Shown here piece after piece: positions 1-38,160 of a stretch of DNA of 38,160 bases. How positions within the stretch are numbered: position 1 is the stretch's first letter; the number at the start of each line of letters is the position of its first letter. Below the pieces are notes generated by a model, which saw only the letters and a list, made by a program, of their open reading frames with translations, was not told where the DNA came from and ran no database searches. The DNA comes from a virus. The translations under genes and the position numbers were made by a program. The DNA is taken from positions 1 to 38,160 of the IMG/VR virus record IMGVR_UViG_3300027985_000961; one strand, given 5' to 3'.

Positions 1-6
1 GCATCG

Positions 7-48
7 TGTTTAGAGGTGAGATAAATATCCAGGGGATGTGCGATAAAT
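7..48. other. Left phage end (attL) with two transposase-site repeats
   Basis: The sequence opens TGTTTAGAG and then GTGAGATAAAT (16-26), repeated as GTGCGATAAAT (38-48), exactly 22 bp apart. The inverted right end opens TGTAGCGCC followed by GCGCGAAATTT and, 22 bp on, GCGCGATAATT. The same offset (10 bases), spacing and core at both ends is what is expected of MuA-type binding sites (L1/L2 and R1/R2). No protein-binding data are implied. Confidence 0.75.
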
Positions 49-50
49 GC

Positions 51-90
51 GGGATGGCATGGGATGGCGGGGCATAGATTGGGATGGGGT
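51..90. repeat. 10-bp phased GGGATGG repeat inside left end
   Basis: GGGATGG occurs at 51, 61 and 81, with a degenerate copy (GGCATAG) at 71, so the unit repeats every 10 bp, one helical turn. A further GGGATG lies at 33. It sits between the transposase-site repeats and the 3' end of mor. It may be an architectural-protein or accessory transposase site; nothing similar is seen at the right end. Confidence 0.6.
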
Positions 91-130
91 TTTGAAATCG
101 TATTGCGCAGGATGAAATAGCAAAGCCGGA

Positions 131-481
131 TCAGAACAGGACGTGCTGATCCGGGTCGCCCTTGGCGCGGACGCGTGCGATGACTTTATAAATGCCACGT
201 ACGCTCATGTTGAATTTGCGCGCCAGGATGTGATGGTTGCGACCGTCGAACTCGTCATAGATCTGCTGGTCGCGCTTGCTCACTCGGTAGTGATGATCCA
301 TTGGAATCGTGAAATTCTGGCCACCCCAATTCTCTGCCAGGTGATTAGCGATCGCGCAGCCGATTTGATCAGCCTGTTCTCGCTCAACACCTAGCTCTTG
401 AGCAATCTCCGCCGCCCGCGAATGAATATCCTCCAGGAGCTCGTGGCGACGTCCTTCCATCGCGGTACCATCACGTGCCAT
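131..481 (-). CDS. mor: Mor-family transcription activator
   Basis: 116 residues. It resembles the Mor/C family of Mu: an N-terminal dimerisation region followed by a C-terminal helix-turn-helix (about residues 83-110, containing ILARKFNMSVRGIYKVIARV). Mor activates the middle promoter in Mu, which drives expression of the late activator C. An AAGGAGG ribosome site lies 6 bases before the ATG at 481. It is the last gene of the leftward early operon, 1 base after gemA, and its stop lies about 80 bases from the phage end proper. No second Mor/C family gene was found in the window, so this protein may itself act at the three late-promoter elements. That last step is inference. Confidence 0.92.
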   Translation of the reverse strand: MARDGTAMEGRRHELLEDIHSRAAEIAQELGVEREQADQIGCAIANHLAENWGGQNFTIPMDHHYRVSKRDQQIYDEFDGRNHHILARKFNMSVRGIYKVIARVRAKGDPDQHVLF

Positions 482-482
482 A

Positions 483-1055
483 TCAAACCTCCTTCTGACT
501 CAGGATTGAGAGCAGCCGATTCAGGGCAGCGCGGTTGCGCATCCAGCCTTTCCGCAGGCGATAGTCACGCTCGATATCGGCATCTGTGAGGCCGAGGCGT
601 AGCATTTCGCGCTCGACACAGGTCAACAGCGATCGCTTTTCCTGCTCGACATGCAGCGCAGCGATCACGGCGTCAAACTGCGGGCGCTCCTTCAGCCAGG
701 CGACCCTGTCAATCCGGAACTGCTGACGTGCGATCGAGTCGGCATAGGCCCATGGCAACCCCATATCGGCCAGCTGCGCTTCGATCTTCTGCAGCATCGG
801 CTGGGTATTCAGGTTGTGGGGTGTTCCTGGATGCTGTCCAATGGGCTGACGAGGCTGACGCTGCCCGCCTAGTTTTCCAAGCTCAAAGAGCACTTTGGCG
901 CGCTCACGGGCATTCAGATCCGCGGAGCTGCGCTTACCTGTCCACTGCTGCAGCAGATCCCGATACAGATCTTCGTCCAGTGCGAGATCTCGCTTTGCGG
1001 CATGGATGGCAGCCAGGTCGCGGGTGCGCTGTGGGTTTTTCTTCACGGTGCTCAC
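483..1055 (-). CDS. gemA: GemA / gp16-family regulator (DUF1018)
   Basis: 190 residues, about the size of Mu gp16 (GemA). The N-terminal half, with the run RTRDLAAIHAAKRDLALDED and then YRDLLQQWTGKRSS and ARERAKVLFELGKLGG, is the signature of the gp16 family. The C-terminal half continues with LGLTDADIERDYRLRKGW and ends LNRLLSILSQ. In Mu, GemA affects host gene expression and DNA relaxation, but its biochemical role is not settled. It starts at 1055 inside the end of the upstream gene (ATGA overlap with the stop at 1052), so the two are translationally coupled, and it directly precedes mor, the same order as in many Mu-like phages. Confidence 0.9.
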   Translation of the reverse strand: MSTVKKNPQRTRDLAAIHAAKRDLALDEDLYRDLLQQWTGKRSSADLNARERAKVLFELGKLGGQRQPRQPIGQHPGTPHNLNTQPMLQKIEAQLADMGLPWAYADSIARQQFRIDRVAWLKERPQFDAVIAALHVEQEKRSLLTCVEREMLRLGLTDADIERDYRLRKGWMRNRAALNRLLSILSQKEV

Positions 1056-1513
1056 CAGTCGGTATCCTTTATGTCCATGAGCGCGGCACTGACGCGGCTG
1101 CGCTTATCGCTTTTGCTATTGCGTGCCTCGGCCGGCAGTTCTTCGATGTTGCCTTCGACGACACCGGTACCGGCAGCCGACTCGATCACTTTGCGCAGGT
1201 AGGCGTGATTCGTCAGCGGTTTGAAACCGCCCGTTGCCTGCTTGTTGCGCATCTGCTCAACGACATTGACCATGGCCGGTGCGAGCTGCTCGATCGGGGC
1301 CAGTTCCATAACTTCATTCGCAATACGTAGGGCTCGGTCGAATGTCAGATCGCGCGAGGTGGAACGAAACAGCGTCATATACGAGACCAACACACGGCCA
1401 GGAATTCGGTCGAGATCCGCGACCAGCGCTAGCAGTTTGCTGGCGGACTCGTCCTGGACGACATCCTCCAGGTGAATATTCCCGTGGCATTTCGGGCAGC
1501 GACCCAGCTTCAT
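1052..1513 (-). CDS. Early protein with N-terminal zinc-knuckle-like CPKC
   Basis: 153 residues when started at the ATG at 1513, chosen because GGAG lies 7 bases upstream; an open frame continues to 1642 but has no better start. It begins MKLGRCPKCHG, with a single CxxC that could be half of a zinc site or pair with another subunit. A mostly helical middle (DRIPGRVLVSYMTLFRS, RALRIANEVMELAPIEQLAP) and a basic, polar tail follow. Similar proteins sit just before gemA in B3-like phages; a role in replication or regulation is a guess. It overlaps gemA by 4 bases. Confidence 0.8.
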   Translation of the reverse strand: MKLGRCPKCHGNIHLEDVVQDESASKLLALVADLDRIPGRVLVSYMTLFRSTSRDLTFDRALRIANEVMELAPIEQLAPAMVNVVEQMRNKQATGGFKPLTNHAYLRKVIESAAGTGVVEGNIEELPAEARNSKSDKRSRVSAALMDIKDTDW

Positions 1514-1638
1514 TACACTCTCCAAAAAATAGGAATTTTTCCTATACCGCCCCGTCGTCCAGCGACTAAATTTAGTGGGCGCGTAATGGCAAAATCCGCG
1601 CCGGTGGTGCCGGCTCATAGAGTCGGCACCACCACCCT
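1514..1638 (-). promoter_or_regulatory. Dyad-rich leader, possible middle promoter
   Basis: Non-coding leader before the three last early genes. Three inverted repeats are visible: TAGGAATTTTTCCTA (1530-1544), the perfect palindrome ACTAAATTTAGT (1565-1576), and a 13-bp stem with a 5-base loop (arms 1603-1615 and 1621-1633, one G-T pair). On the minus strand a TATAGG -10-like hexamer lies within the first dyad, with TTTAGT 18 bases upstream. In Mu the middle promoter lies between the early block and late genes and is Mor-activated; here it could drive gemA and mor. The promoter call is inference. Confidence 0.45.
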
Positions 1639-1851
1639 TCATACGCGTCGGTCACATGTGCCGTCGCAGTAATAGCAGACGTTATTACCCATCCCCGTGA
1701 TGCACGGGTGCAACTCGTTAATCGCTGCACGCAGCGCTTCTCCGAACGACTGGGCCGGCGTCGGTAGCGTCCCTGGTTCTGCCATGCCACTGATGTTCAC
1801 TTCGACGTGGCCGTGGTCGTTATCGGTCAGGGTGATAGTGACAGTTGTCAT
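1639..1851 (-). CDS. Small early protein with CYYCDGTC motif
   Basis: 70 residues if started at 1851 (MTTVTITL), where the ATG sits just after the stop of the upstream gene (stop at 1853-1855); an ATG 11 codons earlier lies within that gene. It has a short beta-like N-terminus (TTVTITLTDNDHGHVEVNI), a helix (SFGEALRAAINEL), and a C-terminal cluster of cysteines (CITGMGNNVCYYCDGTC) that could bind a metal. I do not recognise a family. It belongs to the string of coupled small genes between DUF3164 and gemA. Its stop is followed at once by the 1603-1633 hairpin. Confidence 0.7.
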   Translation of the reverse strand: MTTVTITLTDNDHGHVEVNISGMAEPGTLPTPAQSFGEALRAAINELHPCITGMGNNVCYYCDGTCDRRV

Positions 1852-1852
1852 G

Positions 1853-2077
1853 TCATACCTCGGAGCCGTTATCTGTCGGTTCATCGGTCACCTGGTACGT
1901 AGCGAGCTGCCAAGAAACGCTCAGGAGCCAGCGAAACTGATTACGCTCGGTCCATATTGCTACAGCAGCAATCACGCACATCCCCACAATGGCATTCCCT
2001 ACTGCGATTAGTGGCCAAAACGGTCTCACCCAATGCGGCTTAATCCAGTCGACCAGATCCTGTTTTTTGATGCTCAT
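1853..2077 (-). CDS. Small inner-membrane protein
   Basis: 74 residues, started at the ATG at 2077, which falls 1 base after the stop of the upstream 41-codon gene; the in-frame ATG at 2089 is inside that gene. There is one clear membrane segment (about residues 24-46, FWPLIAVGNAIVGMCVIAAV) after a charged, aromatic N-terminus (MSIKKQDLVDWIKPHW) and before a polar C-tail. Membrane proteins of this size in early phage operons may affect superinfection or host physiology, but no function can be assigned. Confidence 0.7.
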   Translation of the reverse strand: MSIKKQDLVDWIKPHWVRPFWPLIAVGNAIVGMCVIAAVAIWTERNQFRWLLSVSWQLATYQVTDEPTDNGSEV

Positions 2078-2078
2078 C

Positions 2079-2204
2079 TCACACCTCATCCGGCCGTGCG
2101 TGGGTTTCGCCGAGCAGTCGGATCGCGGCCTCTGCCTGGCCGGAGGTCATGCGGCCCAGAAACACCAGGTCCGCCTCCAGGCTTTCGTGATTAATGACCG
2201 ACAT
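2079..2204 (-). CDS. 41-residue early peptide
   Basis: A short coding frame: it begins MSVINHESLEADLVFLG and ends THARPDEV. Support comes from a GAGAGG ribosome site 8 bases before the ATG at 2204, a 14-base overlap with the upstream zinc-ribbon gene, and a stop only 1 base before the next ATG at 2077, so it fills the space between two coupled genes. The composition suggests two short helices (ESLEADLVFLGRM, SGQAEAAIRLLGE). Function unknown. Confidence 0.68.
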   Translation of the reverse strand: MSVINHESLEADLVFLGRMTSGQAEAAIRLLGETHARPDEV

Positions 2205-2397
2205 GCTTGAACCTCTCCCAATCCTTCGCGCACTCGTCGTCGCAGAACAGCTTTTCCGCGCCGGCCGGGCCGAACGGCTCGCCGCAGTTGTGGCACTCGC
2301 CGATCGGCTCCAGCTCGCGGCCGGCTTTACGCGCTGCGTCGATCGTCAGCTCCAGAACCTGGGATTCGATAACGTCGGTCTGGTCGAATACGTCCAT
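2191..2397 (-). CDS. Small zinc-ribbon protein
   Basis: 68 residues. Two pairs of cysteines, CHNC at about 35-38 and CDDEC at about 52-56, flank a loop rich in Gly and Pro and form a probable single zinc-ribbon, in the style of short phage C4 proteins. The N-terminal half is helical (QVLELTIDAARKAGRELEPI). A DksA/TraR-like role is possible but the usual long coiled coil is absent, so I prefer 'zinc-ribbon protein of unknown function'. A GAGGTG ribosome site precedes the ATG at 2397. Confidence 0.78.
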   Translation of the reverse strand: MDVFDQTDVIESQVLELTIDAARKAGRELEPIGECHNCGEPFGPAGAEKLFCDDECAKDWERFKHVGH

Positions 2398-2405
2398 GAT
2401 TCACC

Positions 2406-2645
2406 TCACATATCGCGCTGCATCAGTTCCACGTCGGCTACGGGCACCTTCGCAGATGTTTTGTGTGGGTCGCCGGCGCGATTACTGCGCCGGTAGTCCT
2501 GATAGGCGACGGTCACCTCTCCGGTACGTGGATGGATCTTTCTGATCACACCGTCAAAGGTGTGCCCATCCAGCCTCATCTCTACCTGGTCGAACTGCTC
2601 AACCGCATATACGCCGTCGTCGCCGTAATAAAGTGACTTGCCCAT
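2406..2645 (-). CDS. Small early protein, beta-rich
   Basis: 79 residues from the ATG at 2645 (MGKSLYYGDDGVYAVEQF). This start overlaps the DUF3164 stop by one base (TGATG), better than an earlier ATG that would lie inside DUF3164. The sequence is mostly predicted strand (QVEMRLDGHTFDGVIRKI, GEVTVAYQDYRR) and could be a small barrel. No family recognised. Part of the coupled early operon. Confidence 0.72.
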   Translation of the reverse strand: MGKSLYYGDDGVYAVEQFDQVEMRLDGHTFDGVIRKIHPRTGEVTVAYQDYRRSNRAGDPHKTSAKVPVADVELMQRDM

Positions 2646-3280
2646 CACGCACCCCCAACCTTGGCGATATCGAGCGGGATCAGGTTCCACTCCGTTTCAG
2701 AGATCCGCTCATACACCCGGACATAGACGGCGGTACCGGAGTTGCGCATCGCCGCCCGCAGTGCCTGCATGGCGCGATCCCATTCTTCGTCGTCGGCGAT
2801 ATCCCAGCTCAGCATCTCCAGCAGCCGGTAGGTGCGGACCTGGCCATCCTTAATACCGAAGGCCGCTTCAAACACGCTGCGCATCGTGCTGGCACCGACA
2901 CCCCAGCGTTCGATGCAGGCTTCGATCAGCGCTCTGGCTGCTTCTACCTCCTCCGTGAAGGCAATCAGATCTCGGAAGGAGCGGATAATTTTGAAACGGC
3001 CATCGTAGGAGGTGATCTCCACGTTGCCCTTCTTACCCCCGAGCTGAATGCCCAGGCGTTCCTTAGCGATATCGATCAGGTCGTCGATATCACCCAGCGC
3101 CCGCGCCTTGAACTCAGCCAGCTGACGGCTCAGTTCCACCGCGGCCGGAGCCAGCTGCGAGACCACCTGGTCGCGTAGCTGGTCCTGTTCGGGGATGTTG
3201 GCGATCTGAATCAGATCGCCGCGGTAGTTCTGCAGATACCCCTCGGGGATCTTCTGCGGGATGGGTACCTGGGCGCTCAT
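2645..3280 (-). CDS. DUF3164 family early protein
   Basis: 211 residues. The opening PEGYLQNYRGDLIQIANI followed by RDQVVSQLAPAAVELSRQLA, the central block with IDDLIDIAKERLGIQLGGKK, and the conserved FRSFRDLIAFTEEVEAARALIE-like segment match the DUF3164 family, found in nearly all Mu-like phages after the transposase genes. Mu-like elements often carry a Gam end-protecting protein near here; DUF3164 is not Gam and no Gam was found. Function unknown; the family's constant place suggests a role in early replication. Coupled to both neighbours by overlapping stop and start codons. Confidence 0.88.
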   Translation of the reverse strand: MSAQVPIPQKIPEGYLQNYRGDLIQIANIPEQDQLRDQVVSQLAPAAVELSRQLAEFKARALGDIDDLIDIAKERLGIQLGGKKGNVEITSYDGRFKIIRSFRDLIAFTEEVEAARALIEACIERWGVGASTMRSVFEAAFGIKDGQVRTYRLLEMLSWDIADDEEWDRAMQALRAAMRNSGTAVYVRVYERISETEWNLIPLDIAKVGGA

Positions 3281-3552
3281 GCGATCATCTCCACTTCAGT
3301 TGCTTGAGGCTTGCGGTACTGCAGCAGCTCCATCAGGTCGCCGGTGTGGTTGTGCACCGCGCTGCACAGCACGGCGCGGGTATGCTTGCCGTCGTCGTAG
3401 CGGTTCAGGTTTGCGTTGACACTTTCCTCGGTGATCACCAGGGCGCGCTGCGGCTTGGTGGTAAACAGGCAGTCGCCTTTACCCCAGAACACCACGCGCC
3501 CTTCAGTCCGTGTCGCGACGACGTCGATGATGTAGTAGTCGTAGAGGCTCAT
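3277..3552 (-). CDS. Small conserved early protein
   Basis: 91 residues from the ATG at 3552 (MSLYDYYIIDVVATRTEG), which overlaps the upstream stop as TGATG; a 10-codon longer frame lies within the upstream gene and is unlikely. The protein is beta-rich in its first half (DYYIIDVVATRTEGRVVFWG) with a helical end. It overlaps the DUF3164 gene by 4 bases. No function recognised. Confidence 0.75.
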   Translation of the reverse strand: MSLYDYYIIDVVATRTEGRVVFWGKGDCLFTTKPQRALVITEESVNANLNRYDDGKHTRAVLCSAVHNHTGDLMELLQYRKPQATEVEMIA

Positions 3553-3821
3553 CAGTCCTTCTCCTCCCAAACGACCTTGCAACCAGAAATGTCAGCAACC
3601 CACTCGTAGCACTTCACATGGTCGACAATAATTCGGCGCTTCCACGCTCCCTTGAGGTGAATGCAACCCGGTCCCCGGTAGATTTTGATAACCGGATGAC
3701 TCCCGATACGGTTGATATCCATCACCGACAACCCGTTGGCGTGCAGCACGTTGACGGCCAGTTGTGTCTGAGCCAGCCGTTCCATAATCATTTGATTCTG
3801 TTTGTCTGATTCATGAGACAT
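3552..3821 (-). CDS. Small early protein after muB
   Basis: 89 residues. A helical N-terminus (KQNQMIMERLAQTQLAVNVL) is followed by a short strand-rich region with conserved-looking HPVIKIYRGPGC and WKRRIIVDHVKCYEWVAD. The ATG at 3821 is 1 base after the muB-like stop, with AAGGGGGTG 6 bases before it. No function recognised; position suggests a replication accessory. Confidence 0.72.
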   Translation of the reverse strand: MSHESDKQNQMIMERLAQTQLAVNVLHANGLSVMDINRIGSHPVIKIYRGPGCIHLKGAWKRRIIVDHVKCYEWVADISGCKVVWEEKD

Positions 3822-3822
3822 G

Positions 3823-4992
3823 TCACACCCCCTTGATGAGGTCAGCGGTTAGTTTCGGGATGCCGAGCGTTGCAGCTTCGTTGAGCGCAGCCGTCACGAC
3901 GTTGTGGACAGCCAGCGGATACAGCGCGCTGAACCCCTGGCCGGTGAGTTTGGTGCGCAGCGCCTCGATGGCGGCGGGTTCGAGGATCTTGTTGAGGTCG
4001 GCCCCGGCGATCTTGAAGCGGTGCTGCAGGTAGCCTTCGAGGTGCGCATCCAGGGGGCGCAGCGTGACCACCTCGCAGCGCTGGACGATCTCGCGGACAC
4101 GGGGATTACGTTCGTCCAGGCGCCGGCCAAGCTCGGTCTGGCCAATCAGGATGATCGAGAGCAGCTTGTTGAAGCCGTCCTCCAGCTCGTAGAACCGCTT
4201 CAGATGCTTGAGCGTGGCGATCGGCAGGCCGTGCGCCTCCTCGATCACCAGCACGTGCCGGTTACCGGCACGGTAGCTTTCCAGCAGCGCCTCATGAGCC
4301 TGGCGAAACTGCGCCTCTGAGCTGGCTTTGCGCGTCTCAGCCGGCGCGACGGCACGCATGATCGACTCGGCGATGTGAGAGGCTTTCAGCGTCTTGCCAC
4401 GCTCGTCGTTCTCCTCCATACCCAGCACGTAGGGCTCGATCAGGATGATCGGATCGTGTTCGGTCTGCGCCCAGGTCGCGAGATCCTTGCGCAGCGTCGA
4501 TTTACCGGCACCGGATTCGCCCACCAGCGCCATAAAAATGCCGAACTTGGCCCCGGCCCGCATCGACTCGCGCACGTAGCGGATATCCGGAGTGAGGTAG
4601 ACTTCATCGGCTGAACGCACCTCCGCAAACGGATCTCGGAAGAGCCCGAATGCCCGCTTGGCGTCTGTTGTGAGGGTCTGTTTACGTAGTAACATCAAAT
4701 GCTCCTGGTTTTGCTCTGCGTGGGGCGTTCTGGGAATGGCCGTGCTCCCGGTTGCCGCCGGGGCATGGCCCTCAAATTCAAACAGGCCACTTTCGTGGTG
4801 CGGCTGCAGGCCATTGGCGCGCAGGATGTCGACGATTTCCGCCTGAAAATCCTCAACTGTTGCCCGGCGGGGGTACTTGCCGCGGTGGATCAACTGAGTG
4901 ATCGCCGCGGGTGATACGTGGACGCTACGAGCCAGATCGCTCTTGCTGAAATCGAGCATCTCAAGCACTCGATTGAGTTGCATGGGCATCAT
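3823..4992 (-). CDS. MuB-like transposition ATPase with N-terminal HTH
   Basis: 389 residues. Residues about 4-50 are a lambda-repressor-like HTH (LNRVLEMLDFSKSDLARSVH). Then comes an AAA ATPase of the TniB/MuB/ExeA type: Walker A GESGAGKST (about 158-166), Walker B HVLVIEEAH (about 246-254), followed by sensor-like LIGQTELGRR. MuB selects target DNA, forms filaments and stimulates the transposase. SD GGAGGTG precedes two adjacent ATGs (4992, 4989); either may be used, and an ATG at 4983 is further away. It overlaps the upstream HTH gene. The HTH domain closely resembles that stand-alone upstream protein. Confidence 0.93.
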   Translation of the reverse strand: MMPMQLNRVLEMLDFSKSDLARSVHVSPAAITQLIHRGKYPRRATVEDFQAEIVDILRANGLQPHHESGLFEFEGHAPAATGSTAIPRTPHAEQNQEHLMLLRKQTLTTDAKRAFGLFRDPFAEVRSADEVYLTPDIRYVRESMRAGAKFGIFMALVGESGAGKSTLRKDLATWAQTEHDPIILIEPYVLGMEENDERGKTLKASHIAESIMRAVAPAETRKASSEAQFRQAHEALLESYRAGNRHVLVIEEAHGLPIATLKHLKRFYELEDGFNKLLSIILIGQTELGRRLDERNPRVREIVQRCEVVTLRPLDAHLEGYLQHRFKIAGADLNKILEPAAIEALRTKLTGQGFSALYPLAVHNVVTAALNEAATLGIPKLTADLIKGV

Positions 4993-5237
4993 TCACCTCC
5001 TACCGAAACTTCGGTCTCTGGGTGTTCATCGAAAATGCCCTCAAGCTGTTCGTCGGTGGCGCCGTGTTCCTCCAAGAAGTCGAGGACACTCCAGAATCCC
5101 AACTCATTGAAGGCGACCTGCCATTCTCCGCGATCACATAGGCCAGCGATTGCCTTGGGTGAATACCGCGTCGCATCAGCAAGATCGGCCTGGGTTAATC
5201 CAAGATCTGCCAGCACCAACTTCAGTTTCAGGGCCAT
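4989..5237 (-). CDS. Stand-alone HTH protein, paralogue of MuB N-terminus
   Basis: 82 residues. The first 40 (MALKLKLVLADLGLTQADLA, then SPKAIAGLCDRGEW) form a helix-turn-helix that lines up residue for residue with the N-terminal HTH of the adjacent ATPase (shared VL, DLA, SP, AI, RG). An acidic tail follows (EEHGATDEQLEGIFDEHPET). It is tied to both neighbours by 1- and 4-base overlaps, so it is made together with transposase and MuB. It may bind the same DNA or form mixed oligomers with the ATPase. That is inference. Confidence 0.82.
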   Translation of the reverse strand: MALKLKLVLADLGLTQADLADATRYSPKAIAGLCDRGEWQVAFNELGFWSVLDFLEEHGATDEQLEGIFDEHPETEVSVGGE

Positions 5238-7006
5238 TACTCACCCCCTACCGCACGCAGCGTGGTGGGGGTCTTGCGCCGCATAGCGGCCTCAATAGAG
5301 TCCAGTTCGTCCTCTGGAATGCCCTCCGAGTAGCGCTGAACCAGCCACTGATAGTTTTCGCCGGTCCAGGCATCACCTAACCGGGCGCGCAGGCGGCGAG
5401 CGGCTTCAACATGGTTAAGCAGCATCGACTGAACTTTCGGAATCGGAACATCCAAATCGGTACCACGGCGCGGCATGTAGGTCGGCAGGGCCGCGTCAGA
5501 AACCGGCTTGTAGGGGTCGAACTGACCGTTCAATGGGATCGTTTTCGCCTTCCGCGCGGCTTCAGCTTCGCTGACCGTCTCGGTGCCGGTCATCATCTGA
5601 TCGATCGCTTTGCGCGCCTTCTGGGCCACGGTTTCAGGCAGCTGAGCATAATTCTCGCCATAGACCGGCCCGTCGATGGCGAAACCCCACTCGTCTTTTT
5701 CGACGCGTGGAACGACATGGAACGTCTCAAAACCCTCCTCATCGATCAGCACGATCTGCGCGGCATCATCACGCCAGGGATTGCGCGTAATCAGCAGCTT
5801 CTGACCGACCATGACGCCAGGCACATGGCGTACGTCGTATTCATCGCCATTGAAGGGGATGCGAAGCTTCGGCTTCACGGTACGTTCTACCGGCTCGGCC
5901 ACGGCCAATTCGCGGCAGATCTCCACAGACGGTACCTTGATCAGTTGCGTCTCGGTGATCGTCAGCCATACCGCACTGCGCGTACGACCATGCCGGGAAT
6001 GCACTGCCTGCGCGTTGAATACGCCACGCCACTGGGCGGCCAGCTCGTTCAACTCCTCCAGATCGGCCACCGGGCGGAACCGCAGGCCAGATTCAAACTT
6101 GCGTTCGATAATGTCGCGGGCCTTCTCCACCTGACCGGTGGCCCGGGCGTTACCGGCTTTGTGAGCGATCGGCTGGATGCCCAGCGCCTTGCACAGATTC
6201 CGCGTCATGGCGCTGGTGTTAGCACTACCTGGGTCCATGTAGAGGATGGATGGCCGCCCATGCATCAGGTCGGCACCACCACGCTCCTGCATCGCCTCGA
6301 TCAATACCGAGCAGAGGTTCTCGCCGGACTCTGCCCCCATCACATACTGAACGTATATCCAGCCACTGGTGTGGTCGGTAATCTCGTAGGACCAGACGCG
6401 ATTCGACATAATGCGTGCAATGTTGCGCGGCTTATTCTTATAGAACTGATCGTGCTCCATTACGTGAAGGCCGTTCGCGCCGCGCTCCCGAGGTGTCAGG
6501 TAATAGAGCACGCACAAAGAGGCGTCGATCTGCCAGACATGGTTCGGATGCAGGCTGCGCACTTCACTACAGGGCGCAGGAGCCAGCAGTTGGTCTGGGT
6601 GGAGGCCGTAGCCAACCAGTGCCCGTGAAATAGCGCTATCGCTCATCGGCACCAGCTCGCCGGTGCTTTTATCGATCCGTTCGGCGCGGATCATGCCGTT
6701 GGCGCGTAGGGCTGTAACACAATCCGGCAGGCTGTAGAGACGCTTGCCGTTGGCACGCAGCGTCTCCATCATCACGCCACTGATCAGCTGCGCCTCTTCA
6801 TAGGTCAGATCACTGCGACCGGCATCAGAGCGTTGTTTGCGGGTGGCCGCTTTCACCGTCAGCTTGTTCAGGTTGCGATGCAGCGTGGCCTGCGAAATAC
6901 CCAGATCGAGGCACGCCTTCGCATAGATCGCCTGCTTTTCGCCGTGGCCTGCCACCCTAACGGCCTGGGCGACCAGAACCAGGCGTTCCGTGATGACGGC
7001 GTTCAT
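5237..7006 (-). CDS. DDE transposase (MuA/TniA-like)
   Basis: 589 residues. N-terminal helical DNA-binding domains (about 1-50, ISQATLHRNLNKLT) precede an integrase-type RNase H core. Catalytic residues appear as D161 (HVWQIDAS), D258 (LYMDPGSAN) and E294 (GQVEKARD), giving DD35E spacing. A Mu transposase beta-barrel domain follows (RIPFNGDEYDVRHVPGV), then a helical tail that, in MuA, contacts MuB. It performs strand transfer for integration and for replicative transposition, acting at the phage ends. The start at 7006 overlaps the upstream stop (ATGA); it lacks a strong ribosome site and probably relies on coupling. Confidence 0.96.
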   Translation of the reverse strand: MNAVITERLVLVAQAVRVAGHGEKQAIYAKACLDLGISQATLHRNLNKLTVKAATRKQRSDAGRSDLTYEEAQLISGVMMETLRANGKRLYSLPDCVTALRANGMIRAERIDKSTGELVPMSDSAISRALVGYGLHPDQLLAPAPCSEVRSLHPNHVWQIDASLCVLYYLTPRERGANGLHVMEHDQFYKNKPRNIARIMSNRVWSYEITDHTSGWIYVQYVMGAESGENLCSVLIEAMQERGGADLMHGRPSILYMDPGSANTSAMTRNLCKALGIQPIAHKAGNARATGQVEKARDIIERKFESGLRFRPVADLEELNELAAQWRGVFNAQAVHSRHGRTRSAVWLTITETQLIKVPSVEICRELAVAEPVERTVKPKLRIPFNGDEYDVRHVPGVMVGQKLLITRNPWRDDAAQIVLIDEEGFETFHVVPRVEKDEWGFAIDGPVYGENYAQLPETVAQKARKAIDQMMTGTETVSEAEAARKAKTIPLNGQFDPYKPVSDAALPTYMPRRGTDLDVPIPKVQSMLLNHVEAARRLRARLGDAWTGENYQWLVQRYSEGIPEDELDSIEAAMRRKTPTTLRAVGGE

Positions 7007-7989
7007 GACTGCAGTCCCTGATTAGCGCGCAGGCTGGCAACCACATCCTCTGCCTCGGCCAGCGCTTCCGGCTTCATCCAGTCCGGTTCGCCCATGGGCG
7101 TAACGTCCAGGTCGTAGTCTTCCCGCAGCACGGCGATATCGACCTCCAGCTGACGCAACGCATCGGCCAGATAGCTGCGGTGATCGATACCGCTAGTCTC
7201 GGCGTGTTCCAGCAGCGTTTTGATCGCCGGGCGGAACTTGGTCTGCAACAGGGACTGAAACTCTACGGCGATGCCGGCCGCTTCCGTGCGAAGTTGCTTG
7301 GCAACTTCGTCCGCCGGGGCGGTCTGTATCCGACGGCGCATCTTCTCGTTCTCCAGCAGCGCTTCGTCGCGTGCCGCCGTGACCTTGGCCAGACGTTCGC
7401 CCTGGGCGTCATAGTCGGCCAGCGCCTCGTCGCGCTCTTTGGTGAGCTGCTCTTTCTCCCGTGCGTGCTTGGCGATGATCTCCTCGGCCAGATCGACGAA
7501 CGCCTCTTTATCGCCTCCCTTGGCAACCTCGATCAGGGCGGTTTTCTGATCCTCCGGCAGCTTGCGGAATTGCCGCATTTCGCGGTAACCGATACCCATG
7601 CGGGACATAGATTCAAGGGCGTCCTCACCAAAGGCACGGAGGTTGTTGATGTCTAGGTCGGCCTTTTCTCGCGACATCCCGAGCAAGCCGCAAAACTCCT
7701 CCCAGGTGCCAGATAACTGGTAACCGTTACCAGTCTGTTTTCCTGCCAGCGCCTTGTAGAGCTTGTTTTCCTTGACGAAGGCGAGTTTTGAAGTGGTAAC
7801 CGTTACCGAAAATTTTGCGAAGGCGTCGGCCATCTGAGCCTGCCCGAGCAACTGATTGACCAGGTCACGCTCTTCGCTATGCGCCCCTCTCAGCGCCGCA
7901 TTCTGATTCTGCAGGTCATGTGCAGATCGAATATCTAGCTCCAACTCATGGTTTTGTTCTTCGGTGCCGATTGCATCGTTGCGACCCAT
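7003..7989 (-). CDS. Coiled-coil early protein preceding transposase
   Basis: 328 residues. A basic segment (VTTSKLAFVKENKLYKAL) and a helical domain resembling a KorB/ParB-like or phage replication region (WEEFCGLLGMSREKADLDI, then LPEDQKTALIEVA) are followed by a long coiled coil (about 180-240, EKEQLTKERDEALADYDAQG). A helical end finishes it. Homologues precede the transposase in B3-type phages. The function is not known; it may help transposase or partition the template. AAGGAG precedes the ATG at 7989, and the stop overlaps the transposase start. Confidence 0.85.
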   Translation of the reverse strand: MGRNDAIGTEEQNHELELDIRSAHDLQNQNAALRGAHSEERDLVNQLLGQAQMADAFAKFSVTVTTSKLAFVKENKLYKALAGKQTGNGYQLSGTWEEFCGLLGMSREKADLDINNLRAFGEDALESMSRMGIGYREMRQFRKLPEDQKTALIEVAKGGDKEAFVDLAEEIIAKHAREKEQLTKERDEALADYDAQGERLAKVTAARDEALLENEKMRRRIQTAPADEVAKQLRTEAAGIAVEFQSLLQTKFRPAIKTLLEHAETSGIDHRSYLADALRQLEVDIAVLREDYDLDVTPMGEPDWMKPEALAEAEDVVASLRANQGLQS

Positions 7990-8001
7990 GTTGATCTCCT
8001 T

Positions 8002-8313
8002 TTACCGTCTGGCGCCTGCGGCGATTCGCTGCTTCAACTCGTTTATCCTGTCGCTGGCCCGCGCCAACTCGTCTGCATGTGCCATCGCCTGCTGGAGTAG
8101 CGCAATACTTGGCGCGAAACGCCCGTTATCCAGTTTCACGGCGTAACCTGTATTGATCAGCGCGGCGAGTGCCCGCGTTATTGCAGGGGCAGGTACGCCA
8201 AGCCCTTTGGCGAGTTCGGCGTTGCTTACGCCATCCAGTGTGTGTCCGCGCAGCGCGTGGAGTACCTGAAGGGCACGGATGGCGCTACTGCTTCCAGAAG
8301 TGCCGCTGCTCAT
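8002..8313 (-). CDS. IclR-type winged-helix protein
   Basis: 103 residues. Residues about 8-70 (SSAIRALQVLHALRGHTLDG, then SNAELAKGLGVPAPAITRAL and GYAVKLDNGRFAPS) form a winged helix typical of IclR N-terminal domains, with no ligand-binding domain. A short helical tail (ASDRINELKQRIA) could dimerise it. An AAGGAGG site lies 6 bases before the ATG at 8313. As an early operon gene it may regulate phage or host promoters. Confidence 0.85.
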   Translation of the reverse strand: MSSGTSGSSSAIRALQVLHALRGHTLDGVSNAELAKGLGVPAPAITRALAALINTGYAVKLDNGRFAPSIALLQQAMAHADELARASDRINELKQRIAAGARR

Positions 8314-8546
8314 GCATGACCTCCTTCGGCAAACCGTGCATTGCGGGACAGGTCGTAATCACTGACCACGCAGATACCCTGGTCGTCTGGGCCATCCTGG
8401 CCAGCAAAGTCCGGAAATCGCAGGTAGTTGTCGGCCTTGCGGCTATGGGCGTGCGGCTGCCGGCGTACGAAGTAAGCGATGTGCTCGATGCCACAAATGC
8501 TGCGATAGATCAGTTTGTCGCCAGCTTTTAATGTGCTCGGTCTCAT
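8310..8546 (-). CDS. Small early protein
   Basis: 78 residues (MRPSTLKAGDKLIYRSICGI). The start at 8546 has AAGGAG 7 bases upstream and lies 11 bases after the previous gene; the stop overlaps the next start by 4 bases. It looks like a compact beta-rich fold (KAGDKLIYRS, EHIAYFVRRQ, NYLRFPDF). Unrecognised family. Confidence 0.72.
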   Translation of the reverse strand: MRPSTLKAGDKLIYRSICGIEHIAYFVRRQPHAHSRKADNYLRFPDFAGQDGPDDQGICVVSDYDLSRNARFAEGGHA

Positions 8547-8557
8547 GACTAGGCTCC

Positions 8558-9025
8558 TTAAAACTCCAGTTGGGGTTGTGCGTGCTGCTGCACGTTGCCG
8601 CGGTGCCAGGCCAGCGCCTGCATCGCGTTCTGAATGCCGGCCAGGGTGTCGTCTGCTTCCGCCTTGCCGGCGTAAAAGTTCATCAGCAGGCCGGTCACCT
8701 CGTGCAGTTGTTCCTGCAGCGCCTGGATGTCTTCGGCACCCGCGTTACGACCGGATGGAATGTCGACCAGCAGCTTGCCGGTGCGTGCCGCGATCCAGCG
8801 CGAGACCAGGTTGATACCGCACACGCGCTCGTACGAGATAATCAGCGGCGCCGGCATCCGGCCGCTCTGAATCCACTTGTACAGCGCCCAGTGATCGGTC
8901 AGCCCCATCTGCTCAGAGATGCTCTCCACGCTGAGGTTGTGCTGCTCCCGGGCGTGCTCTTTGCACCCCTCCAGGGCGCGGCGGAGGCTGCTGGGCTGAT
9001 AGTGTTTCCAACGCCGGGACTTCAT
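8558..9025 (-). CDS. Early regulatory protein, HTH-like (CII/phage regulatory type)
   Basis: 155 residues from the ATG at 9025 (MKSRRWKHYQPSSLRRALEG). This start is preferred over 9064 because AGAGAGG lies just before it. Residues about 10-70 look like a phage regulatory fold: helices SLRRALEGCKEHAREQHNLS and SISEQMGLTDHWALYKWIQS, then GRMPAPLIISYERVCGINLV, much like CII-type proteins of many prophages. A helical C-terminus (EDIQALQEQLHEVTGLLMN) probably multimerises. Possible role: activating or modulating phage promoters. Confidence 0.75.
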   Translation of the reverse strand: MKSRRWKHYQPSSLRRALEGCKEHAREQHNLSVESISEQMGLTDHWALYKWIQSGRMPAPLIISYERVCGINLVSRWIAARTGKLLVDIPSGRNAGAEDIQALQEQLHEVTGLLMNFYAGKAEADDTLAGIQNAMQALAWHRGNVQQHAQPQLEF

Positions 9026-9143
9026 TGGAACCTCTCTTTTCATTGCGGCGATCGCCGCGTCCAAACAAATTCACGTTTTGCTATGGGTAAAAGCGTTTCA
9101 AATTCGCTAGGCTCTTCGGTACATTCACAAGCGAGGAACCGTC

Positions 9144-9527
9144 ATGGACGCACTGTTAACCATTCGGGATGACCGTATCGATGTGCAGCGGGATAGTGAT
9201 TTGGCACAAGGCATCATCGCCTTCTCCGAAGGTCCCGATCGTGCTTGGTTGCATCACACGTACACGGATGCTCACGGGCATAAGACTGTCGAGACTGCGG
9301 CGCTCTGGCTGGTTGATACCGCTGACGCCACTAGAGTGTTGGCAGGCGCACTGGGGGCACCGATCCGGCCCAGCGTGACTGGCCCCGGCCTCTGGCATGT
9401 GGAGTGGATCATTAACGGCGTGATTGCCAGGCGTGGCAGCCTCGTGCTTGATCAGGCGGTCTACCTGATCCAGGCGCTGGCTAGCGAGAACGTCCTGGAT
9501 TATGACGCGCATCTCTTCGGCGGTTAG
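9144..9527 (+). CDS. Hypothetical protein on opposite strand within early operon
   Basis: 127 residues, on the plus strand against the flow of the early operon. GAGGA lies 8 bases before the ATG. The product reads as a soluble alpha/beta protein (MDALLTIRDDRIDVQRDSDL; WLVDTADATRVLAGALG; QAVYLIQALASENVLDYDA) and codon choice is typical of the late genes, which argues for a real gene. Weak promoter hexamers (TTTCAA, 18 bases, TACATT) lie upstream. It lies fully against the 3' two-thirds of the minus-strand gene 9156-9689, so at least one of the two calls may be wrong or the pair may interfere. No family recognised. Confidence 0.6.
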   Translation: MDALLTIRDDRIDVQRDSDLAQGIIAFSEGPDRAWLHHTYTDAHGHKTVETAALWLVDTADATRVLAGALGAPIRPSVTGPGLWHVEWIINGVIARRGSLVLDQAVYLIQALASENVLDYDAHLFGG

Positions 9528-9689
9528 TGCGTTGATATCGCGGATCATTAAGACCCGGCGAACGGAGTGGTCAGTCAGTCTATTACCGCTTTTGCGGGTA
9601 CCTTCGAGAGCGGGGGCTCTGGCGGCTTCCAAAGTCCGGCGGCTGACTTCCTGGGCCTCGTGATTGGTGAGTGGTGTGTGGGTGTTCAT
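9156..9689 (-). CDS. Early-operon gene overlapping an opposite-strand gene
   Basis: 177 residues if the frame is used to its stop. The N-terminal 60-80 residues look genuine and helical (NHEAQEVSRRTLEAARAP; INALTAEEMRVIIQDVL) and follow the upstream regulator by 11 bases with GAGGAG before three adjacent ATGs (9695, 9692, 9689; the last has the best spacing). The remaining part, antisense to the plus-strand gene, has the Cys/Pro/His/Ser-rich look of a shadow frame (CPQCACQHSSG). The true gene may once have been shorter, with the opposing gene inserted in its 3' part. Confidence 0.5.
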   Translation of the reverse strand: MNTHTPLTNHEAQEVSRRTLEAARAPALEGTRKSGNRLTDHSVRRVLMIRDINALTAEEMRVIIQDVLASQRLDQVDRLIKHEAATPGNHAVNDPLHMPEAGASHAGPDRCPQCACQHSSGVSGINQPERRSLDSLMPVSIRVRVMQPSTIGTFGEGDDALCQITIPLHIDTVIPNG

Positions 9690-9700
9690 CATCATGCTCC

Positions 9701-9901
9701 TCAGGCGGCGACGTGTTCGGGGCTGGTTTTGGTTTTCAGTCCGAGATCAACGGCGATTTTGTGGGCGCGGCCGTAGGCTGCCTTCTCAACACCGTTGAGA
9801 ACACGGTAAACAGCGGCGCGTGGATACCCGCGCTCTTCGGCCCACTGAGTGATAGTGGTGCCCTCAGCGCGGAGTTTGGCTTTAACTTGTTCGGGGGTCA
9901 T
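9701..9901 (-). CDS. Ner/Cro-like HTH regulator, first early gene
   Basis: 66 residues, one HTH domain (VKAKLRAEGTTITQWAEERG, then YPRAAVYRVLNG) followed by KAAYGRAHKIAVDLGLK. It is the first gene of the leftward early operon, divergent from the repressor, the place of ner in Mu. Ner/Cro proteins turn down both early and repressor promoters. AAGGAG lies 9 bases before the ATG at 9901. The role is inferred from family and position. Confidence 0.85.
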   Translation of the reverse strand: MTPEQVKAKLRAEGTTITQWAEERGYPRAAVYRVLNGVEKAAYGRAHKIAVDLGLKTKTSPEHVAA

Positions 9902-9937
9902 GGCGGTGACTCCTTGGCGGTTGATGAATGTTTGATA

Positions 9938-9982
9938 GCGTGTGAATTAATAATGGTCACTATAATGACCACAGTCAAGGAG
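9938..9982. promoter_or_regulatory. Early promoter and operator, divergent switch
   Basis: On the minus strand TTGACT (9978-9973) lies 17 bases from CATTAT, giving a plausible early promoter. Its spacer contains the dyad TGGTCA-CTATAA-TGACCA (9954-9971), a likely operator. The dyad also holds TATAAT (9961-9966) on the plus strand, a probable -10 of the repressor promoter, though no good -35 is seen for it. A repressor bound here would block early transcription and could control its own gene. Confidence 0.65.
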
Positions 9983-9987
9983 TAAAT

Positions 9988-10395
9988 GTGCCTTTTGATG
10001 ACCAAAGCGGCAAAAGGCTGCAAGAGGAACGCAAGCGACTTGGACTTACTCAGCAGGAAATCGCTGACAAGGCTGGCGTACGGCGTGAGATGTGGAGCCG
10101 ATATGAGCGCGGAGCAGCCGCACCTGGCGCGGCAGTTTTTCGCGTACTAGCTGAGTTAGGGATGGATCAGCTTTATATTCTGACCGGCACTACTGTGCCG
10201 CCAGCGTCGCAACCAAGACTGTCTGAGGACGAGATGGAGCTAATAAGGCTCTTTCGCGCAGCGCCCTTGCAGGTGAAGGCAGCAGTATTGGGGGCCCTGA
10301 CGGCGGGAGGTGCTGCCGACAAGCGCAGCGACACTTCAATATCGGTTGCTGGCTCAGGCAACCGCGTGGCAGGCAAGGATTACTACGAAAAATAG
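9988..10395 (+). CDS. CI-like lysogeny repressor
   Basis: 135 residues, GTG start at 9988 with AAGGAG 5 bases upstream (an ATG two bases earlier is out of frame). Residues 8-62 are an HTH_3 domain (RLQEERKRLGLTQQEIADKA, SRYERGAAAPG, LAELGMDQLYILTG). Unlike LexA-type repressors it has no peptidase domain; a helical part (EDEMELIRLFRAAPLQVKAA) leads to a short tail ending ISVAGSGNRVAGKDYYEK. It should keep the early operon silent. The same GNRVxGxD tail motif opens the next gene. Confidence 0.88.
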   Translation: MPFDDQSGKRLQEERKRLGLTQQEIADKAGVRREMWSRYERGAAAPGAAVFRVLAELGMDQLYILTGTTVPPASQPRLSEDEMELIRLFRAAPLQVKAAVLGALTAGGAADKRSDTSISVAGSGNRVAGKDYYEK

Positions 10396-10405
10396 GGGCT
10401 AATGG

Positions 10406-10846
10406 ATGGAACTTGTGGTTGATGGAGATAACAACCGAGTCGTTGGTCGCGATATGTATCAGATCCAGCAAATGCAGGGGCGACTACTCACCAAGGATGA
10501 ACGCAAGGAGCTGAACGATCGTGTCCAGGGGATTTCGGATCAATATGGTGACCAGCCGTGGGATATCTGGAAATCTATCCATCGGGCGATCGGCATTGAA
10601 GGAATTGATCAGCTGCATATCGAGCATCGTGACCAGGTGCGCTTTATGCTGGATCTATTGGAGGAACGCGCTCGACTAAAGATGGGTTTTGTACAACCTG
10701 AGCCCAAACGGCCCGCGCCAACTATTTCGCCAGCTACGAGCAAGAAGTCACTTCCTGCTGCTAGATTCATGGACTGGGTGGCTGACTATCCCCGATATTG
10801 CTTTATCGTGGCGTTAATCGGCTTGCTTATTGGAGTGATGTTCTAA
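10406..10846 (+). CDS. Membrane protein with repressor-tail motif and ORF6C-like domain
   Basis: 146 residues. It opens MELVVDGDNNRVVGRDMYQI, repeating the motif at the end of the repressor. The middle (LTKDERKELNDRVQGISDQY; WDIWKSIHRAIGIEGIDQLH; VRFMLDLLEE) resembles the ORF6C/antirepressor C-terminal fold. A proline-rich linker leads to a single C-terminal membrane segment (about 126-145, YCFIVALIGLLIGVMF). AGGGG lies 8 bases before the ATG, only 10 bases after the repressor. It is probably made with the repressor in the lysogen and may bind it or its partner at the membrane. Function is inference. Confidence 0.75.
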   Translation: MELVVDGDNNRVVGRDMYQIQQMQGRLLTKDERKELNDRVQGISDQYGDQPWDIWKSIHRAIGIEGIDQLHIEHRDQVRFMLDLLEERARLKMGFVQPEPKRPAPTISPATSKKSLPAARFMDWVADYPRYCFIVALIGLLIGVMF

Positions 10847-10864
10847 GTGATTTAGGAAGGAATC

Positions 10865-11146
10865 ATGGAATTCGTAAAAATCATTATTGCGGGTCTCGCT
10901 TTATACGCTGTTATTGCGGTATTCACGCGCATACCTGGGTGGTTGCTGGAATCAAAATTCGCGAAGCTAGGCGTCCTTGCTGGTCGCACTAAAGCCGAGA
11001 TTATCAACGCTGTTGGGGCGCCGACCAGTACATCAGCCATGACAGATGGCAAAACGCTGTTGCAGTGGATGGTAACGGGGTATCACATTGCGCTGCTTTT
11101 TGACGGTGATATATGCGAGGGTGTTACTCATGAAGTAAGCGTATAG
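10865..11146 (+). CDS. Membrane-anchored BamE/SmpA-like small protein
   Basis: 93 residues: an N-terminal membrane anchor (about 3-22, FVKIIIAGLALYAVIAVF) and then a BamE-like segment (KLGVLAGRTKAEIINAVGAP; GKTLLQWMVTGYHIALLFDG). No lipobox. GGAAGGA precedes the ATG. It lies in the lysogenic cassette with the repressor and so may be a conversion or exclusion factor. The family is recognised only loosely. Confidence 0.7.
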   Translation: MEFVKIIIAGLALYAVIAVFTRIPGWLLESKFAKLGVLAGRTKAEIINAVGAPTSTSAMTDGKTLLQWMVTGYHIALLFDGDICEGVTHEVSV

Positions 11147-11154
11147 GTCAAAGC

Positions 11155-11295
11155 ATGAACCTATATTTTGGGCGCCTTATTTGTTTGGTAGCCGGTCACC
11201 GTTGGAAATACCAATGCACGAACGAATATGGGAAAATCTTCAAATGCTCTCGATGCGGAGTAGTTTTTGGTACTCATTGCGGTCGTATTCGCTAA
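11155..11295 (+). CDS. DUF1660-like small zinc protein
   Basis: 46 residues, beginning MNLYFGRLICLVAGHRWKYQ and ending CGVVFGTHCGRIR, with GKIFKCSRC before that. The pattern RLxCxxxGHxW followed by CxRCG is the DUF1660 phage signature, probably a zinc site formed by C, H and CxxC. It starts 8 bases after the previous gene; the ribosome site is weak (AGGT). The stop overlaps by 3 bases the stop of the convergent gene 11292-11576. Confidence 0.75.
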   Translation: MNLYFGRLICLVAGHRWKYQCTNEYGKIFKCSRCGVVFGTHCGRIR

Positions 11296-11576
11296 TCTGA
11301 TTTAGCCCGACGGAAAGCTCGACGCGCAAGGCTTGAAAGAACGGTTAGAGCACGCAGCCAACGCGCCGGATGTGCGGGTTGGCACCCAGTTTCCGATGCT
11401 TCGAATACTTCAGGTTTTGAAGGGTGGTCCGGCGCCACGCCCGCCGTGGCATCCTCGGCTGCTTCAGGGTGGGAAAACTGATTGATCTGTTGCTCAACCC
11501 AGGCCTTGTTGCTGTCCATGCGTTTTGTCATCTCGTCCAAAATTGTCTGGGTGGTAGTTCCTGATTTATCGCTCAT
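11292..11576 (-). CDS. Hypothetical minus-strand gene at boundary of late region
   Basis: 94 residues. The first half looks like a real helical protein (TTQTILDEMTKRMDSNKAWV; EQQINQFSHPEAAEDA); the second half is of low complexity and basic (WLRALTVLSSLARRAFRRAK). AGGA lies 8 bases before the ATG at 11576. It is convergent with the cassette downstream of the repressor and divergent from the late genes. No family recognised; phage B3-like genomes often keep a small gene here. Confidence 0.6.
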   Translation of the reverse strand: MSDKSGTTTQTILDEMTKRMDSNKAWVEQQINQFSHPEAAEDATAGVAPDHPSKPEVFEASETGCQPAHPARWLRALTVLSSLARRAFRRAKSD

Positions 11577-11635
11577 GGCGGCGTCCTGTTTGGTGTGATC
11601 ACTCGCTCATCCTGCCATTATTTCCAACAATCTGA

Positions 11636-11657
11636 TTTTGCCCCCGTTCAAATTACT
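11636..11657 (+). promoter_or_regulatory. Late promoter element 1 (lysis block)
   Basis: First copy of the 22-bp element TTTTGCCCCCG + TTCAAATTACT. It lies 56 bases before the holin ATG. With ATTACT in the -35 place, a 17-base spacer gives GATACT (11675-11680) as a -10-like hexamer. Identical in all 22 bases to copy 2 and differing at one base from copy 3. It corresponds by position to Plys of Mu. Activation by the Mor protein is inferred. Confidence 0.7.
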
Positions 11658-11707
11658 CCTGATCTAATGCCCCCGATACTGGGGGTGTTTCTTTTTCAGA
11701 TCAGGAG
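11656..11707 (+). terminator. Nested hairpins: terminator and RBS-occluding stem
   Basis: An inner stem CCCCC (11670-11674)/GGGGG (11681-11685) followed by TGTTTCTTTTT looks like an intrinsic terminator for transcripts arriving from the repressor cassette. An outer perfect 10-bp stem CTCCTGATCT (11656-11665)/AGATCAGGAG (11698-11707) covers the holin ribosome site AGGAG. RNA starting near 11687 from the late promoter would lack the 5' arm, leaving the site free. Confidence 0.6.
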
Positions 11708-11713
11708 ATCCCC

Positions 11714-12052
11714 ATGCGTATTCCTAAAATTACACTCCCGCGTTTGGCGCTCTGCGCTGCTATTGCGATCGGGTTGCTGGCGGCTATCTGGTTCGTATCG
11801 CCGGCGCAGCTGCCTGTTGTGCTGTACAAAATCGACCTGGTCACGATTGGTGTCGTACTCGGCTACTGGCTGGATCGCACGCTGTTTCCCTATGCGCGAC
11901 CTCATGTGATGTACGGTCATGCCTATGCTGAGGAGGTGCAATCAGGCCACTGCCCGGAATCACGTGATAAACGTTTCTCTGGGGATCTGGCGGCCATACG
12001 CCGCGCTCTGATCGTTATCGCCTGCGTGCTCGGCCTGACCCTGGGGTTGTGA
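11714..12052 (+). CDS. Putative holin
   Basis: 112 residues with three hydrophobic segments: about 10-30 (LALCAAIAIGLLAAIWFV), 35-58 (LPVVLYKIDLVTIGVVLGYW) and 95-112 (ALIVIACVLGLTLGL), separated by a charged loop containing PYARPHVMYG. This matches the putative holin placed just before the endolysin in B3-like phages. It would form the inner-membrane hole that times lysis. AGGAG lies before the ATG, within the outer stem described above. First gene of the late transcript. Confidence 0.8.
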   Translation: MRIPKITLPRLALCAAIAIGLLAAIWFVSPAQLPVVLYKIDLVTIGVVLGYWLDRTLFPYARPHVMYGHAYAEEVQSGHCPESRDKRFSGDLAAIRRALIVIACVLGLTLGL

Positions 12053-12054
12053 CG

Positions 12055-12750
12055 ATGAAGCGCATTCTGCCCACCACGCCGCTGTTCAATGCCTTCCTCT
12101 TCCTGGTGTTGATCGCTGTGGTGCTGTTTGGGTTTGCGAGCTGCCGGCCGGCACATGCCGACACCGTGCCGCACGCGGCCAATCAGTACCGCAGCCTGCT
12201 GGTCCGCAGTGCCCATGCGCACTGGGGACTCGATGCGCCGATCGCCACGTTCGCCGCCCAGGTGCACCAGGAGTCGCGCTGGAATCCCAACGCGAAATCG
12301 CCTGTCGGTGCCGCCGGTTTGGCTCAGTTCATGCCCTCTACATCCGAGTGGTTCTCCACTCTCTATCCGGAGATCGGTAGTAACTCGCCGTACAGCCCTG
12401 GCTGGGCGCTGCGCGCAATCGTGCTGTACGACCGCTGGATCTACGACCGTGTGCGGGCGGCGGACGAGTGCCAGGCCGCGGCGATGATGGACAGCGGTTA
12501 CAACGGTGGGCTCGGCTGGGTGCAGAAAGATCAACGCCTGGCGTCGGCTATGGGGGCCGATCCCGCCATCTGGTTTGACCAGGTAGAAAACTACACCCGC
12601 CGAGCGGATTGGGCGCGGCGCGAGAATCGCCAGTATGTGCGCCTGATCCTGCTGCGCTGGGAGCCACTGTACGTGGCTGCAGGCTGGGGGCGTGGGATGT
12701 GCACAAATGCGCCAACATCCGGGCATTTGGATGGGAGTACTGAGTTATGA
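12055..12750 (+). CDS. Endolysin, lytic transglycosylase (SLT) family
   Basis: 231 residues from the ATG at 12055 (a GTG at 12049 is too close to the ribosome site). N-terminal hydrophobic segment (about 10-30, LFNAFLFLVLIAVVLFGF) is a signal or signal-anchor. The soluble-transglycosylase domain follows: catalytic E73 in HQESRWNP and the GAAGLAQFMPST motif, then SGYNGGLGW. It cleaves peptidoglycan in the periplasm. A GFASC stretch could even be read as a lipobox, but no +2 Asp or typical context supports that. It overlaps the spanin gene by 4 bases. Confidence 0.9.
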   Translation: MKRILPTTPLFNAFLFLVLIAVVLFGFASCRPAHADTVPHAANQYRSLLVRSAHAHWGLDAPIATFAAQVHQESRWNPNAKSPVGAAGLAQFMPSTSEWFSTLYPEIGSNSPYSPGWALRAIVLYDRWIYDRVRAADECQAAAMMDSGYNGGLGWVQKDQRLASAMGADPAIWFDQVENYTRRADWARRENRQYVRLILLRWEPLYVAAGWGRGMCTNAPTSGHLDGSTEL

Positions 12751-13151
12751 GCGCCAACCTACTGACTGTCGCGCTGATGGCCCTGATCGTTGGCGCTGGC
12801 GGCGGTTATTGGAAAGGGCACGCCGACGGCACCCTGCAGGAAACGGCGGCTCATGACAGTCAGGCCGTAACCGACCTGACTGCGCTGATCGATAGCAATC
12901 GCCAGCTCGTAAAGAGCGCGAACACCGCGAGCGTGCGGCTGACGGGAATCATGGCCGACCGCGCAGCATACGACTGGAAAACCAGCAAAACCCTGAAGGA
13001 GGTGCTCGATGAAACGGCTGCTACTCGTAGGGGTTGCGTCTTTGGGGATCGTGTCATGCTCGAACTCGAGAACGCTCGACTCCGGGCTGCCAGAGCCGCA
13101 GCCGGCGGCTTTGATGACGCCGGTACCGGCACCGGTGGAGCCAGTGAATAA
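12747..13151 (+). CDS. Rz-like inner-membrane spanin
   Basis: 134 residues. One N-terminal membrane segment (about 4-21, LLTVALMALIVGAGGGYWKG) and then a helical periplasmic part (LQETAAHDSQAVTDLTALID; TSKTLKEVLDE) ending in a Gly-rich tail. The size, topology and the overlapping lipoprotein gene in another frame identify an i-spanin, which with Rz1 fuses the inner and outer membranes in lysis. Sequence itself is not conserved. Confidence 0.82.
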   Translation: MSANLLTVALMALIVGAGGGYWKGHADGTLQETAAHDSQAVTDLTALIDSNRQLVKSANTASVRLTGIMADRAAYDWKTSKTLKEVLDETAATRRGCVFGDRVMLELENARLRAARAAAGGFDDAGTGTGGASE

Positions 13152-13263
13152 CAGCTGCGATGCGGTCGTGGTGGCGCTCAAGGAGCTGTACGACCAATAC
13201 GGTGTCTGTGGCGCCCGACTGTTTGAGCTACAAAAACGCCTGCAGGGAGGCGCGAATGATTGA
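13009..13263 (+). CDS. Rz1-like outer-membrane spanin lipoprotein
   Basis: 84 residues, starting inside the Rz frame (+1 relative) with a perfect AAGGAGG 6 bases before its ATG. Signal peptide with lipobox (LLLVGVASLGIVSC) gives a mature protein with N-terminal Cys17, then a proline-rich stretch (PEPQPAALMTPVPAPVEP), typical of Rz1. It extends past the Rz stop by 112 bases. The complex with the Rz-like protein spans the periplasm. Confidence 0.85.
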   Translation: MKRLLLVGVASLGIVSCSNSRTLDSGLPEPQPAALMTPVPAPVEPVNNSCDAVVVALKELYDQYGVCGARLFELQKRLQGGAND

Positions 13264-13600
13264 ACTGAGGGATGTGATCGCGATTGTCGCCATTATGGTG
13301 ACGCTGGCAGGCGGCTACTGGGCGTTGGCGAAGTTTATCGGGCGGCTGTTCAGAGACCACCTCGATGCGAAGTTCGAGGCGTTAAACCAGCGGTTACAGA
13401 AGATCGAAGAGAGCGAACGCCAGAACGGTGATGCCGTCACGAAAGTCGAGCGCGACCTAATGCAGTTGCGCGCTGAGCTGCCAGAAAAGTACGTCCGCAG
13501 CGAAGACCACATCCGTGGCCAGTCGCGGTTAGAGGCCAAAATCGACGCCCTCGCACTGGGGCTACAGCGCGCAGCAACGGGAGGCGCACATGGCAATTGA
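13256..13600 (+). CDS. DUF2730 family membrane/coiled-coil protein
   Basis: 114 residues from the ATG at 13256 (MIELRDVIAIVAIMVTLAGG), chosen because the upstream part of the frame lies inside the spanin gene. A membrane segment (about 5-25) is followed by a coiled coil (LNQRLQKIEESERQNGDAV; DLMQLRAELPEKYV). DUF2730 proteins lie between lysis and terminase genes in Mu-like phages; function unknown. Confidence 0.85.
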   Translation: MIELRDVIAIVAIMVTLAGGYWALAKFIGRLFRDHLDAKFEALNQRLQKIEESERQNGDAVTKVERDLMQLRAELPEKYVRSEDHIRGQSRLEAKIDALALGLQRAATGGAHGN

Positions 13601-13898
13601 TATGGAACGCGTACGTCGCGAATCGATGCGTTGGCTGATTCTGCTGACGCTGAACAACGCCCGCCCGATCGGTGCGTTTGAGGGACTGGTGCTATCGGTG
13701 ATTCAGAGCGAATACCCGGACGCAACCCCGTTGGAGCTGCGCCGCCAGATCGACTATCTGGCCGATCGCAAGATGATCGACGTCGATAAGCAGCCATCCG
13801 GTCGCTGGCACTGTGAGCTGACCGCTCTGGGCACCGATATCGCCGAGTATACCGTTGAGTGCCGCGCCGGCATCGCCCGCCCCGAGAAGTACTGGTGA
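13590..13898 (+). CDS. VpaChn25_0724-family phage protein, winged-helix-like
   Basis: 102 residues. The pattern of helices (RRESMRWLILLTLNNARPIG; LSVIQSEYPDATPLELRRQI; DYLADRKMIDVDKQ) followed by a WHCELTALGTDIAEYTVEC strand-helix end looks like a small winged helix, the fold of the VpaChn25_0724 family that sits between DUF2730 and gp27 in Mu-like phages. It may bind DNA or terminase. GGAGG precedes the ATG; it overlaps DUF2730 by 11 bases. Confidence 0.82.
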   Translation: MAIDMERVRRESMRWLILLTLNNARPIGAFEGLVLSVIQSEYPDATPLELRRQIDYLADRKMIDVDKQPSGRWHCELTALGTDIAEYTVECRAGIARPEKYW

Positions 13899-13902
13899 GC
13901 GT

Positions 13903-14505
13903 ATGAGCGATCATATTGCACCGATTCTGACCTCCAGCCGCTCGACAGTCGCACGCCAGCCCGACGAGATCCGGCAGCGTATCGAAAAGAGTCTGGCTGA
14001 GGGGCGTATGACCCTCGACGAGCTGATCGAGGATCTACGCTCGGCGTTTCCTGATGAGGCTGCTGCCGGCGAGTTGCCAAGCCGCAGCGCCATCGGCCGT
14101 TACGGCCAGAAGCTGGAGCGTCGCCTGGCCGCTATCCGCGCCTCGACAGAGGCCGCGAAGATCATCCGTTCCCACACGTCTGATCGAGAGGATGCACGCT
14201 CTGAGGCGCTGACATCGATGATCCAGACCGGGTTATTCGAGTCGATCATGCTGCTCACCGAGTCGGACGATGACGAGATCGATCTGCCGCAGCGTATCGG
14301 CCTGCTGTCTGAAGCGGCCAAGAACATCGCAACCCTGACCCGCTCCAGCGTGACGCTGAAGAAGTACCAGGAAGGCATCGCCGAGCAAGCCAGACAGGAA
14401 GCACTAGCCGCTGCAGCCGAGCGTGTCGACAATGCCGCTCAGGCTCGTGGGTTAAGCGCTGAAGACGCCAAGTTCTGGCGTGAACAAGTCCTGATGGGGA
14501 TGTGA
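13903..14505 (+). CDS. Small terminase subunit-like (DUF3486, Mu gp27)
   Basis: 200 residues from the ATG at 13903. N-terminal HTH-type region with MTLDELIEDLRSAFP and SRSAIGRYGQKLERRL, then a long helical body (LLSEAAKNIATLTRSS; AEQARQEALAAAAERVD), matching gp27/DUF3486, the small packaging subunit of Mu-like phages. Transposable phages package from a site near one end by headful, so this protein should recognise the packaging site. It overlaps the next gene's frame by a few bases. Confidence 0.88.
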   Translation: MSDHIAPILTSSRSTVARQPDEIRQRIEKSLAEGRMTLDELIEDLRSAFPDEAAAGELPSRSAIGRYGQKLERRLAAIRASTEAAKIIRSHTSDREDARSEALTSMIQTGLFESIMLLTESDDDEIDLPQRIGLLSEAAKNIATLTRSSVTLKKYQEGIAEQARQEALAAAAERVDNAAQARGLSAEDAKFWREQVLMGM

Positions 14506-14507
14506 CT

Positions 14508-16223
14508 ATGAGCGTCCCCGCACCGCTGCCGGATACCGAACGCCTGATCGATTGGGATGAACTCCCCGAGCGCGTCCGCCAGATTCCTGCCGACTTCAAT
14601 CCATTGGCTGACGGTGTGCTGATGAAACACCAGGCCGAGTGGATCCAGATGCAGCAAGGGCTCGATATCGCCGTAGGTGAAAAAGGCCGTCGCACGGGCA
14701 TCACGTTTGCCCAGGCATTGACCGACACCATTACCGCGGCGACAGCCAAAGAGGCCGGCGGCGACAATATCTGGTACATGGCGGATACCCGTGAAAAGGG
14801 TCTCGAATTTATCGGCTATACCGGCAAGTTCGCGCAGATCATCGCACGAGGACAGGCAACCCATATCGAGCAGCACATATTCGAGGACCAACTGCCTGAT
14901 GGCTCCAGTCGCCAGATCCAGGCGTTCCGTGTTCGGTTCGCCAGCGGTTTTCGCGTTACTGCACTCTCATCCCGGCCGGAGAATATCCACGGCCTGCAGG
15001 GCAGGGTCAGAATTGACGAAGCGGCCCTGCACAAGAACGTCGCTCACGTTCTGGAGTCAGCAACCGCCTTGCTGATTTGGGGCGGTAGCATCGTGGTATG
15101 GTCAACCCATCGTGGCAAGAAGAACCCGTTCAACCAGCTGGTACAGGATGTGCGCGCCGGTCGCTACGGCAAGAAAGCGGGCGTGAAACGCATGACTTTC
15201 GATGATGCCGTTGCCAACGGGTTGTATGAGCGCGTCTGTTTCATGACGGGGAAAGCGGCGACTCCAGAAGGAAAACGCGACTGGTATCAGGCAATCCGTT
15301 CTGCCTATGGTCCTCGCAAGGCGGCTATGCGCGAAGAGTTGGATGTTATCCCCCGTGACGGTGATGGCTCGGCAATCCCGAGTATCTGGATCGATCGCGC
15401 CATGCCCGAGGTCCGCCCTGTGCTGCGCATTGTCTTTGATGACGACTTCCCCAGGCGATCCGAAAGTGAGCGTGAGTCCTGGTGTGCTGCCTGGATTGCC
15501 AAGAACCTGATGCCGGTACTCGAAGCCGCAAAAGATGCCTTCAATGGGCGCTGGGCAGTCGGGATGGACTTCGCTCGTCACCGGCACTTCTCAGTCATCA
15601 TTCCCTCGCGCATTACCCAGGAGCTACGCCGCGACGTGCCGTTTCTAATTGAGCTAGCCAACGCCCCCACTCGCCAGCAGGAGCAGATCCTGTGGGCACT
15701 CCTGGAAGCGCTGACCAACTGGACATTCGCCGGCGACGCCAGCGGACCCGGTCAAACACTAATGGAGTACACCGGCGATAGATTCGGCCGTGCGGAGCTG
15801 AACACTGAAACCGGTCGTTGGGGTGGTGGCCCAGTCCACGAGGTAACACTGTCGCGCCCGTGGTATGGCGAATGGATGGGCAAGTACATATCACTCTATG
15901 AAGACGGGTTTATCACTGTACCGCGGGATGTGTCCCTCGAAGACGATCATCGCGCCGTCGAGTACGTCGACGGTATCCCAATGGTGCCCAGGCTGGAGCG
16001 TCGAGATCTGAAGGACGCGGAGCTGATCCGTCACGGCGATGGTGCGATCGCCGGCGCATTGATGAACTTCGCCGCGCTGAATCCAGTGACCCAGTTAACT
16101 ATCGAATACCAATCCATCGGCCGCCGGGCATCGCTGGCCGACGACAACTACAACCGCGGGGCGGTGATCACCGACACCGGCTTCGGCACCATCGGTGGCG
16201 GCAACGATTTCGGAGGGTTCTGA
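14508..16223 (+). CDS. Large terminase subunit (Mu gp28-like)
   Basis: 571 residues from ATG 14508; a GTG at 14502 would overlap the previous stop. ATPase domain: Walker A-like GEKGRRTGIT (about 57-66). The C-terminal RNase H-like nuclease begins with WAVGMDFARHRHFSVIIPSR, where the D fits the first metal ligand. The ATPase moves DNA into the prohead and the nuclease cuts it, in Mu taking host DNA beyond the phage ends. It overlaps the portal gene as TGATG. Confidence 0.93.
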   Translation: MSVPAPLPDTERLIDWDELPERVRQIPADFNPLADGVLMKHQAEWIQMQQGLDIAVGEKGRRTGITFAQALTDTITAATAKEAGGDNIWYMADTREKGLEFIGYTGKFAQIIARGQATHIEQHIFEDQLPDGSSRQIQAFRVRFASGFRVTALSSRPENIHGLQGRVRIDEAALHKNVAHVLESATALLIWGGSIVVWSTHRGKKNPFNQLVQDVRAGRYGKKAGVKRMTFDDAVANGLYERVCFMTGKAATPEGKRDWYQAIRSAYGPRKAAMREELDVIPRDGDGSAIPSIWIDRAMPEVRPVLRIVFDDDFPRRSESERESWCAAWIAKNLMPVLEAAKDAFNGRWAVGMDFARHRHFSVIIPSRITQELRRDVPFLIELANAPTRQQEQILWALLEALTNWTFAGDASGPGQTLMEYTGDRFGRAELNTETGRWGGGPVHEVTLSRPWYGEWMGKYISLYEDGFITVPRDVSLEDDHRAVEYVDGIPMVPRLERRDLKDAELIRHGDGAIAGALMNFAALNPVTQLTIEYQSIGRRASLADDNYNRGAVITDTGFGTIGGGNDFGGF

Positions 16224-17749
16224 TGTACGCACAGACCAAAAGCGGCCTGTATATCCCGGCCTCCTTCGCTGAGGCGCCCAGCGCCCAGCCTGTTATGCGG
16301 GAGATTGCCACCACCCTGGATGGCCGCGATATCACCCGTGGCTACGTCGATCCGCTGCAGCTCCAGTCGAGCACTGATTCGATCCTGCAACTGCGTGGCG
16401 GCGGCGACTACGAGATCTACAAGCAGGTGCTGCGTGACGACCAGGTCGCCGGTGTATGGCGGCAGCGTCAGCTGGCAGTCACCAGCAAAGAGTGGGGAGT
16501 CGAGCCCGGAGGTAAAACGCGCCGCGACAAAGCCGCGGCCGATCACCTGCAGGAGCAGCTCGATGTGATCGGTTGGGACCGGGTCACCGGGTTGATGCTG
16601 TACGGTGTGTATTACGGTTTCGCCGTCGCCGAGGCCATGTGGGCGCATGACGGCCGGTTCGTCATCCTGGACGGCATCAAGGTGCGCGATCGCCAACGTT
16701 TCGGCTGGGATGGCGCCATGCGCTTGCGCATGAAGACCTACAGCAAACCGGATGGCGAGCTGCTGCCTGAGCGCAAATTCTGGGCCTTCAGCACCGGCGC
16801 CGATCACGACGATGAGCCCTACGGTCTCGGCCTCGGTCACTGGCTCTACTGGCCGGTGTTCTTCAAGCGCAACGGCATCAAGTTCTGGCTGATCTTCCTG
16901 GAGAAGTTCGGCCAGCCCACGGCCAAGGGAACCTATTCGCGAAATGCGCTGCCGCATGAGAAAACGCAGCTGCTGCAGGCGCTGTACGCGATCAATACCG
17001 ACTCGGGTCTGATCGTACCGGAGGGGATGCAGATCGAACTGTTGGAAGCGGCGCGCAGCGGATCCGCAGACTACGTCTCCCTGGTTGACCGGATGGACCG
17101 CGCGATCGCCAAAGTGGTGATGGGCCAGGTCGCCAGTTCCGAGGGTACCCCGGGCCGTCTCGGCAACGACGAGTTGCAGGGCGACGTCCGCGAGGATCTG
17201 GTCAAGGCCGATGCCGATCTGGTCTGCGAGTCGTTCAACCGCACCATCGCACGCTGGCTGACGGAATGGAATTTCCCCGGCGCGGCCGTGCCGCAGGTCT
17301 ACCGTAAGGTGACGCCGGATGAAGACCTCAACCAACGCGCCGACCGCGACAAAACCATCGTGGACATGGGCTACTTCAGGCCCACGCTGGGCTACATCAC
17401 CGACAACTACGGCGAGGGCTGGGAGGAGAAACAGCCCGAACCACCGGCAATACCAGCAGCACCGGCCTTGCCGGTACCGGCAAGGCCGGCCAGCTTCGCC
17501 GAGGCGATTGGCCAGCCGCCGGCACAGATGCTGGAGCAGACCCATCGTACTGTCGAGTCGACTGTAACGGACTGGATCAACCAGGTGCGCGAGCTGGCGA
17601 ATCAGGCATCCAACCTGGAGCAGCTGCGCGACCGCCTGCTGGAGCTGTACCCGGCGATGACGCTCGACCAGTACGCCGTTGCACTGGCGGAGGCTAACTC
17701 GGCGGCATACCTGTCCGGCCGTAACGAGGTGGTCGAGGAGCAGCGCTAA
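16223..17749 (+). CDS. Portal protein (DUF935, Mu gp29-like)
   Basis: 508 residues, close to Mu gp29. Features of DUF935: DPLQLQSSTDSILQLRGGGD; IYKQVLRDDQVAGVWRQRQL; YGVYYGFAVAEAMWAHDG; FGQPTAKGTYSRNA. A Pro/Ala-rich linker (about 405-432) precedes a helical end. The dodecameric portal forms the vertex for DNA entry and tail joining. Start and stop overlap both neighbours by a base or more, typical of this cassette. Confidence 0.94.
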   Translation: MYAQTKSGLYIPASFAEAPSAQPVMREIATTLDGRDITRGYVDPLQLQSSTDSILQLRGGGDYEIYKQVLRDDQVAGVWRQRQLAVTSKEWGVEPGGKTRRDKAAADHLQEQLDVIGWDRVTGLMLYGVYYGFAVAEAMWAHDGRFVILDGIKVRDRQRFGWDGAMRLRMKTYSKPDGELLPERKFWAFSTGADHDDEPYGLGLGHWLYWPVFFKRNGIKFWLIFLEKFGQPTAKGTYSRNALPHEKTQLLQALYAINTDSGLIVPEGMQIELLEAARSGSADYVSLVDRMDRAIAKVVMGQVASSEGTPGRLGNDELQGDVREDLVKADADLVCESFNRTIARWLTEWNFPGAAVPQVYRKVTPDEDLNQRADRDKTIVDMGYFRPTLGYITDNYGEGWEEKQPEPPAIPAAPALPVPARPASFAEAIGQPPAQMLEQTHRTVESTVTDWINQVRELANQASNLEQLRDRLLELYPAMTLDQYAVALAEANSAAYLSGRNEVVEEQR

Positions 17750-18999
17750 TGCCCAGCGTCTCCTACGGCTCGGTCCCGTTCCCGCAGCAAATCGATTTCA
17801 TCCGGCAAAAGCTCAATGTACCGACCCGCCACTGGACCGACATCTACACCCAGGAGCATGACTGGGCATTCGTTGTGGCTGGCGCGAATCGGGATGCGAT
17901 TGTCCAGGACTTCCACAAGTCAGTCATTCAGATGGCCGAGCAGGGTCTGACGCTTGAGGACTTTCGCAAAGACTTTGATGCCATCGTCGAGCGCCACGGC
18001 TGGGACTATAACGGCGGTCGCAACTGGCGCAGCCGGGTGATCTACGAGACCAACCTGTTCAGCAGCTACAACGCCGGCCGGTTCGAACAGCTCTGGGCCG
18101 ATCGCGAGACGCTGCCGTACTGGCAGTACCACCACAACGATGCGGTAACGCATCCGCGGCCGCACCATGTCGCCTGGGACAGCATGGTCCTGCTGGCGAC
18201 CGATCCCTGGTGGAAAACCCATTTCACCCCCAACGGCTGGGGCTGCCAGTGCTACATCACTGGGCTCTCTGAGTTCGACGTGAAACGGATGGGGCTGAAA
18301 CTCGGTACCGCGCCGGCCGAGAACTGGCAAACGGTCGAGATCGGCCAGCGCAGCCCCAACGGCCCGCGCACTGTGAGGGTACCGGAGGGGATCGATCCGG
18401 GGTTCGAGTACACGCCGGGACGGGCCCGCCTGCAGAGCGCTATCCCGCCCGAGCGGCCAGAGCCGCCGATCGGTGGATCAACAGGCGGCCCAGGTTTACC
18501 CAATACCCGCCCGAATGAGCCGCTACCCGATCCGCGGCCCGCCGGTACCGAGCAACTGCTGCCCCAGGGGCTGAGCCAGGAGGAGTACGCCCGCGCCTTC
18601 CTGGAACCGTTCGGCGCGACGCTCGATAACCCCGTGATCTATACCGACGCGATCGGCGAACGCCTGGTGATGGGGAAAGAGCTGTTTGTCGATCGAAAGT
18701 CCGGCGACTTGAAAGCCGACAAGCGCGGTCGCGGCGTCTACCTGCCGCTACTGGCCCAAGCGGTGATCGATCCGGATGAGATCTGGGTGCGGTTGGAATG
18801 GCATCACGCTCTGGCGCAGTCCACCGTTCGTCGCCGTTACATCGCACAGTTTCAACTGCCCGGTCAGGCGCTGCCGGCGCTGGCCGTGTTCGAGCTGGGT
18901 ACAGATGGCTGGAGCGGCATCACGGTATTTCAGCCCGATGCGCACGACATCGAGGATATGCGGGTCGGTGTGAGGCTGTATAAGCGGGGCGAGAAGTAA
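17749..18999 (+). CDS. Head morphogenesis protein (Mu gpF-like) with PBECR2-like C-domain
   Basis: 416 residues. Residues about 1-190 are the Mu F / SPP1 gp7 fold (WTDIYTQEHDWAFVVAGANR; RSRVIYETNLFSSYNAGRF; HFTPNGWGCQCYITGLSEFD). A Pro/Gly-rich linker (about 220-275) is followed by a second domain (EEYARAFLEPFG; RGRGVYLPLLAQAVIDPDEI; QFQLPGQALPALAVFELGTD; MRVGVRLYKRGE) resembling PBECR2, a Barnase/EndoU/colicin-like nuclease fold. The F part helps assemble the head; the nuclease-like part may be ejected or act in assembly. Catalytic residues cannot be named from sequence alone. Confidence 0.88.
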   Translation: MPSVSYGSVPFPQQIDFIRQKLNVPTRHWTDIYTQEHDWAFVVAGANRDAIVQDFHKSVIQMAEQGLTLEDFRKDFDAIVERHGWDYNGGRNWRSRVIYETNLFSSYNAGRFEQLWADRETLPYWQYHHNDAVTHPRPHHVAWDSMVLLATDPWWKTHFTPNGWGCQCYITGLSEFDVKRMGLKLGTAPAENWQTVEIGQRSPNGPRTVRVPEGIDPGFEYTPGRARLQSAIPPERPEPPIGGSTGGPGLPNTRPNEPLPDPRPAGTEQLLPQGLSQEEYARAFLEPFGATLDNPVIYTDAIGERLVMGKELFVDRKSGDLKADKRGRGVYLPLLAQAVIDPDEIWVRLEWHHALAQSTVRRRYIAQFQLPGQALPALAVFELGTDGWSGITVFQPDAHDIEDMRVGVRLYKRGEK

Positions 19000-19004
19000 G
19001 GTGG

Positions 19005-19024
19005 CCGCGGGCCGGCACCCGCGG
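19005..19024 (+). terminator. GC-rich hairpin between head genes
   Basis: Perfect 7-bp stem CCGCGGG (19005-19011)/CCCGCGG (19018-19024), 6-base loop, 5 bases after the gpF-like stop. No T-run follows, so it may slow polymerase or protect RNA rather than terminate. Confidence 0.4.
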
Positions 19025-19095
19025 TACCGCGATGCTTGGCGGCCCAATTGCCGGGGGCGTATTCATCGCGGCTAACCCGATTATAGGAGAAAACC

Positions 19096-19659
19096 ATGGC
19101 TGGTGCGCGCTTTGAAATCGGTTTGACGGGAGACGCCGGCGATCGGCTGGACAACCTGGTTGCTGCCCTGCATAACCCCCGTCCGTTACTGGTCAAGATC
19201 CGCGAGTATCTGACTCGTAGTACTCGCCAGCGTTTCCTCGACCAGCGAGCGCCAGACGGCACGCCCTGGGCGCCGCTATCGCCTCGCTATCGCCGGCGTA
19301 AACAGCAGAACGTCGATCGCATCCTGGTGCTGCGGGGCTACCTGATGAACACCCTGCGCGGCGTTATCGATGATGACGGACTGATGTTCGGTACCGATCG
19401 CATCTACGGCGCCATCCACCAGTTCGGTGCAGTGATCCAGCACGCGGCCCGATCGCAGTTCGCCTATTTCAAACGCAACAAGGACGGCTCGGTCGGTAAC
19501 CGGTTTGTGAAGAAAGGTCGTTCTAATTTTGCCCAGGGTGTGACGATCGGCGCCCACTCAACAACCATCCCGGCCCGGCCGTGGCTCGGTACCAGTACCG
19601 AGGACGACACCTACCTGGTTGAGATGGCGATCGAGTACCTGGCTAACGCAGTTCGGTAA
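19096..19659 (+). CDS. Virion morphogenesis protein (Mu gpG-like)
   Basis: 187 residues. Recognised by FEIGLTGDAGDRLDNLVAAL; RQRFLDQRAPDGTPWAPLSP; ILVLRGYLMNTLRGVI; and ARPWLGTSTEDD. The family (phage_tail_S / gpG) joins or completes tails in Mu and P2-type phages. A 'TATAGGAGAAAACC' leader gives AGGAG before the ATG. The last gene before the second late promoter; it is followed by terminator-like hairpins. Confidence 0.9.
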   Translation: MAGARFEIGLTGDAGDRLDNLVAALHNPRPLLVKIREYLTRSTRQRFLDQRAPDGTPWAPLSPRYRRRKQQNVDRILVLRGYLMNTLRGVIDDDGLMFGTDRIYGAIHQFGAVIQHAARSQFAYFKRNKDGSVGNRFVKKGRSNFAQGVTIGAHSTTIPARPWLGTSTEDDTYLVEMAIEYLANAVR

Positions 19660-19701
19660 TCAAATCCACCAGCCTCCTGAGCGCCTCTGTGAGCCCCTGA
19701 T

Positions 19702-19761
19702 GGGCGTTGAGCACTACAACGCCCGCCACCCATCACCGAAAACGCCGCCACAGAGCGTTTT
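19702..19761 (+). terminator. Tandem hairpins after gpG, likely terminator
   Basis: First stem GGGCGTTG (19702-19709)/CAACGCCC (19717-19724), perfect, 7-base loop. Second AAAACGC (19739-19745)/GCGTTTT (19755-19761) followed by TTCGCTTTTAT. Placed between the gpG-like gene and late element 2, it would separate the first late transcript from the second. Confidence 0.55.
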
Positions 19762-19838
19762 TCGCTTTTATAAAAAGGTTTGATCTCTACTCCTCGCCTG
19801 CATTTCCGTTTCTACCGCTCAACCCCCTCCGTTTTCGA

Positions 19839-19860
19839 TTTTGCCCCCGTTCAAATTACT
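19839..19860 (+). promoter_or_regulatory. Late promoter element 2 (protease/capsid block)
   Basis: Exact copy of the 22-bp element, 85 bases before the protease start. A 17-base spacer after ATTACT leads to TAGGCT (19878-19883), a weak -10. This is the place of PI in Mu. Short dyads downstream (TGGCG-ATA-CGCCA, 19892-19904, inside CTCAT/ATGAG) lie in the leader. CTCCG (19827-19831) just upstream could pair with the protease ribosome site CGGAG (19934-19938) in read-through RNA, less convincingly than at the other two sites. Confidence 0.7.
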
Positions 19861-19945
19861 GCGCGGCCGTCCGGTCGTAGGCTGACCTCATTGGCGATAC
19901 GCCACCCGATGAGATCCGACCAATCGAACAAACCGGAGTAGCCAT

Positions 19946-21103
19946 GTGAGCGCACTGGAGATCTTCAAAGCCGGCACCCATACCGACATGAACGGCCAGC
20001 GGCTGACCTTTACCGACGAAGACTTGAAAGCGTCGGTTGCTGCATATGACCCGGCAGTGTTTGCTGCACCTCTCGTTGTAGGGCACCCCAAGCTGAACGA
20101 CCCGGCTTATGGATGGCTGGCGTCGGCCGCAACCGATGGCGAACTGATGACCGGTGTCGCCCAAGACGTCGACGCCGAATTCGCCGAGATGGTGAACAAC
20201 AAGCGCTTCCCGAAGATCAGCACCTCATTCTTTCACCCGAACTCACCGAGCAACCCCAAGCCTGGCGTTTGGTACATCCGCCATATCGGCTTTCTCGGAG
20301 CGAAGGCTCCAGCCGTTAAGGGCCTGAAACCCGCCAGCTTCGCCGATAGCGACGAGCAAGACATTTTCACCGTTGAGTTTGCTGCACCTGGTGCTGCTGC
20401 AGGTGCTTGGGCATTAACCCGATTTATGCGGGGGCTGCGTGAGTTCCTGATTGAAGACCGCAACTCAGAAGTCGCCGACAAGGTGATTCCGGATTGGGTG
20501 ATCACCTCCTATGAAGAGGCCACCCGTCACGAAGTAGAAGAGGAAGCCAACGAGGCGCTCCCCTCTGCTGCATTTTCTGATCCCAGCGAGGAGGACGTTA
20601 TGGATCCCAACGCACAGAGTGCCGATTTCGCAGAACGCGAAACGAAGTTGCAAAACCGCGAGGCTGAACTGGCCGAGCGTGAACGCAAGATTAAAGAGCA
20701 GGAGGCGAAGGCGCGCACCGACGATATCGCCTCTTTCGCCGATGAGCTGGTCGATGGCGGCAAGGTGCTACCTCGCGATCGCGAAGGGCTGGTCGCCTTT
20801 ATGGCCTGCCTGGATGACGACGGTGTCGTTGAATTTGCTGATGGCGATCAGACCGTCCAGAAACCCAGTGCAACCTGGTTCCGTGACTTCCTGAACGGTC
20901 TGCCTGAACAGGTCGATTTTGCGGAGCGCGGGGCGCCGGAGGGCGAAGACGAGGTTGGTACTGCCAGCTTCGCCGCGCCGCCGGGGTATGTCGTCGATAA
21001 GACAGGGCTTGAGCTGCACAACAAGGCGCTGACCTACCAGCGTAAACACAACTGCGATTACAGCACTGCGGTAACCGCAGTCGAAAAAGGAGCGCTGTCA
21101 TGA
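19946..21103 (+). CDS. Prohead protease with C-terminal scaffold (Mu gpI-like)
   Basis: 385 residues, GTG start with GGAG 7 bases before. The N-terminal part (EIFKAGTHTDMNGQRLTFTD; PLVVGHPKLNDPAYGWL; FPKISTSFFHPNSPS; VWYIRHIGFLGAKAP) is the Mu I protease family, with a His and Ser typical of this class. A charged coiled coil (RETKLQNREAELAERERKIK) begins the scaffold part (about 219 on). The protease trims the scaffold and capsid proteins in the prohead. An internal start makes the scaffold alone (next entry). Confidence 0.93.
   Translation: MSALEIFKAGTHTDMNGQRLTFTDEDLKASVAAYDPAVFAAPLVVGHPKLNDPAYGWLASAATDGELMTGVAQDVDAEFAEMVNNKRFPKISTSFFHPNSPSNPKPGVWYIRHIGFLGAKAPAVKGLKPASFADSDEQDIFTVEFAAPGAAAGAWALTRFMRGLREFLIEDRNSEVADKVIPDWVITSYEEATRHEVEEEANEALPSAAFSDPSEEDVMDPNAQSADFAERETKLQNREAELAERERKIKEQEAKARTDDIASFADELVDGGKVLPRDREGLVAFMACLDDDGVVEFADGDQTVQKPSATWFRDFLNGLPEQVDFAERGAPEGEDEVGTASFAAPPGYVVDKTGLELHNKALTYQRKHNCDYSTAVTAVEKGALS
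20600..21103 (+). CDS. Nested scaffold protein (gpZ-like), internal start of protease gene
   Basis: Same frame as the protease. An ATG at 20600 is preceded by GAGGAGG at a spacing of 6, a far better ribosome site than expected by chance, and opens MDPNAQSADFAERETKLQNR, just where the coiled coil starts. The product, 167 residues, would be the scaffold, as gpZ is made within gene I in Mu. The scaffold fills the prohead and is cut by the protease. Confidence 0.8.
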   Translation: MDPNAQSADFAERETKLQNREAELAERERKIKEQEAKARTDDIASFADELVDGGKVLPRDREGLVAFMACLDDDGVVEFADGDQTVQKPSATWFRDFLNGLPEQVDFAERGAPEGEDEVGTASFAAPPGYVVDKTGLELHNKALTYQRKHNCDYSTAVTAVEKGALS

Positions 21104-21435
21104 GTTCACAGTTTCTTTCCCTGCTGGGCCTGACCCGTATCGCCAGTGGCGCCGTTAGCGCCCAACGTTTTGTCGGTCACGACAACGCAGTGGCGACCGC
21201 CGCGGGTAACACCCTGGGCATCAGCCGTACCGCTGCCGCCGACGGCGCCGAAATGCTGGTCGATGTGATCGGTACCGCCGTAGTGGTTGCGGAAGGTGCG
21301 GTTAGCGAAGGCGCCGCGCTGGAGGTGGGTACCGCCGGTGCTGCCACGGTGAAAACCGCCGGTATCACCGTGGCCCGAGCGCTCGAAGATGCGGCGGACG
21401 GCGAGCCGTTCGAAGTGCTGCTGATCGCTAACTAA
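21100..21435 (+). CDS. Capsid decoration-like protein (DUF2190)
   Basis: 111 residues. Beta-rich, small-residue sequence (NTLGISRTAAADGAEMLVDV; VVVAEGAVSEGAALEVGTAG; TVKTAGITVARALEDAADGE) typical of DUF2190 proteins next to the major capsid gene. It probably binds the capsid surface as cement. It overlaps the protease/scaffold gene by 4 bases. Confidence 0.86.
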   Translation: MSSQFLSLLGLTRIASGAVSAQRFVGHDNAVATAAGNTLGISRTAAADGAEMLVDVIGTAVVVAEGAVSEGAALEVGTAGAATVKTAGITVARALEDAADGEPFEVLLIAN

Positions 21436-21465
21436 CCCGACCTGAATCCATAAAGGAGTTTCACC

Positions 21466-22395
21466 ATGCCTCAGATGAATAACAGCCAGGTCCGGGTGAT
21501 CGATCCGGTTCTGACCACCCATGCCAACGGCTACCGTCATCCGCGCCACGTAGGTCTGTTTCTGTTCCCTCGTGTTTCCGTCGGCGTCGCTGGTGGCCAG
21601 GTGCTGACGTTCGGCAAAGAATCGTTCCAGGAGTACAACATCCGCCGTACTCCGGGTGCCGGTACCAAGCGCGTGCAGTTTGGTTACTTGGGCGATCCGT
21701 TTGCCCTGGTACAGGATGCCCTGGAAGGCGTGGTACCGCGTGAACATCTGCGTGATGCCAGCCAGACGCCGGGTATCAACCTGGGCCAGCGTGCGGTGAA
21801 TAACGCCATGGCGATCGCCAGCCTGGCGCTGGAGCGCGAGCAGGCAGCCAAGGCACGTAGTGCGGCCAACTACGATGCCGACCACAAGGTCGACCTCGCG
21901 GCGGCCAAGTGGACCGACGACGCCAACAACCCGGCCAAGGATATCCGCACCGGTCAGGAAGCGATCCGGGAAACCACCGGTATGGAAGCCAATACCCTGA
22001 TTCTTTCCGCCAAGGCATTTGCCGCCATGCGCGAGAGCGCCAAGGTGCTGGAGCGCTTCAAGTACGTTTCCAAGGACAGCATTACCACCGAAATGATCGC
22101 CGCGCTGCTGGATCTGGAGCGGGTCGAAATTGGCCGCGCGGTCACTTCTGATGCAGCGGGTGCGTTCACCGATGTCTGGGGTACCGATGCGGTGCTGGCC
22201 TACGTGCCGACCACCGAAGATCCGAACATGGAGGAGCCGAGCTATGGCTACACCTACGCCATGGAGGGACACCCGATCGTCGAGCAGACCTACTACGACA
22301 ACAACGCCAAGAGCTGGATCTATCCGGTGACCTATGAGCGCACGCCGGTACTGAGCGGCATGACCGCCGGCTACCTGCTGCAGAACCTGGCCTGA
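21466..22395 (+). CDS. Major capsid protein
   Basis: 309 residues. Placed after protease, scaffold and DUF2190, with HK97-type features: N-arm (VLTTHANGYRHPRHVGLFLF), a spine (REQAAKARSAANYDADHKVD) and the P-domain ending (NTLILSAKAFAAMRESAKVL). Homologous capsid proteins are known from B3-like phages. AGGAG in the leader precedes the ATG by 8. It is followed by a terminator-like hairpin, as often seen after highly expressed capsid genes. Confidence 0.9.
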   Translation: MPQMNNSQVRVIDPVLTTHANGYRHPRHVGLFLFPRVSVGVAGGQVLTFGKESFQEYNIRRTPGAGTKRVQFGYLGDPFALVQDALEGVVPREHLRDASQTPGINLGQRAVNNAMAIASLALEREQAAKARSAANYDADHKVDLAAAKWTDDANNPAKDIRTGQEAIRETTGMEANTLILSAKAFAAMRESAKVLERFKYVSKDSITTEMIAALLDLERVEIGRAVTSDAAGAFTDVWGTDAVLAYVPTTEDPNMEEPSYGYTYAMEGHPIVEQTYYDNNAKSWIYPVTYERTPVLSGMTAGYLLQNLA

Positions 22396-22417
22396 TTTGG
22401 GCGCGGTGGGTGAGCTT

Positions 22418-22458
22418 TCCGGTTCATAACCCACTCCTTGCGAGAACCGGACCTTTTA
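22418..22458 (+). terminator. Terminator-like hairpin after capsid gene
   Basis: TCCGGTTC (22418-22425) pairs with GAACCGGA (22444-22451), 18-base loop, followed by CCTTTTAAG. The T-run is short so read-through to the next gene is likely. The rest of the gap to 22540 has two more GC dyads (TGCCGC/GCGGCA and GGGCC/GGCCC). Confidence 0.45.
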
Positions 22459-22539
22459 AGTGTGTGCCGCAGTGGGCAGTCGCGGCAGTAACCAGGGAAG
22501 CACCGGGCCAGGGACCGGCCCAAGGTTTCAGGAGTTGAG

Positions 22540-22818
22540 ATGAGCACTTATCGCATAGAACGCCCGGTGAAGTGGAATGGTGAGATCCGCAAGAGCGGCA
22601 CCATCGAGACCGAATCCGAGCAGGCGGTAGCGCTGGTGAAGTCCGGCGCGTTGGTCGAGGTCGATCCGGAAACGGCGGCACAGGTGCCGCTGGAGCAGTT
22701 GAAGGTAGGCGATCTCCGCGATGTCGCTGTAACGCTGAAGATCGACGGCGCCGCGGCGATGAAAAAGGCCGACCTGGTGGTTGCTGTTAAGGCGGCTCAA
22801 GCCAAGGCTAACGCATGA
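22540..22818 (+). CDS. Small head-tail region protein (gp35-like position)
   Basis: 92 residues, MSTYRIERPVKWNGEIRKSG and later QAVALVKSGALVEVD and ending KKADLVVAVKAAQAKANA. The first part is like the short beta-domain ('DUF7210-like') found in phage head-tail genes and also seen in the 23788 gene. AGGAGTTGAG precedes the ATG. Probably structural or assembly; not certain. Confidence 0.75.
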   Translation: MSTYRIERPVKWNGEIRKSGTIETESEQAVALVKSGALVEVDPETAAQVPLEQLKVGDLRDVAVTLKIDGAAAMKKADLVVAVKAAQAKANA

Positions 22819-23336
22819 GCTACGTCACCCACGCCCAGTTAGCCGATGTTCCTGGAGCGCGTGAGCTGTCTCAGGTGGCCACCAAGGAGCATACGGCTGC
22901 TGTCGACTATGACCTGATGGAGGCCACGCTGCGCGGTACCGATCGCTCAGCATGGACAGCTGAAGAGATCGCGATCGCCGACGACGCACTAGCGCGCATC
23001 GATGGCGAGGTGGTGAACGCCGACGCGATGATCGACGGCTACCTCAACCAGCGCGGTTATCTGCCGTTGATCGACAAATTCGGTGCGGTGCCGGGCATCG
23101 TATCGACCTGGTCCCGGGCGATCACGCGCTACCTGTTGCACAAGGATCGGATCGCCGCGGACGCGACCGACCCGATCGTCCGGGACTACCGTGACGCGCT
23201 GAAGTTTTTGCAGCAGACCGCCGACGGCAAGTTCTCCCTGGGCGCGGGTGACACCAGCGTAACCGGCGGTACCGGAACCCCCAGTTGGAGTTCTCCGGAA
23301 CGGCTTTTCACCCGTGACACCCTGGAGGGCTTCTGA
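22815..23336 (+). CDS. Mu gp36-family protein (DUF1320)
   Basis: 173 residues. Start MSYVTHAQLADVPGARELSQ, then ALARIDGEVVNADAMIDGYL and the GTGTPSWSSPERLFTRDTLEGF-like end match DUF1320 (gp36), a head-tail adaptor. The segment AMIDGYLNQRGYLPL is the family's most conserved one. Overlaps neighbours by 4 bases and 1 base, so it is part of a tight operon. Confidence 0.92.
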   Translation: MSYVTHAQLADVPGARELSQVATKEHTAAVDYDLMEATLRGTDRSAWTAEEIAIADDALARIDGEVVNADAMIDGYLNQRGYLPLIDKFGAVPGIVSTWSRAITRYLLHKDRIAADATDPIVRDYRDALKFLQQTADGKFSLGAGDTSVTGGTGTPSWSSPERLFTRDTLEGF

Positions 23337-23791
23337 TGAACGAACCCCTCGACACCGCTCCCATCCAGCAGCGCCTGCGCGACCAGGTGCCGGGGCTGAC
23401 CGGTGAGATCGCGGGTGCGGTGGAGTACGCGGCGGTTAAAGGGATTCGCGATTACCGCCACGGCAGCGCCTATGTCGTACTCGCCGCCGAGCGCAACCCA
23501 GATTCGCCCGACAGCCCCGCCGGCGATCGGCGCCGCGGCAAGGCGAAAGCGATTTGCACATTCGGCGTCATCACCGCCTCGCGGCACGCCCGCGGCCGCA
23601 CCGGTGATGAAGCGCTGCAGGAGGCGCGCCCGTTGATCGGCGCGGTACGCACCGCACTGCTCGGATGGACGCCGGGAACACCGCTGCAACCCATCGCCTG
23701 GGTGCAGGGCGACGTCATGGAGTACGACGCCGACACGCTGCTCTGGATCGATGTTTTCACCACCACTCATTACCTCGGAGGTAACGCATGA
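23336..23791 (+). CDS. Mu gp37-family tail completion protein (DUF1834)
   Basis: 151 residues. PIQQRLRDQVPGLTGEIAGA, AYVVLAAERNPDSP, RRGKAKAICTFGVITASRHA, and GVLTLLWIDVFTTTHYLG-type end (LLWIDVFTTTHYLGGNA) are typical of gp37/tail-terminator-like proteins. It should close the head-proximal tail end. Its start overlaps the gp36 stop by one base. Confidence 0.88.
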   Translation: MNEPLDTAPIQQRLRDQVPGLTGEIAGAVEYAAVKGIRDYRHGSAYVVLAAERNPDSPDSPAGDRRRGKAKAICTFGVITASRHARGRTGDEALQEARPLIGAVRTALLGWTPGTPLQPIAWVQGDVMEYDADTLLWIDVFTTTHYLGGNA

Positions 23792-23991
23792 GCACCGAAA
23801 AGAAACCGACACCAGCCACCGTTGAAGTGACGCTGCTGAAGGACCACACCCACAACGGCAACAAGCTGAAGAAGGACGCCAAGATCCAGGTGACTGCCAA
23901 GCAGCGCGAATTCCTGATCGACCGCGAGATTATCGCGAAAAGCAGCCCGACCGTACCGGTTGCGGCAGCAGCTGCCCAGAGCAAGAGCTAA
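23788..23991 (+). CDS. Small DUF7210-like protein
   Basis: 67 residues. VEVTLLKDHTHNGNKLKKDA and KIQVTAKQREFLIDREIIAK form a short beta-strand/helix unit also seen at the N-terminus of the 22540 product (VKWNGEIRKSGTIE). The C-tail is Ala/Gln/Ser-rich. Overlaps gp37 by 4 bases. Likely structural accessory. Confidence 0.78.
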   Translation: MSTEKKPTPATVEVTLLKDHTHNGNKLKKDAKIQVTAKQREFLIDREIIAKSSPTVPVAAAAAQSKS

Positions 23992-24024
23992 GGCACTTAG
24001 TTCTCGTAACCGAAGGAGAATCCG

Positions 24025-24780
24025 ATGAAAGACTTTTCATTCCAGGGCAAGGTGTTCCTCGCCACCAATGTAAACGGCAAGCCCCAGGCGCAGCGCTGGG
24101 TCGGTGATGCGATGCTGAAGGTGCAGCTGACCTCCAACGAGGAGAAGCGCCAGGAGTCCTACTCTGGCCAGCGCCGCACCAGCGCCACCATGCAGACCGG
24201 TACCGAAGGCACCTTTACGCTGATCTTCAACCACGGCGAGCCGGAGAACTTCGCCATCGGTCTGGGCGGCAGTGTAACCACGGTGGCATCCGGCAGTGTA
24301 ACCGGTGAAGCCCTGCCGAGCGGACTGGTCGCCGGCGACTACGTAGCACTGGACGGTGTCGATGTCAGCGCCCTGGCACTGGAAGATAGCGATGTGGGTC
24401 CGACGTCCCTGACGCTGGATACCCACTACCGCATCGAGTCCGCGGAGGGTGGGATCATTCAGATCCTGGATCCTGCGGCCCTGGTGCAGCCCTTTAACGC
24501 GGATTACGACTATGCCGCGCGTAAGGATATCGCCATCGCTACTGCTGGTTCGATAGTGCGTTACCTGATCGTCGTCGCCGAAAACACCGTGGATGGTGCC
24601 GAGGATTACGCCCGCTTCGAGCTGTATCGGGCCAAGTTCAACCTGGCAAATGAAATCGACTTTCATGCGACCACGCTAAGCGGTCTGGAAGTGAGCGGCA
24701 CCTTGCTGAACGACTCCAACAACGAGATTGATCCGGAACTGGGCGGCTATGGTCGCATGCGTATGCCGGGTGCTGCCTGA
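24025..24780 (+). CDS. Major tail tube protein
   Basis: 251 residues. MKDFSFQGKVFLATNVNGKP; MLKVQLTSNEEKRQESYSGQ; GTFTLIFNHGEPENFAIGLG; LANEIDFHATTLSGLEVSGT and LGGYGRMRMPGAA. This pattern is that of siphovirus-type tail tubes in B3/D3112-like phages (phage tail tube family). AAGGAG precedes the ATG. It stacks in hexamers along the tape measure. Its stop overlaps the chaperone start (TGATG). Confidence 0.88.
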   Translation: MKDFSFQGKVFLATNVNGKPQAQRWVGDAMLKVQLTSNEEKRQESYSGQRRTSATMQTGTEGTFTLIFNHGEPENFAIGLGGSVTTVASGSVTGEALPSGLVAGDYVALDGVDVSALALEDSDVGPTSLTLDTHYRIESAEGGIIQILDPAALVQPFNADYDYAARKDIAIATAGSIVRYLIVVAENTVDGAEDYARFELYRAKFNLANEIDFHATTLSGLEVSGTLLNDSNNEIDPELGGYGRMRMPGAA

Positions 24781-25295
24781 TGGCGCGGCGGATAGAGAAG
24801 CCGCAGGCGATGGAGGATTCCCAGGATGATCTGGAGATCCTCCATCCCGACGCCGAGATCACCGTTGCCGGCCGCCAGTTGACCGTGCGTGAGTACGGCT
24901 TTATCGAGGGACTCAAGCTGCGCGGCAAGATGCAGCCGTTTCTGGAGAGCCTGCGCAGTCTGACCGCGACCCCGGCCGTGACCCCGATCGACCGGATCCT
25001 CGATATCCTCGCCGAGCATCAGGCGGCAGTGACCGAGCTGGTGGCCGTATCGGCCGGCGTCGAGCCCGAGTGGATCGAGTCGCTCAACGACCAGGACGGC
25101 TCGGCCCTGGTATTCACCTGGTGGGCGGTCAACAGCCCTTTTTTCGTGCGGCAGCTGCAAAACAGGATGATCAACGAACTCCTAAAGCCGCTGCCGGCCG
25201 CGGTACCGATGTCCGCTGGGGTGACGTCTACGCCGCCCTCATCGCCAACGGGCACAACGCCGACCGAATCGGCACCTACACCGAACGCCAATTGA
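24780..25295 (+). CDS. Tail assembly chaperone, upstream frame (G-like)
   Basis: 171 residues. LEILHPDAEITVAGRQLTVR, EYGFIEGLKLRGKMQPFLES, and TELVAVSAGVEPEWIESLND fit a G-type tail chaperone upstream of the tape measure. The part after about 120 (PAAVPMSAGVTSTPPSSPTG...) is a low-complexity Pro/Thr/Ser tail, as expected of an unshifted product read past a frameshift site. A slippery heptamer lies at 25139-25145. It and the shifted form would bind the tape measure before tail tube assembly. Confidence 0.85.
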   Translation: MARRIEKPQAMEDSQDDLEILHPDAEITVAGRQLTVREYGFIEGLKLRGKMQPFLESLRSLTATPAVTPIDRILDILAEHQAAVTELVAVSAGVEPEWIESLNDQDGSALVFTWWAVNSPFFVRQLQNRMINELLKPLPAAVPMSAGVTSTPPSSPTGTTPTESAPTPNAN

Positions 25296-25420
25296 AACTC
25301 CATTTCGATTCCGCCTGCCGCCGCGATCGCCGCCAGCGCGCGGATCTGATCTCCGATACCAACGCGGCGGTCTGGGGCGGTCAGGATGTGGAGAAGCTGC
25401 TGCGAGAGCTGAGGAAATAA
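24780..25420 (+). CDS. Frameshift tail chaperone (GT-like product, -1 shift)
   Basis: Reading the G frame to 25145 and then slipping back one base gives a fused product of about 213 residues ending at 25420. The T part has RAAAAKQDDQRTPKAAAGRG, DVRWGDVYAALIANGHNADR, IGTYTERQLKLHFDSACRRD and QDVEKLLRELRK, a soluble helical domain. The frame has no good ribosome site of its own, supporting the fused form. The pair G and GT, in a fixed ratio, is a hallmark of long-tailed phages. Confidence 0.72.
25139..25145 (+). other. -1 ribosomal frameshift heptamer
   Basis: T-TTT-TTC in the G frame (after codons AAC AGC CCT). It has X XXY YYZ form with X=Y=T and allows both tRNAs to re-pair after a one-base slip. 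The shifted codons continue CGT GCG GCA, into the T frame. Confidence 0.65.
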
Positions 25421-25422
25421 CG

Positions 25423-25707
25423 ATGCTGCTGAACGTGCGCTACACCACCAATGAGGAAGAGCAGGTATCGCCGGGCGTCTCCCGCTACATACAGCGCGAT
25501 GCCCGGCTGCAACCTCTCCGAATCATCCGTCGCCCCTGCGGCGAAGGCGCTGCGGCCAAGCGGTTCACCTATACCGCCATTTATGCCGCGCCGGCGGATG
25601 CCCGCTACGCCCTGAATGGCGAGCTGAAAGAGCTGATCAACCGCAAGACCAACCCCCAGTTCAAGCCGAACGCCCTGTATTGGGATGGCGATATGGCAAT
25701 CGTGTAA
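25423..25707 (+). CDS. Small tail-region protein
   Basis: 94 residues, MLLNVRYTTNEEEQVSPGVS; RDARLQPLRIIRRPC; RKTNPQFKPNALYWDGDM. It follows the T frame after 2 bases and precedes the lipoprotein. Not recognised; in B3-like phages a small gene often lies here. Probably in the same transcript as the chaperones. Confidence 0.65.
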   Translation: MLLNVRYTTNEEEQVSPGVSRYIQRDARLQPLRIIRRPCGEGAAAKRFTYTAIYAAPADARYALNGELKELINRKTNPQFKPNALYWDGDMAIV

Positions 25708-25730
25708 CCCTACGTCCAGGAGAGAGATCG

Positions 25731-26117
25731 ATGAAAAAGTTGCTGATGATCGCAGTGGTAGGTGCAGTACTGGCGGGCTGCGGAACCGATGCCGATATCG
25801 CCTCGCGCAACCTGTCCAAGGAGGCTGACGCGTTTCAGATCAACCGCCGGATCGTGTTCTACAACGGGATTACCGACTCCTATATGTTGACCATCGAGGG
25901 GCGCTGCTCGATGGGCAATAGCGACCCATCCCGTCAGCTCAGCGTGACCTGCAAGACCGGATCCGATCAGTATAAAAAGCACTTCCTCGGACTGTCCGAC
26001 AACGTGACCTATTTCGTCGAGCAGCTGGAGAGTGCCAACGTGAGCACCTATCACTACAAGGTGATATTCCGACCGGAATCGATCGCGCCTGATGTGGATC
26101 TGAAGACGAGTTTGTAG
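25731..26117 (+). CDS. Beta-sandwich lipoprotein, probable superinfection exclusion
   Basis: 128 residues from the ATG at 25731 (MKKLLMIAVVGAVLAGCGTD), with AGGAGAG just before it. Signal peptide and lipobox LAGC give a mature lipoprotein with N-terminal Cys17. The body (IASRNLSKEADAFQINRRIV; FYNGITDSYMLTIEGRCSMG; KKHFLGLSDNVTYFVEQLES; HYKVIFRPESIAPDVD) matches a lipoprotein family common as a moron in temperate phages. It would sit on the inner face of the outer membrane, likely altering host receptors or blocking phage DNA entry. Function is from family and position. Confidence 0.85.
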   Translation: MKKLLMIAVVGAVLAGCGTDADIASRNLSKEADAFQINRRIVFYNGITDSYMLTIEGRCSMGNSDPSRQLSVTCKTGSDQYKKHFLGLSDNVTYFVEQLESANVSTYHYKVIFRPESIAPDVDLKTSL

Positions 26118-26208
26118 CGCATAACCCTGGAGCTGTGCGGCCCGCGTATGCGGGTCCGGCGACCAACGGGAGCGAATACCAGCGAGTTGTTATAAGCGAG
26201 GTAGAACC

Positions 26209-26487
26209 ATGGCAATGACAAAAAGACAGCTTACAGCTGCGCTGAGAAAAATGGCTCGTCTGAGCAGTGAGTTCTGTGAAATTCAGGCGCAGGTAGTTGA
26301 GCACAGTATCGAGGTTTACGGTCACGAACCGAGTGCTGTTGATAATGATGAGTTTATCGATGCGTGCACTGGTGCAAATGGGGTGTGTACTGGAATGACG
26401 GCTGACGAATTTGATAGATCGATGCGTGAGTCGTTAAAGATGATGGGGCTTATAACACCCCAATTAAGGGGTATAACTTTTCGGTAG
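26209..26487 (+). CDS. Hypothetical moron gene, AT-richer than neighbours
   Basis: 92 residues: MAMTKRQLTAALRKMARLSS, EFCEIQAQVVEHSIEVYGHE, DEFIDACTGANGVCTGMTAD, EFDRSMRESLKMMGLITPQL. GAGG precedes the ATG. Base content and codon use are less GC-rich than in the flanking late genes, and hairpin 26139-26156 (GGCCCGC/GCGGGTC) and a 320-base gap surround it, a moron layout. Helical, soluble; no family known. Confidence 0.6.
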   Translation: MAMTKRQLTAALRKMARLSSEFCEIQAQVVEHSIEVYGHEPSAVDNDEFIDACTGANGVCTGMTADEFDRSMRESLKMMGLITPQLRGITFR

Positions 26488-26736
26488 TTTCGGAGGAAAT
26501 GTACCAACCGTGGCAGGCGACCGGTACGCTGAAGTTGCTTATCAGTGGCTAAGACTGTGCAATTGCATAACACTCGTCCTGGCCCACGTTCATATCCTTG
26601 TTGCGCCTACCCGCGTTAAGCCCAAGGTACGTGGTTTGCCCCTCGCCAAGGGGTGTTTAAGACTACTGTAAGAAACGCTTCCAGTGTGCGTCCCTCCTTA
26701 ACTGCATAAATGCAGATCCATCGAATCTACATCACT
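26488..26736 (+). other. Non-coding gap before late element 3
   Basis: About 250 bases with no convincing coding frame. It is AT-richer than the surrounding region. A short hairpin CCCCT (26639-26643)/AGGGG (26649-26653) followed by TGTTTAAG may be a weak terminator. It could include the 3' end of a moron insertion. Confidence 0.45.
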
Positions 26737-26758
26737 TTTTGCCCTCGTTCAAATTACT
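26737..26758 (+). promoter_or_regulatory. Late promoter element 3 (tape measure block)
   Basis: Third copy of the element, TTTTGCCCTCG + TTCAAATTACT, one change (C to T) from the others. 49 bases before the tape-measure ATG, the position of PP in Mu. A 17-base spacer reaches CACCAT (26776-26781), a poor -10. Shared upstream context beyond the 22 bases is not obvious. Confidence 0.68.
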
Positions 26759-26777
26759 CCCCGCCTGACCAATGCCA

Positions 26778-26804
26778 CCATCACCTGAGTAATCCAGGTG
26801 GTGG
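26778..26804 (+). promoter_or_regulatory. RBS-occluding stem at tape-measure start
   Basis: CCATCACCTG (26778-26787) pairs with CAGGTGGTGG (26795-26804) in a 10-bp stem with one T-G pair and a 7-base loop, 3 bases before the ATG at 26808. The 3' arm includes the ribosome site AGGTGG. RNA starting about 26788 would lose the 5' arm. Confidence 0.6.
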
Positions 26805-26807
26805 ACC

Positions 26808-29800
26808 ATGGCCAACAAAAACCTCGAACTCGCACTAAAAATCAAAGCCGACCTGACGCAAGCCCGGCGTGAGGTCGACCAGCTGGCGGTTGCATTGGAG
26901 GAGACCACTGCCGCCGCCACAGGTGTCGATCGGGCCAGCCAGGGCGCCGCTCGCGGCTATACCGCTGTGAGCACGGCGGGACAGCGCGCTACGACCACCA
27001 CCCGCGGCTACAACGCGGCCACCGCGGCCGCCACCGGCGCCACCCGCCAGTACGATACCGCGCTCGAATCCGCCTCAGCCTCTACCCAGCAGCTCAACTC
27101 AACCACCCAGAACCTGGGCGGCGGGCTGAACTCCATTGCGGCCTCTGTGCGGGCCGTCAGTCTGACCATCGCCGCCGGGTTCGGCCTGCGCGAGATCGTG
27201 CAGTCGGCCGATGCCTGGACCGCCTACGAAAACAGACTGCGCCTGGTCACCACCAGCCAGGCTGCACTGACGCAGTCCAGCGCCGACGTCTACGCGATCG
27301 CCCGCAGCACCAGCCAGCAGCTCGACAGTACCGCCGCGGTCTACCAGCGGTTCGCCCAGAACGCCGAGCGCCTGAACATCACACAGCAGCAAACCGCTCA
27401 GCTGACCCGTACCGTCAGCCAGGCGATCGCGATCTCCGGCGGTTCGACCGCGAGCGCCGAGGCGGCCACGATCCAGTTCGGTCAGGCGCTGGCCAGCGGC
27501 GTACTGCGTGGCGAGGAGTTCAACTCGGTCATGGAACAGGCGCCGGGGCTGGCGATGGCGTTGGCGGAGGGGCTGAGTGTCGATATCGGTAAGCTGCGCG
27601 AAATGGCAAACGATGGCCAACTGACGGCGGATGTGTTGGTGAATGCCCTCGGTGCCGCGGCCGCAAGCGTCAACGATCAGTTCGAAACCCGCGTGAAAAC
27701 CATTGCGCAGGCGGCAACGGAGTTCGATACCGCGTTCACCCGTATCATCGGCACGTTGTCGAGTGGCAGCGGTGTTGGCCAACAGATAGCGGCGGTGATC
27801 TCCGGTCTGGCGGACATGCTGGATGCGATGTCGAACAACCTGGATATCGTCGAAGCGGCACTCGAAACCGCGTTGATTCTGACTGCCGGCCGCGTGGTGG
27901 CAGCGCTCGCCAATATGACCACCGAGGGCCTGAAGCAGATCCTGGTACAGAAAGCCGCAACAACGGCTGCAGCTGAAAAGGCAGTGGCTGATGAGAGCGC
28001 TGCTGTTGCTGCAAAAACGGCGGCCGTGGCCGATCTGGAGCGTTCCCGGGCAGCGGTTACGGCGGCTGAGGCCAATGTAGCTGCAACGGCTGCCGAGGCT
28101 CGGCGTACTGCCGGTATGGCCGCATCGAGCACCGGATTGACCGCGAAAGCGGCGCTGGATGCTAAGGCGGCGGCCGCTACGGCTGCGCATACAGCTGCTG
28201 AGGCTCGTTTGACCGTGGCATTGGAGGCCCGTGCCGTCGCCAGCGAAGCGGTGGCGGTTACCACTGTAGCGGTTACTCAGGCAACGGCCGCGGCAGCAAC
28301 GGCGATGACTGCTGCCAGCGTCGCCACCAGTTTGCTGACGCGCGCGATCATGGGGCTGACTGTCATCGGTGACCGGGTGCTGGCAATGCTCGGCGGACCG
28401 CTCGGCATCGTTGTAGCGATCGGGCTCGCTGCAACAGCATTTCTCGACTTCGGTAACGATGCCGAGAGTGGCATGGAAAAAGCCGCGGTGGCTAGCGAAC
28501 AGGCCAGCGTGCGGATCCGCAACGCCACCCGCGAGATGATCCAGAGCCTGGATATCGGTGATATCGGGGCCGCGTCATTCGATCAGCTCAGTGGTGGTAT
28601 AGCGCAGCTGGAGCAGCAGCTGCAGAAAGCCCGCGAGACGCGCGACTATATCCAACAGCTCAACGACTCCGACGTGCCGCTCTGGGATGCCAGCCTGCCC
28701 ACCCTGGATCAGGCCAACGAGAAGGTCCGCTCTCTGGAATCGGCCGTCGCCAAACTGCGTGCGGAGCAGAACGGATCCCGATTCGACAGCGTCCGGAACG
28801 GCCAGGAATACCTGGACTCCCTGGAGCAGCAAGGCGAGCGCCTGCAGAACCTATCCGAGCGCGAGAAGGCGCTGCGCTATCTGCGCGAACAGTCGATCGA
28901 TACCAGCTCCGAACTGGGTCGGCAGATCTTGGCCCGAGTTGATGCGAACGAAAAGCTGAAAGCGGCAAACGACGAGGCTGCCGAATCGGATCGGCAGGCC
29001 AGGCAGGCCGCAGACGATGCGTTGCGGACCGCTGAACAGCGGGCTCAACAGCAGCTGTCATTCGTTCAGCAACTGGAACGCCAGGCGGATCTGCAGGGTA
29101 AATCGACTGCCGAGGTGCGCGAATACACCATCGCCGAGCGTGGGCTGTCGGGCGAGCTGTTGGTGCGCGCCCGGGCGGCGGCCGCGGCGCTGCAGGCGCA
29201 GGAGGATCTTAATGCAGCGATGCGTGACGCCCGCGACATGGACCGCATCCGCATTCAGTTGCTGGAGGCGTCTGGCGACACACTCGGTGCCCGCTCGGCT
29301 CAGCTGCAGCAGCAGTTCGGCGAGCTGCTCGATCGGCTGAACGCCCGCGGCGATACCGCCGGCGCAGCCCTGGTCAATAACCTGATCGACCTCGATCTCG
29401 CGCGCACGCGCCTCGCGCAGCTGCAGTCCGTCATCGATGACGCGATGGGTGCCAACAGTCGCGCCGAGGAGTCGATCAACATCCAGCAGGACGCCGGTGT
29501 GATTACCGAAATGGAGGCACGCGAGCGCATCCTGGAACTGCACCGCCAGACCTACGCCGTACTGCAACAGCAGCGGCCGCTGATCGAGGAGATGGCGCAG
29601 CAGCCCGGCGCGATCGGCGAATCAGCCCGCGTGATGCTGGAGCAGCTCGATAACCAGGCTGCACAGCTGCAATCAACCCTGACACTGCTCGGTACCACGC
29701 TGAAAGACGGCCTGGAGTCGGGTTTTTCGTCGGCCATCAAGGGGCTCGCCGACGGCACGATGACGCTGCGCGACGCGGCCGTTGAACTGATCTCATCCAT

Positions 29801-30329
29801 CGGCGACGCGATGATCGACATGCTGGCCCGTGTGATGGCTCAGCAGGCATTCAGCGGCCTGTCGACGATGTTCGGCGGTACCAGTTTCGGCGCGCTGTTC
29901 GGATTCTCAACCGGCGGCCACGTCCAGGGCCCCGGTACCGCCACGTCAGACAGCATTCCGGCGCGACTCTCCAACAACGAGTTTGTCACCCGCGCCGCCG
30001 TCGTCACCCAGCCCGGCGCTTTGCCGTTTCTGGAGGATTTCAACAGCCGTGGCATGGTCGCCCTGGACGACTGGGCCGGTCGAGTCCGCCATGCCACCGG
30101 CGGCCTCGCCGGTATCCCGGCGCCGCAGATGGTCAACCCCACGTTGAACAGCGGATCGATCACCCAGCCATCCGCGGTCGGCTCCACCGTCCAAAACGCC
30201 GTCAACCTCTACGCCATCCAAGATCCTGCCGACGTCGCGAACATGGCCTGGGGCAAGCAGGGTCAGGCGAATTTCATGGTGTATCTCAGCCGCAACAGGC
30301 AAACAATCAGGCAGGAGTTGGAGCTGTAG
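26808..30329 (+). CDS. Tape measure protein
   Basis: 1173 residues, the longest product, setting tail length. N-terminal coiled coil (LALKIKADLTQARREVDQLA), tape-measure domain (about 110-290, FGLREIVQSADAWTAYENRL; GEEFNSVMEQAPGLAMALAE), an Ala-rich helical stretch (about 380-505, VAAKTAAVADLERSRAAVTA), hydrophobic segments (LGIVVAIGLAATAFLDFG) and a C-terminal part with GYVQGPGT-type GGHVQGPGTATSDSIPARLS. The C-terminus may enter the host membrane during injection. Translation may be held by the 26778-26804 stem. A typical tail length cannot be worked out from sequence alone. Confidence 0.95.
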   Translation: MANKNLELALKIKADLTQARREVDQLAVALEETTAAATGVDRASQGAARGYTAVSTAGQRATTTTRGYNAATAAATGATRQYDTALESASASTQQLNSTTQNLGGGLNSIAASVRAVSLTIAAGFGLREIVQSADAWTAYENRLRLVTTSQAALTQSSADVYAIARSTSQQLDSTAAVYQRFAQNAERLNITQQQTAQLTRTVSQAIAISGGSTASAEAATIQFGQALASGVLRGEEFNSVMEQAPGLAMALAEGLSVDIGKLREMANDGQLTADVLVNALGAAAASVNDQFETRVKTIAQAATEFDTAFTRIIGTLSSGSGVGQQIAAVISGLADMLDAMSNNLDIVEAALETALILTAGRVVAALANMTTEGLKQILVQKAATTAAAEKAVADESAAVAAKTAAVADLERSRAAVTAAEANVAATAAEARRTAGMAASSTGLTAKAALDAKAAAATAAHTAAEARLTVALEARAVASEAVAVTTVAVTQATAAAATAMTAASVATSLLTRAIMGLTVIGDRVLAMLGGPLGIVVAIGLAATAFLDFGNDAESGMEKAAVASEQASVRIRNATREMIQSLDIGDIGAASFDQLSGGIAQLEQQLQKARETRDYIQQLNDSDVPLWDASLPTLDQANEKVRSLESAVAKLRAEQNGSRFDSVRNGQEYLDSLEQQGERLQNLSEREKALRYLREQSIDTSSELGRQILARVDANEKLKAANDEAAESDRQARQAADDALRTAEQRAQQQLSFVQQLERQADLQGKSTAEVREYTIAERGLSGELLVRARAAAAALQAQEDLNAAMRDARDMDRIRIQLLEASGDTLGARSAQLQQQFGELLDRLNARGDTAGAALVNNLIDLDLARTRLAQLQSVIDDAMGANSRAEESINIQQDAGVITEMEARERILELHRQTYAVLQQQRPLIEEMAQQPGAIGESARVMLEQLDNQAAQLQSTLTLLGTTLKDGLESGFSSAIKGLADGTMTLRDAAVELISSIGDAMIDMLARVMAQQAFSGLSTMFGGTSFGALFGFSTGGHVQGPGTATSDSIPARLSNNEFVTRAAVVTQPGALPFLEDFNSRGMVALDDWAGRVRHATGGLAGIPAPQMVNPTLNSGSITQPSAVGSTVQNAVNLYAIQDPADVANMAWGKQGQANFMVYLSRNRQTIRQELEL

Positions 30330-30397
30330 GGACAGCAGCAAACCTCGAAGATCTGTTTGGGAAGATCGTTAATTTCCTCACAACCAGCCCGTCTCTG

Positions 30398-31828
30398 GTG
30401 GCAGCAGGACAGGCCTGGCAGATACTACGAATTCACCGCGATAATCTGGCCGGGTTGACCTCAAATATGGTCGACCCTACCTCCGCTGCTGCGCGAAAAA
30501 TGATACACACATGCCGCCACGACCCGCGGTCACTGAATATCAACTCATTAAGCGCGTCGACCGAAGGGGCTTTCTACGGCTACGCGACGATGGGCTCAAG
30601 TTTTGTACAGATGGAGCTAAGGCAAGCGCGTGAAGTCGCAATAGTGCGTATAAAAGCACCGGGATCGTCGAGTTATCTAGGCTACGCGTTGCGGGATTTT
30701 CGGCTGGAATACTCGGATGATGGCGCAGCGTGGACAACCGCACTAACAGTCAGTGGGGCACAGCCACTGGCAGTAGCCGAATGGCATGACTACACGGTGC
30801 CAGGTACCCCTGGAGCCCATCAATTTTGGCGAATAATGGTCGATAGTACGAATCTCTACACTACCGGTGTCTGCTGGTCGTCACTACTACTAATCGAGGC
30901 GGATGGCACTGTCGCCAACCATTTTGGTAGCGAGATTATTCTAAAAGCACCTGGGCTCGCAGGAACCGATGAGATCTTTATCGGCATCCGTTCGGAGTAC
31001 TCAACAGAATCAGGTTGGTACAACCTGTTCCTGAATGGCTATTCGGGGTATGACCCTAACGAGACCTCTTGGTTTGAGCAACCTGGCGCGCTGCCGCCGT
31101 ATGGGTCCACTGTTCCGTTACCCGTACCGATGGTGCCATGTTGGAACCTGGCGATGCCGTACTGGTTTGCGGCATCCGGTAGATGTTTCCGTTTCGGAGT
31201 GAAAGTTTCAACAAATTTTGAGGGGGCATACTTAGGTTTCATGTTGCCCTACGCCATGCCGCAGCAGTACCCGTACCCGTTGGTGGTCGGAGGATCACTG
31301 GTTCCTCAGGATACCTATCGTTTAGATGGATGGCGCTACTCCTACGTGAACTGGAGGCACGGGGTCTACCCCGCTCCTGGGGCGTCCTCGGCGCCAGCTA
31401 GCGATACTATCCACGCAACCCTCTATATGCGTGATGTCGCCGGTATATGGAAGCCCATAGCCAATAGGCCGAATAATGGGTCGCCTAATTCAGAGGGAAT
31501 TTACGGACCTGTTCAGGGGGATGCTAATACAGTACCGGCCGGTGCTATACGTAGCGTGTGGCCGCATTGCATGAACGACAAATGGAGCTCGGGCTGTCTG
31601 CCCTATCGCGAGTGCCTCGGGGGTGGGTATATGCCACAACCCTGCATCGTTTTGCAGCGCGGTCCGGAGCCGGCGGTACTCGGCGAGCTGGAGGGCACAT
31701 TCGTCATATCGGGATACGATAACGCGGCGGAAAACACCACCACCATAAATGGCATTCCGGCCGTTATTTTCCAAAACGCCTACCGGAACTCGATACACGA
31801 GTTTTGGGCACTGACCCTGGACAATTAA
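30398..31828 (+). CDS. Tail protein with discoidin (F5/8C-like) domain
   Basis: 476 residues from the GTG at 30398, but this start lacks a ribosome site and the protein-like frame extends back to about 30330 (ANLEDLFGKIVNFLTTSPSL) without any ATG, GTG or TTG. The true start is unclear. Residues about 50-170 look like an F5/8-type C sugar-binding domain (TEGAFYGYATMGSSFVQMEL; FRLEYSDDGAAWTTALT; HQFWRIMVDSTN). The rest contains a domain shared with the next gene (GWYNLFLNGYSGYDPNETSW; PYGSTVPLPVPMV). In B3-like phages this block lies after the tape measure and probably forms the tail tip or receptor-binding part. Confidence 0.8.
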   Translation: MAAGQAWQILRIHRDNLAGLTSNMVDPTSAAARKMIHTCRHDPRSLNINSLSASTEGAFYGYATMGSSFVQMELRQAREVAIVRIKAPGSSSYLGYALRDFRLEYSDDGAAWTTALTVSGAQPLAVAEWHDYTVPGTPGAHQFWRIMVDSTNLYTTGVCWSSLLLIEADGTVANHFGSEIILKAPGLAGTDEIFIGIRSEYSTESGWYNLFLNGYSGYDPNETSWFEQPGALPPYGSTVPLPVPMVPCWNLAMPYWFAASGRCFRFGVKVSTNFEGAYLGFMLPYAMPQQYPYPLVVGGSLVPQDTYRLDGWRYSYVNWRHGVYPAPGASSAPASDTIHATLYMRDVAGIWKPIANRPNNGSPNSEGIYGPVQGDANTVPAGAIRSVWPHCMNDKWSSGCLPYRECLGGGYMPQPCIVLQRGPEPAVLGELEGTFVISGYDNAAENTTTINGIPAVIFQNAYRNSIHEFWALTLDN

Positions 31829-32824
31829 ATGGCCTATCAAACTGGCGTAGCCAATGATGTAGTCACGCTGCTCGACACATTCCGTATTTTTGCAGAGAGC
31901 CAAGGGTGGGTGACGAACCGGAATTCGCTGGTGGGCGCTGGCCGGGAGCTGTGTATTGCAAAGGCTGATGCGTTTTTCAATTTTCGTGCCTATCAGAATG
32001 AAACGATGCTGGTAAATGGATCATCGAGCACTGGACGATACGGAATAGTGCTAAACGGGTCCGACGGCTATGCGGCGGGTGATGCCTGGGATAGGCAACC
32101 CGGATATCCTCAGCGTGGCAGTACGTACGGCGGCGATCAGGGGCATGTCATGATGCCGCTGGTGTTGAATTTTGGCCCATTCCCATATCATTTTTTTGCG
32201 ACAGATAGCAAAACGCTCTACTGCGAAGTGGAAACGGTCAGCGGTCAGTTTTTGAGGTTTGGCTGCGGTACGCTCGATCTGTTCAACCCCGCTGCGCCGG
32301 GTGGTGGACGATTCTTCTACGCGGCCTGCGGCAAGCATGTAACGGATTCCATGAATTACAATAACTGGTTGGGCGCATCGGCAGATAACGCGAATTATCA
32401 GCTCGAACTGGTCCCATTCCGGTCTGCTGATTATTTGTCGACATTAAATGGCTTGCAGGGATCGATGGTGCGAGTTGCATTCGGATCGTTCGATAACTGG
32501 GCGAATTCTGGTCGCTCTCCGGTTTCGACCTATCAGGGGATGGTATGCCAGGGTGGGGGCTGTCACGACAAAGTGGTACGTGATTTCGCCCCGAATCCCC
32601 TCAACGGCGTGGGCGTGCTGGTGCCGAATGTGGTTTCGCTGAATAGCGCCGGTGAATCGTTGTGTCCGATCGGCAGCGTACCGGGAATACGCTACATTGA
32701 TATGACCGGATACCTGCCAGGGGCCGAATTTACTCTCGGCTCGGATCTCTGGAAAGTGTTCCCGTGGTATCAGAAGGGCGGGTTCAGCGGCCAGCGCGGC
32801 ATCGCGTATAAAGTGGTGGCGTGA
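31829..32824 (+). CDS. Tail protein paralogous to preceding gene
   Basis: 331 residues starting 1 base after the previous stop. GVANDVVTLLDTFRIFAESQ and AGRELCIAKADAFFNFRAYQ open the protein. The block GRYGIVLNGSDGYAAGDAWD, RQPGYPQRGSTY and YHFFATDSKTLYCEVETVSG lines up with the second half of the upstream protein (LNGxxGY, QPG, YGSTV or RGSTY, F-A). It lacks the discoidin domain. It may be a tail-tip or baseplate protein of the B3/D3112 type. Confidence 0.8.
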   Translation: MAYQTGVANDVVTLLDTFRIFAESQGWVTNRNSLVGAGRELCIAKADAFFNFRAYQNETMLVNGSSSTGRYGIVLNGSDGYAAGDAWDRQPGYPQRGSTYGGDQGHVMMPLVLNFGPFPYHFFATDSKTLYCEVETVSGQFLRFGCGTLDLFNPAAPGGGRFFYAACGKHVTDSMNYNNWLGASADNANYQLELVPFRSADYLSTLNGLQGSMVRVAFGSFDNWANSGRSPVSTYQGMVCQGGGCHDKVVRDFAPNPLNGVGVLVPNVVSLNSAGESLCPIGSVPGIRYIDMTGYLPGAEFTLGSDLWKVFPWYQKGGFSGQRGIAYKVVA

Positions 32825-34536
32825 TGAGCGCCGTTATCGCCTACGATGTTGTCGGAGTTACTCCAACCAGGCCCGCGGCCACGGATTTTTCCGACAACCT
32901 GGACACCCTCGGCCCTGTCGATCTGTCGCCGCCGATTCTGCCTGTCGATATCGCCCCGCCTACGGCTGACGCAGTCGTGTCAGAGCTGCCAATCAGTGAG
33001 CTGGAGCTGTCAGTTGACAGCTACCGCATGCCCACATTTATGGATGATTACTACTACCGCATACACATCGATCCCAATGAGCTGATCCTCGGCAACATCG
33101 TATCCGAACAGGTCAATCCGGTTTATGTCTGGAACGCCTATCTAGAGTCCCAGACAATGACGGCGGAGCCGCAGGTGCAGGAAGGCGTCAATCTCACCGG
33201 CCAGCCCTCCGCGCCACTGCTGTTCAATGCGTTACAGGTGCGCGAATACACGCTGTCCGTTACGCCTGACGGCACTCCTGTGTTGGATACCTACCTGCAT
33301 TGGGCGTTCGGTTCCGGCGATGATGTAGCGCTGCATATCACGGCAACACGTATTATCGGCTGGTCGTTTGCCCCGGATTGGGGCGACAGCATTACCGAGC
33401 GCTTGTCATTCTCGACTGATATCCAGCGGAGCGAGTCCTGTGCAGAGCTGCGCCGGGCATTGCTGCTGAGTCCCAGGCGAGAGTTTGAGGCGCGGATGTA
33501 CGTCGAAGGGCGCGAGCGCCAACTGCTGGATATGATGCTGTTCGGTTGGGGAGCGCGCACATGGGCGCTGCCGGTGTGGCCGGATATACAGTGGTTAACC
33601 TCCCCAGTAACGGCAGGCAGCGATCGAATCGATTGCAGCACCGATAATCTGGATTTTAGGGCGGGCGGCCTGGCGATGCTGCGCGGCGAAGACGCCATCG
33701 TTTATGAAGTGGTTGAAATAAACGCGATCGACAGTGCTGGCCTTGATCTTGTGCGTGGCACTGCTCGCAGCTGGGGCCGGGGTAGTCGGCTCTATCCGGT
33801 TCGCACCGCGCAGCTGCTCGATCAACCGGCGCTGGAGCGTATCACAGACCAGGCTCAAGGAGCCCGCGTCCGGTTTCGATTGGCCGAGATCAGTGACTGG
33901 CCCGAGATGATGCCGACGACACTGTATCGCGGCTGGCCGGTACTCGAAGAACGCCCCGACGAAACGGAAAATCTCACGAGTCAGTTTCAGCGACTAGTCA
34001 CAGAACTGGACAGCGGCCTCTCGCTGCCATTACGCACTGACATAGCCGAGCGGGCGTTGACGATGCTCGGTTATCGCTGGATCGATATGGGGCGGGAGAA
34101 GCGGGCAGCCTGGCGATCGCTGATCTACGCGCTGCGCGGTCGTCAGGCCGCACTCTGGCTACCGACATTCGCCGACGACATTACGCTGAGCGTAACGATC
34201 GAGCCAGCCGATACCGGCATCGATGTCGTGAACATCGGCTATAGCCGATTTGGCCAGCAGCGGCCCGGTCGCCGTGACATCCGCATCGAACTGCGCGATG
34301 GCACTATATTTCACCGCCGTATCACAGCAAGCACAGAAATTGATGATGAGATCGAACGGCTGGTCATCGACGGCGCTCTCGGGCGGCAGGTAACGCCAGA
34401 GCAGGTGGGGCGCATTAGCTATCTCAGCCTATGCCGCGGTGCAAACGATACGGTCGAGATCGAACACATCACCGACAGTGAAGGCCCCGCACGCAGTGCG
34501 GTATCGTTTCAGGGGGTACGTGACGATGAGTTTTGA
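32824..34536 (+). CDS. B3/D3112-type tail protein
   Basis: 570 residues from ATG 32824 (a GTG at 32821 overlaps the previous stop). A long beta-rich sequence (VLDTYLHWAFGSGDDVALHI; REFEARMYVEGRERQLLDMM; ALPVWPDIQWLTSPVTAGSD; GYRWIDMGREKRAAWRSLIY; WLPTFADDITLSVTIEPADT). I recognise its place (between tape-measure-side proteins and BR0599) and composition from B3-like phages, where it is thought to be a distal tail or baseplate component. No enzymatic motif seen. Confidence 0.8.
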   Translation: MSAVIAYDVVGVTPTRPAATDFSDNLDTLGPVDLSPPILPVDIAPPTADAVVSELPISELELSVDSYRMPTFMDDYYYRIHIDPNELILGNIVSEQVNPVYVWNAYLESQTMTAEPQVQEGVNLTGQPSAPLLFNALQVREYTLSVTPDGTPVLDTYLHWAFGSGDDVALHITATRIIGWSFAPDWGDSITERLSFSTDIQRSESCAELRRALLLSPRREFEARMYVEGRERQLLDMMLFGWGARTWALPVWPDIQWLTSPVTAGSDRIDCSTDNLDFRAGGLAMLRGEDAIVYEVVEINAIDSAGLDLVRGTARSWGRGSRLYPVRTAQLLDQPALERITDQAQGARVRFRLAEISDWPEMMPTTLYRGWPVLEERPDETENLTSQFQRLVTELDSGLSLPLRTDIAERALTMLGYRWIDMGREKRAAWRSLIYALRGRQAALWLPTFADDITLSVTIEPADTGIDVVNIGYSRFGQQRPGRRDIRIELRDGTIFHRRITASTEIDDEIERLVIDGALGRQVTPEQVGRISYLSLCRGANDTVEIEHITDSEGPARSAVSFQGVRDDEF

Positions 34537-35347
34537 TCAGCGCGAACAGTCACTGGCAGCCGGACAACCCATCCGATTGTATGAGTTCAGCCGGGGGTTG
34601 TGGCGATTTGCGTATGCCAGTTGCGATCGCAATATCGTCTGGGATAACCAGGTTTACCACTCGATCCGGGGCGGTATCTCGGATAACGGCATCATTCAGT
34701 CGGGCGATCCGAATACAGACAAACTGATCATAACCGTCTTCGCCGACATCGAGGTCGCACAGCTGTACCGAGGGGTATCGCCGAGCGATGAGGTGCGGCT
34801 GGTTGTGCGTGATATGCATTACGGCGACGACGAGGCCGTTATCGCGTGGGTGGGGAGCATCAAAACTGTCGATTGGCCGGAGCCCGACCGATGCCAGATC
34901 AGTTGTTTGAGCATTGAAGCGAGTATGGAGCGACCGGGGCTGACCGATATCTACTGTTTGAGCTGCACAGCGGTGCTGGGTGATTGGCGCTGTAAAGTGA
35001 ACCTGGAGCTGTACCGCGTTGATATAACGCCTCAAACCCTATCGGACACAGTCATTACCAGCGGTGTATTCGAGACCTATCCGGAGGGCTGGTTCACAGG
35101 CGGATTTGTCGCCTGGTCAGTGGGAGATGGCAACGTCGATCGACGACATATTGAAGCGCATCAGGGCGATACGCTAACCATGCTCGGCGGCACAATCGGT
35201 ATTCCGGGCGGGGCGCTGCTGAGCGTCTATCCCGGGTGCGATTTTTTGATCGAGACCTGCCACAGTAAATACGGCAATGAGTTGAATTTCCGGGGCGAAA
35301 ACAAGTTGCAGAGCTCCTCTCCGTTCGACGGCAATCAGGTCTGGTGA
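34526..35347 (+). CDS. DUF2163 / phage BR0599 family tail protein
   Basis: 273 residues from ATG 34526 (MSFDQREQSLAAGQPIRLYE), overlapping the previous gene by 11. DUF2163 N-terminus (LYEFSRGLWRFAYASCDRNI; YHSIRGGISDNGIIQSGDPN) and BR0599 C-terminus with CTAVLGDWRCK and YPGCDFLIETCHSKYGNELN FRG (split), whose cysteines are typical and may hold a metal. A tail-tip protein of siphovirus-type Mu-like phages and gene transfer agents, placed before the NlpC-like/tip genes. Confidence 0.9.
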   Translation: MSFDQREQSLAAGQPIRLYEFSRGLWRFAYASCDRNIVWDNQVYHSIRGGISDNGIIQSGDPNTDKLIITVFADIEVAQLYRGVSPSDEVRLVVRDMHYGDDEAVIAWVGSIKTVDWPEPDRCQISCLSIEASMERPGLTDIYCLSCTAVLGDWRCKVNLELYRVDITPQTLSDTVITSGVFETYPEGWFTGGFVAWSVGDGNVDRRHIEAHQGDTLTMLGGTIGIPGGALLSVYPGCDFLIETCHSKYGNELNFRGENKLQSSSPFDGNQVW

Positions 35348-35351
35348 GCGT

Positions 35352-35582
35352 ATGTGGGGTCAAATTGTAATACTCGTCGCGTCATACATCCTCACCGCCG
35401 CGTTGGCGCCCAAGCCAAAATCACCCAAGCCAACTGCGTTCGAAGATATTGATTTCCCGCTTTGTAAAGAAGGGGAAGAGAAAACCGTAGTGTTCGGGCA
35501 GAAGTGGACGAAATCGTGGATGGTGCTGACTGTCGGCAACTACCGAACAAAGGCGATTAAATCCAAGGGGTCGAAAAAATGA
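35352..35582 (+). CDS. Small tail-tip protein with membrane-like N-terminus
   Basis: 76 residues: a hydrophobic N-terminus (MWGQIVILVASYILTAALAP) and a polar part (KPKSPKPTAFEDIDFPLCKE; VVFGQKWTKSWMVLTVGNYR). Same pattern as the short conserved gene between BR0599 and tip genes in B3-like phages. Its start is 5 bases after the BR0599 stop with weak SD. It may sit at the tail tip or insert in the host membrane. Confidence 0.78.
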   Translation: MWGQIVILVASYILTAALAPKPKSPKPTAFEDIDFPLCKEGEEKTVVFGQKWTKSWMVLTVGNYRTKAIKSKGSKK

Positions 35583-35803
35583 TTATCACGATGGAACACC
35601 TTCACACTGTTCCGACATGGACTAACCGGGTGGGATTTTGTCATCGTCAGTCGCGGCAGTGGTTTGCGCAGCACAATCTGGATTGGATGGCGTTTTTTCG
35701 TAACGGGATCGATGAAGAGAGATTGCTCGCAACCGGTGATGCGCTGGCACGACGGTTGGTAGAGCACGCCCACGATTACGAGGCACTGCGCAATGGGCAG
35801 TAG
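35579..35803 (+). CDS. Small conserved tail protein
   Basis: 74 residues (MIITMEHLHTVPTWTNRVGF; CHRQSRQWFAQHNLDWMAFF; RNGIDEERLLATGDALARRL). A second ATG at 35591 is possible. The gene is overlapped by both neighbours (4 and 11 bases) and its HTVPTWTxRxGFC motif is typical of this locus in B3-like phages. Helical, soluble; its exact role is unknown, possibly in tip assembly. Confidence 0.8.
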   Translation: MIITMEHLHTVPTWTNRVGFCHRQSRQWFAQHNLDWMAFFRNGIDEERLLATGDALARRLVEHAHDYEALRNGQ

Positions 35804-37958
35804 TTCAAAGTCGCAGCCGGGCGGCTATAGATACTCATTCGATATACATATGGGGCTGGGCCAACCGCTCGATGAAATCTGTGCGATTAGAGCGAGCGCA
35901 AAGACGGCGTGGACCGGGTCGATCACCGATAACGGCCAGGTGCTGATCGATGCGCCTGAGCTATTCGGGGGGGATAAAGGCGAAGGTGGGCTATCCGGTA
36001 CACTCGACGTGATGTTCGGCGAAGAAACGCAGACACCGGTTGCGAAACTGGTTTCGATGCTGGGCGGGATCGTGCCCGGATTTCGCGGCATTACAACGGC
36101 GTTTTACTCGGGGTTGATCACCTCAAATAACCCGTATCCAAAACCCTGGGAGATCCTCCGGCGCGGCGGCAATCGGTTATGGGACGCTGAAGGTGTCTGG
36201 TATCCGGAGAAACAGTTTATCTGGCTTGCGGATAATCAGATAAAAGCTATGAACCCAGCGCATATCCTCTATTTGATGTACACCGGACGCCGGTTTCGAG
36301 GGCTGGAGCGGGCGTTCATGGATGAGGCGAAGTGGCGTGCCGCCGCTGATACGTTGTATGCCGAACAGCTCGGCCTCTGTTTCGAGTGGAAGCGCAGCGA
36401 CTCATTCAAAAATTTCCGCGATAACGTGGTGGCTCATATCAGTGCAGAGATCTATCTCGACCGGACAACCGGGCTCATCTGCATCAGACTGCTGCGTGCC
36501 GACTATGACGAAGCCAGCCTGCCGTTGTTCGATGAGGACAGCGGACTGTTGGAGATCTCAAAAGATGAATCATCGGCTGGAGACGCGGACTCAGTGCCGA
36601 GCCAGTTGGTCGTTCAGTATGAAGATGCCATCACTGGCGATATGCGTACCGTACGGGCGGTAAACAGCGCTGTTGCACAGCGATCCGGCGGCAGTTCTAG
36701 CGAACAGGTGGAGTATCCAGGCGCGCCCACGGCGGAAATAGCGGCCCGGCTGGCCAATCGGGATCTGCGGATCAAAACGTCAGCGCTGAAGCGGTTCAAG
36801 GTGGTGCTCGATCGACGTGGGCGCACGCTGACGCCGGGGCAACCGTTTCGGCTGCGTTCGACGAAGCGTGGGATAGAGTCAATCGTTGTTCGCGCCGGGC
36901 GAATAGAGGACGGCACTCTCAATGACGGGGGTATCACGATTACCGCTCTACAGGATGTTTTTAGCCTGGCGACGACAAGCTACATCGCAACTCCGCCGAT
37001 CGGCTGGCAACCGCCGGATCGCAGGCCGCAGGCGGTTACGATCAGACGACTGATCGAAGTGCCATATAGAGAAATCGCCGGGGTGCTAGACCCGGCAAAC
37101 CTGGAGCTGCTGGACGACACCGCAAGTTACATTGCGGCGCTGGCTGAAGCGCCGACATCGATGTCACTCAGTTACACCTTCACCGATCGCGTTGGGGGCA
37201 GTGGCGATTTCGTCGATCGTGGTGTTCAGGACTGGTGTCCAACGGGGTTGATATCGGCGGACATCGACAAAAGCGCGGCGGCGGTACAAGTGACCGTCGG
37301 CGCTGCAAGCCGTTTGGATGATGTGGATGCCGGTACAGCCGCGCTGATCGATGACGAAATATTCCGAGTCGATGCGATCGACTACAGCACCGGCGTCCTC
37401 ACGCTGGCCAGAGGCTGCATTGATACTGTGCCGGATGAGCACAACGCAGGGGCGCGGATCTGGTTTTATGACGGATTCGAAGGTGTTGATGAAACAGTCT
37501 ATTCGCCCGGTATCAGCATCAATGCTCAGTTGCTAACAAATACAAGCGAGGGCCAACTGGACCCAGTGCTCGCGGGTACCGATACCCTGCCTCTAATTGG
37601 GCGGCAGGGGCGACCGTATCCCCCCGGGCAGTTCAAGATCGGGGGTGTCTATTATCCCGATGAGGTTACCGGAGATGTGATCGTGACATACGCCCACCGC
37701 GACCGCCTGATGCAAGCGGATCAGTTGATCGATACAACGCTCGGCACGGTGGGGCCTGAGCCCGGCACAACATACTCGGCGCGACTCCTGCGTGCAGATA
37801 CCGAGGCTGAGTTGGTTGCACAGACCGGGGTGACAGCTGAGACGCTGACACTGTCGACGACGTATTCCGGGCAGGTGATTCTTGAGCTGTGGTCTGTGCG
37901 CGATGGATTCGAGTCAATCCAACGGCACAGGCATCAGTTCGAGCGGGTGGCAATCTGA
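35793..37958 (+). CDS. Central tail-tip (host-specificity-type) protein
   Basis: 721 residues, the last phage gene. N-terminal tip-protein motifs (YRYSFDIHMGLGQPLDEICA; AELFGGDKGEGGLSG-type segment; NNPYPKPWEILRRGGNRLWD; MNPAHILYLMYTGRRFRGLE) as in gp27-like/J-like hub proteins of B3/D3112. The middle (LQDVFSLATTSYIATPPIGW) and end (IGRQGRPYPPGQFKIGGVYY; FESIQRHRHQFERVAI) are beta-domains, probably the outermost receptor or fibronectin-like part. Its stop lies 79 bases before the phage end; no separate tail fibre gene was found. Confidence 0.86.
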   Translation: MGSSSKSQPGGYRYSFDIHMGLGQPLDEICAIRASAKTAWTGSITDNGQVLIDAPELFGGDKGEGGLSGTLDVMFGEETQTPVAKLVSMLGGIVPGFRGITTAFYSGLITSNNPYPKPWEILRRGGNRLWDAEGVWYPEKQFIWLADNQIKAMNPAHILYLMYTGRRFRGLERAFMDEAKWRAAADTLYAEQLGLCFEWKRSDSFKNFRDNVVAHISAEIYLDRTTGLICIRLLRADYDEASLPLFDEDSGLLEISKDESSAGDADSVPSQLVVQYEDAITGDMRTVRAVNSAVAQRSGGSSSEQVEYPGAPTAEIAARLANRDLRIKTSALKRFKVVLDRRGRTLTPGQPFRLRSTKRGIESIVVRAGRIEDGTLNDGGITITALQDVFSLATTSYIATPPIGWQPPDRRPQAVTIRRLIEVPYREIAGVLDPANLELLDDTASYIAALAEAPTSMSLSYTFTDRVGGSGDFVDRGVQDWCPTGLISADIDKSAAAVQVTVGAASRLDDVDAGTAALIDDEIFRVDAIDYSTGVLTLARGCIDTVPDEHNAGARIWFYDGFEGVDETVYSPGISINAQLLTNTSEGQLDPVLAGTDTLPLIGRQGRPYPPGQFKIGGVYYPDEVTGDVIVTYAHRDRLMQADQLIDTTLGTVGPEPGTTYSARLLRADTEAELVAQTGVTAETLTLSTTYSGQVILELWSVRDGFESIQRHRHQFERVAI

Positions 37959-37990
37959 AACTAAGTTTCTAACTACGCAATTATTTAGAC

Positions 37991-38037
37991 GCTCCAATTA
38001 TCGCGCTAAACCGCTCCAAATTTCGCGCGGCGCTACA
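37991..38037. other. Right phage end (attR) with two transposase-site repeats
   Basis: Direct repeats GCTCCAATTATCGCGC (37991-38006) and GCTCCAAATTTCGCGC (38013-38028), 22 bp apart, followed by GGCGCTACA to the terminal CA (38036-38037). In the inverted sense these read GCGCGAAATTT and GCGCGATAATT, starting 10 bases from the end, matching the left end. The arrangement is as in the R1/R2 sites of Mu. Confidence 0.8.
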
Positions 38038-38160
38038 AGATGCCCAGCGGGAAACGGGTGTGGGAGTCACCACCGGTACCGACGGTATCCGGCAGCAGCA
38101 TGCGGTTCAGCCAGGAGTGGATAACGCCGTCGCCCGGACGCAGAGCCACGCCGCCGCGGT
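38038..38160 (-). pseudogene. acnB: acnB fragment interrupted by the prophage
   Basis: On the minus strand the last 123 bases encode [20 protein letters not shown] then [19 protein letters not shown], the strongly conserved aconitase B segment around the [4Fe-4S] region. The frame is cut at the phage end (next codons, TTG TAG, are phage). Normal AcnB would continue ISFPAGSG. Bases 38038-38045 (AGATGCCC) fit host sequence, so the insertion is between the ATC codon and the following Ser codon. Only a part of the gene is in the window. Confidence 0.88.

Follow-up and report, generated by a model that had tools for sequence, protein, structure and literature searches.

Transposase genes of the insertion sequences IS10, IS50 and IS200 are guarded by RNA structure, in that RNA arriving from outside the element folds over the transposase ribosome site whereas transcripts of the inner promoter leave it uncovered. 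In phage T4, the long early RNA of gene e is translated about 100-fold less and the late promoters lie just 5′ of the ribosome site, an arrangement that prevents premature lysis; soc, gene 49 and I-TevI of the same phage are grouped with gene e in review (PMC3014915). Phage Mu offers two further points of reference. Its late promoters Plys, PI and PP are served by the activator C (PMC4461284) and its Mor dyad is centred at −43.5 of a promoter without a −35 element (PMC4287176), while translation of its mom gene is activated by Com (PMC6483171).

Here we describe the junction at which the repressor cassette of a Mu-like phage meets the holin gene. As in T4 gene e, the Shine-Dalgarno sequence (SD) is buried in a helix of the long upstream RNA, judging by predicted fold and opening energy, and the late RNA would lack the 5′ strand of that helix, judging by the −10 register and a scan of start positions. 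A preliminary description of this DNA had drawn the comparison with gene e, aptly, the logic being the same (PMC3014915). The two differ in that T4 late promoters are replaced here by a Mor/C-type activated promoter, the helix encloses a predicted intrinsic terminator and the tape-measure gene is also guarded; sequences and phage group are unrelated. The likeness is apparently convergent and not one of homology, suggesting an independent origin of the T4 gene e trick in another phage group.

With the Mu promoters Plys, PI and PP the locus shares an upstream dyad and a −10 element without a −35, and both phages have three late operons, placed before lysis, protease and later structural genes. 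Mu uses C at its late promoters whereas Mor would serve here, and the third promoter is at gene P in Mu but at the tape-measure gene here. As with Com and mom, translation of a late gene in a Mu-like phage would be controlled at the mRNA level; mom, however, needs the Com protein, whereas here the position of the RNA start would itself avoid the lock. From the insertion sequences the locus differs in what is guarded, lysis or tail genes instead of a transposase. We found no description of an SD lock in Mu-like phages in the open literature searched, and as the subscription literature lay mostly outside that search, priority is uncertain.

Identity of the Phage and Its Late Promoters

The window, by which we mean the whole 38,160-nt stretch of viral DNA analysed, represents a B3-like (B3-type, Mu-like) transposable phage based on its gene content, and its lysis region has distant similarity to that of Pseudomonas phages such as B3 (table 1). 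The product of the Mor-family gene is likely the activator of the window's late promoters. The HTH repressor gene occupies the position of the repressors of B3 and Fc02, and RNA of the cassette that it heads would run on towards the holin gene, downstream of which the endolysin (12049) and spanin (12747) genes follow on the plus strand. A search of the viral contig collection with the holin returned no match; the endolysin query was successful.

Two smaller features near the cassette were observed. A 94-aa ORF without Pfam or PHROG match lies on the minus strand (11292–11576), in the interval that separates the repressor cassette from the holin promoter, and the Marinobacterium locus L002 may carry a different minus-strand ORF at the corresponding place. 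Just 5′ of the repressor gene stands the palindrome ATGGTCACTATAATGACCAC (9953–9972), possibly an operator at the lysis–lysogeny switch.

Table 1. Coordinates of genes, promoter elements and RNA features in the window
Feature	Position	Strand	Basis or remark
Mor-family late transcription activator gene	131..481	−	PF08765, E 1.4e-33; phrog_532 (late transcriptional activator), E 5.8e-32
Transposase gene	5237–7006	−	phrog_310
HTH repressor gene, head of plus-strand lysogenic cassette	9988..10395	+	PF01381 / phrog_8
Activator dyad of late promoter P1, TTTTGCCCCCGTTCAAATTA	11636..11655	+	Repeated at 19839 and 26737; matrix score 28
5′ arm (anti-SD), CTCCTGATCT	11656..11665	+	Perfect complement of 11698–11707; fold; shuffle p 0.02
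Predicted nested intrinsic terminator, 10-pair hairpin 11666–11689 plus T-tract	11666..11697	+	
Putative −10 element of P1, GATACT, in terminator loop	11675..11680	+	xAxxxT register
Predicted late RNA start	11687..11688	+	7–8 nt past −10; 42.5–43.5 bp from dyad centre
3′ arm, AGATCAGGAG, containing holin SD AGGAG (11703–11707)	11698..11707	+	
Holin gene, ATG at 11714	11714..12052	+	PF13272, E 2.8e-27; phrog_1528, E 4.5e-34
Activator dyad of P2, before head protease gene (19946)	19839..19858	+	Identical to TTTTGCCCCCGTTCAAATTA
Activator dyad of P3, before tape-measure gene	26737..26756	+	One mismatch to TTTTGCCCCCGTTCAAATTA
P3 hairpin GCCACCATCACCTG/CAGGTGGTGG over tape-measure SD	26774..26804	+	Fold; opening energy

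The 20-bp block TTTTGCCCCCGTTCAAATTA directly adjoins the 5′ arm of the holin stem, and the expected number of recurrences of such a block in shuffled sequence is 0. A weight matrix built from it finds exactly three strong plus-strand late-gene sites in each of the window, B3 and Fc02, which precede the holin, head protease and tape-measure genes, besides weaker scattered scores on both strands. In Fc02, these three sites match the late clusters delineated by strand-specific RNA-seq, which are three in number and run on the forward strand, the holin-endolysin genes standing at the head of the first (PMC9936078). Many relatives have the block as a clear inverted repeat (e.g., TTTTCGGCTAGCCGAAAA), a form that would be expected of a dimer site of the Mor/C type. 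By sequence, a Mor/C-activated promoter is thus represented by its dyad near −43.5, its −10 hexamer at the matching distance and a phage-encoded activator of the Mor/C family.

The Holin Leader

The preliminary description had reported a perfect 10-bp stem over the holin ribosome site enclosing a hairpin and a T-rich tract. The stem is exact, with the SD in its 3′ arm, and the enclosed features are present as AATGCCCCCGATACTGGGGGTGTT followed by TCTTTTTC. These comprise a G+C-rich hairpin with a T-tract directly after it on the transcribed strand, predicted to be an intrinsic terminator, whose stem is the longest among the terminator-like sites between 9.0 and 13.2 kb. Because the T-tract lies within the outer loop, the outer stem can form only in RNA that has passed the point of termination.

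All evidence on structure is thermodynamic prediction at 37 °C. The RNA from 11640 to 11730 folds at −31.1 kcal/mol compared with −17.1 ± 2.9 kcal/mol in dinucleotide shuffles (z −4.8), and none of 200 shuffles was as good. When the 99 ORF starts (at least 90 codons) were ranked by the longest perfect complement over the ribosome-site region, the holin came first with 10 bp, the next value being 8 and most being 0–6. We calculated the free energy of opening the SD in three kinds of RNA, namely read-through RNA, RNA begun at the promoter, and read-through RNA with shuffling confined to the 31 bases 5′ of the predicted start. For the holin, the values were 11.7, 3.1 and on average 6.0 kcal/mol, respectively (p 0.02).

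The leader matches no known RNA family, a comparison with Rfam at the gathering score having given 0 matches in 14 sources. Positions 11657–11716 have a sub-threshold match, probably by chance, to Mu-gpT-DE RNA (16.7 bits against a gathering score of 49), the name of which points to Mu-like phages as the origin of that family. Covariation counted in alignment A1, in which one row is misaligned by one base in the inner stem, did not exceed that in shuffles and is uninformative, and we rely instead on the finding that unrelated arms recur at a constant register. A role of the arms as repeated operators was rejected, the window holding no third exact copy.

Start of the Late RNA

To locate the −10 element, we scanned with only the 20-bp matrix and looked for a conserved offset downstream. 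Of 17 leader families, 16 combine an A at position 41 with a T at position 45 (xAxxxT), compared with 3 for the runner-up offset; the test is not fully blind because the members of the matrix had first been gathered with a longer model including the −10 region. Relatives of the window's tape-measure promoter, which lie outside the matrix, agree with the register (CACCAT, GAGGAT). The preliminary description had placed a candidate −10 element in the inner loop, where the conserved register independently selects GATACT, a sequence with only a moderate match to the consensus. It had also proposed a start near 11687, and we too infer that the late RNA would start there, inside the lock, given the register and the distance from the dyad. 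The spacing is the same as in Mu Pm and Mu lys. For Mu lys, the start can be read from the design of a published oligonucleotide (20 nt downstream of the start; PMC4461284), and it falls 7 nt downstream of the −10 element TAGACT, the convention used for the window. Two other hexamers were rejected as −10 elements, namely ATTACT (11652–11657), which departs from the xAxxxT register and would keep the whole terminator in the late leader, and TCTAAT (11663–11668), whose offset is not conserved among the promoters.

The late RNA might instead start 5′ of 11656 and keep the hairpin in its leader, where an RNA-binding protein of the phage would open it in the style of Com and mom, a system that Mu possesses and for which B3 encodes a Com homologue. 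However, the −10 register and the Mor spacing both set the start downstream of the 5′ arm, a start further upstream would retain the whole terminator in the late leader, and the hairpins lack a shared sequence by which a single protein might recognise them. We regard this explanation as extremely improbable.

Proposed Mechanism

We propose that the P1 junction is a read-through lock with a late promoter built into it, and assign this reading a probability of roughly 0.8. RNA coming from the repressor cassette of the prophage would first reach the intrinsic terminator, and any RNA escaping it would keep the 5′ arm, pair it with the 3′ arm and bury the holin SD. Upon binding of the Mor-family activator to the dyad, host RNA polymerase would use GATACT as its −10 element and, as this lies inside the lock, begin the late RNA at a point past both the 5′ arm and the left side of the terminator hairpin. 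Missing both, this RNA would be neither terminated nor closed, and the holin would be translated. We infer the binding of the activator, the read-through RNA and its amount, and the effects on translation and termination together with their size. The earlier suggestion that long RNA is stopped or closed while RNA from about 11687 is translatable gains support from the dyad, the register and the recurrence of the arrangement, with unrelated sequences, in many relatives and at a second promoter of this phage. The lock does sit at a cassette-to-late junction, as had been claimed, but the design is not specific to that setting, since the tape-measure gene is guarded by the same kind of lock.

Such a lock would explain how the lysis genes of a transposable prophage remain silent although they are downstream of, and in line with, a transcribed repressor cassette. 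It would also constitute a compact natural design for shielding toxic genes from read-through.

Recurrence in Relatives

In the lysis leaders of most relatives, and in the tape-measure leader of the window, the SD pairs just upstream of the predicted start by means of unrelated sequences, its partner bases being located on average 3 to 28 nt 5′ of the start in most leaders. In the opening-energy shuffle test, p ≤ 0.05 was reached by 10 of 16 family representatives chosen by motif and by 5 of 64 gene starts taken from these loci as controls. RNA begun at the promoter had an opening energy lower by 4 kcal/mol or more in 25 of the 35 late leaders and in 5 of the 64 controls (Fisher p 7e-11, an optimistic value since the 35 include some loci added by eye and some that are related); a list with one leader per clade, also containing some loci added by eye, gave a combined p of 7e-10. 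Scanning the start position, we found that occlusion disappears between −8 and +1 in L102, L099, L103, L083 and L011. Several lineages with the same promoter (L021, L014, L061, L081 and L118) had no significant lock in the shuffle test of opening energy. Pattern matches in L225–L227 lie outside lysis leaders and were dismissed as chance.

The sequences forming these stems vary widely. Marinobacterium L002 and L003 share the activator block with the window but have other hairpins over the SD (GGCGTC...GACGCC and CTGACTGT...ACAGTCAG; z −6.3 and −5.3), with no terminator. In the enterobacterial L098, L099 and L102, GTCTCC just 5′ of +1 pairs with GGAGAC at the SD, and the Comamonas loci have the stem GACGTCC/GGACGTC. 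Outer stems of the ATTCCAGA/TCTGGAGT type are found in the beta-proteobacterial L101, L104, L105, L108 and L132, most of them enclosing a terminator hairpin and T-tract, which is the double lock of the window; a terminator nested within an SD stem in this manner is likewise seen in relatives other than the beta-proteobacterial ones.

These comparisons bear on the possibility that only the terminator matters, ending the repressor operon, and that the outer stem is either a reinforcement of it or an incidental feature. As a predicted intrinsic terminator, the nested hairpin is good and surpasses all others on the plus strand after the repressor, and perfect 10-bp inverted repeats are, taken alone, not rare in the window, where 10 pairs with a spacer of at most 60 were listed, including some overlapping registers of one repeat. 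Yet L002, L003 and P3 of the window close the SD by a hairpin without any terminator, many unrelated leaders have the arm at the SD itself, and the outer 3′ arm, coming after the T-tract, can be of no help to termination. We therefore consider it unlikely that the terminator acts alone.

Still less probable, in our view, is that the inverted repeats around +1 work as DNA, for example by binding a protein (the activator or some other) or by facilitating the opening of the promoter, with RNA pairing as a by-product. This would fit hairpins that straddle +1, and the tape-measure leaders of B3 and L141, in which the straddling hairpin has no obvious SD in its 3′ arm. Against it, the dyad is conserved but the hairpin sequences are wholly different from promoter to promoter within one phage and from relative to relative, the paired bases coincide with the SD, and the activator already has its dyad upstream.

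Extending the read-through lock beyond the window, we think it fairly probable that Mu-like lineages have repeatedly evolved late promoters in which the −10 element and the start lie inside a hairpin closing the ribosome site, often with a nested terminator. The choice of start would then verify the promoter identity of late mRNAs (lysis, tail), a check conserved in architecture and not in sequence. A rule without sequence dependence, namely a hairpin across +1 that closes the SD, may predict late promoters and starts of Mu-like phages.

In Mu itself, PI (L230, 18022–18058) has the hairpin CTGCTCA/TGAGCAG across the mapped +1, just 5′ of the start codon of gene I. Its opening energy is 9.8 at −8 and 2.1 at +1, with a poor choice of SD by the program, and according to this model read-through RNA would occlude the start region of gene I. 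At Mu lys, the opening-energy scan revealed no SD lock.

A different dyad, of the GGTGAA-N4-TTCACC type, was observed in the beta-proteobacterial L101 (3480–3530), L104, L105, L106, L108 and L132, at a similar distance upstream of the −10 elements GACACT or GAAACT. This suggests that a second activator specificity may feed the same lock design in these relatives.

The Tape-Measure and Protease Promoters

At P3, the hairpin arms, which can also be written CCACCATCACCTG/CAGGTGGTGG, include the putative −10 element CACCAT (26776–26781) in the 5′ arm, and the predicted start (26788) is the first base of the loop. Opening of the tape-measure SD would cost 16.0 kcal/mol in read-through RNA compared with 6.9 kcal/mol in promoter-started RNA (p 0.035). 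Hairpins of the P3 type are present in L136–L140.

The P2 leader, before the protease gene, showed little effect and no clear SD lock in the scan of opening energy by start position. The corresponding protease promoters of B3 (L135, 19835–19889) and Fc02 (L219, 20100–20154) have a likely ATG at the predicted +1, near 19887 and 20152, respectively, which suggests that the late protease mRNA of these phages may be leaderless. In both, a short hairpin (GCCGCC/GGCGGC and GGCGC/GCGCC) ends at the ATG, and the annotated protease start of B3 (19857) would fall within the promoter.

Follow-up and report, generated by a model that had tools for sequence, protein, structure and literature searches.

The hairpin immediately upstream of the tape-measure gene of this phage probably acts as a lock on the ribosome binding site (RBS) that is specific to read-through RNA, and the same logic probably holds at the holin and protease promoters and at most of the late promoters tested in related transposable phages; we put the probability of this reading at roughly 75%. 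In the proposed mechanism, RNA entering from upstream would carry both arms of the hairpin, fold, and hide the ribosome site together with the region beside the AUG. A Mor-type activator bound at 26737-26758 would bring RNA polymerase to a -10 box within the 5' arm, and transcription would begin near 26788, where this arm ends. The resulting late mRNA would lack the 5' arm and present an open ribosome site, and the tape measure would be translated only from its own late promoter.

The window, by which we mean the whole stretch of 38,160 nucleotides that was analysed, is a virus record of 38 kb from IMG/VR, and its genes are ordered as in B3-like transposable phages. At the left end, the gene of a Mor-family activator lies on the minus strand, followed by leftward early genes, a rightward repressor-like gene and then the holin, terminase, protease, head, tail and tape-measure genes, the terminase and head genes being named by position. 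The following features frame the analysis:

131-481, minus strand: Mor-family transcription activator (PF08765, E 1.4e-33), at the place of the 'late transcriptional activator' of B3
11714-12052, plus strand: holin gene (PF13272, E 2.8e-27; phrog_1528)
19946-21103, plus strand: head maturation protease gene with a GTG start (phrog_976, E 1.8e-116)
26457-26472, plus strand: weak terminator-like hairpin at the end of an upstream 92-aa ORF (pattern match only)
26808-30329, plus strand: tape measure protein gene, 1173 aa (PF20155, E 4.9e-58; PHROG tape-measure families)

The stretch of about 250 nt between the 92-aa ORF and the activator element of the tape-measure gene (26488-26736) holds no recognised gene, and a 53-aa ORF inside it is without a PHROG match. 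Two other small genes of this part of the genome were noted in passing. A 145-aa ORF at 25680-26117 matches Pfam Phage_VG64 (E 1e-55). Over 101 of its bases (about 25969-26069) it shares 87% identity with genes of Gordonia phages, which carry the annotation hypothetical or recombination directionality factor; for a Mu-like phage, such a connection to actinophages is odd. At 22540-22818, a small late protein of 92 aa carries a Rho_N (HeH-like) domain (E 1.1e-9).

Upstream of the tape-measure start, CCATCACCTG (26778-26787) pairs with CAGGTGGTGG (26795-26804) to give a stem of 10 bp with a 7-nt loop, in which U26781-G26801 is the sole wobble; RNAfold returns the same stem. The initial annotation had described a 10-bp stem with one wobble pair that hides AGGTGG three bases from the ATG. 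The stem and the burial of AGGTGG within it are borne out by the sequence and the fold, whereas the spacing has to be corrected: it is the end of the stem that lies 3 nt from the ATG, while AGGTGG lies 6 nt from it. The parts of the region are arranged as follows, all on the plus strand:

26737-26758, plus strand: activator-type element 3, TTTTGCCCTCGTTCAAATTACT, one of three copies in the window and conserved before the tape-measure gene in relatives
26776-26781, plus strand: predicted -10 box CACCAT of the late promoter, placed by its fixed spacing and by the A and T at positions 19 and 23 after the element
26778-26787, plus strand: 5' arm of the putative RBS-hiding hairpin, overlapping the -10 box and the stretch before +1
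26788, plus strand: predicted transcription start (+1), within about 2 nt, seven bases past the T of the -10 box
26795-26804, plus strand: 3' arm of the hairpin, containing the ribosome site (sequence, RNAfold)
26796-26801, plus strand: Shine-Dalgarno-like AGGTGG

The folding energy of the 121 nt around the hairpin, taken as a whole, is not unusual (z -0.57). Comparing the upstream arm with shuffles of its letters in RNAduplex gave a borderline result for the tape-measure gene (p 0.064) and no significance for the holin and protease of the window; this is a weak test, since a shuffled arm may pair anywhere, and the opening cost of the ribosome site and a permutation of upstream segments were used instead. 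The opening cost of the tape-measure site with its own 40 nt upstream is matched by about 1% of dinucleotide shuffles of these nucleotides (p 0.010). The stem is kept in all five distinct aligned sequences from the window and its relatives, with 42 of 47 cells paired (89.4%). Covariation, in families limited to few and too similar sequences, amounts to one one-sided U-G/U-A change and no compensatory pair for the tape measure, and for the holin to two compensatory pairs, which 203 of 500 shuffles equal and which are thus not significant.

The 22-bp activator-type element, TTTTGCCC[CT]CGTTCAAATTACT, occurs in exactly three copies in the window, where none is expected by chance. Besides the copy before the tape-measure gene, these are:

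11636-11657, plus strand: element 1, before the holin gene
19839-19860, plus strand: element 2, before the head maturation protease gene

Relatives have the element at the same genes. In B3 and its relatives, the dyad element of the holin, protease and tape-measure genes is a different one. The Mor-family gene at 131-481 is a candidate for the activator of all three late promoters. Of 27 copies, which were selected by a context rule and are not independent of each other, 24 have A at position 19 after the 22-mer and T at position 23; the three misses comprise one copy shifted by 2 nt and two matches, in other contigs, that look like chance. The information content at these positions is 1.39 and 1.62 bits, with 0.75 in the next-best column. 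We read this pattern as the signature of a -10 box (A-11, T-7), which places the +1 of the tape-measure promoter seven bases past the T, at 26788. The dyad, TTTGccC..GttCAAA, is then centred at -42.5 from the predicted start, and the activator dyad of Mu Pm is centred at -43.5 in the account of that promoter in PMC4287176.

The spacing rule can be calibrated on phage Mu, the late promoters of which were mapped by S1 nuclease and are represented in PMC4461284 (Table 1) by 92-mers that carry 20 nt past the start. Counting back 20 nt in these oligonucleotides puts +1 at 10456 (lys), 18030 (I) and 27340 (P), if the last one or two letters of each are taken as cloning bases. Counting seven bases from the T of the -10 boxes TAGACT, CAAACT and TATCCT gives exactly these three starts. 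We had at first placed the -10 box 6-11 positions past the 22-mer, where late RNA would have kept the stem as a 5'-terminal hairpin; this was abandoned once it emerged that conservation in the phage copies falls on positions 18-23. The -10 element of T4 late promoters, TATAAATA, which is read by gp55, is absent from 26700-26810 of the window.

The effect of the start position on the ribosome site was quantified as the cost of opening positions -16 to +3 around the start codon, computed for RNA with 80 nt upstream and for RNA from the predicted start. For the tape measure the cost falls from 19.8 kcal/mol in read-through RNA (control mean 8.6) to 7.4 kcal/mol in late RNA, for the holin from 16.9 to 6.5 kcal/mol and for the protease from 13.4 to 5.6 kcal/mol. 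The controls were 130 further gene starts, taken from the window, B3, PhiKM and Fc02 and each given a pseudo-start 25 nt upstream; their gain averages 0.37, the two highest being 9.6 and 5.6, and the gains of the tape measure, holin and protease are reached by 0, 0 and 1 of the 130, respectively. When RNA is begun 20 nt before every one of the 1055 ATGs of the window, on both strands and in any frame, the tape-measure ATG ranks second for gain. An ATG at 25386, just past the tail chaperone gene, has a computed gain of 12.8, above that of the tape-measure ATG, and may be another regulated start or a product of chance. With the tape-measure start shifted upstream by up to 4 nt the site is still mostly open (9.8), while a shift of 10 nt closes it (18.1), so the case for a lock hinges on where the start lies.

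With a start at 26788, all 11 predicted pairs into positions -20 to -1 are gone. The initial annotation had predicted a late RNA that starts near 26788 and drops the 5' arm, and had likened the design to that at the holin. Computational support for these proposals comes from the conserved -10 box and the rule calibrated on Mu, from the lost pairs and from the holin opening cost, and the design extends beyond them to the protease and many relatives. At the holin and protease the parts are, again on the plus strand:

11656-11665, plus strand: 5' arm of the holin RBS hairpin, CTCCTGATCT, which a start at the predicted 11687 removes
11675-11680, plus strand: predicted holin -10 box GATACT at the conserved position, with a predicted +1 at 11687
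11698-11707, plus strand: 3' arm of the holin hairpin, AGATCAGGAG, bearing the holin Shine-Dalgarno (fold)
19827-19840, plus strand: 5' arm of a bulged long-range stem at the protease, CTCCGTTTTCGATT (fold)
19878-19883, plus strand: predicted protease -10 box TAGGCT at the conserved position, with a predicted +1 at 19890
19922-19938, plus strand: 3' arm at the protease, AATCGAACAAACCGGAG, bearing the protease Shine-Dalgarno (fold)

The protease effect is present with 80 nt of upstream RNA and absent with 40 nt.

The recurrence of the design was assessed in 21 promoter groups, each represented by its first listed member. L104, for which no ORF start was found, and L196, with an ambiguous start, were removed before the counts; near-duplicates and UMP151, the sequences of which equal those of Fc02, were not entered, and proteases with an ATG at +1, having no leader, were excluded from the hairpin counts. 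For PhiKM, Fc02 and phiSHP3, the promoters had been chosen before the test, by visual inspection of the sequence ahead of annotated starts. The gain averages 8.2, with 17 of the 21 groups above the 95th percentile of the controls (Mann-Whitney p 4e-10); L214, L102, L180 and phiSHP3 orf22 show no clear effect. Starting at the predicted +1 loses some of the pairs into -20 to -1 in 31 of 32 promoters and more than half in 30, the exceptions being a Gilliamella prophage (L127, 8 of 17) and phiSHP3 (0 of 9).

Accessible late leaders could also result from selection for openness by itself, with the upstream complementarity arising by chance or from local composition. Late leaders are indeed more open than ordinary starts (5.8 vs 8.2, p 0.001). 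Open leaders alone cannot account for the pairing with their own upstream sequence: with each group's own 40-nt upstream segment the sum is 286.9, against 162.9 (sd 11.1) when segments are permuted among promoters of the same kind, the former value being matched in none of 50,000 permutations over the 21 groups, and complementarity across a sliding break peaks 5 nt past the predicted start. This peak places the start near the 3' end of the 5' arm, and we consider the by-product explanation very unlikely. Somewhat less improbable, though still unlikely, is that the inverted repeat acts as DNA, as a repressor site or a shape signal over the -10 box and start, with the RNA hairpin being incidental. 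The repeat does overlap the core promoter, and in type B proteases the -10 box has GCCGCC/GGCGGC around it; however, the arm sequences differ from gene to gene and from phage to phage, unlike the shared activator site, and the conserved feature is the pairing of each with its own leader and with the ribosome site.

The hairpin might instead end read-through RNA, as a transcription terminator, or process it, as an RNase III site. A T run follows the stem in the Gilliamella prophage L127, the inner stem of the window holin and Pasteurella 9690, but the tape-measure 3' arm is followed by ACCATGG rather than by a T run, and a terminator scan of the window did not report this hairpin; we give the explanation only a slim chance. 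In the com-mom system of Mu, an RNA stem conceals a late gene's start, remains part of the mRNA and is opened by Com. The likeness lies in the hidden late-gene start, and the difference in the start site, which here would remove one arm. A hairpin retained in late RNA and opened by such a trans-acting factor is the explanation to which we assign the slimmest chance of all. B3 has a Com-like gene shortly before its tape measure, but none of the three ORFs tested between tail chaperone and tape measure in the window has a Pfam Com match (for the 53-aa ORF before the tape measure, the check covered PHROGs alone), the hairpins have no sequence in common, and Mu com itself shows no RBS-opening effect.

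The design also recurs outside the family. Mu I has a gain of 11.1, reached by 0 of the 130 controls, and Mu lys one of 6.0, reached by 1 of 130; the start of Mu P lies about 350 nt before its gene, outside the leader test. In PhiKM, a BcepMu-like coliphage, and Pasteurella AFS-2018a, the spaced motif TTAA[AT]ATC-N19-nAnnnT is matched at 7 places, each of them immediately ahead of a gene start; of these, 5 have arm-losing hairpins (gains 6.8-9.6) and 2 have an ATG at +1/+2. The Pasteurella and Shewanella phages served as later hold-outs, their leaders having been seen before the PhiKM motif rule was applied, and the Shewanella phage has no match to this motif. In a promoter-free ranking, the late leaders come 2nd, 8th and 14th of 49 in the Shewanella phage, the lysozyme leader being 2nd, and 2nd, 6th, 17th and 36th of 42 in the Pasteurella phage; the tape-measure starts of these two phages rank only 14th of 49 and 17th of 42. 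Leptolyngbya phage Lsp-JY19, in which no element was recognised, and Stenotrophomonas phage Bhz63 are outside the tested set.

Some late genes would have no leader to lock. The type B proteases have an ATG at the predicted +1 or +2 in all nine copies, preceded by GGCGGC or GGCGGT, and genes of MP22, phiSHP3 and Fc02 with similar sequence likewise have their ATG at the predicted +1 or +2. Judged from the letters, such genes are candidate leaderless phage mRNAs: the protease in B3, Fc02, MP22 and phiSHP3, and a baseplate gene, which shows this arrangement in PhiKM as well as in a Pasteurella phage. The ATGs of these candidates, with no Shine-Dalgarno seen between them and the predicted +1, lie at L141 (19887), L142 (19300), L143 (9627 and 18652), L236 (11653), L237 (17272) and L241 (28253). 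Like a locked one, a leaderless start would be of use only on RNA begun at that promoter. In the type B tape-measure promoters (L141 26818-26900, L017, L146, L147, L193), a (GC)n tract, ACGCGCGCGCG, is conserved in the interval from the activator dyad to the -10 box GAGGAT, and the leaders of these promoters have no obvious Shine-Dalgarno. In L106 and the Gilliamella prophage L127, two element copies stand head to head, one of them preceding a gene whose stem has a T run and then the ATG.

The mechanism itself is already known from T4, Aeh1 and the sigG gene of Bacillus subtilis, and what is notable here is its apparent generality. PMC3014915 and PMC2988022 list T4 e (lysozyme), soc, 49, I-TevI and segB as well as Aeh1 mobE as genes of this kind, with a 100-fold effect for gene e according to the review. 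In this arrangement, the ribosome site is buried when the long early RNA folds, and a late promoter inside the region of the 5' strand yields late RNA that is without this strand and is translated. Likewise, the tape-measure ribosome site is computed to be sequestered in the long RNA, and the start of its own late promoter is predicted to exclude the 5' arm. T4 differs in having its own late sigma factor (gp55) and in that the genes concerned are scattered, whereas here promoters of the Mor/C-activated type are involved, most late operons of the tested phages have the design, and a leaderless alternative exists alongside. For sigG, PMC5942855 proposes that translation of spoIIG read-through RNA is blocked by a large hairpin, one that RNA begun at the promoter of sigG itself is unable to form; it concerns a single bacterial sporulation gene rather than a phage, and a long hairpin of 20 or more pairs. 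The Mor/C-activated promoters of Mu share with those of the window a dyad (near -43 in Mu) upstream of the -10 box, a -10 box with fixed A/T and a Mor-family gene, here the PF08765 activator gene; the sections of PMC4287176 and PMC4461284 consulted deal with promoter activation only and mention no RBS hairpin at lys or I. In the open literature on Mu-like phages, surveyed by titles and the beginnings of abstracts and including parts of PMC4378225 and PMC9239132, an RBS lock in transposable phages was not found described; the B3 and D3112 genome papers and the original Mu mapping papers lie outside this scope.

As to the purpose of such a lock, the initial annotation had suggested that it keeps the tape measure in step with its chaperones, an idea that does not agree with the timing reported in the RNA-seq study of the B3-like phage Fc02 (PMC9936078, section 3.2). 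There, the forward clusters adjoin; the second late cluster is the earliest to appear, the first and third come later and in synchrony, and a terminator seems to limit the second. By our own assignment from gene order, the tail chaperone would fall in the second cluster and the tape measure in the third, so a lock would uncouple the tape measure from the chaperone RNA. Timing and terminator together argue instead for insulating each late operon. The weak terminator before the tape-measure gene may end the RNA of the second cluster, and read-through RNA may therefore be scarce. A simpler purpose would be to prevent expression of late genes from read-through RNA of any kind, in the lysogen as well. 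For the tape measure, the source of such RNA would be the preceding structural cluster, and for the holin, the rightward RNA that could reach the gene in the lysogen would be the repressor transcript; in Fc02 the latter spans repc and e4 and adjoins the late clusters.

At even odds, we propose more broadly that Mu-like phages check the origin of a transcript, nearly every late operon being translatable only from RNA of its own activator-dependent promoter, by means of either an arm-losing RBS hairpin or a leaderless AUG at +1, which would be interchangeable. If this is true, the lysis and virion genes would be silent on RNA of the repressor operon, on upstream late RNA and on host read-through RNA, a silence that matters for a phage inserting at many places in the host genome. 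A classic T4 mechanism would thereby be extended to another large group of phages, in which it may be the rule and not the exception, and the location of the late start sites would be explained. Late promoters and start codons, leaderless ones included, could then be fixed by annotators from the sequence, and phage Mu, a long-used model with mapped late starts, would offer a ready test bed.
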